Shown here piece after piece: positions 1 through 36,271 of a stretch of DNA of 36,271 nt (position 1 is its first letter; every line of letters begins with the position of its first letter). The notes beneath the pieces were generated by a model. That model was not told the origin of the DNA and made no database searches. It was given only the letters and a program-made list of their open reading frames with translations. Origin of the DNA: Bacteroidia bacterium. GTDB taxonomy: Bacteria; Bacteroidota; Bacteroidia; Bacteroidales; VadinHA17. The position numbers and the translations under genes are program-made. The stretch is taken from the NCBI GenBank assembly GCA_026391475.1, contig JAPLED010000080.1, positions 1 through 36,271 on the forward strand, read 5' to 3'.

Positions 1-98
1 TTCTCTAATTCCCGGACTTTCCCTTTTTTAAACTCTTCGCTGAAAGACCTTTGAAACTGGCCCTTGTTCTCATAATCAAAAAAACTTACTTTTGTCAT
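1..98 (-). CDS. IS3-type transposase OrfA, N-terminal fragment (runs off left edge)
   Basis: An open frame starts at the ATG on the minus strand at 98..96 and stays open to the window edge, giving 32 residues. It contains the stretch FQRSFSEEFKKGKVRELE. A basic FSEEFK-KVRE segment close to the N-terminus is typical of the helix-turn-helix OrfA protein of IS3/IS911-like elements, which binds the terminal inverted repeats. The rest of the element lies outside the window. The bases upstream of the start (about 99-165) would contain the element end, but I cannot fix the inverted repeat without the other end. The next gene (MurU-like) is intact, so the element has inserted beside it and not into it. 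Family assignment is by eye from a short fragment. Confidence 0.55.
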   Translation of the reverse strand, partial: MTKVSFFDYENKGQFQRSFSEEFKKGKVRELE

Positions 99-168
99 AG
101 CGTTAACCTTTTTTTTGGTCAACGTATTTCAGGCATCGACAGATACTGGGAAGTCTTAACTAAGTACA

Positions 169-189
169 GAAACCAGAACCGAGAACCAA
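169..189. repeat. Heptamer tandem repeat, three degenerate units
   Basis: The units GAAACCA, GAACCGA and GAACCAA follow one another with a 7-bp period, between the transposase fragment and the MurU-like gene. It is the weakest of the heptamer arrays that recur between genes in this window. Confidence 0.45.
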
Positions 190-199
190 TGAACAAATT

Positions 200-925
200 T
201 TACTTCTTTTTTTCGAATAGTTTTCTGACATATTCGAGACTTTCAGGAGTTCCTATATCACCCCAATAACCTTCATCATCTCTGAACGTAAATATATTGT
301 GCTCAGCAGCAAGTTTGAGATACAGAGTTGTCATAGTGTATACACCTTCAGACATATAATTAAATATCTCAGGTTCAACAATATGCATACTGGAAAAAGC
401 TATTTCAGAAAGTTCTTCTTCTGTCGCTAATGTAAGTATCTGTTCTCCTGTGAATCTGTTTCTCCATCCGCGGATCAACCCAGATCTATCAATAAGGTAA
501 AATCTGTTTCCCGGACGGTTCCTTACTGCCAGGGTGGCAAGTCCTTTCTTTTCAAGATGGTAATTGTACAGAGCTGAGAGATCAAGATCAGATATTATAT
601 CAACGTTATAAATGAGAAAAGGGTCTTTATCAAAAAATCCTCTGGCTTTATATAATCCTCCGCCTGTCTCAAGAAGCATATCTCTTTCATCCGAAACAGA
701 GATTCTTAACCCCATTTTATTGAGCCTTTTTACCTCATCTTCAACCATATCAGCGAAATGGTGAACATTTATTATTATGTCGTTAAAGCCATGTGCGGAA
801 CACTTCTCAACTGCAATCTGAAGAGCAGTTTTCCCATTGATATCAACAAGAGCCTTAGGAATACATTCAGTAATCTTTCCAAGCCGTTTACCTAGTCCTG
901 CAGCAAATATCATTGCCTTCATCAT
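200..925 (-). CDS. murU: MurU-like sugar-1-phosphate nucleotidyltransferase
   Basis: A 241-residue protein of the NTP_transferase (Rossmann-like) fold. The N-terminus KAMIFAAGLGKRLGKITECI followed by PKALV is the nucleotide-binding signature (G-x-G-x-R ... PK). LLETGGGLYKA near residue 85 matches the L-E-T-G-G-G segment typical of MurU. YNVDI holds the metal-binding Asp, and the C-terminal GDIGTPESL is typical of the family. MurU makes UDP-MurNAc from MurNAc-1-phosphate and UTP in the fosfomycin-bypass branch of wall recycling. The kinase just upstream (55-bp gap, same strand) is AmgK-like, the usual partner, and this pairing is the main reason for choosing MurU over a generic mannose-1-phosphate or glucose-1-phosphate nucleotidyltransferase. 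Two adjacent ATG codons (925 and 922) could start it; the second puts MKAMIFAAG at the N-terminus, as in relatives. Substrate specificity is inferred. Confidence 0.75.
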   Translation of the reverse strand: MMKAMIFAAGLGKRLGKITECIPKALVDINGKTALQIAVEKCSAHGFNDIIINVHHFADMVEDEVKRLNKMGLRISVSDERDMLLETGGGLYKARGFFDKDPFLIYNVDIISDLDLSALYNYHLEKKGLATLAVRNRPGNRFYLIDRSGLIRGWRNRFTGEQILTLATEEELSEIAFSSMHIVEPEIFNYMSEGVYTMTTLYLKLAAEHNIFTFRDDEGYWGDIGTPESLEYVRKLFEKKK

Positions 926-957
926 CTGACTCTTATAAGATGTGTAAATTGGATAAT

Positions 958-985
958 CTTTACCTTTTACCTTTTGTCTTTTATT
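958..985. repeat. Heptamer tandem repeat (CTTTACC, TTTTACC, TTTTGTC, TTTTATT)
   Basis: Four 7-bp units fill part of the short gap between the MurU-like and AmgK-like genes. On the minus strand they read AGACAAA and AGGTAAA, the same form as the heptamers near 31150. Confidence 0.5.
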
Positions 986-2021
986 CTATTGACTTATTCT
1001 GGTCTAATTCATTATAAAATTTAAGACCAGGGATTAACCTGACAGTCTGAAATAATTCAGGAAGTGATACAGGAAGTTGTTCTGAATCAATTAACTGAAT
1101 TAATAGCTTAACTGCCGGAACGATGCTGCCGGTAAATGTAGGTTTTTTCTCATACAATCCCCTGAATCCGAATGCTCCAAGGGCTTGCATAAGTCTTATC
1201 ATACTGAAGCCGGCATAATAACCTCTGAATTTTTCCTTATTCTCTCCCGATACTGAACAGAAATTATTTATGTGGTGGTCAAGAAGATCCTGACGAGCCT
1301 GTTGAGGAATATACGCTTTTGCATCATAAAGAAGTGATGCAACATCGTATTGAGGGGCACCTTTTCTGCCACCCTGGTAATCAATAAACCATGGCTCTCC
1401 TTCAACTATCATGATATTTGCCGACTGGAAATCCCTGTAGAGAAAATAATCCTGTCCTGTTTCAAGAAGAAAATCTGCCAGCAGATTAAAATCGTGTTCC
1501 AGTCTCCGCTCATTAAAAGGAACAGCTATAAGCTTAAGAAACATATACTTAAAATAATTCATATCCCACATCATCGACTGCCTGTCAAAACTTCTGTGAG
1601 GATAACAAAGATCAAGGTTTAGTCCGTCTATTCCTTTTATCTGGAAATGAATCAGTTTGTCAAGGATTTTTCGATATAAAATCTCCGCTTCCATATCAAA
1701 ACCGTCACCGTCATGTTTTTGCTGAAGCCAGGTAAACAGATTCATATCGCCAAGATCCTGAAGAAAATAGATAAATTTTCCCGGAAGATATCCGAATATT
1801 TCCGGTACAGGAAGTCCCTTCGAAATGAAATGGTTTGTAAACCCGATAAATGCTTCGTTCTCTTCAAAATTGGAATTATGTGCACCGATAATGCTTCTAT
1901 TTCCGGCAGTAATTCTGAAATATCTTCTATCGGAGCCTGATCTTGGCAAAGCGGCAATTTTAATATCTGAATTCCCAAATAATTCTTTGTAACCAGCTGA
2001 TATAATGCTTATTTCATCCAT
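981..2021 (-). CDS. amgK: AmgK-like sugar kinase (aminoglycoside phosphotransferase fold)
   Basis: With the ATG at 2021 this is 346 residues, the usual AmgK size. An upstream in-frame GTG at 2051 would add ten residues, but that codon lies inside a C/G-rich intergenic repeat, so I prefer the ATG. The kinase core is visible: SGSDRRYFRI near the N-terminus (nucleotide-binding loop region); YRDFQSAN with catalytic Asp197 and Asn202, where Tyr replaces the more usual His before R-D; and IDYQGG with metal-binding Asp214. AmgK phosphorylates the anomeric carbon of MurNAc or GlcNAc, giving the substrate for MurU. The MurU-like gene follows 55 bp downstream on the same strand, so the two are probably co-transcribed. 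The fold is shared with antibiotic and choline kinases; the neighbour makes the sugar-kinase reading the best one, but it is inference. Confidence 0.72.
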   Translation of the reverse strand: MDEISIISAGYKELFGNSDIKIAALPRSGSDRRYFRITAGNRSIIGAHNSNFEENEAFIGFTNHFISKGLPVPEIFGYLPGKFIYFLQDLGDMNLFTWLQQKHDGDGFDMEAEILYRKILDKLIHFQIKGIDGLNLDLCYPHRSFDRQSMMWDMNYFKYMFLKLIAVPFNERRLEHDFNLLADFLLETGQDYFLYRDFQSANIMIVEGEPWFIDYQGGRKGAPQYDVASLLYDAKAYIPQQARQDLLDHHINNFCSVSGENKEKFRGYYAGFSMIRLMQALGAFGFRGLYEKKPTFTGSIVPAVKLLIQLIDSEQLPVSLPELFQTVRLIPGLKFYNELDQNKSIE

Positions 2022-2047
2022 AAATATTTTTATCTTAATATTTTTAT

Positions 2048-2073
2048 CCACCCCTTACCCCTCCCGGGAGGGG
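2048..2073. repeat. C/G-rich palindromic repeat, copy 1
   Basis: The 16-bp core CCCCTCCCGGGAGGGG (2058-2073) is a perfect palindrome and carries a CCACCCCTTA arm on its left. A near-identical copy in the opposite orientation lies at 31110-31135. It abuts the 5' end of the AmgK-like gene and supplies a spurious in-frame GTG. Confidence 0.6.
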
Positions 2074-2129
2074 AACTCATTTGGATTATCAAATAATGTT
2101 GCGTAAAAATAATAATTTAAGCTGATTTT

Positions 2130-2208
2130 AATCGTTTTTCACTGATTTCGCTGATTTCCGCAGATTGAAATGTATAATCTGAGCTGATCTGCGCAATCTG
2201 CGGGAAAT
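2130..2208. repeat. Inverted and direct CGCAGAT/ATCTGCG repeats
   Basis: The gap between the two divergent wall-recycling genes holds GCTGATTTC-type direct repeats (about 2140-2159), then CGCAGAT at 2159-2165 and its complement ATCTGCG at 2187-2193 and 2196-2202. The arms could form a hairpin upstream of the GH3 gene promoter. Function is unknown. Confidence 0.4.
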
Positions 2209-2235
2209 TTTGAAAAATTTTCATATTAAAAATGT

Positions 2236-2243
2236 TACTTTTG
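2236..2243 (+). promoter_or_regulatory. Candidate -7 promoter element for the GH3 fusion gene
   Basis: TACTTTTG matches the Bacteroidota -7 consensus TAnnTTTG. A TTTG at 2209-2212 could serve as the -33 element, but the 23-bp spacing is longer than the usual 19-21. The start codon follows 47 bp after the element. Confidence 0.4.
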
Positions 2244-2289
2244 AAATGATTCCAAATTTTGATTATTCCTTATTAAATTACTCTGGATC

Positions 2290-5247
2290 ATGAATATAAT
2301 AAAGTCAATAAAAGTATTATTTTTTCTTTCAGTTGCTTTTTTATCATTTACTGAAATGGTAGCACAGGGGGAAGATCCACCTTTTTTAAAGTATATGAAT
2401 CATCCATGGGTTGATTCGGTGATGAATACTCTTACTACTGAGCAACAGATTGCACAATGTATTTGGGTTGCAGGTTATTCTAACCGGGACGTAGCTCATG
2501 AAGTTGAGATAAGTGATATAATCAGAAAATATGGGGTCGGAGGCATTGTTTTTTTCCAGGGGACCGCTGCAAAACAGGCCGAACTGACTAATTACTACCA
2601 AAAAATTTCCAGGGTACCTCTGCTTATCTCACTTGATGCAGAGTGGGGTGTCGGTATGAGGCTCGACAATGTTGAAAAATTTCCTTACCAGATGACTCTT
2701 GGTGCAATAAAAAATGACTCCCTGATATATCAGTTCGGGAAAGCTGTTGCTTCTCAGTTCAAACGTCTGGGAATGCAAATGAATCTCGCTCCCATTGCCG
2801 ATATTAATGTTAATCCCCGGAATCCTGTTATTAACTACCGGTCATTCGGTGAGAACAGGGATAAAGTTGCATTTAAAAGCATCATGTACATGAAGGGGAT
2901 GCAGGATAATGGGATATTAGCTACTGCAAAACATTTTCCGGGGCATGGTGATACTAACGTTGATTCCCATCTTGATCTGCCTTTAATAACACATTCCCGG
3001 ACCCGGCTCGACAGCGTTGAGCTCTATCCCTTTCGTAAGCTTATAAGTGAAGGGACCGGAAGCATCATGACTGCCCACCTCAACCTGCCTTCGCTCGACA
3101 CAACAACAGGGCTACCCTCCACCCTTTCACCTGTTATTATTAAAGGCCTGCTTAAGGATGAACTTGGATTCAGGGGACTGATAATCACCGATGCAATGAA
3201 TATGAAGGGTGTGACAAAGTATTTTAAACCGGGAGAAGCTGACGCAAAAGCCCTCGAGGCAGGTAACGATGTTGTTGAATTTGTTACAGATGTTGAAGCA
3301 GCTATCAAAGAAACTAAGAGTTACATCTTATTAAAAAAACTGACAAATGAGGATATAGCTCTTAAATGCAGAAAGATTCTGGCCCTGAAGTACTGGTCGG
3401 GGTTGAACAAATTGCAAACAATTAATAAAGAGAATATTGACAAGGAGTTATCTCCTATGACATCCAAAGCATTAATACGTGAGCTTTATGCAAATGCTTT
3501 GACTGTTCTGAATAACAATCAGAATATTCTGCCACTGAAAAACCTTCAGAGTATAAAGATTGCCACTTTAGCAATTAATAGAAACAGATTAACTTCATTT
3601 CAGCAAAGAATTGCAAAATATCATCCTGCCGACCATTATTTTCTTGATCCTTCAAATCCTGAAGCCTGCACCGATCTGTTAAATAAACTCTCAGATTATG
3701 ATATTGTTATAGCTGGTGTTTTTGATTTGGACCAGCGTCCGAATACTGGATTCGGAATAAAGCCAGGGATGAATGATTTCATTGAAAAACTTGTTGGAAG
3801 TAACAAAACCATCATAACATGGTTTGGTAATCCATACGCAATTGATAAAATAAAATCCCTCCATAATACGGATGGGCTTATTCTTGCCTATCAGGAGAAT
3901 GAATACACAGAAGATCTTTCAGCCCAGCTCATTTTCGGGGGTATCGGTGCCCGGGGGACTCTTCCTGTTACAATAAATGAAAACTGGCCTTCAGATTTTG
4001 GAATCATCACACCCGGGAATCTAAGGCTTCAATACGGAATACCCGAAAGTGTGGGTATGTCGTCGGAAATTCTTAACAGGAAGATTGACTCAATAGTAAA
4101 TATTGGTTTAACGGCAAAAGCCTTCCCGGGATGTGAGGTTATGGCCGCCAGAAAAGGTGTTGTGGTCTTCCGGAAGACTTATGGCTATCAGACCTATGAT
4201 AACAGGGTTCCAGTTATGGAAGATGATCTATTTGATCTTGCATCTGTTACTAAAGTCTCTGCAACGCTTCCGGGATTAATGATTCTCGACACCGAAGGGA
4301 AGTTCTCTCCTGATGAGACGTTGGGGAATTACCTGCCTGAATTCAAACATTCTAACAAGGGTAATATCTTATTAAGGGATATGCTGACACACCAGGCAGG
4401 ATTTACCGCATGGATCCCTTTCTGGAAAGAGACTGTTAAAAAAGATGGAAAGTTCAAGCGAAATATTTTTAATTCTGAATATGAAAAGAAATTTCCACTG
4501 GAAGTTGCACGAGGACTTTATATCAATAAAAATTACAGGAAGAAGATGTTTTCTGAAATTAAAAAGAGTCCCGTTGGAGAAAAAAAATACGTCTATTCAG
4601 ATCTTACATTTATTATTGCTCCTGAAATTATTGAAGAGTTAACAGGGCAGAAATGGTACGATTTTGTAACATCCAATATTTATCAGAAAATCGGCGCATT
4701 TGATATCGGGTTTAATCCTTATCTGAAATACCCTTTAAGCAGGATTGTTCCTACAGAATATGATTCCCTGTTCCGGAAACAACTGTTGCATGGTACTGTG
4801 CACGATGAAGGAGCTGCGATGTTAGGAGGAATATCTGGCCATGCAGGGCTATTCGCAACGGCAAACGATCTTATGAAGCTTATGGAACTCTATCGCAGGA
4901 TGGGAGAATACGGTGGGGAACAACTGATTGGCCGGGATGTTATGGAAGAGTACACAAGGGTTCAGTTTCCTGAAAATAATAACCGGAGAGGTCTCGGGTT
5001 TGATAAACCTTTGCTCAATAACTCTGAACTGACACAAAAAGAGGCTTATCCTACAAAGAGTGCTTCACCTGAAAGTTTTGGTCATTCGGGGTATACCGGT
5101 ACGTTTGTATGGATCGATCCGGTATATGACATTACCTATGTTTTCTTATGCAACAGGGTTTATCCTACAAGAAATAATAACCTTTTATCAGATCTGAATA
5201 TCAGGTCGGAGATACTTCAGGCGATTTATGATTCAATAAAGGAATAA
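2290..5247 (+). CDS. Exported GH3 (NagZ-like) beta-N-acetylglucosaminidase fused to a beta-lactamase-fold serine hydrolase
   Basis: A 985-residue protein with a signal peptide (about residues 1-25, ending MVAQG) and two catalytic domains. Domain 1 (about 35-370) is GH3 of the NagZ type: KHFPGHGDTNVDSH at 214-227 carries the catalytic Asp-His pair of NagZ enzymes, and ITDAMNMKG supplies the nucleophile Asp301. A GH3 C-terminal-type segment follows (about 390-580). Domain 2 (about 600-985) is a class C beta-lactamase/esterase-like hydrolase: SVTK at 652-655 (S-x-x-K), YSD at 769-771 where YxN is usual, and HSG at 932-934 in place of KTG. NagZ cleaves GlcNAc from anhydro-muropeptides. The second domain could act on the peptide or an ester and is unlikely to be a true beta-lactamase. 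The divergent genes are MurU- and AmgK-like, which supports a recycling role. Both active sites look intact. Confidence 0.85.
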   Translation: MNIIKSIKVLFFLSVAFLSFTEMVAQGEDPPFLKYMNHPWVDSVMNTLTTEQQIAQCIWVAGYSNRDVAHEVEISDIIRKYGVGGIVFFQGTAAKQAELTNYYQKISRVPLLISLDAEWGVGMRLDNVEKFPYQMTLGAIKNDSLIYQFGKAVASQFKRLGMQMNLAPIADINVNPRNPVINYRSFGENRDKVAFKSIMYMKGMQDNGILATAKHFPGHGDTNVDSHLDLPLITHSRTRLDSVELYPFRKLISEGTGSIMTAHLNLPSLDTTTGLPSTLSPVIIKGLLKDELGFRGLIITDAMNMKGVTKYFKPGEADAKALEAGNDVVEFVTDVEAAIKETKSYILLKKLTNEDIALKCRKILALKYWSGLNKLQTINKENIDKELSPMTSKALIRELYANALTVLNNNQNILPLKNLQSIKIATLAINRNRLTSFQQRIAKYHPADHYFLDPSNPEACTDLLNKLSDYDIVIAGVFDLDQRPNTGFGIKPGMNDFIEKLVGSNKTIITWFGNPYAIDKIKSLHNTDGLILAYQENEYTEDLSAQLIFGGIGARGTLPVTINENWPSDFGIITPGNLRLQYGIPESVGMSSEILNRKIDSIVNIGLTAKAFPGCEVMAARKGVVVFRKTYGYQTYDNRVPVMEDDLFDLASVTKVSATLPGLMILDTEGKFSPDETLGNYLPEFKHSNKGNILLRDMLTHQAGFTAWIPFWKETVKKDGKFKRNIFNSEYEKKFPLEVARGLYINKNYRKKMFSEIKKSPVGEKKYVYSDLTFIIAPEIIEELTGQKWYDFVTSNIYQKIGAFDIGFNPYLKYPLSRIVPTEYDSLFRKQLLHGTVHDEGAAMLGGISGHAGLFATANDLMKLMELYRRMGEYGGEQLIGRDVMEEYTRVQFPENNNRRGLGFDKPLLNNSELTQKEAYPTKSASPESFGHSGYTGTFVWIDPVYDITYVFLCNRVYPTRNNNLLSDLNIRSEILQAIYDSIKE

Positions 5248-5358
5248 GACGCAGGGCTTACGACTCAGGACTCAGGGAAGAATATTTTTTATGTTTTTCT
5301 GTGTGTCGTGTGTCAGCAGAATTTGTTAAAGTATGAATATCTGTATATTAAAAAATAA

Positions 5359-5388
5359 AAAACCAGACTGTGAAAACAATCTGGTTTT
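5359..5388 (-). terminator. Intrinsic terminator of the tRNA-Leu genes
   Basis: On the minus strand the stem AAAACCAGA / TCTGGTTTT (9 bp, 12-nt loop) is followed by TTTTTATTTTTTAA. It lies 12 bp downstream of tRNA-Leu(GAG). It may also stop transcripts from the GH3 gene on the plus strand, although the T-run there is shorter. Confidence 0.75.
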
Positions 5389-5399
5389 AAATTTTTCGG

Positions 5400-5483
5400 T
5401 GCCCAGAACAAGACTCGAACTTGCACACCGTAACCGGCACCAGCCCCTCAAGCTGGCGTGTCTACCAATTTCACCATCTGGGC
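5400..5483 (-). tRNA. tRNA-Leu (anticodon GAG)
   Basis: On the minus strand the 84-nt sequence has a 7-bp acceptor stem GCCCAGA / TCTGGGC with discriminator A, a D-arm with AAATTGGTAGAC, anticodon stem CCAGC / GCTGG around the loop TTGAGGG (anticodon GAG), a variable arm of class II size and the T-arm GTTCGAGTC. The long variable arm and the discriminator A fit leucine. The CCA end is not encoded (CCG follows). It reads CUC/CUU codons. Confidence 0.95.
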
Positions 5484-5490
5484 GGAATCA

Positions 5491-5525
5491 AGTAAAAAGT
5501 AAAAAGTAAAAAGTAAAAAGTAAAA
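5491..5525. repeat. Heptamer tandem repeat, five perfect AGTAAAA units
   Basis: Five exact copies of AGTAAAA lie in the 98-bp spacer between the two tRNA-Leu genes. This is the most regular of the heptamer arrays in the window and the one most likely to vary in copy number. Confidence 0.9.
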
Positions 5526-5552
5526 AGTTATACTTTGATCTAGCTTTTGTTT

Positions 5553-5573
5553 CTTTGCCTTTTGCCTTTTGCC
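5553..5573. repeat. Heptamer tandem repeat, (C/T)TTTGCC x3
   Basis: CTTTGCC, TTTTGCC, TTTTGCC. On the minus strand the unit reads GGCAAAA, related to the AGGCAAA units at 23298 and 31089. It sits just downstream of tRNA-Leu(CAG). Confidence 0.75.
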
Positions 5574-5581
5574 TTTTTAAG

Positions 5582-5665
5582 TGCCCAGAACAGGACTCGA
5601 ACCTGCACATCATTGCTGACACTAGTCCCTGAAACTAGCGCGTCTACCAATTTCGCCATCTGGGC
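5582..5665 (-). tRNA. tRNA-Leu (anticodon CAG)
   Basis: An 84-nt class II tRNA on the minus strand: acceptor stem GCCCAGA / TCTGGGC, discriminator A, D-arm AAATTGGTAGAC, anticodon stem CTAGT / ACTAG around loop TTCAGGG (anticodon CAG), long variable arm and T-arm GTTCGAGTC. The acceptor stem is identical to that of the neighbouring tRNA-Leu(GAG), as expected for a diverged tandem pair. CCA is not encoded. It reads CUG codons. Confidence 0.95.
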
Positions 5666-6121
5666 TTGTTCAAGATAAATGTCAAAGGGCTTCCGAAAAA
5701 AAGAACTTGCTGTATTATTGCGGTTAACAACGGCTGCAAAAATAAATAAAAAAATCAAAATAACAGATTGTTATTATAATAAACCTCAATTAACAACTAA
5801 TCTGAATATAATGAACTATTTAGATAAGCTATTTCCCGGTTGGATAGAGCTTTACATTTTCTGGCCGAATCCATTAACCTGGATTGCAACCAGAATTACC
5901 AACATCATAAAAACAGTTTTCTTCATTTTACAACTTTTTAATTTAAACTGTCAAATTTTTTATATAATCATAAAAAATATACCAATTAAATATTCTGTAT
6001 TAATTAAAAGCATATTTTTGCTCCCTGATTATAAATATACGAACAAACAGATAAAAAAGTTCTTGAGGTGTATTAAGCATCTGCATTACAGGTCTGCATT
6101 ATCTTCTTGTGAGTATTCTGG
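5666..6121. other. AT-rich intergenic region with lysC leader
   Basis: There is no convincing gene here. An open frame on plus from 5679 (or the ATG at 5811) to 6125 has a tryptophan-containing but otherwise Ile/Lys/Asn/Phe-rich translation with no family I recognise; I regard it as chance or decayed. The right part is the leader of the aspartokinase operon. It holds a -7-like element at 6013-6020 and two copies of CTGCATTA (6080-6087 and 6095-6102) that can pair with the terminator stem further down. Confidence 0.5.
6013..6020 (+). promoter_or_regulatory. Candidate -7 promoter element for the lysC-lysA operon
   Basis: TATTTTTG matches TAnnTTTG. No good TTTG lies 19-21 bp upstream. If used, transcription would start near 6027 and give a leader of about 150 nt before the aspartokinase start codon, containing the attenuator-like structure. 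Confidence 0.35.
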
Positions 6122-6166
6122 ATGATAAAAGATAAAACGGACCTGCAAAATGATGCAGGTTTTTTT
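6080..6166 (+). promoter_or_regulatory. Probable transcription attenuator in the lysC leader
   Basis: An intrinsic terminator, stem ACCTGCA (6141-6147) / TGCAGGT (6154-6160) with a 6-nt loop and seven T (6160-6166), ends only 9 bp before the aspartokinase ATG, with no gene on plus immediately upstream for it to end. The upstream segment CTGCATTAT (6095-6103) can pair over 9 bp, one a G-U, with ATGATGCAG (6150-6158), disrupting the terminator. A second CTGCATTA lies at 6080-6087. This is the terminator/antiterminator arrangement of an attenuator. The sensed signal (lysine, charged tRNA or a protein) is not evident. It does not resemble the lysine riboswitch. Confidence 0.6.
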
Positions 6167-6172
6167 AAGTAA
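6122..6172 (+). CDS. Possible 16-residue leader peptide over the lysC terminator
   Basis: The frame from ATG 6122 encodes MIKDKTDLQNDAGFFK and ends at TAA 6170-6172, three bases before the aspartokinase ATG. It has Lys codons at positions 3, 5 and 16, two of them just before the terminator stem, so ribosome position could in principle affect folding. No Shine-Dalgarno is visible, and two Lys codons are few for a classical leader peptide. Treat as speculative. Confidence 0.25.
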   Translation: MIKDKTDLQNDAGFFK

Positions 6173-6175
6173 AAT

Positions 6176-7495
6176 ATGGGTATGAAAATAATGAAATTCG
6201 GAGGGACATCAGTGGAAAATCCCGACAGGATGAAAGCATTGATACCATTAATAAACGATGACGCCAGAAAAATTGTTGTCTTATCTGCCATGGCCGGCAC
6301 TACAAACAGCCTGGTAGAAATAACCGATTTGTTGTATGCCGATAATATTAATGAGGCATCTCAAAAGAATGAAGTTTTGAGATCAAAATACCATCAGGTT
6401 GTAGAGGAGCTTTTTGCAACAGATACTTTCAGAAAAACCGGACATGAACTGATTGATTCTCATTTCGGGTATATAAGGAATTTTACCCTGAGGGTGTTTA
6501 CAAAGCTTCAGGAAAAAGCAATTCTTGCCCAGGGAGAACTTATATCCACTTCACTATTTCATCTTCTGCTTCAGGAAAGGAATATTAAATCAATTCTTTT
6601 ACCTGCTTTGAGCTTCATGAGAATCGACAAGGATGGAGAACCTGACTCATTCTATATAACAGAAAACATCAAAAGAGAACTTAAAAAACATACTTCTGAA
6701 AAAATAATTATTACACAGGGTTTTATATGCCGGAATGCTTATGGGGAAATCGACAATCTGAAACGCGGAGGCAGTGATTTTACTGCATCATTAATTGGAG
6801 CTGCAGTAAAGGCATCAGAAATACAGATATGGACAGACATAAACGGTTTTCATAATAACGATCCAAGGTTTGTTGAGAATACTAAAGTTGTACGCGAATT
6901 ATCGTTCGATGAGGCAGCTGAACTGGCTTATTTTGGTGCCAAGATCTTGCATCCGTCTAGCGTTAATCCTGCCCGCGAGAAGAACATACCTGTCCGGCTC
7001 AAGAACACAATGGAGCCTGAAGATGCTGGTACTCTGATAACTTCCGGATCCATCCTCCAGGATTATAAAGCTGTAGCGGCAAAAGATGGAATATCAGTAT
7101 TGAGGATCAGATCAGACAGGATGTTAATGGCTTATGGGTTCCTGCGAAAGGTATTCGAGATATTTGAAGCATACAGGACACCCATCGATATGATTACAAC
7201 ATCGGAGATTTCCGTCTCCATTACAATCGATAATCCTCAGTTTCTTAATCAGATAGCAAGAGATCTGAGGGAACTTGGCACTGTGGAGGTTGAAGAGAAC
7301 CTGACAATTGTGTGTATAGTAGGAGACTTCCGTACTGAGCGCACAGGTTCAGCACCTGAAATTTTTGAAGCATTGAACACCATACCTCTTAAAATGATTT
7401 CATACGGTGGAAGCCCAAACAGTCTGTCACTTCTGATTGATTCAACCAACAAAATTGAAGCTTTAAGATTACTCAGTAAACATCTTTTTAATTAG
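6176..7495 (+). CDS. lysC: Aspartate kinase (aspartokinase)
   Basis: A 439-residue monofunctional aspartokinase, which makes 4-phospho-aspartate from aspartate and ATP, the first step towards DAP, lysine, threonine and methionine. The N-terminal KFGGTSVENPDRM is the kinase signature; RGGSDFTASLIGAA near 198-210 is the substrate and nucleotide loop, and WTDINGFHNNDPR follows. The last 130 or so residues form two ACT domains (TTSEISVSITID and later SYGGSPNSLSLLID), which usually bind the feedback amino acid. Starts at 6176 or 6182 are both possible; the latter gives MKIMKFGGTS, closer to relatives. lysA follows after 4 bp, so the two form an operon. Expression is probably controlled by the terminator ending at 6166. 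With lysA next to it, a lysine- or DAP-directed isozyme is likely. Confidence 0.93.
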   Translation: MGMKIMKFGGTSVENPDRMKALIPLINDDARKIVVLSAMAGTTNSLVEITDLLYADNINEASQKNEVLRSKYHQVVEELFATDTFRKTGHELIDSHFGYIRNFTLRVFTKLQEKAILAQGELISTSLFHLLLQERNIKSILLPALSFMRIDKDGEPDSFYITENIKRELKKHTSEKIIITQGFICRNAYGEIDNLKRGGSDFTASLIGAAVKASEIQIWTDINGFHNNDPRFVENTKVVRELSFDEAAELAYFGAKILHPSSVNPAREKNIPVRLKNTMEPEDAGTLITSGSILQDYKAVAAKDGISVLRIRSDRMLMAYGFLRKVFEIFEAYRTPIDMITTSEISVSITIDNPQFLNQIARDLRELGTVEVEENLTIVCIVGDFRTERTGSAPEIFEALNTIPLKMISYGGSPNSLSLLIDSTNKIEALRLLSKHLFN

Positions 7496-7499
7496 AAAA

Positions 7500-8648
7500 A
7501 TGATTAATAATAAAACCATAGAAAAATTCAGAGAAATTGAAACTCCGTTTTATTACTATGATCTTGACGTTTTAAGATCTACCCTTGATGTTGTAAAAAA
7601 AGAATCAGAAAACTCAGGATATAAAGTACATTATGCTGTAAAGGCCAACTCAAATCCCAGAATCCTTAAAATCATTTCTTCTTATGGGTTCGGTGCCGAT
7701 TGTGTAAGCTGGAATGAAATAGCGGCTGCAATAAAAGCGGGTTTTAGTCCTTCAGAGATTGTTTTTGCCGGAGTCGGTAAAACCGATAAAGATATTGGGG
7801 CGGCACTTAAGGAAGATATTTTTTGTTTTAACTGCGAGTCATTACAGGAAATTGAGGTTATTGATCAGTTAGCTTCAAAGCAGAAAAAAACTGCCCGCAT
7901 CGCATTGAGGATCAATCCATACATAGAGGCTCATACCCATAAGTATATAACTACCGGTATTGAGGAGAGTAAGTTCGGAATCAATACATGGGAGCTCGAA
8001 GAGGTAATAAAAAGATTACCATCCCTGAAAAATATAAGATTGATCGGCATGCATTTTCATATTGGTTCTCAAATTACGAGAATGTCGGTATTCAAAAGTC
8101 TGTGCGCCCGTATAAACGAGCTTCAGATTTGGTTTTCTTCACGTAGTATTGATCTGAAAATTATTAATGTCGGTGGCGGATTCGGAATTGATTATGAAAA
8201 TCCTGATAAAAGCCCCCTGTTTGAAGATTATTTTTCATTACTCAACGAGTTCATTGACCTTTTACCCGGACAAACGCTCCACATGGAACCGGGTCGCTCC
8301 ATAATCGGACAGTGCGGAAGCCTCATTTCCAGGGTTCTGTTCATAAAAAATGGCAGTAATACTCTCTTTGCCATCATTGATGCAGGGATGACTGATCTGA
8401 TCAGACCGGCTCTCTACCAGGCTCATCATAAAATAGAAAACCTTACTTCAGCCGGAAATATCTATCGCTATGATGTTGTCGGACCAGTTTGTGAATCATC
8501 AGATACCTTTGCGAAACATATTGAACTTCCCGAAACCAGGCGGGGCGATATAATTGCAATACGGTCAGCCGGAGCATATGGAGAAGCAATGGCTTCAAGA
8601 TATAATCTCAGAGATCTTCCTCCTTCTGTCTTTTCCGATGATTTATAA
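7500..8648 (+). CDS. lysA: Diaminopimelate decarboxylase
   Basis: A 382-residue fold-type III PLP enzyme that decarboxylates meso-diaminopimelate to lysine, the last step of the pathway. VHYAVKANSN holds the PLP lysine Lys48; MHFHIGSQI, GGGFGIDY and EPGRSIIGQCG are the usual phosphate- and substrate-binding segments; GPVCESSDTF carries the active-site Cys and Glu contributed across the dimer. Length is a little below the common 400-420 residues, but all motifs are present. It begins 4 bp after the aspartokinase stop and shares its transcript. The gene ends 12 bp from the end of the convergent amino acid permease, with no room for a separate terminator. Arginine decarboxylase relatives lack this CESSD context, so lysA is secure. 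Confidence 0.93.
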   Translation: MINNKTIEKFREIETPFYYYDLDVLRSTLDVVKKESENSGYKVHYAVKANSNPRILKIISSYGFGADCVSWNEIAAAIKAGFSPSEIVFAGVGKTDKDIGAALKEDIFCFNCESLQEIEVIDQLASKQKKTARIALRINPYIEAHTHKYITTGIEESKFGINTWELEEVIKRLPSLKNIRLIGMHFHIGSQITRMSVFKSLCARINELQIWFSSRSIDLKIINVGGGFGIDYENPDKSPLFEDYFSLLNEFIDLLPGQTLHMEPGRSIIGQCGSLISRVLFIKNGSNTLFAIIDAGMTDLIRPALYQAHHKIENLTSAGNIYRYDVVGPVCESSDTFAKHIELPETRRGDIIAIRSAGAYGEAMASRYNLRDLPPSVFSDDL

Positions 8649-8660
8649 GCCGTTTAGTGC

Positions 8661-10256
8661 TCACGACTCCGGTGTATTCTGTCTGATCTTACTATGCTTT
8701 ATCCCGTAGAAGAAATAGATAACGAATCCGATAGCCATCCAGATAAAAAGCCTCAACCATGTATCAAGAGGTAATGCTGCCATCTGAAGGAAGCAAATAG
8801 ACGCACCAAGTATTGGAACCAGAGGAACCCATGGTGTTTTAAATGGCCGTTCAATATCTGGTTTTGATTTTCTTAAGACCATTACACTGATACAAACTAT
8901 TATAAAAGCCAGAAGAGTGCCGATTGAAACCAATTCCCCGAGGATACTTATCGGAAGTATACCTGCTATGATCATTGCAACGGTACCGGTAATGATTGTA
9001 CTGATATATGGAGTCCTGAACCTGGGATGAACCTTTGAAAATACCGGGGGCAACAAACCATCTTTTGACATTGAGTAAAAGATCCTTGGCTGGCCCAAAA
9101 GCATAACAAGAATAACAGAACTTAAACCGGCGATTGCAGCAATCTTGACAATAGGTCTCAGCCAGAACATCCCCTTGCCCATCGCATCTACGCCAACTGC
9201 TACCGGATCAGCAACATTTAAAGTGGTGTAACTTACAATACCTGTCAGTACTATTGCAACAAGAATATATAGAACTGTGGAAATCCCTAAAGAACCAAGA
9301 ATACCAATCGGCATATCGCGCTGAGGATTTTTAGCCTCCTGTGCAGCAGTCGAAACTGCATCAAAACCAATGTATGCAAAGAAAATTACACCCGCACCTC
9401 TCAGAACACCACTGATACCAAACTTACCAAACTCCTGACTATAAGCTTTCAACCAACCCCATAATGAGCCATATTCAGATATCGGAGTAGCTTCAACTTT
9501 ATTGACAGGTATAAAAGGATGCCAGTTCACTGATTTAACAAACATGAAACCAATGGCTATAAACAATATAATAACCGATACTTTGGTAATTACCATTACG
9601 TTATTGAAATTAGCTGATTCCCGGATACCAATCACCAGCAAAGTTGTCAATAATGCAACTATAAACATTGCAGGAAGATTCAGAACACATGTAACATGAG
9701 CCAAAGAATCAACATGAACTCCTGAAGCGGCAAGTGTCTGAGCAAAAGTATCTGTAAGAGGTTTCCACCCCATTTCGGGGACATTAACCAGCACAGAGCC
9801 CGAGGCTCCCGTAAATTGTGGTGGTATAAATATGTGAAGATCTTTGAGAAAACTTACAACATACCCCGACCATCCGACAGCAACTGTTGATGCAGCAAAC
9901 AGGTATTCAAGTATGAGGTCCCAGCCGATGATCCATGCCAGAAATTCACCAAGAGTAGCATAAGAATATGTATAAGCACTCCCTGCGATCGGGATCATTG
10001 AAGCAAATTCGGCATAACACAAACCTGCAAAACCGCATGCAAGTCCTGAAATAATAAAAGATAAAACAATACCAGGACCAGCATACTGGGCTGCAGCCTG
10101 ACCGGTCAGGACAAAAATACCTGCACCAATAATGGCTCCGATTCCTAAAGTTGTAAGATTCAGTGGTGTAAGAGTTCTTTTTAAACCACCTGATTCCTGA
10201 GATTCACTGAATAACTGTGGAAGTGGTTTTGTGAGGAATAACCGGTTTTTTGCCAT
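8661..10256 (-). CDS. APC-superfamily amino acid permease (CAT/YfnA type)
   Basis: A 531-residue inner-membrane transporter with twelve or more hydrophobic segments. The N-terminal TTLGIGAIIGAGIFVLTG is the unwound first helix of APC transporters that binds the amino-acid backbone, and FFAYIGFDAVSTAAQEAKNP is the conserved helix-6 segment with the FDAVS/AQEAKNP pattern of the cationic amino acid transporter group. An extended loop (about residues 140-190) lies between early helices. Members of this group import amino acids, often basic ones, by proton symport. Its 3' end meets that of lysA with a 12-bp gap, so a link to lysine uptake is tempting but is only inference. A TACGTTTG -7 element lies upstream on its own strand. 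Confidence 0.85.
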   Translation of the reverse strand: MAKNRLFLTKPLPQLFSESQESGGLKRTLTPLNLTTLGIGAIIGAGIFVLTGQAAAQYAGPGIVLSFIISGLACGFAGLCYAEFASMIPIAGSAYTYSYATLGEFLAWIIGWDLILEYLFAASTVAVGWSGYVVSFLKDLHIFIPPQFTGASGSVLVNVPEMGWKPLTDTFAQTLAASGVHVDSLAHVTCVLNLPAMFIVALLTTLLVIGIRESANFNNVMVITKVSVIILFIAIGFMFVKSVNWHPFIPVNKVEATPISEYGSLWGWLKAYSQEFGKFGISGVLRGAGVIFFAYIGFDAVSTAAQEAKNPQRDMPIGILGSLGISTVLYILVAIVLTGIVSYTTLNVADPVAVGVDAMGKGMFWLRPIVKIAAIAGLSSVILVMLLGQPRIFYSMSKDGLLPPVFSKVHPRFRTPYISTIITGTVAMIIAGILPISILGELVSIGTLLAFIIVCISVMVLRKSKPDIERPFKTPWVPLVPILGASICFLQMAALPLDTWLRLFIWMAIGFVIYFFYGIKHSKIRQNTPES

Positions 10257-10296
10257 CTGGTTTGTTTAAGAGGTTCGGATTAAAGTATAATTATTA

Positions 10297-10304
10297 CAAA
10301 CGTA
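10297..10304 (-). promoter_or_regulatory. Candidate -7 promoter element for the permease
   Basis: On the minus strand TACGTTTG matches TAnnTTTG, 40 bp upstream of the permease start. No clear -33 element at the usual spacing. Confidence 0.4.
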
Positions 10305-10488
10305 ACTTTTTTTTTGTAAAATAAAATATATTATCCTAAAGTAAAACCAGCCGGTTTTTCCTGCAATCGTTTTTTACAAATTTTTAACATTTTATTCACC
10401 GCATTAACAAATTATCTCCGCAGTATTTGCGGCGTAAATTGCAGCTATTCTCCGCAAAGAACGTTTTTTTGTTTACAGGTAACGAGAA

Positions 10489-10535
10489 GATTGGCAAAGG
10501 ATATGGTCTTCAGACCTCATTATCTTTTGCCAATC
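10489..10535. repeat. Long near-perfect inverted repeat (15-bp arms)
   Basis: GATTGGCAAAGGATA (10489-10503) pairs with TATCTTTTGCCAATC (10521-10535) with one G-U, and an inner GGTCT/AGACC stem closes the centre. It lies 33 bp downstream of the lipoprotein stop (minus strand). No U-run follows on either strand, so it is not a standard terminator. It might be a processing site, a protein target or a small mobile remnant. Confidence 0.7.
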
Positions 10536-10567
10536 GAATTTATCCGATTTTGAAATAGTACCGATAA

Positions 10568-11314
10568 TTATTTTCCCGCCCTGAGATTATACAACTCCTG
10601 CCAGCCCTCTGTCCCTGAGTCTGCTGCGGGTTGTGGCTTATCTGCGGCTTTTCTTTCAAGCTTTTTAATAACAACCGCCCTGGATATTCTTCCAATACTC
10701 TTGCCATGTGGTACATAATCAACCCAGGCAACAAACCTGTTAATCTGATTAGGTAATATTTCAGGTGTGCGGACAAACCCTACATCTTCATTGCGCAAGG
10801 TATAATTGTCGTGATCCTGTTCCCATACATCTACATAAAAAACAAATGGGTCGAGATTGGAAAACACAACTATTCCATTAGCATCGGTAAATCCTTCAGA
10901 AATTATATTTGTCTGGGCGTCCCAATCGGTTATTGAAGAATAGAGAATTACACTTGCATTTTCAACTGTATATTCATTATAGTATTCGCGAACCTCAATT
11001 TCGAGAAGAGTCGGTATCATCACCTCAAGAGTCAATGTTGCCTTATCATCTAAACCGCCTTTCGAAATTGCAGTTAATGTTACTTCAAATGTACCTGTTC
11101 CGGTATAAATATGGTTGGGATTTTCATCATTGGAAATATATCCATCGCCAAAATCCCATTCAAATTTTTTAGCATTTTGAGAATCATTTGTAAAAAGCAC
11201 CTCATGCCCAACTTCGGGTTCAATTGTATCGGTATGGAAATGAGCCTCCGGTGTCGAATCGCATGAGAGGAGAATGAGAGGCAGAACCAGAGAAATGTAT
11301 ATAATCCTTTTCAT
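10568..11314 (-). CDS. PKD-domain lipoprotein
   Basis: A 248-residue secreted lipoprotein. The signal peptide ends in the lipobox LLSC, so Cys18 would be lipidated. Residues about 22-100 form a PKD domain: FEWDFGDG near 51-58 and the HIYTGTGTFEVTLTA strand are the hallmark. Residues about 102-200 (LEIEVREYY ... ASVILY ... GFTDANGIVVFSNLDP) resemble a carboxypeptidase-regulatory-like or transthyretin-like beta-sandwich. The tail is Lys/Ala/Pro-rich. Such proteins are anchored in the outer membrane or on the cell surface and mediate binding; no catalytic motif is visible. It is transcribed away from thrS, and heptamer repeats occupy the divergent promoter region. The ligand is unknown. Confidence 0.82.
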   Translation of the reverse strand: MKRIIYISLVLPLILLSCDSTPEAHFHTDTIEPEVGHEVLFTNDSQNAKKFEWDFGDGYISNDENPNHIYTGTGTFEVTLTAISKGGLDDKATLTLEVMIPTLLEIEVREYYNEYTVENASVILYSSITDWDAQTNIISEGFTDANGIVVFSNLDPFVFYVDVWEQDHDNYTLRNEDVGFVRTPEILPNQINRFVAWVDYVPHGKSIGRISRAVVIKKLERKAADKPQPAADSGTEGWQELYNLRAGK

Positions 11315-11375
11315 TATTTTATTATTAATTGTTTGAAATTATAAATTCAAAATACGTGCCATGTTTTAATAAATC

Positions 11376-11424
11376 AGTCGGAAGTCCGAAGTCCGAAGTC
11401 GGAAATCCGACGTCAGAAGTTTGA
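11376..11424. repeat. Heptamer tandem repeat, seven AGTCCGA-like units
   Basis: Consecutive 7-bp units AGTCGGA, AGTCCGA, AGTCCGA, AGTCGGA, AATCCGA, CGTCAGA, AGTTTGA. An inverted partner, (TTCCGAC)x2, lies at 11459-11472, so the transcript could fold into a hairpin with a loop of about 35 nt or more. It sits between the divergent lipoprotein and thrS genes. Confidence 0.8.
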
Positions 11425-11458
11425 ATATTGACATCTGGATAAGACATTTTCTTTCAAC

Positions 11459-11472
11459 TTCCGACTTCCGAC
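11459..11472. repeat. Inverted heptamer pair (TTCCGAC x2)
   Basis: Two units complementary to the GTCGGAA/GTCCGAA array at 11376-11424. Together they form an inverted pair upstream of thrS. Confidence 0.65.
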
Positions 11473-11511
11473 TACAATACCGTTAACACTGATTAGTTAC
11501 AAAATTATAAT

Positions 11512-11519
11512 TATCTTTG
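11512..11519 (+). promoter_or_regulatory. Candidate -7 promoter element for the thrS operon
   Basis: TATCTTTG matches TAnnTTTG and lies 25 bp before the thrS ATG, giving a leader of under 20 nt. A -33 element is not obvious. With so short a leader, no T-box or other leader control of thrS is possible from this start. Confidence 0.45.
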
Positions 11520-11544
11520 CACTCCATAAAAAGAAGCTTTCAGA

Positions 11545-13485
11545 ATGATAAAGATAACTTTTCCTGACGGAACTGCAAGAGAATATAAAAATGGAATCAG
11601 CAGTCTCGAAATCGCAGAACAGATTAGTCCGCGGTTGGCAAAAGAAGTATATGCTGCCACTGTAAATGGTGAGATCAGGGATCTTACAAGACCTATTGAC
11701 CATGATGCCACACTTAAACTTCATAAGTGGGAAGATGAAGCTGCAAAGCATGCATTCTGGCATTCTTCAGCCCACCTTATGGCAGAAGCTCTGGAATCTT
11801 TATATCCGGGTATGAAATTTGGCATTGGTCCTGCTATTGAGAATGGTTTCTACTATGATGTTGATCCAGGTGATGAAAGGGTGATTACAGAAGCTGATCT
11901 TCAGACTATTGAGAACAGGATGAAAGAGCTTGCAGCTAAAAACCTCACTTTCAGTAGAAGAGAAGTTAGCAAGAAGGAAGCTCTCTATATTTTTAAAAAG
12001 AAAAGTGATGAATACAAGACTGAGCTTATAAGCGAACTTGCTGACGGAACAATAACATTATATACACAGGGCAATTTTACCGATCTCTGCAGGGGGCCAC
12101 ATCTTCCTTCAACTGAACCGTTAAAAGCCATCAAGCTGTTAAGTGTTGCCGGAGCCTATTGGCGTGGGAATGAGAAACGCAAGATGTTAACAAGGATTTA
12201 TGGTATCACTTTTCCAAAACAAAAACTCCTTGACGATTACCTGGTTTTTCTTGAAGAGGCAAAAAGAAGGGATCACCGGAGAATTGGTAAGGAACTTGAA
12301 CTATTTACCTTCTCACAAAAAGTCGGAATGGGACTTCCATTATGGCTGCCAAAAGGGTCAGATATACGACAGAATTTAATCAATTTCCTGACCGGTGTAC
12401 TCAGGAAAAGAGGGTATAAAATTGTAACTACCCCGCATATCGGAAACGTGAATTTATACAAGACTTCAGGCCATTTCGAAAAATATGGTGCCGATTCCTT
12501 TCAACCGATTTCAACTCCGCAGGAAGGCGAACAGTTTATGCTCAAACCCATGAACTGCCCGCACCACTGCGAGATTTACAATGCTACCCCCCACTCCTAT
12601 AAAGATATGCCACTCCGAATGGCGGAATTTGGAACAGTGTACAGGTATGAACAGAGTGGTGAGTTACATGGACTTACCAGGGTCAGAAGTTTCACCCAGG
12701 ACGATGCTCATCACTTTTGCAGACCCGACCAGCTTAGAGAAGAGTTTAAAAGTATTATCGACCTGATATTATACATATTTAAGATCCTTAATTTCAATGA
12801 TTTTACTGCCCAGATTTCGTTACGTGACCCAAATAACAAGCAGAAGTATATCGGATCAGATGAAAACTGGGAAAGAGCGGAACGCGAAATTATTGAAGCC
12901 GCCGCAGAGAAAAACCTTGAGACGACAGTAGTTACCGGAGAGGCTGCATTCTATGGCCCAAAACTCGATTTTATGGTAAAAGATGCCATCGGAAGAAAAT
13001 GGCAATTAGGTACAATCCAGGTTGACTACAACCTTCCAGAGAGGTTCGATCTTACATACAACGGCAGCGATAACCAGAAGCACAGACCGGTTATGATCCA
13101 CAGGACAATTTTCGGATCGTTGGAACGGTTTGTTGCAGTTCTGATCGAAAATACCGCAGGAAAATTTCCACTCTGGCTTGCACCGGAAAAAGCAGTCATC
13201 TTGCCAATAAGTGAAAAATTCAATGATTATGCGGGAAAAGTTTTGGAAATTCTAAATAATTCCGATATTTGCACACTGATTGACGAGAGAAGTGAAAAGA
13301 TAGGTAAGAAGATCAGGGATAATGAATTAAAGAGGATTCCTTACCTTCTTATAATAGGCGAAAAAGAGGTTGAAAACGAAACAATCGCTGTCCGGAAGCA
13401 GGGTGAGGGTGATAAAGGGAGCATGAAAATTGAAGAATTTGTGAGTTTTATTAACTCTGAGATCAAAAAAGAAATTGCATTTTAA
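11545..13485 (+). CDS. thrS: Threonyl-tRNA synthetase
   Basis: A 646-residue class II synthetase that charges tRNA-Thr, full-length for the family. In order: TGS domain (about 1-62); the editing domain with HSSAH (73-77) and [10 protein letters not shown], which hydrolyses Ser-tRNA-Thr; the catalytic core with zinc ligands Cys338 (MNCPHH), His389 (DDAHHF) and His519 (VMIHRTIFG); motif 3 around GSLERF; and an anticodon-binding domain from about 545 to the end. All metal and editing residues are present. It is the first gene of thrS-infC-rpmI-rplT, an arrangement conserved widely in bacteria, with infC 48 bp downstream. Confidence 0.98.
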
Positions 13486-13518
13486 TGCACGATAAGTAAT
13501 TCTAGTATTAACAAAAAT

Positions 13519-13525
13519 AAGGAGG
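13519..13525 (+). promoter_or_regulatory. Strong Shine-Dalgarno that fixes the infC AUA start
   Basis: AAGGAGG lies 8 bp before the ATA at 13534. Shine-Dalgarno sites are rare in this window, as in Bacteroidota generally, so a near-perfect one here is notable. The next downstream candidate starts (ATT 13588, ATC 13600, GTG 13612) are too far from it. Confidence 0.8.
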
Positions 13526-13533
13526 AAAGAGCT

Positions 13534-14082
13534 ATAGCTTTACCAATAAGGCGAAGCCCGGCAAGGGTTACCCAGCCGGCTCACAAAATTAATCACAGGA
13601 TCGCTGCAAAAGTGGTCAGAGTAGTCGGTGAAGAAATAGAAGCGGAAGTAATGAGTATCCAGGATGCTCTGAAGCTGGCCGACAATCTCGAACTCGATCT
13701 TGTTGAAATTTCTCCCAATGCGGATCCCCCTGTTTGTAGAATTGTTGATTATCAGAAGTTTCTTTATCAGCAGAAAAAAAAGCAGAAAGAGATGAAGGCC
13801 AAAACATCAAAGGTTGTGGTGAAGGAGATAAGATTTGGCCCAAATACTGATGATCATGATTATAATTTTAAGCTTAAACATGCAATGAGGTTCCTCGAAG
13901 AGGGAGCAAAAGTCAGAGCTTATGTGTTCTTTAAAGGAAGATCTATTTTATTCAAGGAACAGGGTGAAGTATTGTTATTACGCTTTGCCAACGACCTTGA
14001 AGAATACGGGAAAGTAGAACAACTTCCAAGACTTGAAGGGAAACGGATGATAGTATCCTTTTCGCCGAAAAAGAAAAAATAG
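13534..14082 (+). CDS. infC: Translation initiation factor IF-3, AUA start codon
   Basis: With the ATA at 13534 as start this is 182 residues, the normal IF-3 length. A start at the GTG 13612 would remove 26 residues, including the conserved N-terminal PAHKINHRI segment that precedes the N-domain. The N-domain holds [20 protein letters not shown] and [20 protein letters not shown]; a Lys-rich linker ([14 protein letters not shown]) leads to the C-domain with [20 protein letters not shown] and FFKGR. IF-3 binds the 30S subunit, blocks premature 50S joining and rejects non-canonical start codons, so its own non-AUG start allows autoregulation, as known for E. coli infC (AUU). The codon is preceded by AAGGAGG. 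rpmI follows 26 bp downstream. Confidence 0.92.
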
Positions 14083-14108
14083 TTTTTTAATATATTTGAT
14101 AGAGAGAA

Positions 14109-14306
14109 ATGCCAAAAATGAAGACTAATCCCGGTGCAAAGAAAAGATTTTCTCTGACCGGAACAGGAAAGATCAAGCGTAGACATGCATTTAAAAGCCA
14201 TATCCTGACAAAAAAAGCAACCAAACGTAAGAGAAATCTTACCTATGGAACTCTGGTTCACAAAACAGATCTTAAAAACGTCAAGCTGTTGCTCGCAATG
14301 AAATAA
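14109..14306 (+). CDS. rpmI: 50S ribosomal protein bL35
   Basis: A 65-residue, very basic protein starting [14 protein letters not shown], with the [19 protein letters not shown] core typical of bL35 of the large subunit. It has full family length. It lies between infC and rplT as in most bacteria. The 97-bp gap to rplT is larger than the others in the operon and contains a small GTCTT/AAGAC hairpin; L20 is known to repress this operon in E. coli and Bacillus by binding leader RNA, but no convincing L20 target can be picked out by eye. Confidence 0.97.
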
Positions 14307-14403
14307 TTGTTAAACGCATTGATAAAATTAATTATAGTATTAACAGATTGTTCAGCAATTAAGAGTCTTTTATAAGACCGCTGACATTCAAAAAAGATGA
14401 GTT

Positions 14404-14748
14404 ATGCCAAGATCAGTAAATGCAGTTGCTTCAAGGGCCAGAAGAAAAAAGGTTCTTAAGCAGACAAAAGGAAACTTCGGATCACGAAGAAATGTAATAA
14501 CAGTTGCAAAGAATACCCTCGACAAAGGATTAGGGTATGCATACCGCGACAGGAAAAAGAAGAAAGGCCTGTTCAGGGCTTTATGGATTCAAAGGATTAA
14601 TGCAGGTGTACGTCAGTACGATATGAGCTATTCTGAATTTATCGGGAAAGTTGCTTTAAAGGGAATCACCCTAAACAGAAAAACCCTTGCCGACCTGGCA
14701 ATGAACCACCCTGAAGCTTTTAAAGCAATCGTAGAAAAAGTTAAATAA
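14404..14748 (+). CDS. rplT: 50S ribosomal protein bL20
   Basis: A 114-residue basic protein, full-length. [20 protein letters not shown] opens the long N-terminal helix that threads into 23S rRNA, and the C-terminal globular part has [20 protein letters not shown] and [13 protein letters not shown]. bL20 is needed for early 50S assembly. It is the last gene of the operon and is followed 22 bp later by a strong terminator. Confidence 0.98.
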
Positions 14749-14763
14749 TAGAAATTCTATTAT

Positions 14764-14797
14764 AAAAAAAGGACATGCGAAAACATGTCCTTTTTTA
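14764..14797. terminator. Bidirectional intrinsic terminator between rplT and lepB
   Basis: The stem GGACATG (14771-14777) / CATGTCC (14784-14790) with loop CGAAAA is flanked by seven A on the left and six T on the right. It ends the thrS-rplT operon on plus. On minus the same hairpin is followed by a T-run and could end the convergent dapB-lepB transcript. Confidence 0.9.
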
Positions 14798-14810
14798 TTA
14801 TCTCTTTTTT

Positions 14811-15000
14811 ACCTCTCCCTAAATCCCTCTTTGCTATTATCTCCTCACCCTAAACCGAGCGAAGCCGCCGAAGGCAATCCCTCTCCTGAAGGAGATGGAC
14901 TTATCTATTTGATAATCTTTCTATTACCCCTTTCTCTTTTAGGAGAAGGGGGCTGGGGGATGAGGTAAATAAACTGGGAGAATGGGCAGGGGGATGAGGT
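14811..15000. repeat. C/G-rich intergenic repeat block with two GGGGGATGAGGT copies
   Basis: The 3' gap between rplT and lepB is filled with CTC/GAG-rich sequence. It contains CCCTCTCC and GAAGGAGA segments around 14880-14893; CCCCTTTCTC (about 14927-14936) facing GGAGAAGGGGG (14942-14952), which can form a hairpin; and an exact 12-bp direct repeat GGGGGATGAGGT at 14955-14966 and 14989-15000. It looks like several copies of a palindromic interspersed repeat. No gene is visible. Confidence 0.6.
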
Positions 15001-15002
15001 TT

Positions 15003-16388
15003 TTATCTCGCTTTCATAAACATCCTTTTCCACCTGATCCTATTGAGACCCTTTGCCTCCTTATCGAGCGATAACCAGATGAACTTTGGCGTACCGACCA
15101 CATGATCTTCCGGAACAAAGCCCCAATATCTTGAATCCGCTGAATTGTGACGGTTATCGCCCATCATCCAGTAATAGCCCATTTTAAAGGTGTAACTGTC
15201 AGCCGCAACATTATTAATATATATAGTATTGCCTTCAACCCTCAGATCATTTTCCTCGTAGACATCTATTATCCTCTCATAAAGACAGAGATTAGATGTA
15301 TCTAACTTAACCGTCATTCCTTTTACCGGCATCCAGATCGGACCATAGTTGTCTTCATTCCATCCATAAACAGGGCTGTATGGGAAAATATAAGGAGCAT
15401 ATACCCCTTTTCTTTCAAGAATCGGGGAAACCTCTGTAACATTTGAAAACCGGGAAATTACTTCAGCGTTTGCTTTTGTCAGAGGCATCATGTAAGCCGA
15501 GCCGGACATCGTCTGGTCAGACTTTGATATATTAAGCCGCTCAAATGCTTTTGGGTTGATTGTCGTTCCGTTTGTACCAACAACATAAGTTGTTTGCTGC
15601 GTATTGTTATCGGGTACAACTTTACCGTTTACATAAAGCACTCCTGATCTGATCATTACGGTATCACCTGGAATTCCTATACACCTTTTCACATAATTAT
15701 CTCTTCTGTCAACCGGCCGGTATATTACAGTATATTTCTCCCAAATCTCTTTTCTTGACATTTGATAATAATAATTGTCCGGCTTTAGTGCAGTACCACT
15801 AAACCTATCCCTCATTTTCAAATCGCTGGCGTTCCTCCTGACAATTTCATAATAACTGGTTGCCTGTTCTTCTACAACAACAGTATCTCCGGCAGGAAAA
15901 TTAAAAACAATGGGATCATTATTTTTTACCTCTCCACCACCTGCCAGACGCTTGTATGGCCAGATAACCAAATTTGACCACGATTTACCTTTGGTTAAAG
16001 GCATGGTATGCTGAGTGAATGGAAATGCAATCGGAGTATTCGGCAATCTTGGACCATAGGCAAGCTTGCTTACAAAAAGATGATCACCTACCAGTAAGGA
16101 TTTCTCCATGGAAGGAGTTGGAATACGATAATTCTGAAAAAGGAAAATATTTATAAGGGTAACAGCAATCACTGCGAAAATCAAAGCATCAAGCCATTCA
16201 ATAAAAGCACTATTCTTGCCGTTTCGCTTTTTCCAGAAGGTCCAGTTTACCTTCTCGGTTATGTATAAATCAAAGATTATACCCAAACCGAACAGCAACC
16301 AATAATTACCAATCCAGATAACTACCAGAATATAAAGAATTGCTGCTATTGCAAACCTTATATGTTTTTTTGAAAAAAAATCATTCAT
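15003..16388 (-). CDS. lepB: Signal peptidase I, large Bacteroidota form
   Basis: A 461-residue inner-membrane protease that removes Sec signal peptides. Two hydrophobic segments at the N-terminus (about 11-40 and 66-85) anchor it. IPTPSMEKSLLVGDHLFVSK carries the nucleophile Ser93; NYVKRCIGIPGD carries the general base Lys234; GDNRHNSADSRYWGFV (410-425) is the C-terminal box. Between the Lys box and the last box there are about 170 residues, far more than in small signal peptidases, and another insertion lies between Ser93 and Lys234. Long inserts of this kind are common in Bacteroidota LepB. dapB lies 42 bp upstream on the same strand; this dapB-lepB order is familiar from Bacteroidales. 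The stretch following lepB shows no second lepB copy. Confidence 0.95.
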   Translation of the reverse strand: MNDFFSKKHIRFAIAAILYILVVIWIGNYWLLFGLGIIFDLYITEKVNWTFWKKRNGKNSAFIEWLDALIFAVIAVTLINIFLFQNYRIPTPSMEKSLLVGDHLFVSKLAYGPRLPNTPIAFPFTQHTMPLTKGKSWSNLVIWPYKRLAGGGEVKNNDPIVFNFPAGDTVVVEEQATSYYEIVRRNASDLKMRDRFSGTALKPDNYYYQMSRKEIWEKYTVIYRPVDRRDNYVKRCIGIPGDTVMIRSGVLYVNGKVVPDNNTQQTTYVVGTNGTTINPKAFERLNISKSDQTMSGSAYMMPLTKANAEVISRFSNVTEVSPILERKGVYAPYIFPYSPVYGWNEDNYGPIWMPVKGMTVKLDTSNLCLYERIIDVYEENDLRVEGNTIYINNVAADSYTFKMGYYWMMGDNRHNSADSRYWGFVPEDHVVGTPKFIWLSLDKEAKGLNRIRWKRMFMKAR

Positions 16389-16430
16389 GATAAAATTGTT
16401 TTATAGAGCCGGTAAAAGTAAAAATAATTA

Positions 16431-17147
16431 TCAGAATCCCATTACATCGTTCATAGTGAATATCCCTTCCTTCGAATGGATAAACTCCGCGGCAACGATG
16501 GCTCCCAGTGCAAATCCTTTCCTGTTTTTGGCTTCATGCTTAAGTCTTATTGTGTCAATCTCCGAATCCCAGGTGACAGTATGGGTTCCCGGAACAACCC
16601 CTTCGCGGACAGAACGTATTGGAACACAATCGTTTGTTTTATCATTATCAAAACACCATTTCTTATAACCTGAATGCTGCTCAACGATACCCTCTGCAAG
16701 TGTTATTGCCGTACCACTTGGGGCATCAAGTTTTTTTGTGTGATGAATCTCCTCAATCGAGGCTCTATAGTCACGGTATCGGTCCATCTGCTTTGCAAGT
16801 TCTGCATTGAGCCGGAAAAGAAGATTAACACCTATACTGAAATTTGAAGAGTGTATAAAAGAGGTTTTATTCTTTTTACATATATCAACAGCCATATCAT
16901 AATTGTCCAGCCATCCCGTGGTTCCGGATACAACCGGAACTTTCATTGTGAAACATTTAACAATGTTATTAAAGGCTGCACCGGGTGACGAAAACTCGAT
17001 GGCAACATCAATCCCGTTAAGATTATCTTTAGTCAGGTCGTCAGTATTATCCTGATCTATAATAAGTTTAATAACATGACCTCTTTGTACGGCTATAGCC
17101 TCAATTTCGTGACCCATCCTTCCATAACCAATTAATGCTATGTTCAT
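16431..17147 (-). CDS. dapB: 4-hydroxy-tetrahydrodipicolinate reductase
   Basis: A 238-residue enzyme that reduces the dihydrodipicolinate precursor with NAD(P)H in the DAP-lysine pathway, supplying peptidoglycan and lysine. The start at 17147 gives MNIALIGYGRMGHEIE, with the nucleotide-binding GYGRMG at once; an open frame extends 17 codons further upstream but carries no conserved sequence. IEFSSPGA, VSGTTGW and SSNFSIGVNLLF follow; EEIHHTKKLDAPSGTA carries the catalytic His-His and the Lys that binds substrate. It is slightly shorter than the E. coli enzyme, as in other Bacteroidota. lepB follows after 42 bp, probably on the same mRNA. It is separate from the lysC-lysA operon 8 kb away. 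Confidence 0.96.
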   Translation of the reverse strand: MNIALIGYGRMGHEIEAIAVQRGHVIKLIIDQDNTDDLTKDNLNGIDVAIEFSSPGAAFNNIVKCFTMKVPVVSGTTGWLDNYDMAVDICKKNKTSFIHSSNFSIGVNLLFRLNAELAKQMDRYRDYRASIEEIHHTKKLDAPSGTAITLAEGIVEQHSGYKKWCFDNDKTNDCVPIRSVREGVVPGTHTVTWDSEIDTIRLKHEAKNRKGFALGAIVAAEFIHSKEGIFTMNDVMGF

Positions 17148-17240
17148 AATCAATTGTTTTTGCGAAATTACCTGTTTTGATATTGCAGACATCATCAAAA
17201 ATCAATAAAATTCTTAAAGAGAAGTTAAATTATTTTCGCA

Positions 17241-17268
17241 GTAGGGATATGCCATGGCATGTCCCTAC
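17241..17268. repeat. Interspersed palindrome GTAGGGAYATGCC-type
   Basis: GTAGGGATATGCC and GGCATGTCCCTAC face each other across AT, 13-bp arms with one G-U mismatch. It lies between the divergent dapB and amidohydrolase genes. It resembles the palindrome at 32911-32940 in its outer GTAG-GAC / GTC-CTAC ends. Confidence 0.7.
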
Positions 17269-17315
17269 AATTACAAATAAATATTATTATATTTCAATAA
17301 CAAAAACAAACAAAT

Positions 17316-19004
17316 ATGAAAAATATAATCATCTCATTATCAATAATAACCATGATAATTGCCGGTTCATGCACCAAAACAGAGAAAGCCGACCTGGTAA
17401 TAATTAACGGGAAGGTCCTTACCATTGATGATAAAAATCCTACAGCTGAAGCCATTGCAGTTAAGGGTGAAATCGTAATTGCAGTTGGATCTACCGCGAA
17501 AATATCGGGGATGATTCAAGAGGGTTCTACAAAAGTTATTGATGCCGGAGGAAGACTTGTAATTCCCGGATTCAATGATGCTCATGTGCACTTTGGCCCG
17601 CTTGATCCTGATTACATAGAACTTCGTTATACGACTGACCCTTCAGTCATTACCGAAAAAATTAAAACACAGGTTGCCAGGTCTAAACCCGGGGAATTGA
17701 TAAGAGGGGGGCATTGGGAACATGAGATGTTTACAGATAAAAAATGGCCGACAAAAGAACTTCTCGATAAGGTTTCTCCTGATAATCCTGTAATTCTTAA
17801 CAGAGCAGACGGCCATTCAGTTCTCGTTAACACATATGTCCTGAAAGCATCAGGTATCACAAAAAATACACCTGATCCTTTCGGAGGAGAGATCCAGAAA
17901 GACCCTGTAACCGGCGAACCTACAGGTATATTGAAGGAAAATGCTGAGGGCCTGGTAAAAACAGGAGAAGTCAAATCAGAAAGAACTGCTGAAGAAGAAA
18001 ATACAAGATTATGGCAGGGATATCTGCTTGCCATGAAGGAAGCACGTGAGTTGGGGGTAACAAGTATCCAGGTTCCCGGAAGTGCTGATTTCGAAGCATA
18101 TGAAAAACTTCAGAAAGATGGTCAGCTTACCAGCAGGATAGATATCGGCAAATCATTGACAGCAGACACCCTTCTTCTTAAAAAATACCTGGATATTGAA
18201 AAGAAATTTCCGAAAGAAGGCAACTGGATCAGATTTGGATACCTGAAAGCATTTATAGATGGAACGATAGGATCAGGAACTGCTCTTATGTTTGAACCTT
18301 TTTCAGATAATCCTGGAACATCCGGACTGGCAATGATGCCTTATGAAGTGTTTGAAAATATGGTTGTTACCGCCGACAAATATGGTTTTCAGATCGGTGT
18401 CCATTCAATTGGCGATAAAGGAAATAACTGGACTCTCAATGCTTATGAAAAGGCGCAGCAGGCAAACGGAAAACGCGATAGCCGTCATAGGGATGAACAT
18501 GCCCAGACACTTTTACTTTCAGATATTCCACGTTTTGCTCAGCTTGGAGTAATAGCTTCAATGCAACCCACACATTGTATCTCCGACAAGAAATTCTGTG
18601 AAAAACGTATAGGAGCTGAAAGAGTTAAAGGTGCTTACGCATGGAAAAGTCTTGCTGATGCCGGTGCCAATCTGGCTTTTGGTACGGATTACCAGGTAGA
18701 ACCACTTAATCCTATGGAAGGACTTTATGCCGCAGTCACCAGAAAAGACAGACTCGGAGAAGATGGAGAAGGCTGGTATCCTTACCAAAAAATTAAAATG
18801 CAGGAAGCAATAAAGTATTATACTCTGGGTTCAGCATATGCCCAATTCATGGAAAACAGGAAAGGGATGATCAAAGCTGGCTTTCTGGCAGATATTGTAA
18901 TTACTGATAAAGACCTTTTGACTATTCCTGAAAACGAAATAATGAAGACTAAGGTGGATTTTACAATTACAGGCGGGAAAGTGGTATATACTTCCGGACA
19001 ATAA
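17316..19004 (+). CDS. Lipoprotein amidohydrolase (YtcJ/Amidohydro_3 family)
   Basis: A 562-residue protein with a lipoprotein signal peptide ending AGSC (Cys19), so it probably acts in the periplasm or at the outer membrane. The metal-dependent amidohydrolase fold is clear: the N-terminal beta-sandwich ADLVIINGKVLTID; the first metal ligands in HVHFGP (His90, His92); DGHSVLVNT; KAFIDGTIGSG with a candidate bridging Lys; HSIGDKGNNWTLNAYE and HRDEHAQTL with further His ligands; and FGTDYQVEPLNPMEGLYAAV with the catalytic Asp. This pattern is that of YtcJ-like N-substituted formamide deformylases and relatives, whose physiological substrates are mostly unknown. It appears to be a single-gene unit, followed by inverted heptamer arrays that may act as its 3' end. 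The substrate cannot be read from sequence. Confidence 0.88.
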   Translation: MKNIIISLSIITMIIAGSCTKTEKADLVIINGKVLTIDDKNPTAEAIAVKGEIVIAVGSTAKISGMIQEGSTKVIDAGGRLVIPGFNDAHVHFGPLDPDYIELRYTTDPSVITEKIKTQVARSKPGELIRGGHWEHEMFTDKKWPTKELLDKVSPDNPVILNRADGHSVLVNTYVLKASGITKNTPDPFGGEIQKDPVTGEPTGILKENAEGLVKTGEVKSERTAEEENTRLWQGYLLAMKEARELGVTSIQVPGSADFEAYEKLQKDGQLTSRIDIGKSLTADTLLLKKYLDIEKKFPKEGNWIRFGYLKAFIDGTIGSGTALMFEPFSDNPGTSGLAMMPYEVFENMVVTADKYGFQIGVHSIGDKGNNWTLNAYEKAQQANGKRDSRHRDEHAQTLLLSDIPRFAQLGVIASMQPTHCISDKKFCEKRIGAERVKGAYAWKSLADAGANLAFGTDYQVEPLNPMEGLYAAVTRKDRLGEDGEGWYPYQKIKMQEAIKYYTLGSAYAQFMENRKGMIKAGFLADIVITDKDLLTIPENEIMKTKVDFTITGGKVVYTSGQ

Positions 19005-19013
19005 GAAAGTATT

Positions 19014-19041
19014 GGCTCATAGCTCATAGCTCGTAGCTCAT
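19014..19041. repeat. Heptamer tandem repeat, four AGCTCAT-like units (left arm)
   Basis: GGCTCAT, AGCTCAT, AGCTCGT, AGCTCAT. It is the left arm of an inverted pair with 19141-19182 and begins 10 bp after the amidohydrolase stop. Confidence 0.85.
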
Positions 19042-19140
19042 GGAATAATTCAGTTAAAATTATAATATGGAAGCTTTGAATAAGATGCTTAACTCATTGA
19101 TAAATAAAATAAAAGCTGATATTTAATAATAATTCTTGCA

Positions 19141-19182
19141 CGAGCTACGAGCTACGAACTACGAGCTATGAGCCACCAGCTA
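19141..19182. repeat. Heptamer tandem repeat, six CGAGCTA-like units (right arm)
   Basis: CGAGCTA, CGAGCTA, CGAACTA, CGAGCTA, TGAGCCA, CCAGCTA, ending exactly at the stop codon of the cysteine-cluster gene. The complement is TAGCTCG, matching the left arm at 19014-19041; about 99 bp of AT-rich DNA lies between the arms. Confidence 0.85.
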
Positions 19183-19425
19183 TTATTTCGAAATTAAAGA
19201 TAATATCTTCAACGCTTCTTCTCTGGTTGCTCCACAAAACTCCGGTTCGGCTTTGAAACCATCACATACTTTGGGTTTGCCCGGATAAGTGTAAATAGCA
19301 CACTTATAATCATCAAGCAGATGAATACACCTTACTCCTGCCGGTTTACCCTCAGGCAATCCGGGGATTGGTGATGAAATCGAAATTGCTATACAGCAAA
19401 CACCACAACCGGGACGACAATCCAT
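19183..19425 (-). CDS. Small YkgJ-type cysteine-cluster protein
   Basis: An 80-residue protein starting at the ATG at 19425; a longer open frame upstream has no conserved sequence and would cross the trmD start. Eight cysteines are spaced as in the YkgJ (CxxCxxxC, putative zinc- or iron-binding) family: Cys3, Cys7, Cys10, Cys11 in CRPGCGVCC, then Cys33, Cys42, Cys54 and Cys64. The segments GVRCIHL, CAIYTYPGKPKVC and EPEFCG follow the family pattern, in which a Cys-rich site probably binds Fe-S or zinc; function is unknown. It is divergent from trmD (71 bp between starts) and convergent with the amidohydrolase. It is shorter than many YkgJ proteins but appears complete. Confidence 0.85.
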   Translation of the reverse strand: MDCRPGCGVCCIAISISSPIPGLPEGKPAGVRCIHLLDDYKCAIYTYPGKPKVCDGFKAEPEFCGATREEALKILSLISK

Positions 19426-19471
19426 AAACGATGTATTATAGGCGAATATGGTCAAAAATATTATTTTATTG

Positions 19472-19479
19472 TAATTTTG
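19472..19479 (+). promoter_or_regulatory. Candidate -7 promoter element for trmD
   Basis: TAATTTTG matches TAnnTTTG, 16 bp before the trmD ATG, so the leader would be about 10 nt. No clear -33 element. Confidence 0.35.
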
Positions 19480-19495
19480 AGCAAACAAATTAAGG

Positions 19496-20185
19496 ATGAG
19501 AATAGATATTATCACCGTTTTACCTGAATTGCTTGAAAGTCCATTTAACCATTCAATAGTTAAAAGAGCAAAGGAGAAAGGACTTGTTGAGATAAATATT
19601 ATTAATCTTCGCGATTTCACAACCGATAAATATAAAAGTGTTGATGATTATGCCTTTGGTGGAGGGGCAGGAATGGTAATGATGATAGAGCCTGTTTATA
19701 AGGCAATCGAAAAACTTAAGAGTGAAAGAGAATATGATGAAATAATCTATACCTCACCCGATGGGGAGAAGTTTAATCAGAAAATAGCAAACCAGCTTTC
19801 TCTTAAAAACAACATTTTAATTCTTGCAGGACATTATAAGGGAGTAGACCAAAGAATACGTGATCATTTGATAACCAGGGAAATATCGATAGGTGACTAT
19901 GTCTTATCAGGTGGAGAATTACCCGCAGCAGCAATAACCGATGCAATAGTAAGGCTTATTCCCGGAGCTATCTCTGACGAACAGTCTGCCCTCTCCGACT
20001 CATTTCAGGATGACCTTCTGGCGCCACCGGTATATACAAGACCCGCAGATTTTAACGGATGGAAAGTGCCGCATATCCTTCTTTCAGGCCACGCAGCAGA
20101 AATTGAAAATTGGCGGCATGAGCAGTCCCTGGAGAGAACAGAAAGGCTCCGTCCTGATCTGACAAGAGAAGGGGAGAATGGGTGA
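19496..20185 (+). CDS. trmD: tRNA (guanine-37-N1)-methyltransferase
   Basis: A 229-residue SPOUT methyltransferase that methylates G37 next to the anticodon of tRNAs such as tRNA-Leu and tRNA-Pro, preventing +1 frameshifting. [13 protein letters not shown] opens the fold; [25 protein letters not shown] and [13 protein letters not shown] form the deep trefoil knot and the S-adenosylmethionine site; [20 protein letters not shown] and [10 protein letters not shown] lead into the C-terminal tRNA-binding helix. It is full-length. In many bacteria trmD lies with rpsP, rimM and rplS; here it does not, which is usual in Bacteroidota. Both tRNA-Leu genes at 5400-5665 have G37 and are likely substrates. 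Confidence 0.97.
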
Positions 20186-20275
20186 ATGGGTGATTTGACA
20201 TTTTGAAATATTAAAAAGCTTTCGTAAGATTGTAGGCATATATTATAATTTATTATCTATTTAATAATCAACAAC

Positions 20276-21487
20276 ATGAATACACTGGATTATATTAATC
20301 GGGAAGATAAATATGGTGCACATAATTACCATCCTCTTCCTGTAGTTCTTGAGAGAGGTGAAGGTCCGTTTGTTTGGGATGTTGAGGGAAAAAGATATTT
20401 CGACTTCCTGTCGGCCTATTCAGCAGTGAATCAGGGCCATTGCCATCCCAAAATTATTAAAGCATTAACAGAACAGGCAACAAGGCTTACACTTACTTCA
20501 AGGGCTTTTTATAATTCTGTTCTTGGTGAGTATGAAGAATATATTACAAAATATTTTAAATACGATAAGGTTCTGCCAATGAATTCGGGAGCTGAAGCAG
20601 ATGAAACTGCTCTGAAGCTTTGCCGCAAATGGGCATATAAGAAAAAAGGTGTAAAAGAGAACAATGCAAAGATAATCGCCTGCGAAGGAAACTTCCATGG
20701 AAGGACAATCAGCATCATATCAATGTCCACCGATCCCGATGCAAGGAACGATTATGGCCCATTCACCCCTGGTTTCATAATAATACCTTATAATGATTTA
20801 AAAGCTCTCGAAAATGCTCTGAAAGACCCGGATGTAGCCGGTTTTCTTGTTGAACCGATACAGGGTGAAGCAGGTGTTTTTGTACCTGATGAGGGTTATC
20901 TTAAAAAAGCATACGATCTATGCAAATCAAAAAATGTTCTGTTTATAGCAGATGAAGTTCAGACAGGAATTGCCCGCACCGGGAAGTTACTTGCCTGCGA
21001 CCACGAGGGAGTTCATCCTGATATCCTGATACTTGGCAAAGCTTTGTCAGGTGGTGTTTTGCCTGTTTCTGCTGTACTTGCTGATGACGAGATAATGCTT
21101 ACCATTAAACCAGGAGAGCATGGCTCTACCTTCGGCGGTAACCCACTGGCTGCCAAAGTTGCTATTGCAGCGCTTGAAGTTGTTAAAAATGAAAATCTTG
21201 CAGAAAACGCTGAACGTCTTGGCAAAATATTCCGTGAAGAGTTCCGTATCATCAAGTCGGATATGATTGAGCTTGTTCGCGGGAAAGGCCTTCTGAATGC
21301 AGTTGTAATAAGACCAAAAAATGGCAAGGAAGCCTGGGATGTCTGCCTGGTAATGAAAGAAAAAGGGGTAATCGCGAAACCAACGCATAGTCATATTATC
21401 CGCTTTGCTCCTCCCCTTATAATCACCGAAAAACAACTCAGAGAAGCTATTGGACTGATTAAAGAGGCATTTAAACTCTTTGAATAA
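20276..21487 (+). CDS. rocD: Ornithine-oxo-acid aminotransferase
   Basis: A 403-residue class III PLP aminotransferase. It transfers the delta-amino group of ornithine to 2-oxoglutarate, giving glutamate semialdehyde, and so links arginine and proline metabolism. Characteristic OAT segments: [19 protein letters not shown] near the N-terminus; [44 protein letters not shown]; and [13 protein letters not shown] with the PLP lysine Lys255. The N-terminal [11 protein letters not shown] and the Tyr/His there distinguish OAT from acetylornithine or GABA aminotransferases. It is full-length. The M28 peptidase follows 9 bp after the stop and is probably co-transcribed. Confidence 0.95.
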
Positions 21488-21496
21488 AAACTGATT

Positions 21497-23287
21497 ATGG
21501 ATAAAGGTAATAGTTTGAAATACATCACACGGACTCTTCCCGTGCTTGTAATACTTTTTTTATTATCATGTACCGGGAATCGGGATGTCACAACCAAAGA
21601 GCTTCAGGACGAAATTAAATATCTTTCATCAGATTCACTGAAGGGCAGGCTGACAGGATCACCAGGCGATAGCCTCGCTGCTGAATTTATTAAAAATGAA
21701 CTTACCTCTTATGGTATGATCCCGCTATCAGGTGACGGATTTCAGAGGTTTAAAGTAACCAAAAGAGTCCTCCCCGGAAAAGGTAATGCTCTGTCAATAA
21801 ACGGAATAAGCTATACTCCTGATAAAGATTTTATGCCACTTGCTTTCAGTTCAAATTCCTCACTGGAATCAGAGGTAATCTTCGCAGGCTATGGATTCAA
21901 CATTAATGGGGACAGTTTAAAATGGAATGATTACAAAGGTATTGATGTAAAAGGTAAATGGGTAATGATACTTCGTGCCGACCCTGAAACAGATAATACA
22001 AAAAGCCCTTTTATTCCTTTCAGTGGCGACAGGGACAAAGCCCTTCTTGCAAAAGACATGGGAGCTGCAGGTGTGCTGATGGTATCAGGTCCTGCATTCG
22101 ATCCACAGGATGCCTTTGAATCGCTCAATTCTGCGGACTTTTCAGTTGATATCCCGGTATTAAGGATAAAGAAAGAGGTAGCTGATATCATTCTTTCGAA
22201 GTCAAAAACTACAATAGCTACTCTTGAAAAAAAACTTAATGAGACTAGAAAGCCAAATGTATTTTCGACAAAGGTTACTGTAAATGGTAAAACAGAAATC
22301 GTCAGGGAGAGTGCTAATACAAGAAACGTGGTAATGATCCTTCCGGGGGAAGATGAACTGCTTAAAAATGAATATATTATTATAGGTGCTCATTTTGATC
22401 ATCTTGGAATGGGCGGACCCGGTTCTTCCAGCAGAGCAGTTGACACAATTGCTGTTCATCATGGTGCGGATGATAATGCTTCCGGTGTTGCAATGATGCT
22501 TGAACTGGCAGAAAAATTTGCCAGGACAAAAGGAAGCCATAAAAGAAGCATTATCTGTATCGCATTTACCGGAGAAGAAGAAGGACTCCTGGGATCAAAG
22601 CAATTTACCGATAACTCTGGTATAGATCTTTCCAAAGTGAATGCTATGATTAATCTTGATATGGTAGGAAGGTTAAACGAAACAAATAATTTACAGATTT
22701 CCGGAGTTGGGACAGCAACCGGACTGAAGGATCTGATATATTCAAAAAGCGATACTACCGTGATAAAACTGACCCTTTCAGATGAAGGTTATGGACCATC
22801 GGATCACTCCTCATTCTATGGCAAGAATATTCCTGTTCTGTTTTATTTTACAGGCGCTCATCTCGATTATCATACCCCCTCGGATACCTATGATAAGATT
22901 AACTACAACGGAATGGTGAAAATTTCCGATCTGATATTCAGTGTTGCAAAGGAGCTTTCATCATCAACTGCCAGACTTCAGTTTAAAGAATCTGGTCCAA
23001 AGGTGGAAACCGTAAGATATGGAAGAAGAAAAGGAGTTACTCTTGGCATTATGCCCGATTTTGCCGGTAATATCAAAAACGGATTAAGAGCCGACTTCGT
23101 CACACCAGGCAAACCTGCAGCTTTGGGCGGAATGAAAAAAGCTGATATTATTACAGCAATCAACGGGAAACCAGTCAATAATATTCAGGATTATATGTTC
23201 AGAATGGGTCAGCTTAAACATGGTCAGACAATAAGCGTCGAAGTTCTGCGTAATGACAAAAAAGAGGTTTTACTGATACAATTGTAA
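21497..23287 (+). CDS. M28-family zinc peptidase lipoprotein with PA and PDZ domains
   Basis: A 596-residue lipoprotein: the signal peptide ends LLSC (Cys25). Residues about 30-90 are an N-terminal peptidase region, followed by a protease-associated (PA) domain to about 230. The M28 aminopeptidase domain carries GAHFDHLG with His299 and Asp301; HHGADDNASG with bridging Asp325; GEEEGLLGS with the Glu pair near 360; NLDMVGR; and the terminal HTPSDT His. The last 90 or so residues form a PDZ domain (LRADFVTPGKPAALGGMKKAD), a known architecture in secreted Bacteroidota aminopeptidases. It probably trims peptides in the periplasm or at the outer surface. It starts 9 bp after rocD. All zinc ligands appear intact. 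Confidence 0.92.
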   Translation: MDKGNSLKYITRTLPVLVILFLLSCTGNRDVTTKELQDEIKYLSSDSLKGRLTGSPGDSLAAEFIKNELTSYGMIPLSGDGFQRFKVTKRVLPGKGNALSINGISYTPDKDFMPLAFSSNSSLESEVIFAGYGFNINGDSLKWNDYKGIDVKGKWVMILRADPETDNTKSPFIPFSGDRDKALLAKDMGAAGVLMVSGPAFDPQDAFESLNSADFSVDIPVLRIKKEVADIILSKSKTTIATLEKKLNETRKPNVFSTKVTVNGKTEIVRESANTRNVVMILPGEDELLKNEYIIIGAHFDHLGMGGPGSSSRAVDTIAVHHGADDNASGVAMMLELAEKFARTKGSHKRSIICIAFTGEEEGLLGSKQFTDNSGIDLSKVNAMINLDMVGRLNETNNLQISGVGTATGLKDLIYSKSDTTVIKLTLSDEGYGPSDHSSFYGKNIPVLFYFTGAHLDYHTPSDTYDKINYNGMVKISDLIFSVAKELSSSTARLQFKESGPKVETVRYGRRKGVTLGIMPDFAGNIKNGLRADFVTPGKPAALGGMKKADIITAINGKPVNNIQDYMFRMGQLKHGQTISVEVLRNDKKEVLLIQL

Positions 23288-23290
23288 ATA

Positions 23291-23339
23291 AGGCGAAAGG
23301 CAAAAGTATAAAGTATAAAGTATAAAGTTTAAAGTTTAA
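23291..23339. repeat. Heptamer tandem repeat, seven AGTATAA-like units
   Basis: AGGCGAA, AGGCAAA, AGTATAA x3, AGTTTAA x2. It fills most of the gap between the M28 peptidase and the next gene. It shares units with the arrays at 5491 and 31068. Confidence 0.85.
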
Positions 23340-23364
23340 TATCTGACATCTAATATTTTGCAAA

Positions 23365-24201
23365 ATGAAAAAATTTATCTTGTGGTCATTGGCATTTATA
23401 ATTACAATTGCAGCAGCGTTTTACCAACGCTCAACCGGACCAACCTACCCTAGGCGAATAGATATTACGGTCAATAATACCGTTCATAACCTGAAACTTG
23501 TCCGGAGCCTTGCCCTTGATGAAAGATCTGAGGTAAAACTTAATATTACTGATCCTACTGTTAAAGCAAGACTATTCTTCAAACGCTACAAAAGTGATGA
23601 AGAATATCAGGTTGCTGATTTCAAATACAGGGTCGAACCTAAAAAAGAAGGTTTTTTCGCAGAAGTACCCCAACAACCCTCAGCTGGTAAACTCCAGTAC
23701 TATTTTGAAATAACTGATTCCAATGGAACCCGGTCTTATCTCAGGGAAACACCTGTAGTAATCAGATTTAAAGGAGGGGTTCCGGCCTTTATTCTGATTC
23801 CACATATACTTTTTATGTTTATGGCAATGCTTTTTTCAACCCTTGCAGGACTTATGAGTATTATAAAATATCCCTTATATAAAAAGTACTCCATCTGGAC
23901 ACTTATCGTGTTCATTGCAGGTGGTATGGTACTTGGTCCGATAGTACAATACTATGCATTTGGTGATTTATGGACAGGAATTCCCTTTGGCTGGGATCTT
24001 ACTGATAATAAAACACTTATCGCATTATTATTCTGGATTCTGGCTGTTGTCATGAACAGAAAGGAAGACAGACCTCTCTATACAGCGCTGGCTGCATTCG
24101 TACTTCTCCTGATATATTCTATACCTCACAGTTTATTTGGTTCAGAGTTAGATTACATCAGTGGGCAGGTTACCCAGGGATTTATTCTGAATTTTTTCTG
24201 A
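23365..24201 (+). CDS. Membrane protein of unknown function with N-terminal beta-domain
   Basis: A 278-residue protein I do not recognise. A hydrophobic segment at 4-20 is a signal anchor or signal peptide. Residues about 25-135 look like an extracytoplasmic beta-sandwich (alternating VRSLALDERSEVKLNI, KYRVEPKKEGFFAEV, YYFEITDSNGTRSYLRETP), similar in style to Ig-like or carbohydrate-binding folds. Four to five transmembrane segments follow (about 143-168, 175-195, 215-232, 240-258). GPIVQYYAFGDLWTGIPFGWD between them is the most distinctive stretch. It lies on the same strand as the M28 peptidase, 77 bp downstream, and ahead of the ECF sigma operon. No catalytic motif was found. It could be a sensor or a small transporter-like protein. 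Confidence 0.75.
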   Translation: MKKFILWSLAFIITIAAAFYQRSTGPTYPRRIDITVNNTVHNLKLVRSLALDERSEVKLNITDPTVKARLFFKRYKSDEEYQVADFKYRVEPKKEGFFAEVPQQPSAGKLQYYFEITDSNGTRSYLRETPVVIRFKGGVPAFILIPHILFMFMAMLFSTLAGLMSIIKYPLYKKYSIWTLIVFIAGGMVLGPIVQYYAFGDLWTGIPFGWDLTDNKTLIALLFWILAVVMNRKEDRPLYTALAAFVLLLIYSIPHSLFGSELDYISGQVTQGFILNFF

Positions 24202-24321
24202 AATTTTAAATAAAATTTCTTAATTTCAGTGCATCATTTAAATTTATACCACGTCTATTGATTAGAAAATTAATAGAAAGTGGGTGCAGCAACACATATA
24301 AAAACTAGTCTTTATGTAAAG

Positions 24322-24882
24322 ATGGCAAATGTAGAAGCGGCATTCAGAAACCTACACCAGGATCTTTTGGACGGGTGTAAAAATAGCGACCAGAAAGCAC
24401 AGTTCCAGATCTACAAGTTATACTACAAAGCTATGTATAATACGAGTCTGAGGATTGTAAACGACACAATGGAAGCTGAAGATATAATGCAGGAATCATT
24501 CCTGTCGGCCTTTGAAAAAATTGATACTTATTCGGGAACCGTAAGTTTCGGTGCATGGCTCAAAAAAATAGTAGTTAACCGGTCACTTGATGCCCTGAAT
24601 AAAAGAAAAGCGGTCTTTGAAGATATTGAATCATATGTTGGTATAAGAGATGAAAGCGGTGAAGATTCAGCAAGAAATGAAGAGATTGATATTCGGGTTG
24701 AAGAGGTTAAGGAAGCAATTGAAAGACTTCCGGATGGATACAGGGTTATACTTTCTCTCTACCTGCTTGAAGGTTACGATCACGATGAAATAGCAGAAAT
24801 ACTATCTATCAACAGCAGCACTTCACGATCACAACTCTCAAGAGCGAAACAGAAACTCATCGGAGAATTAAAAGGAAAATGA
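24322..24882 (+). CDS. ECF-type RNA polymerase sigma factor
   Basis: The ATG at 24322 gives 186 residues, a normal ECF length; an upstream GTG at 24280 would add 14 unconserved residues. Region 2 is visible in YKAMYNTSLRIVNDTMEAED and IMQESFLSAFEKIDTY; region 4 in LPDGYRVILSLYLLEGYDHD followed by EIAEILSINSSTSRSQLSRAK, a helix-turn-helix that reads the -35 element. The sequence contains no region 1 or 3 of housekeeping sigma factors. The stop overlaps the next start by 4 bp (ATGA), so the sigma and anti-sigma are translationally coupled. ECF sigma factors direct transcription to envelope stress or uptake regulons; the signal here is unknown. Autoregulation is common but no promoter is obvious. 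Confidence 0.92.
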   Translation: MANVEAAFRNLHQDLLDGCKNSDQKAQFQIYKLYYKAMYNTSLRIVNDTMEAEDIMQESFLSAFEKIDTYSGTVSFGAWLKKIVVNRSLDALNKRKAVFEDIESYVGIRDESGEDSARNEEIDIRVEEVKEAIERLPDGYRVILSLYLLEGYDHDEIAEILSINSSTSRSQLSRAKQKLIGELKGK

Positions 24883-25460
24883 AAAAATTATCAGGAATGA
24901 AAACTATAGAAGACATAATCAGGAACAATAAGGATTTTTTCGAAGAAGCAGAACCTTCGAATGGTCACTTTGAAAGGTTTAACAGGAAACTTGAAGTAAG
25001 ATTCCAGGCCAATGCACCCAAAAGAAGTATTGTCCCTTACTTGTTAAGAGCCGCAGTTGTTACCTTGCTGGTTACACTTTCCTCACTCTGGACATGGGAC
25101 CATTTCATCCGTCCGGGGAGCAGCAGGATGACGCTTGGTCAGGTTTCACCTCAATACAAAGAGGTGGAAAACTACTACATACACCAGGTCAACATGATGG
25201 AAGGCGAAATAGTAAATGTTGATTTGAAAAACAATCCCGAACAGAAAGAGATGCTATTGATTGAGATGAAAAGCATGGATTCAGTTTATGTATCTCTTCA
25301 GAAAGAACTCAAAGCAAATCCTGATGATGAACGAATTATTAATGCAATGATAGAGCATTATCAGACAAAGCTTGAGATTATGACCTACATAGTAAATCAG
25401 CTTAAAACGATCAGGAATGATAACCAAAATAATACAGAAAATGAAAAAGTCAGATTATAA
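24879..25460 (+). CDS. Probable membrane-bound anti-sigma factor
   Basis: A 193-residue single-pass membrane protein. Residues 1-50 are cytoplasmic and contain the short IEDIIRNNKDFFEEAEPSNG segment common in anti-sigma-like proteins of Bacteroidota; YLLRAAVVTLLVTLSSLW (about 54-72) is a transmembrane helix; the remainder is periplasmic and largely helical (KEMLLIEMKSMDSVYVSLQK and following). It shows no zinc-binding ZAS motif. Its start overlaps the sigma gene by 4 bp and its stop overlaps the next gene's start by 20 bp. Position is the strongest evidence for the role. Confidence 0.7.
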   Translation: MKKLSGMKTIEDIIRNNKDFFEEAEPSNGHFERFNRKLEVRFQANAPKRSIVPYLLRAAVVTLLVTLSSLWTWDHFIRPGSSRMTLGQVSPQYKEVENYYIHQVNMMEGEIVNVDLKNNPEQKEMLLIEMKSMDSVYVSLQKELKANPDDERIINAMIEHYQTKLEIMTYIVNQLKTIRNDNQNNTENEKVRL

Positions 25461-26517
25461 ACCAGGATTGCTCCTCTTAATATCACTCTTCCTTGTATCT
25501 TTCACATTATCAGCACAGGAGCTTACTAAGGAATTCCACAAGGAATATACAGCAGGAGCAAATACTACACTTGAAATCAGCAACAGGTATGGCGATGTTG
25601 TGATCCAGAGCTGGGATAAGGATCAGGTCGTCATCGATGTCAAAGTAACTGTAGAAATACCTAATAAAGAAAGAGCCCAGAAACTCTTAGACTATATTGA
25701 TGTCCGGTTTTCTGAAGGCGAAAACCTTATTTCAGCTAAAACGGTTATTGATGACAAATTCAACTTCACAGGATGGGGCGAGTCAAGAAGATTCAGTATT
25801 GATTATACTGTAAAGATGCCTGTTGGAATAGCTTTGTCACTCGCAAACAAATATGGCAATACCGATATTGATGAACTTCATGGATTAGTAAATCTCGATA
25901 TCAGATATGGAAACCTTACAGCCGGAAAACTGACAAGAAGTAATGTAAAACCTCTCAACAGACTTAACCTGGCCTACGGAAAAGGAACAATTGATGAAGC
26001 AGGATGGCTAGACCTTACGATCAGGTACACAGGTAACATGAGTATAACAAAAAGTCAGGCACTCCTTCTTGACAGTAAATATTCAAAGCTATCCCTTGGT
26101 GAAACAAGTTCTGTTGTGGGCGAAAGTAAATATGATAATATCAGGATTGAAAGCATTAATAATCTAGTTCTTGAAAATGGATACACAGAAACAAATATCG
26201 GAGAATTGACAAAAAAACTCACTTATAACGGGAGTTACGGTTCATTTTCAATTGACAGAATCCCTGCAGGTTTTGAATCGCTTGATGTAGAAACACATTA
26301 TATGGGTGTAAGGCTTGGAATTGAAGAATCAGCGAACTATAAACTCGAAGCGAAAGTATCCTATGGTGGATTGAAATATAATGAGGATAACTTTAAAAAT
26401 CAGAGGCGAATTGTTGAGAATAATTCAAATGAAGTAGCCGGTGTTGTCGGAAAAGAAGAGTCACCATCTGCCAGAGTTAATGTAATTGCATCATACGGTT
26501 CGGTAAAACTTTATTGA
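25441..26517 (+). CDS. Exported adhesin-like beta-helix protein (DUF4097-type)
   Basis: The ATG at 25441 gives 358 residues with a clear signal peptide (PGLLLLISLFLVSFTLSAQ); an upstream ATG at 25417 adds eight residues that spoil it. After cleavage the protein is made of short repeated beta strands: TTLEISNRYGDVVIQSWDKD, then NKYGNTDID, RYGNLTAGKL, KYDNIRIESI, NGSYGSFSID and VSYGGLKY, the -YG-/-Y-D- ladder of DUF4097 putative adhesins. No enzymatic motif is present. It overlaps the anti-sigma gene by 20 bp, so the three genes form one operon. A sigma/anti-sigma/adhesin unit is common in Bacteroidota, where the adhesin may be the stress effector or the signal sensor; here that is inference. 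The last third is lower in complexity than the rest. Confidence 0.8.
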   Translation: MKKSDYKPGLLLLISLFLVSFTLSAQELTKEFHKEYTAGANTTLEISNRYGDVVIQSWDKDQVVIDVKVTVEIPNKERAQKLLDYIDVRFSEGENLISAKTVIDDKFNFTGWGESRRFSIDYTVKMPVGIALSLANKYGNTDIDELHGLVNLDIRYGNLTAGKLTRSNVKPLNRLNLAYGKGTIDEAGWLDLTIRYTGNMSITKSQALLLDSKYSKLSLGETSSVVGESKYDNIRIESINNLVLENGYTETNIGELTKKLTYNGSYGSFSIDRIPAGFESLDVETHYMGVRLGIEESANYKLEAKVSYGGLKYNEDNFKNQRRIVENNSNEVAGVVGKEESPSARVNVIASYGSVKLY

Positions 26518-26686
26518 TAATTAATTTATTCTCAATTAAATATAAACCACCCCTCCCCCTTATTGTTTTTCTGTATAAAAATATGATGGAGGAACGATCT
26601 CAAGTCCCTGCTCCTGTCAGCATAATATGTTCAGAAAAAACTATTAATCTGATATTTTAATCCATTAGTGAGGATAAAAGAAAAAC

Positions 26687-26715
26687 GCATGATGTTTCAA
26701 TTATCATGCACTTTT
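26687..26715 (+). terminator. Weak hairpin, possible terminator
   Basis: GCATGAT (26687-26693) and ATCATGC (26703-26709) form a 7-bp stem with a 9-nt loop, followed by ACTTTTATT. It could end the sigma operon, 170 bp upstream, just before the ABC promoter. The T-run is interrupted. Confidence 0.35.
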
Positions 26716-26717
26716 AT

Positions 26718-26725
26718 TATATTTG
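26718..26725 (+). promoter_or_regulatory. Candidate promoter of the ABC transporter operon
   Basis: TATATTTG fits the -7 consensus TAnnTTTG. TTTC at 26695-26698 lies 19 bp upstream and is one base off the -33 element TTTG. The ATG follows 28 bp downstream. The -33 part overlaps the hairpin at 26687-26709. Confidence 0.55.
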
Positions 26726-26753
26726 AATTGGAACAAGCAATAAAGAACCTGCC

Positions 26754-27641
26754 ATGAGTGTATCCATTATAGATATCACTGATCTTTCAAAATTCTACGG
26801 GAAAGCCAGGGGGATTGAACATGTTAACCTGGAAATCGGGGAAGGAGAGATTTTCGGTTTTATAGGCCCGAACGGAGCCGGCAAATCGACCACTATCCGG
26901 ATATTGCTAAACCTGATCTTCCCCACCGGCGGAAGTGCAAGGATCATGGGAATGGATGTTATCAGGGAAACGAAGAAGATTAAGCGCCAGGTTGGTTATG
27001 TACCTTCCGATGCCAGTGCATATACTTCAATGGATGTAAATGAATTCCTGAACTACTGTATGCGTTTTTACGGTGTACAAAATAATGCGCACAGGTTAGC
27101 TGAACTCTCGGAATTGTTTGAACTGGACCTGAAACGGAAAATTGCTGAACTGTCCATGGGAAACCGGAAGAAAGTATCCATCGTGCAAAGCCTGCTACAC
27201 AACCCTAAGCTTCTCATTCTGGATGAGCCAACTACGGGTCTTGACCCACTGATGCAGGCAAATTTTTTTGAGCTGTTGCGGTCGGAGAACCAGAAAGGGA
27301 TGACCATCTTTTTTTCTTCGCACATACTCGGTGAGATTCAAATGCTCTGTAAAAGGGTAGCGATCATTAAAGAAGGAAAAATCATTCAGTTGGAGGACAT
27401 TGAAACCCTGAGAAAGAAACAACTAAAAAAGGTGTATATCGAGTTTGGAGATCAGGTGAGTAAAGGAAATTTCAGCATCCCTGGTATTGAAAGTGTAATC
27501 ACCGGGTCCGGCACCTTGCTGTCATTTATGTACTCAGGCGATATCAATGAACTGGTTGGTTTGCTGGCAGGAAGGAAAATAGCTAACCTGATGATCGAAG
27601 AGCCGTCGCTGGAAGAAATTTTCATGCACTACTACAAATAA
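26754..27641 (+). CDS. ABC-2 transporter ATP-binding protein
   Basis: A 295-residue cytoplasmic ATPase. Walker A is GPNGAGKST (38-46); the signature loop is LSMGNRKKVSI (133-143); Walker B is LLILDEPTTGLDP (153-165); His190 in FFSSH is the H-loop. The Q-loop position reads GYVPSD, with no Gln, as in a minority of ABC-2 exporter subunits. The C-terminal 80 residues form a small regulatory tail typical of CcmA-like exporter ATPases. The next gene, 15 bp downstream, is its permease, so the pair is an exporter. The substrate (lipid, drug, peptide) is not readable. GC content looks similar to the neighbours. Confidence 0.93.
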   Translation: MSVSIIDITDLSKFYGKARGIEHVNLEIGEGEIFGFIGPNGAGKSTTIRILLNLIFPTGGSARIMGMDVIRETKKIKRQVGYVPSDASAYTSMDVNEFLNYCMRFYGVQNNAHRLAELSELFELDLKRKIAELSMGNRKKVSIVQSLLHNPKLLILDEPTTGLDPLMQANFFELLRSENQKGMTIFFSSHILGEIQMLCKRVAIIKEGKIIQLEDIETLRKKQLKKVYIEFGDQVSKGNFSIPGIESVITGSGTLLSFMYSGDINELVGLLAGRKIANLMIEEPSLEEIFMHYYK

Positions 27642-27656
27642 AAGGGCACAAAGCAA

Positions 27657-28466
27657 ATGAACAGGAACCTGTTTTTAATGGAGATGAAAAGAAATGCGTT
27701 CAGTCTTATCTTATGGATGATCGTAATTACTCTGTTGATTTCGCTTACTATGTCGATGTATCGTACATTTGTTGAAAACCAGTCAAAGATTCTGGGGATG
27801 ATGAGCCTGGTTCCGAAAGGTGCGCTGCAGTTCAAGGGCATCTCGAATTTCACCGACTTGCTTTCGGTACTGGGATTTTATGCAGCTAATAATATCATCT
27901 ACATGATGGTACTCGGGAGTATTTTTGCCATTGTACTTTCATCCAATACCCTGCTTAAGGAAGAATACAATAAAACAGCTGAATACCTGTTGACAAGGCC
28001 GCTTACCCGAAGCGAGATTTTCTTCAGCAAGATGGCTGTAGTATTCCTTTATATATTTTTGTTGAATCTGGTCACTGCCCTGGCAGGGTTTATATGTATG
28101 GAACTGGTTAAGACAGTACCCTTCAGCATCAAGGCATTTTTAATACTGTCGCTATATACCCTTCTGCTAAATCTCTTGTTCGGCGCGATCGGACTCTTCC
28201 TGTCAACGCTGGTTAAAAGGCCAAAGCCGGTCACCACTTTCAGCATAGGACTGGTTTTAATTTTTTATTTTATCTATACGCTGTCAAAGATCACAGAAAG
28301 TGCTGCAAAAATAGGATACCTGAGTCCATTTAAATTTGTCAGTGTGGATGCCATTAACCCGGCTTACAAGCTCGATCCCTGGCACCTTTTGTATTTTATC
28401 GGCATCTCTTTGATACTGATAGCGATCTCCCACCGGCTATATAACCGAAAGGACATTTATACATGA
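27657..28466 (+). CDS. ABC-2 transporter permease
   Basis: A 269-residue membrane protein with six hydrophobic segments (about 15-37, 78-100, 122-148, 153-178, 190-210, 240-258). EYNKTAEYLLTRPLTRSEIF, between the second and third, is the conserved cytoplasmic coupling segment of ABC-2 permeases (KTAEYLLTRP), where the protein contacts its ATPase. It begins 15 bp after the ATPase gene. The final SHRLYNRKDIY is a common ending in the family. Exporter of unknown substrate. Confidence 0.9.
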   Translation: MNRNLFLMEMKRNAFSLILWMIVITLLISLTMSMYRTFVENQSKILGMMSLVPKGALQFKGISNFTDLLSVLGFYAANNIIYMMVLGSIFAIVLSSNTLLKEEYNKTAEYLLTRPLTRSEIFFSKMAVVFLYIFLLNLVTALAGFICMELVKTVPFSIKAFLILSLYTLLLNLLFGAIGLFLSTLVKRPKPVTTFSIGLVLIFYFIYTLSKITESAAKIGYLSPFKFVSVDAINPAYKLDPWHLLYFIGISLILIAISHRLYNRKDIYT

Positions 28467-28501
28467 ACATTATTCACCAACAGCGTAAAGCGCCAAACCT
28501 C

Positions 28502-28561
28502 AAGACCGCCTGAAGAGCGAAAGACAGCTTAGCCTTAAGACAGCCCGAAGGGCGTAAAGAC
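28502..28561. repeat. Imperfect direct repeat with GCCC-GAA-GGGC hairpins
   Basis: AAGACCGCCTGAAGAGCGAA (28502-28521) continuing AGAC, and AAGACAGCCCGAAGGGCGTA (28537-28556) continuing AAGAC, are two copies of one unit of about 24 bp, each able to fold as a short hairpin. They lie in the 3'-3' gap between the ABC permease and mutS2. Confidence 0.6.
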
Positions 28562-28581
28562 GGAGAATTGAGCATAATGAA

Positions 28582-31062
28582 TTAAAAGTCCATTTCAACA
28601 ACAGTTATCCCCGACCCTCCAAACTCGACATGCTCATCGCGGAAGGACTTAACTACATCAACTGTGTCAAGGTATTGCCTTACAAGCTGACGCAATATTC
28701 CGTTGCCTTTACCATGCAGTATCCTGAGATTTCGATGCTGTACGATAAGAGCATTATCTATCAGATCGCGAACCTGGTTTATAGCCTCCTCGCCCCGTAC
28801 ACCACGAATATCAATTTCAGGTTTGAAATTAATATTACGCTGGACCAGACCGGGATCGTTTTCCCTGTAAACCTGATTCGCCTTGAGACTTTTCTTAAGT
28901 TCTGACCCGGTGATTCTTTCTATCTTATCAACCGGGACAAAGAATCTCAGACTGCCGGTTTCAACCTGAACCATTTTATCTCTTATAGCAATTACCTCCC
29001 CGGCCGCCATTGTATCTATCATCCTTACTGCATCACCTTGTTTCAGGGGCTGTTCGGGAGATGCCACAGGTACCGGTTTTTCTTTTACCGGCTCCGGATC
29101 CATTTTAATCTTTTTTGCTTTTGAAATCAATACCGCTATCTTCTCTTCTGATTCAGTCTCAATAGGTTTTGTCTCCTCAACAACAATGTTTTTAAACTCT
29201 TCAAGTTGCTGCCTGACATCCTTCGTCTTTTCCTTTTCAGCCTGTGATTCTTTTATCTGCCTGATGGTACTTTCAATCATCCGGTTAGATTCTTTCAGCA
29301 ACTGCTGAGCCTCATCTTTTGCTTTTGTTATGATCTCTTTCCTGAGTGATTTAGCACCAGAAAGTTCCTTTTCATATTCATCCATCAACTCCTCGAGCCG
29401 CTTCTCCTGCTGCCTGATGCTCTGCCTTTTTGTCTCCCAGTATCGCTTGTCGCGGGCAATATCCTTCAGGTGCCTGTCATAGTTGATATTCTTTACACCT
29501 GCTTTTCCTGAAGCTTCGGCAAGTATCTCTTCGGGCAGTCCTATCTTTCTGGCAATCTCAAATGCGAATGAACTTCCCGGTTTACCTATTGTAAGCTGAA
29601 AAAGAGGCTGCATGAGATGGTTATCGAAAGCCATAGCGCCATTTACCACTCCATCGGTGAGCGATGCAAAGTGCTTCAGATTAGTGTAATGTGTTGTTAT
29701 TACGCCAAAAACCTTTTCCCTGTTCAGCTCACCAAGAATTGCCTCAGCGATAGAGCCTCCAAGCATAGGTTCAGTACCTGTTCCGAATTCATCAATTAGA
29801 ATTAATGTCTTTTCATTTCCATTTTTAATGAAAAACTTCATATTAATGAGATGCGAACTGTAAGTACTTAAATCATTCTCAATGCTTTGCTCATCACCAA
29901 TATCAATCAGAATATTTTTAAAGATCCCCGTTTCTGATCCTTCTGCCACCGGGATGGTAAGTCCGCACTGCAGCATATACTGGAGTAGTCCAACCGTTTT
30001 CAGACATACCGACTTACCTCCTGCATTGGGGCCGGAGATCAATAATATTCTGTCTTTTTCATCAAGTATAATTTCAAGAGGAACCACTTTTCTGCCGGAA
30101 AGCTTCTCGAATGTAAGTGAGAGCAGAGGATGGATTGCCCTCTTCCAGGATATAAAAGGCTTGCTAACGATTACAGGTTTTATTGAATGAAGGCGGTTTC
30201 CAAGAATTGCTTTTGCTCTGATAAAATCGATTTCGCCAAGGAACATATTCGACTCAAGCAGATCGTCAATATATGGTCTGACATTTTCGGCAAACGCCAT
30301 CAGAATCCTTACTATCTCCCTTTTTTCCTCATATTCAAGCTCAATTATATCATTGTTGATTTCAACGATCTCCTCCGGTTCGATAAAGACCGTTTTTCCA
30401 GAAGCTGACTGATCATGAATAAGGCCTTTGATCTTTCTTTTATCGTATGCACTTACAGGGATGACTCCTCTCCCGTTCCGGACAGAAACCGAAGTATCTG
30501 TATCCACAATTCCGTCAGATTGGGCCTGTTTAAGAATTGCATTCAGCCTTTTTGAGACCTGAATGCTCTTCCCGACAAGCTCCGCTCTTATCTCTTTTAA
30601 TCTTATGGAAGCATTATCCTTAATCACCCCGCGTCTATCGATTATTCTGTCAATTGCTTCCAGAACATAAGGATAGGTTTTAACAGAACTGCACATTGAT
30701 CGCAGAACAGGATACTTCACCGCATCTTTATTCCTGAAAAAATTAAGTATATTTTTAACAGTCTCCAGCGAACGTTTCAGGTCAAACACTTCCTGCACTT
30801 CGGGAAATGTACCTTCAATTCTTATCTTGTTGAGACAATCAGAAATCTTATAATAGTGTTCTGATGGGAAAAAATCTTCAAACTGCAATATCTGCTGAAA
30901 TTCATATGTTGCTGATAATTTATGAGATAAAGAATCAAAGTCATCAAAAAATTCAATACCATCAACTTTTTCCAGACCCATCGGACTCAGGCATTTTTCT
31001 ATCAGCAGCTTACGTATCCGGTCAAAGCCGATCTTAATTTCAAAATTTTCAGGGTAAATCAT
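28582..31062 (-). CDS. mutS2: Endonuclease MutS2
   Basis: An 826-residue protein, full-length. It lacks the mismatch-recognition domain of MutS and has an N-terminal clamp/core region with coiled coils, the ABC-type ATPase (Walker A GPNAGGKS at 344-351; LLILIDEFGTGTEP Walker B in the form TLILIDEFGTG; STYSSHL), a long charged coiled coil (about 515-645), a KOW-like segment and a C-terminal Smr nuclease domain with DIRG (751-754) and HGKGNGILR (783-791). MutS2 suppresses recombination and, in Bacillus, rescues collided ribosomes by splitting them; which applies here is unknown. It is alone on minus, with a divergent M28 peptidase upstream and an ABC operon converging from below. Both active sites look intact. 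Confidence 0.96.
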   Translation of the reverse strand: MIYPENFEIKIGFDRIRKLLIEKCLSPMGLEKVDGIEFFDDFDSLSHKLSATYEFQQILQFEDFFPSEHYYKISDCLNKIRIEGTFPEVQEVFDLKRSLETVKNILNFFRNKDAVKYPVLRSMCSSVKTYPYVLEAIDRIIDRRGVIKDNASIRLKEIRAELVGKSIQVSKRLNAILKQAQSDGIVDTDTSVSVRNGRGVIPVSAYDKRKIKGLIHDQSASGKTVFIEPEEIVEINNDIIELEYEEKREIVRILMAFAENVRPYIDDLLESNMFLGEIDFIRAKAILGNRLHSIKPVIVSKPFISWKRAIHPLLSLTFEKLSGRKVVPLEIILDEKDRILLISGPNAGGKSVCLKTVGLLQYMLQCGLTIPVAEGSETGIFKNILIDIGDEQSIENDLSTYSSHLINMKFFIKNGNEKTLILIDEFGTGTEPMLGGSIAEAILGELNREKVFGVITTHYTNLKHFASLTDGVVNGAMAFDNHLMQPLFQLTIGKPGSSFAFEIARKIGLPEEILAEASGKAGVKNINYDRHLKDIARDKRYWETKRQSIRQQEKRLEELMDEYEKELSGAKSLRKEIITKAKDEAQQLLKESNRMIESTIRQIKESQAEKEKTKDVRQQLEEFKNIVVEETKPIETESEEKIAVLISKAKKIKMDPEPVKEKPVPVASPEQPLKQGDAVRMIDTMAAGEVIAIRDKMVQVETGSLRFFVPVDKIERITGSELKKSLKANQVYRENDPGLVQRNINFKPEIDIRGVRGEEAINQVRDLIDNALIVQHRNLRILHGKGNGILRQLVRQYLDTVDVVKSFRDEHVEFGGSGITVVEMDF

Positions 31063-31067
31063 AAAAA

Positions 31068-31095
31068 AGTGAAAAGTTAAAAGTGAAAAGGCAAA
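31068..31095. repeat. Heptamer tandem repeat, four AGTGAAA-like units
   Basis: AGTGAAA, AGTTAAA, AGTGAAA, AGGCAAA, immediately upstream of the mutS2 start (minus strand). A further array lies at 31144-31171. Confidence 0.8.
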
Positions 31096-31109
31096 AGTAA
31101 GTTAAAAAT

Positions 31110-31135
31110 CCCCTCCTGGGAGGGGCAAGGGGTGG
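31110..31135. repeat. C/G-rich palindromic repeat, copy 2
   Basis: CCCCTCCTGGGAGGGG (31110-31125) plus the arm CAAGGGGTGG. One mismatch in the core palindrome separates it from the copy at 2048-2073, which is inverted relative to it. Confidence 0.6.
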
Positions 31136-31143
31136 GTTTAATT

Positions 31144-31171
31144 AGTTTAAAGACAAAAGACAAAAGTTAAA
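31144..31171. repeat. Heptamer tandem repeat, four AGACAAA-like units
   Basis: AGTTTAA, AGACAAA, AGACAAA, AGTTAAA, between mutS2 and the M28 peptidase. The AGACAAA unit is the complement of TTTTGTC-type units at 958-985. Confidence 0.75.
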
Positions 31172-31267
31172 ATTTATTATCAACCGGATCAAATCAATCA
31201 GGAAACCCCAAAGTTAATTATTGTTAAATCATATTACCAGAATAGAATAATGGGTTTCATTTTTTTC

Positions 31268-31275
31268 TACATTTG
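31268..31275 (+). promoter_or_regulatory. Candidate -7 promoter element for the M28 peptidase
   Basis: TACATTTG matches TAnnTTTG, 35 bp before the ATG. No convincing -33 at 19-21 bp. Confidence 0.45.
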
Positions 31276-31310
31276 AAACTTCTGAAAACAAAACTTTAAA
31301 AAATCATTAA

Positions 31311-32876
31311 ATGAAAATCAAGAAAATCTCCACCGCTTTTTTGTTTCTGTTTTTTCTGCCTTTATGGTTAATGTCGCAGAGTGAAAATGTTGACCTCAGC
31401 ATGATTTACAAGATCAAGCAGGAAGGGTTAAAAAATTCCAGCATTGAAGACCTCGCTTTCTGGTTAACAGATTTCGTAGGACCCAGGCTTACAGCTTCCA
31501 CCGGTAATAACCGTGGAAATGAGTGGGCAAAGAAAAAAATGGAAGAATTTGGCTTCCAGAATGTAAGGATTGAAGCTGCAAGGGATTTCAGTCGTGGTGG
31601 CTGGGATAACCTGAAGACATATTCTGCAATGACTGCTCCATACTACATAAATTTCGCTTGTAATCCTGTCGCTTGGACCGGAAGCACAAACGGATCTGTG
31701 AAAGGTGAAGTTATACTTTTGGATGTAAAAGCAGAAAGCGACCTTGAAAAATACAAGGGCAAATTGAATGGAAAGATTGTTCTGATACCCTCAGCAACAC
31801 CGTACACGGTTAGTTTTGAACCTTTGGCCAGCCGATTAACAGATACACAGCTTAAAGATCTTTCGATGGCATCAACTTCGTCGCAGGGAAGAAGACAACA
31901 AGGTGATTTTGCTACAATGATGGCTCAGAGAGCTCTGCGCACTAAAATATCTGAATTCCTCAAAAGTGAAGGAGCTGCTGTGATTCTTAATAGTTCCGGC
32001 ACATTCAATGTTCCAAGGTCAAGTGGTGCAAACTATACTGCAGGAGATAAAGAACCAATTACAGAATTGAATCTCCCGATTGAAGACCATGGCAGAATGG
32101 AACGGCTTTTGCGTCATAATGTTCCGGTTGAGATGGAAGTGGAAATACAAAATAAGTTCTTCGACAGTCCGACAGTTTATAATGTTATAGGTGAAATTCC
32201 CGGTACAGATAAACTCCTTAAAAATGAAGTAGTTCTGTTAGGAGCACATATAGATTCGTGGCACGGAGGAACTGGAGCAGCAGATAATGCATCAGGATGT
32301 ATTGTGATGATGGAAGCACTCCGTATCCTTAAAAACCTCGATGTTGCTCCACGAAGAACAATAAGAATTGCACTGTGGGGTGGTGAAGAACAAGGTCTTA
32401 ACGGATCGCGCGGGTATGTTGAGAAATATCTGGTTGATCCAAAGACTAAGGAACATAAACCTGATTTTGACAAATTTGCAGGATATTTCAATATGGATAA
32501 CGGATCAGGAAAATATCGTGGAATATATATTCAGGAAAATGAGCTTGTCAGACCGGTATTTGAAGAGTGGTTAAAGCCATTTGCCGATATGGGTGCTTCA
32601 ACTATAACCATAAGGAATACTTCCGGCACCGACCATCTTTCGTTTGACGCAGTCGGATTGCCCGGATTTCAGTTCATACAGGATGAAATAGAATATGGCC
32701 GAGGTTATCATACCGTTATGGATACTTATGAAAGGCTGGTAATGGATGATCTTAAACAGAATGCAGTAATCACAGCATCTTTTATTTACAATGCAGCAAT
32801 GCGTAACGCTAAATTACCCGGAAAACCTGCTATGAAACCCAGGGAGGCAACAGGACAGAATCAGAGGATGCAATAA
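31311..32876 (+). CDS. Exported M28-family metallopeptidase (carboxypeptidase Q-like)
   Basis: A 521-residue protein with an N-terminal signal peptide (ISTAFLFLFFLPLWLMSQ). A protease-associated domain (about 110-260) interrupts the peptidase fold. The zinc site is complete: GAHIDSW with His313 and Asp315; GAADNASG with Asp325; WGGEEQGLNGS with the Glu pair 359-360; NMDNGSGKYRG with the next Asp; and YHTVMDTYE with the final His. The order and the NMDNGSG/YHTVMDT motifs are those of PGCP/carboxypeptidase Q relatives, dipeptidases of the M28 family. The C-terminal 25 residues are basic and Pro-rich and may be disordered. It is a single-gene unit ended by the palindromic terminator at 32911. 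It shares the fold, but not the PDZ tail, with the lipoprotein peptidase at 21497. Confidence 0.92.
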   Translation: MKIKKISTAFLFLFFLPLWLMSQSENVDLSMIYKIKQEGLKNSSIEDLAFWLTDFVGPRLTASTGNNRGNEWAKKKMEEFGFQNVRIEAARDFSRGGWDNLKTYSAMTAPYYINFACNPVAWTGSTNGSVKGEVILLDVKAESDLEKYKGKLNGKIVLIPSATPYTVSFEPLASRLTDTQLKDLSMASTSSQGRRQQGDFATMMAQRALRTKISEFLKSEGAAVILNSSGTFNVPRSSGANYTAGDKEPITELNLPIEDHGRMERLLRHNVPVEMEVEIQNKFFDSPTVYNVIGEIPGTDKLLKNEVVLLGAHIDSWHGGTGAADNASGCIVMMEALRILKNLDVAPRRTIRIALWGGEEQGLNGSRGYVEKYLVDPKTKEHKPDFDKFAGYFNMDNGSGKYRGIYIQENELVRPVFEEWLKPFADMGASTITIRNTSGTDHLSFDAVGLPGFQFIQDEIEYGRGYHTVMDTYERLVMDDLKQNAVITASFIYNAAMRNAKLPGKPAMKPREATGQNQRMQ

Positions 32877-32910
32877 TGTGAACTGAAATAAATTGATATA
32901 CAATGATTTT

Positions 32911-32940
32911 TGTAGAGACGTTGCGTGCAACGTCTCTACA
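32911..32940. terminator. Perfect 14-bp palindrome, bidirectional terminator
   Basis: TGTAGAGACGTTGC and GCAACGTCTCTACA face each other across GT, with T-runs on both sides (TTTT before on minus, TGTTTTAA after on plus). It lies between the convergent M28 peptidase and tex genes. The outer GTAGAGAC resembles the palindrome at 17241-17268. Confidence 0.75.
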
Positions 32941-32951
32941 TGTTTTAATCC

Positions 32952-35093
32952 CTACGTTTTTTTCAAATCCACATCCTTCATCGATAACTGAATACGTTTT
33001 CTTTCAATATCCACTGCCAGGACTTTTACCATAACATGCTGGTGAAGCTTAACTACAGATGAGGGATCCGAGATATAGGTTTTGCTCATATTTGAAATAT
33101 GCACCAAACCGTCCTGCTTGATACCAATGTCAACAAAGGCACCGAATTTTGTAATATTTGTTACAATTCCCGGAACAACCATTCCCTCAATAAGATCTTC
33201 CATTGTATGGACATCAGCAAAACTGAATTCTTTGATCTTTGATCTGGGATCACGACCGGGTTTAGCAAGTTCATCCAATATATCTTTCAATGTAGGTAAC
33301 CCGGTAACAGGCGTGATATAACGATCGAGTTTTATCTCCTTCCGTTTATTTTCATCATTAATCAATTCTTTTACATCACAGCCAATATCTTTCGACATTT
33401 GTTCAACAATATGATAACTTTCGGGATGCACTGCGCTGGTATCGAGAGGATTCTCAGCATTGTGGATTCTCAAAAATCCTGCACTCTGCTCAAAAGCCTT
33501 TTCTCCCATCCGCTTTACCTTAAGAAGCTCTTTACGTGTTTTGAAAGGTCCGTTTTCGGAACGGTAATCAACAATATTCTGGGCAAGCTGCGGTCCCAGA
33601 CCTGATACATAAGTCAAAAGATGCTTACTTGCGGTATTCACCTCAACACCAACTGCATTAACACAACTCATTACAACATCATCAAGCGATTTTTGCAGTT
33701 TCTGCTGATCAACATCATGCTGATACTGACCCACTCCTATTGATTTAGGATCGATCTTAACCAACTCTGCCAGCGGATCCATAAGCCTTCTCCCTATCGA
33801 AACCGCACCGCGAACAGTTACATCATAATCGGGGAATTCATCGCGTGCAGTTTTTGAAGCTGAATATATTGAAGCCCCGGCCTCGCTGACAACAAAAACC
33901 TGGATATCATTCTCGAATTTGACCCATTTAATAAAATCTTCTGTCTCGCGGCTTGCAGTACCATTACCGATTGCAATAGCCTCAATCTTGTAAGCATTAA
34001 CAAGTGACAATATTTTTTTTATCGACATTGCAGTCTCATTCTGAGGGGGATGGGGGTAGATTGTCTCATTATGAATAAGATTACCCTGCCTGTCGAGACA
34101 AACAACTTTACACCCGGACCTGAAACCGGGGTCAATAGCAAGAACAATTTTTTCACCCAGTGGTGATCCCAGAAGAAGCTGACGAAGGTTTTCTGCAAAT
34201 ACATTAATTGCCTCAATATCTGCCTTTTCTTTTGAAATATTTCTGAATTCGGTTTCCATTGAAGATGAAAGAAGTCTCTTCCAACTATCCTTAACTGCAT
34301 CGGCAACGAGGTCAGATGAAGCGTTCCTTCCCTTTATGAAAATTGAATCTAACATATCGAGTGCATTCTCTTCAACAGGTTCCACCGACAGCCTTAGGAA
34401 ACCCTCCTCCTCTCCCCGCCTCATTGCAAGCAGCCTGTGTGACGGACACTTTTTAAGAGACTCTGACCAATCATAATAATCACTGTATTTAATTCCTTCA
34501 GCCTCTTTCCCTTTTACAACCTTGGAATAAATGACTGCCTCTTTTTCAAAAAGATACCTAAGTTGTTTTCTTGCTTTTTCATCTTCACTTACCCATTCGG
34601 CGATAATATCAGATGCACCGGCAAGTGCATCTTCAACAGTTGTAACATCGTCATTGAGAAACTCTTCAGCTTTTAGAGCCGGATCATTCACTTTCTGATC
34701 CATTATGATAACAGCAAGCGGTTCAAGCCCTTTTTCCCTGGCAATTGTTGCGCGTGTACGGCGTTTTGGTCTGTAAGGCAAATAGATATCCTCAAGCTCA
34801 GCCATTGACAGAACTGCTTCAATTTTTTGCCTGAGTTCGGGAGTCATTTTTTCCTGTTCTTCAATCGACTTCAGAATGCTTTCCCTACGGGCATCAAGTT
34901 CTTTGAGCCGATCGTACTCCTCCTTAATATACATCAGTTTGACTTCATCAAGACTGCCTGTCATCTCTTTTCTGTACCTGCTTATAAATGGAATGGTAGC
35001 TCCACTATCCATCAACCTGATTGTGTTTTCGACCTGCCATTCCTGGAGTCCAAGCTTTTTTGCAACTAGTTCAATATTTCTGTTTGTGTTCAT
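32952..35093 (-). CDS. tex: Tex-family transcription accessory/RNA-binding protein
   Basis: A 713-residue protein starting at the ATG at 35093; an upstream TTG start at 35108 would overlap the previous gene's stop. Full-length Tex architecture: an N-terminal helical/HTH region (LQEWQVENTIRLMDSGATIP and FISRYRKEMTGSLDEV), a YqgF-like RNase H fold domain (VLAIDPGFRSGCKVVCLD), helix-hairpin-helix repeats (LLTYVSGLGPQLAQNIVDYR and later KRMGEKAFEQSAGFLRI), and a C-terminal S1 RNA-binding domain (GMVVPGIVTNITKFGAFVDI ... QDGLVHISNMS). Tex proteins bind nucleic acid and are linked to transcription and virulence-gene expression in several pathogens; mechanism is not settled. It follows the methyltransferase by 7 bp, so the two are co-transcribed. 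Its 3' end meets the palindromic terminator. Confidence 0.95.
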   Translation of the reverse strand: MNTNRNIELVAKKLGLQEWQVENTIRLMDSGATIPFISRYRKEMTGSLDEVKLMYIKEEYDRLKELDARRESILKSIEEQEKMTPELRQKIEAVLSMAELEDIYLPYRPKRRTRATIAREKGLEPLAVIIMDQKVNDPALKAEEFLNDDVTTVEDALAGASDIIAEWVSEDEKARKQLRYLFEKEAVIYSKVVKGKEAEGIKYSDYYDWSESLKKCPSHRLLAMRRGEEEGFLRLSVEPVEENALDMLDSIFIKGRNASSDLVADAVKDSWKRLLSSSMETEFRNISKEKADIEAINVFAENLRQLLLGSPLGEKIVLAIDPGFRSGCKVVCLDRQGNLIHNETIYPHPPQNETAMSIKKILSLVNAYKIEAIAIGNGTASRETEDFIKWVKFENDIQVFVVSEAGASIYSASKTARDEFPDYDVTVRGAVSIGRRLMDPLAELVKIDPKSIGVGQYQHDVDQQKLQKSLDDVVMSCVNAVGVEVNTASKHLLTYVSGLGPQLAQNIVDYRSENGPFKTRKELLKVKRMGEKAFEQSAGFLRIHNAENPLDTSAVHPESYHIVEQMSKDIGCDVKELINDENKRKEIKLDRYITPVTGLPTLKDILDELAKPGRDPRSKIKEFSFADVHTMEDLIEGMVVPGIVTNITKFGAFVDIGIKQDGLVHISNMSKTYISDPSSVVKLHQHVMVKVLAVDIERKRIQLSMKDVDLKKT

Positions 35094-35100
35094 GATATTA

Positions 35101-36271
35101 CTATTCAACGTAAATAACCAAACCTTTCAGATATTCGCTTTCGGGGTGATAAATATTAACCGGATGGTCAGGCGGCTGACTTAACTGGTAAATAATCCTG
35201 ACATTGCGACCGGTATTGGCAGCTGCAGCAAAAACCGATTTTCTGAAGTTTTCTTTTGTAACCACCTGAGAGCATGAGAATGTAAAAATAATACCACCCG
35301 GCTTTATCTGTTCAATAGCTTTCATATTCAGTCTCTTATACCCTTGTAAAGCATTTGGAAGAGCACTATTATGCTTTGCAAATGCAGGCGGATCGAGAAT
35401 AATCAGATCGTATTGATTTTTAATATGATTCAGAAAATCAAATGCATCAACCTGAAATGATTCATGCCTTGGATCATCTCCATAATTGAGCTTAATGTTT
35501 TCATTTGCCAATTCAATAGCGGGGAATGAGCTGTCAACTGTATGTACAACTCTGGCATTTTTCATGGCGTAAACTGAAAATGCACCCGTATAACCAAACA
35601 TATTCAGAACACTTCTTCCTTCTGTAAATTCTTCAAGCAGTTTTCTGTTCTCCCTTTGATCAATAAAAAATCCGGTTTTCTGCCCGGTTGTCCAATCAAT
35701 TTTAAATTTATAACCGTTTTCAGTGACAATAACCGGCCCTGAATTTCCATAAAGGAATTCATTTACTGCGGTTATTCCGGACATGTAGGGAATAGTAGTC
35801 TCGCTCTTATCGTAAACTGCAATAATCTGATCTTTCATCAGTTCAGTCAAAATAGTCGCAATTTCCCTGCGTATCCTGTAAAAACCGATTGAATGCATCT
35901 GGATTACAGCAACACCGTTATAAAAATCAATTATCAATCCAGGCAATCCATCTCCTTCTGCATGTATTAGTCTGAACACATTTACCTGAGGATTATCTAT
36001 AATACCAAGTGATTTCCTGTAATTAATTGCTCTTCTTATTTTATCCCTGAAAAAATCAATATCAGGAGTTACCTGTTCAAATGAAAGAATCCGTACTGCA
36101 ATGGAACTGGGTTGATAATGTCCGACAGCCAGAAATGTATCTTTATTATCAAAGACATCCACCAGATCTCCTTCTGCAGGATTACCATACATTTTTTTTA
36201 TAGCTCCCGAAAATATCCAGGGATGATACCTGCGGACTGATTGCTCTTTTCCTGATTTAAGGACTATTTTT
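35101..36271 (-). CDS. RlmI-type class I SAM-dependent rRNA methyltransferase, 5' end cut by window edge
   Basis: The annotated ATG at 36192 lies inside the gene: upstream, codons for KSGKEQSVRRYHPWIFSGAI continue in frame to the right edge, giving the N-terminal PUA domain (the HPWIFSGAI motif) of the RlmI family. The 389 or so visible residues then hold the catalytic domain: GQKTGFFIDQREN (RNA-binding loop), VLNMFGYTGAFSVYA (SAM motif I), and LDPPAFAKHNSAL (motif IV). The FSCS segment near the C-terminus carries a Cys of the kind used in 5-methylcytosine chemistry. RlmI methylates C1962 of E. coli 23S rRNA; the exact target here is inferred. It precedes tex by 7 bp. Start not in the window. 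Confidence 0.9.
   Translation of the reverse strand, partial: KIVLKSGKEQSVRRYHPWIFSGAIKKMYGNPAEGDLVDVFDNKDTFLAVGHYQPSSIAVRILSFEQVTPDIDFFRDKIRRAINYRKSLGIIDNPQVNVFRLIHAEGDGLPGLIIDFYNGVAVIQMHSIGFYRIRREIATILTELMKDQIIAVYDKSETTIPYMSGITAVNEFLYGNSGPVIVTENGYKFKIDWTTGQKTGFFIDQRENRKLLEEFTEGRSVLNMFGYTGAFSVYAMKNARVVHTVDSSFPAIELANENIKLNYGDDPRHESFQVDAFDFLNHIKNQYDLIILDPPAFAKHNSALPNALQGYKRLNMKAIEQIKPGGIIFTFSCSQVVTKENFRKSVFAAAANTGRNVRIIYQLSQPPDHPVNIYHPESEYLKGLVIYVE

Follow-up and report, generated by a model that had tools for sequence, protein, structure and literature searches.

infC of a Bacteroidota bacterium very probably begins at an AUA codon behind a strong Shine-Dalgarno sequence

Introduction

Translation initiation factor IF3 represses starts at codons other than ATG, GTG and TTG and autoregulates its own gene, infC, which begins with ATT in E. 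coli and with ATC in Streptomyces, as described in the cited passages of PMC5472188. In S. aureus, infC has an AUA start that was seen by retapamulin profiling and is accompanied by a predicted extended Shine-Dalgarno (SD) sequence; autoregulation of this gene is thought likely by the authors (PMC13009471, cited in part). The same passages report that the AUU or AUA starts of S. aureus cvfC1, ccpN and citZ yield about 10% of the expression obtained with AUG when the medium is poor, and that ccpN reaches up to 30% of the AUG level in rich medium. Non-AUG infC starts and IF3 autocontrol are already known from these other bacteria.

Ribosomes of Bacteroidia sequester the anti-SD, a constraint that rpsU overcomes with 9-13 bp of pairing, and in F. 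johnsoniae rpsU alone has an obvious SD (PMC9976891, cited in part). Autocontrol of rpsU acts through ribosomes lacking bS21, a point of difference from infC (same passages of PMC9976891). Among the titles and abstract openings that full-text searches listed, none dealt with the start codon of infC, or with an SD of this gene, in Bacteroidota; by term counts, "infC" is absent from the main texts of PMC9976891, PMC6847099, PMC8710568 and PMC3155529. In the literature searched, neither the combination of a non-AUG infC start and an SD in a class blind to SDs nor an AUA form that lacks the SD was found, and both are apparently new.

The infC gene considered here lies in a stretch of 36,271 nt from a Bacteroidia bacterium (GCA_026391475.1, contig JAPLED010000080.1), hereafter the window. 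It shares with E. coli infC the identity of the gene, an AUH start and a product that is the very factor rejecting such starts; it differs in using AUA rather than AUU, in coming from a class in which SDs usually go unused by the ribosome, and in that feedback is here a property that we infer. The gene order thrS-infC-rpmI-rplT, which we take to be that of E. coli, is also the neighborhood of infC in the window. An AUA start with a strong SD is common to the window and S. aureus infC; however, S. aureus is reported to rely generally on extended SDs, whereas SDs are rare in the window genome and infC is among their few carriers (PMC13009471, in the part cited, for S. aureus). Like rpsU and rpsR of Bacteroidia (PMC9976891, in the part cited), the window infC serves translation and has a strong SD in a class where few genes do, but the rpsR of its own genome pairs the SD with ATG, while infC pairs it with AUA.

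The infC start region

The infC frame is open from just past the thrS stop to its own stop at 14080-14082, and it contains no ATG, GTG or TTG from the thrS stop up to a GTG that falls inside the IF3 N-terminal domain (Table 1). The ATA-started product scores 190.5 bits against TIGR00168 (infC; cut-off 60) and covers positions 1-70 of 70 of the PF05198 profile and 1-86 of 86 of PF00707; with both IF3 domains present and the family cut-off passed, it is a member of the IF-3 (infC) family. Its top solved-structure match is 8jsg_A, an IF-3 chain (E 3.6e-42). A frame that lacks canonical codons before the N-terminal domain, together with an AUH codon conserved in the genus, places this gene among infC genes with a probable non-canonical start. 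On this sequence evidence, infC very probably begins at AUA behind a strong SD, as the original prediction had proposed.

Table 1. Features of the infC region in the window; the names thrS, rpmI and rplT are those that we presume for the neighboring open reading frames (ORFs)
Feature	Position	Strand	Basis or remark
thrS, gene upstream of infC	11545..13485	+	ORF; stop 13483-13485 in frame with infC
TAGTATTAAC box, about 30 nt before infC start	13503..13512	+	AGTnTTAAY conservation
SD, AAGGAGG	13519..13525	+	7 nt complementary to own 16S 3' tail (ACACCTCCTTTCT)
infC AUA start codon	13534..13536	+	8 nt downstream of SD
infC, translation initiation factor IF-3	13534..14082	+	182 aa plus stop; profile matches
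GTG, first canonical codon of infC frame, rejected as start	13612..13614	+	ORF list
rpmI (bL35), gene downstream of infC	14109..14306	+	ORF
rplT (bL20), gene downstream of infC	14404..14748	+	ORF

Counts in the own genome are 54 for the combination AAGGAGG-N6-9-ATA and 58 for a reversed control pattern; since the string alone is at chance level, it is gene context and conservation that make it real. Further AUA-started genes with an SD, which could form an IF3 regulon, were sought by the same pattern and the idea was dropped, the strings being at chance genome-wide. A leader hairpin controlling infC was likewise rejected, as the folding of 13486-13580 is not better than that of shuffles (z -0.71). 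Across 13400-14460, no Rfam family reaches its gathering score, the five matches obtained (E up to 5) being far below it.

Conservation within the genus

Sixty genomes were searched, 36 of them from the genus of the window (its own included), and 34 of these 36 gave an infC match. The analysis covered 30 of the 34 loci, one of them that of the window, with G003, G006, G009 and G024 left out; removal of L041, which runs off the contig end, and of L034, which has an N in the region, left 28 usable loci. The AAGGAGG and the ATA 8 nt beyond it, as originally described, are confirmed, and their arrangement is kept throughout: in 28/28 loci an AUH codon (25 ATA, 3 ATT) lies 7-8 nt after an SD match of 5-7 nt. 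In L033, the automatic pick was an ATT at spacing 5, which is followed by an ATA at spacing 8. ATG, GTG and TTG are absent between AUH and the conserved Asn in 25 of the 28, and a TTG occurs there in L005, L023 and L044; in L005 and L023 it stands only two codons past AUH, and in L005 AGGAG also precedes it. In 16/28 loci, the five codons that precede the start include an in-frame stop at the SD, mostly as TAGGAGG, so that the start there must be downstream.

Substitution patterns change at the same point. Mean entropy by codon position (26 rows) is flat upstream (1.03/1.02/0.98) and periodic after AUH (0.47/0.50/0.93), and the third position is the most variable in 11/18 extension codons and 36/41 core codons, compared with 2/12 upstream triplets (27 same-genus rows). 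Furthermore, ATA makes up 25/28 starts but 98/293 of the remaining Ile codons in these genes (Fisher p 7.6e-9, an optimistic value because the rows are related), an excess that speaks for its selection as a start codon.

SD use in the own genome

The original prediction further held that SDs are rare in such genomes, with rpsU a known exception, and that infC may be another gene using this route. Among 220 control ORFs, each of at least 150 aa and taken from 362 kb of the own genome (window included), an SD of at least 7 nt precedes any in-frame ATG, GTG or TTG of the first part in two, and one of at least 6 nt in five. The own 16S 3' end is GGAACACCTCCTTTCT, which contains CCTCC, so the anti-SD is present. 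Given this rarity and the CCTCC in the 16S tail, infC is a credible further SD-using gene. With a 7-nt SD at 8-nt spacing, of a kind rare elsewhere in the genome, it resembles in this respect the rpsU/rpsR type of SD gene; its 7 contiguous pairs fall short of the extended pairing of 9-13 bp seen in rpsU.

The example of rpsU does not hold for this genome. In the own-genome loci read (L273, L272), no SD is visible before the likely ATG of rpsU, and it is rpsR that carries one, with AAGGAGG 8 nt upstream of its ATG. This agrees with the order-level pattern for Bacteroidales quoted in PMC9976891, in the part cited. The earlier proposal is well supported by sequence for the AUA start and the SD, gives way on rpsU, and leans on other bacteria for IF3 autoregulation.

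The wider Bacteroidota sample

A wider sample of 251 infC loci, window included, was assembled from best-scoring loci (the best 30 of 384, 30 of 290 and 80 of 570 matches) and 60 hand-picked regions, and is not a random draw. Two loci running off, duplicates by upstream sequence and one row with N were taken out, which left 245. By rule-based classification, 92 of these have AUH with an SD and no canonical codon before Asn, 27 have AUH with an SD and canonical codons only downstream of AUH, 14 have AUH with an SD and other canonical codons, 29 have neither SD nor canonical codon, 81 are canonical without an SD (some with a possible AUH further upstream), and 2 are canonical with one. The resulting contrast (133 versus 2) exaggerates how closely SD and AUH go together, since under this rule one of many AUH codons is picked by means of the SD. 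Among the loci with AUA and an SD is that of the cultured Geofilum rubicundum (L137).

The SD was also sought independently of the codon, in 274 loci (the 245 and 29 more of a family designated f31): 155 have no canonical codon before the conserved Asn, ATG is the start in 73, and the other 46, being ambiguous, were set aside. An SD of at least 6 nt occurs in 68/155 non-canonical loci (5.3 expected) versus 6/73 ATG loci, counts that come from unequal search stretches, long for the former and only 19 nt before each ATG for the latter. Over a fixed 100-nt stretch in the 245-locus set, the numbers are 73/126 non-canonical loci (8.8 expected) and 18/73 ATG loci (5.2 expected); the latter is above chance too, and the contrast is smaller once both groups are searched over the same length. 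Expected numbers derive from single-base shuffles, 50 per locus. As 87/155 of the forced non-canonical loci have no SD of at least 6 nt in the stretch searched, such a site is not a strict requirement. An infC tree made with FastTree, with both traits available for 227 rows, shows at least 11 changes of start type and at least 30 of the SD. Correction for the tree leaves four supported independent pairs, on average 2.1 in the expected direction, 0.0 in the opposite one and 1.9 without difference; with so few well-supported pairs, the SD-AUH association is unproven, its direction being right and the comparison underpowered and not significant.

Relatives that carry ATG with no SD, named in the original prediction as evidence that would count against it, do occur among some more distant relatives, and not in the genus. 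Departures from AUH with an SD include loci of Bacteroides, Phocaeicola and Prevotella, in which infC starts with ATG, and the f31 loci, which lack the SD.

Two further arrangements were observed. In four loci of family f109 (L164, L168, L169 and L174), AAAGGAGGT or AGGAGGT is followed at 5 nt, a closer spacing than in the window, by an in-frame ATT or ATC, and the second codon is TTA instead of one for Ala. In L043 (G041, family f7), TTGGAGGAAAG is present and AUH is absent in frame at the usual spacing, where AAA TTT stands; this locus may have an unusual or a TTG start, or be misassembled.

A possible AUA start without an SD in family f31

Family f31 is probably Flavobacteriaceae, judging from its resemblance to L154 and L161, two loci whose records are named as Flavobacteriaceae. 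Sixty genomes were searched, all 60 matched, and the best 30 of the 60 loci were read; each of these 30 has ATA-GCN and no canonical codon before Asn, and SD-like matches occur in three, always downstream of the ATA. Adding six earlier loci and subtracting one duplicate gives a set of 35, anchored on the GC after AUH. The presumed start codon is ATA in 34/35 and ATC in one, no canonical codon lies between AUH and the conserved Asn in any of the 35, and an SD of even 4 nt is absent from the 30 nt before AUH in all of them. An in-frame stop lies one to seven codons upstream of AUH in 31/35. ATA accounts for 34/35 starts versus 85/374 other Ile codons (p 3.5e-19, optimistic for the reason given above). 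C is found at -1 in 30/35 and G at -3 in 29/35.

This related family thus appears, from its sequences, to keep the AUA start of infC without an SD, in agreement with the obvious SD of F. johnsoniae being confined to rpsU (PMC9976891, in the part cited). It is somewhat more likely than not that translation of f31 infC begins at AUA without an SD, through a conserved sequence context and on ribosomes whose anti-SD is hidden. In this context, position -3 is mostly G and position -1 mostly C, the AUA is followed by GCA-AT, and an AGTTTAAY box stands about 23 nt upstream. If this is true, IF3 autocontrol via a non-AUG codon would work without mRNA-rRNA pairing, and the SD of the window lineage would be one of two ways of starting at AUA.

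Proposed mechanism and alternative explanations

The likely explanation for the window is that infC is translated from the AUA at 13534, that a functional SD assists this start, and that IF3 exerts feedback. Sequence supports the start codon and the SD as well as the conservation of both; base pairing of the SD with 16S on the ribosomes of these Bacteroidia is something we infer, and the feedback of IF3 on its own gene is proposed by analogy. The strong SD would set AUA in the P site and compensate for its poor fit with the anticodon of the initiator tRNA. Since IF3 rejects initiation complexes at any codon but AUG, GUG and UUG, rising IF3 would lower infC translation, as in E. coli, and the arrangement may in this way let the factor limit its own production. 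The seven SD pairs may act weakly, given the sequestered anti-SD in Bacteroidia and the 9-13 bp of rpsU.

It is most improbable that translation starts at the GTG at 13612 or another internal canonical codon, with the preceding stretch serving as an untranslated leader. No ATG, GTG or TTG of the frame precedes this GTG, and its shorter product remains above the family cut-offs (178.1 bits), but that product has lost IF3_N profile positions 1-9, in line with the original claim that the conserved N-terminus needs a start further upstream. The alignment with 8jsg_A begins at query residue 14, ahead of the GTG (residue 27), the codon periodicity across the 18 codons after AUA argues against a start there, and the absence of canonical codons from the corresponding stretch of f31 speaks against an internal canonical start. 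Expression of infC by thrS read-through (the in-frame stop lies 48 nt upstream) or by re-initiation, with no independent start, is very improbable: thrS and infC are adjacent and the window frame is open from the thrS stop, yet the in-frame stops at the SD exclude a thrS-infC fusion in 16/28 same-genus loci, and the stretch upstream of AUA shows no codon periodicity. Re-initiation after thrS at this same AUA is compatible with the SD-assisted AUA start preferred here.

A further, rather unlikely explanation accepts the AUA start as real and holds that it merely keeps IF3 low through weak initiation, with no IF3 feedback. The roughly tenfold lower expression from S. aureus AUU/AUA starts mentioned above (PMC13009471, in the part cited) would suit such a role, and the repeated changes of start type on the infC tree imply that feedback would be dispensable in some lineages. 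Against it, the gene using AUA is that of IF3 itself, and infC of E. coli and Streptomyces is described as autoregulated in the cited passages of PMC5472188.

Implications

SD screens in Bacteroidia that rest on annotated ATG, GTG or TTG starts could miss infC, so the list of SD genes may be incomplete. In addition, many Bacteroidota genomes may carry an IF-3 annotated with the wrong N-terminus. The natural variation among relatives, which includes AUH with an SD, AUH without one, and AUG mostly without one, offers a test of the interplay between IF3, start codon and anti-SD sequestration.

The AGTnTTAAY box and the region before rplT

AGTnTTAAY occurs within 60 nt upstream of infC in 21/28 same-genus loci (0.45 expected by shuffling) and in 26/35 f31 loci (0.56 expected). 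In the window, TAGTATTAAC with up to one mismatch was found twice versus 2.75 expected and is not above chance; it precedes both infC (13503-13512) and rplT (14335-14344). Four copies of TAGTATTAACWRA are present in the genome, two of them in the infC operon, as against three of the reversed pattern. No Rfam match was obtained for the element at 14335-14403, which precedes the rplT ATG and which we guess to be a bL20 leader. This element is conserved in the genus, with AGTnTTAAY in 20/27 loci versus 11/95 in other lineages, and in the hairpin-like stretch that follows the box, the four base pairs given by RNAalifold are kept in 26-27 of 27 loci, and a few paired changes occur.
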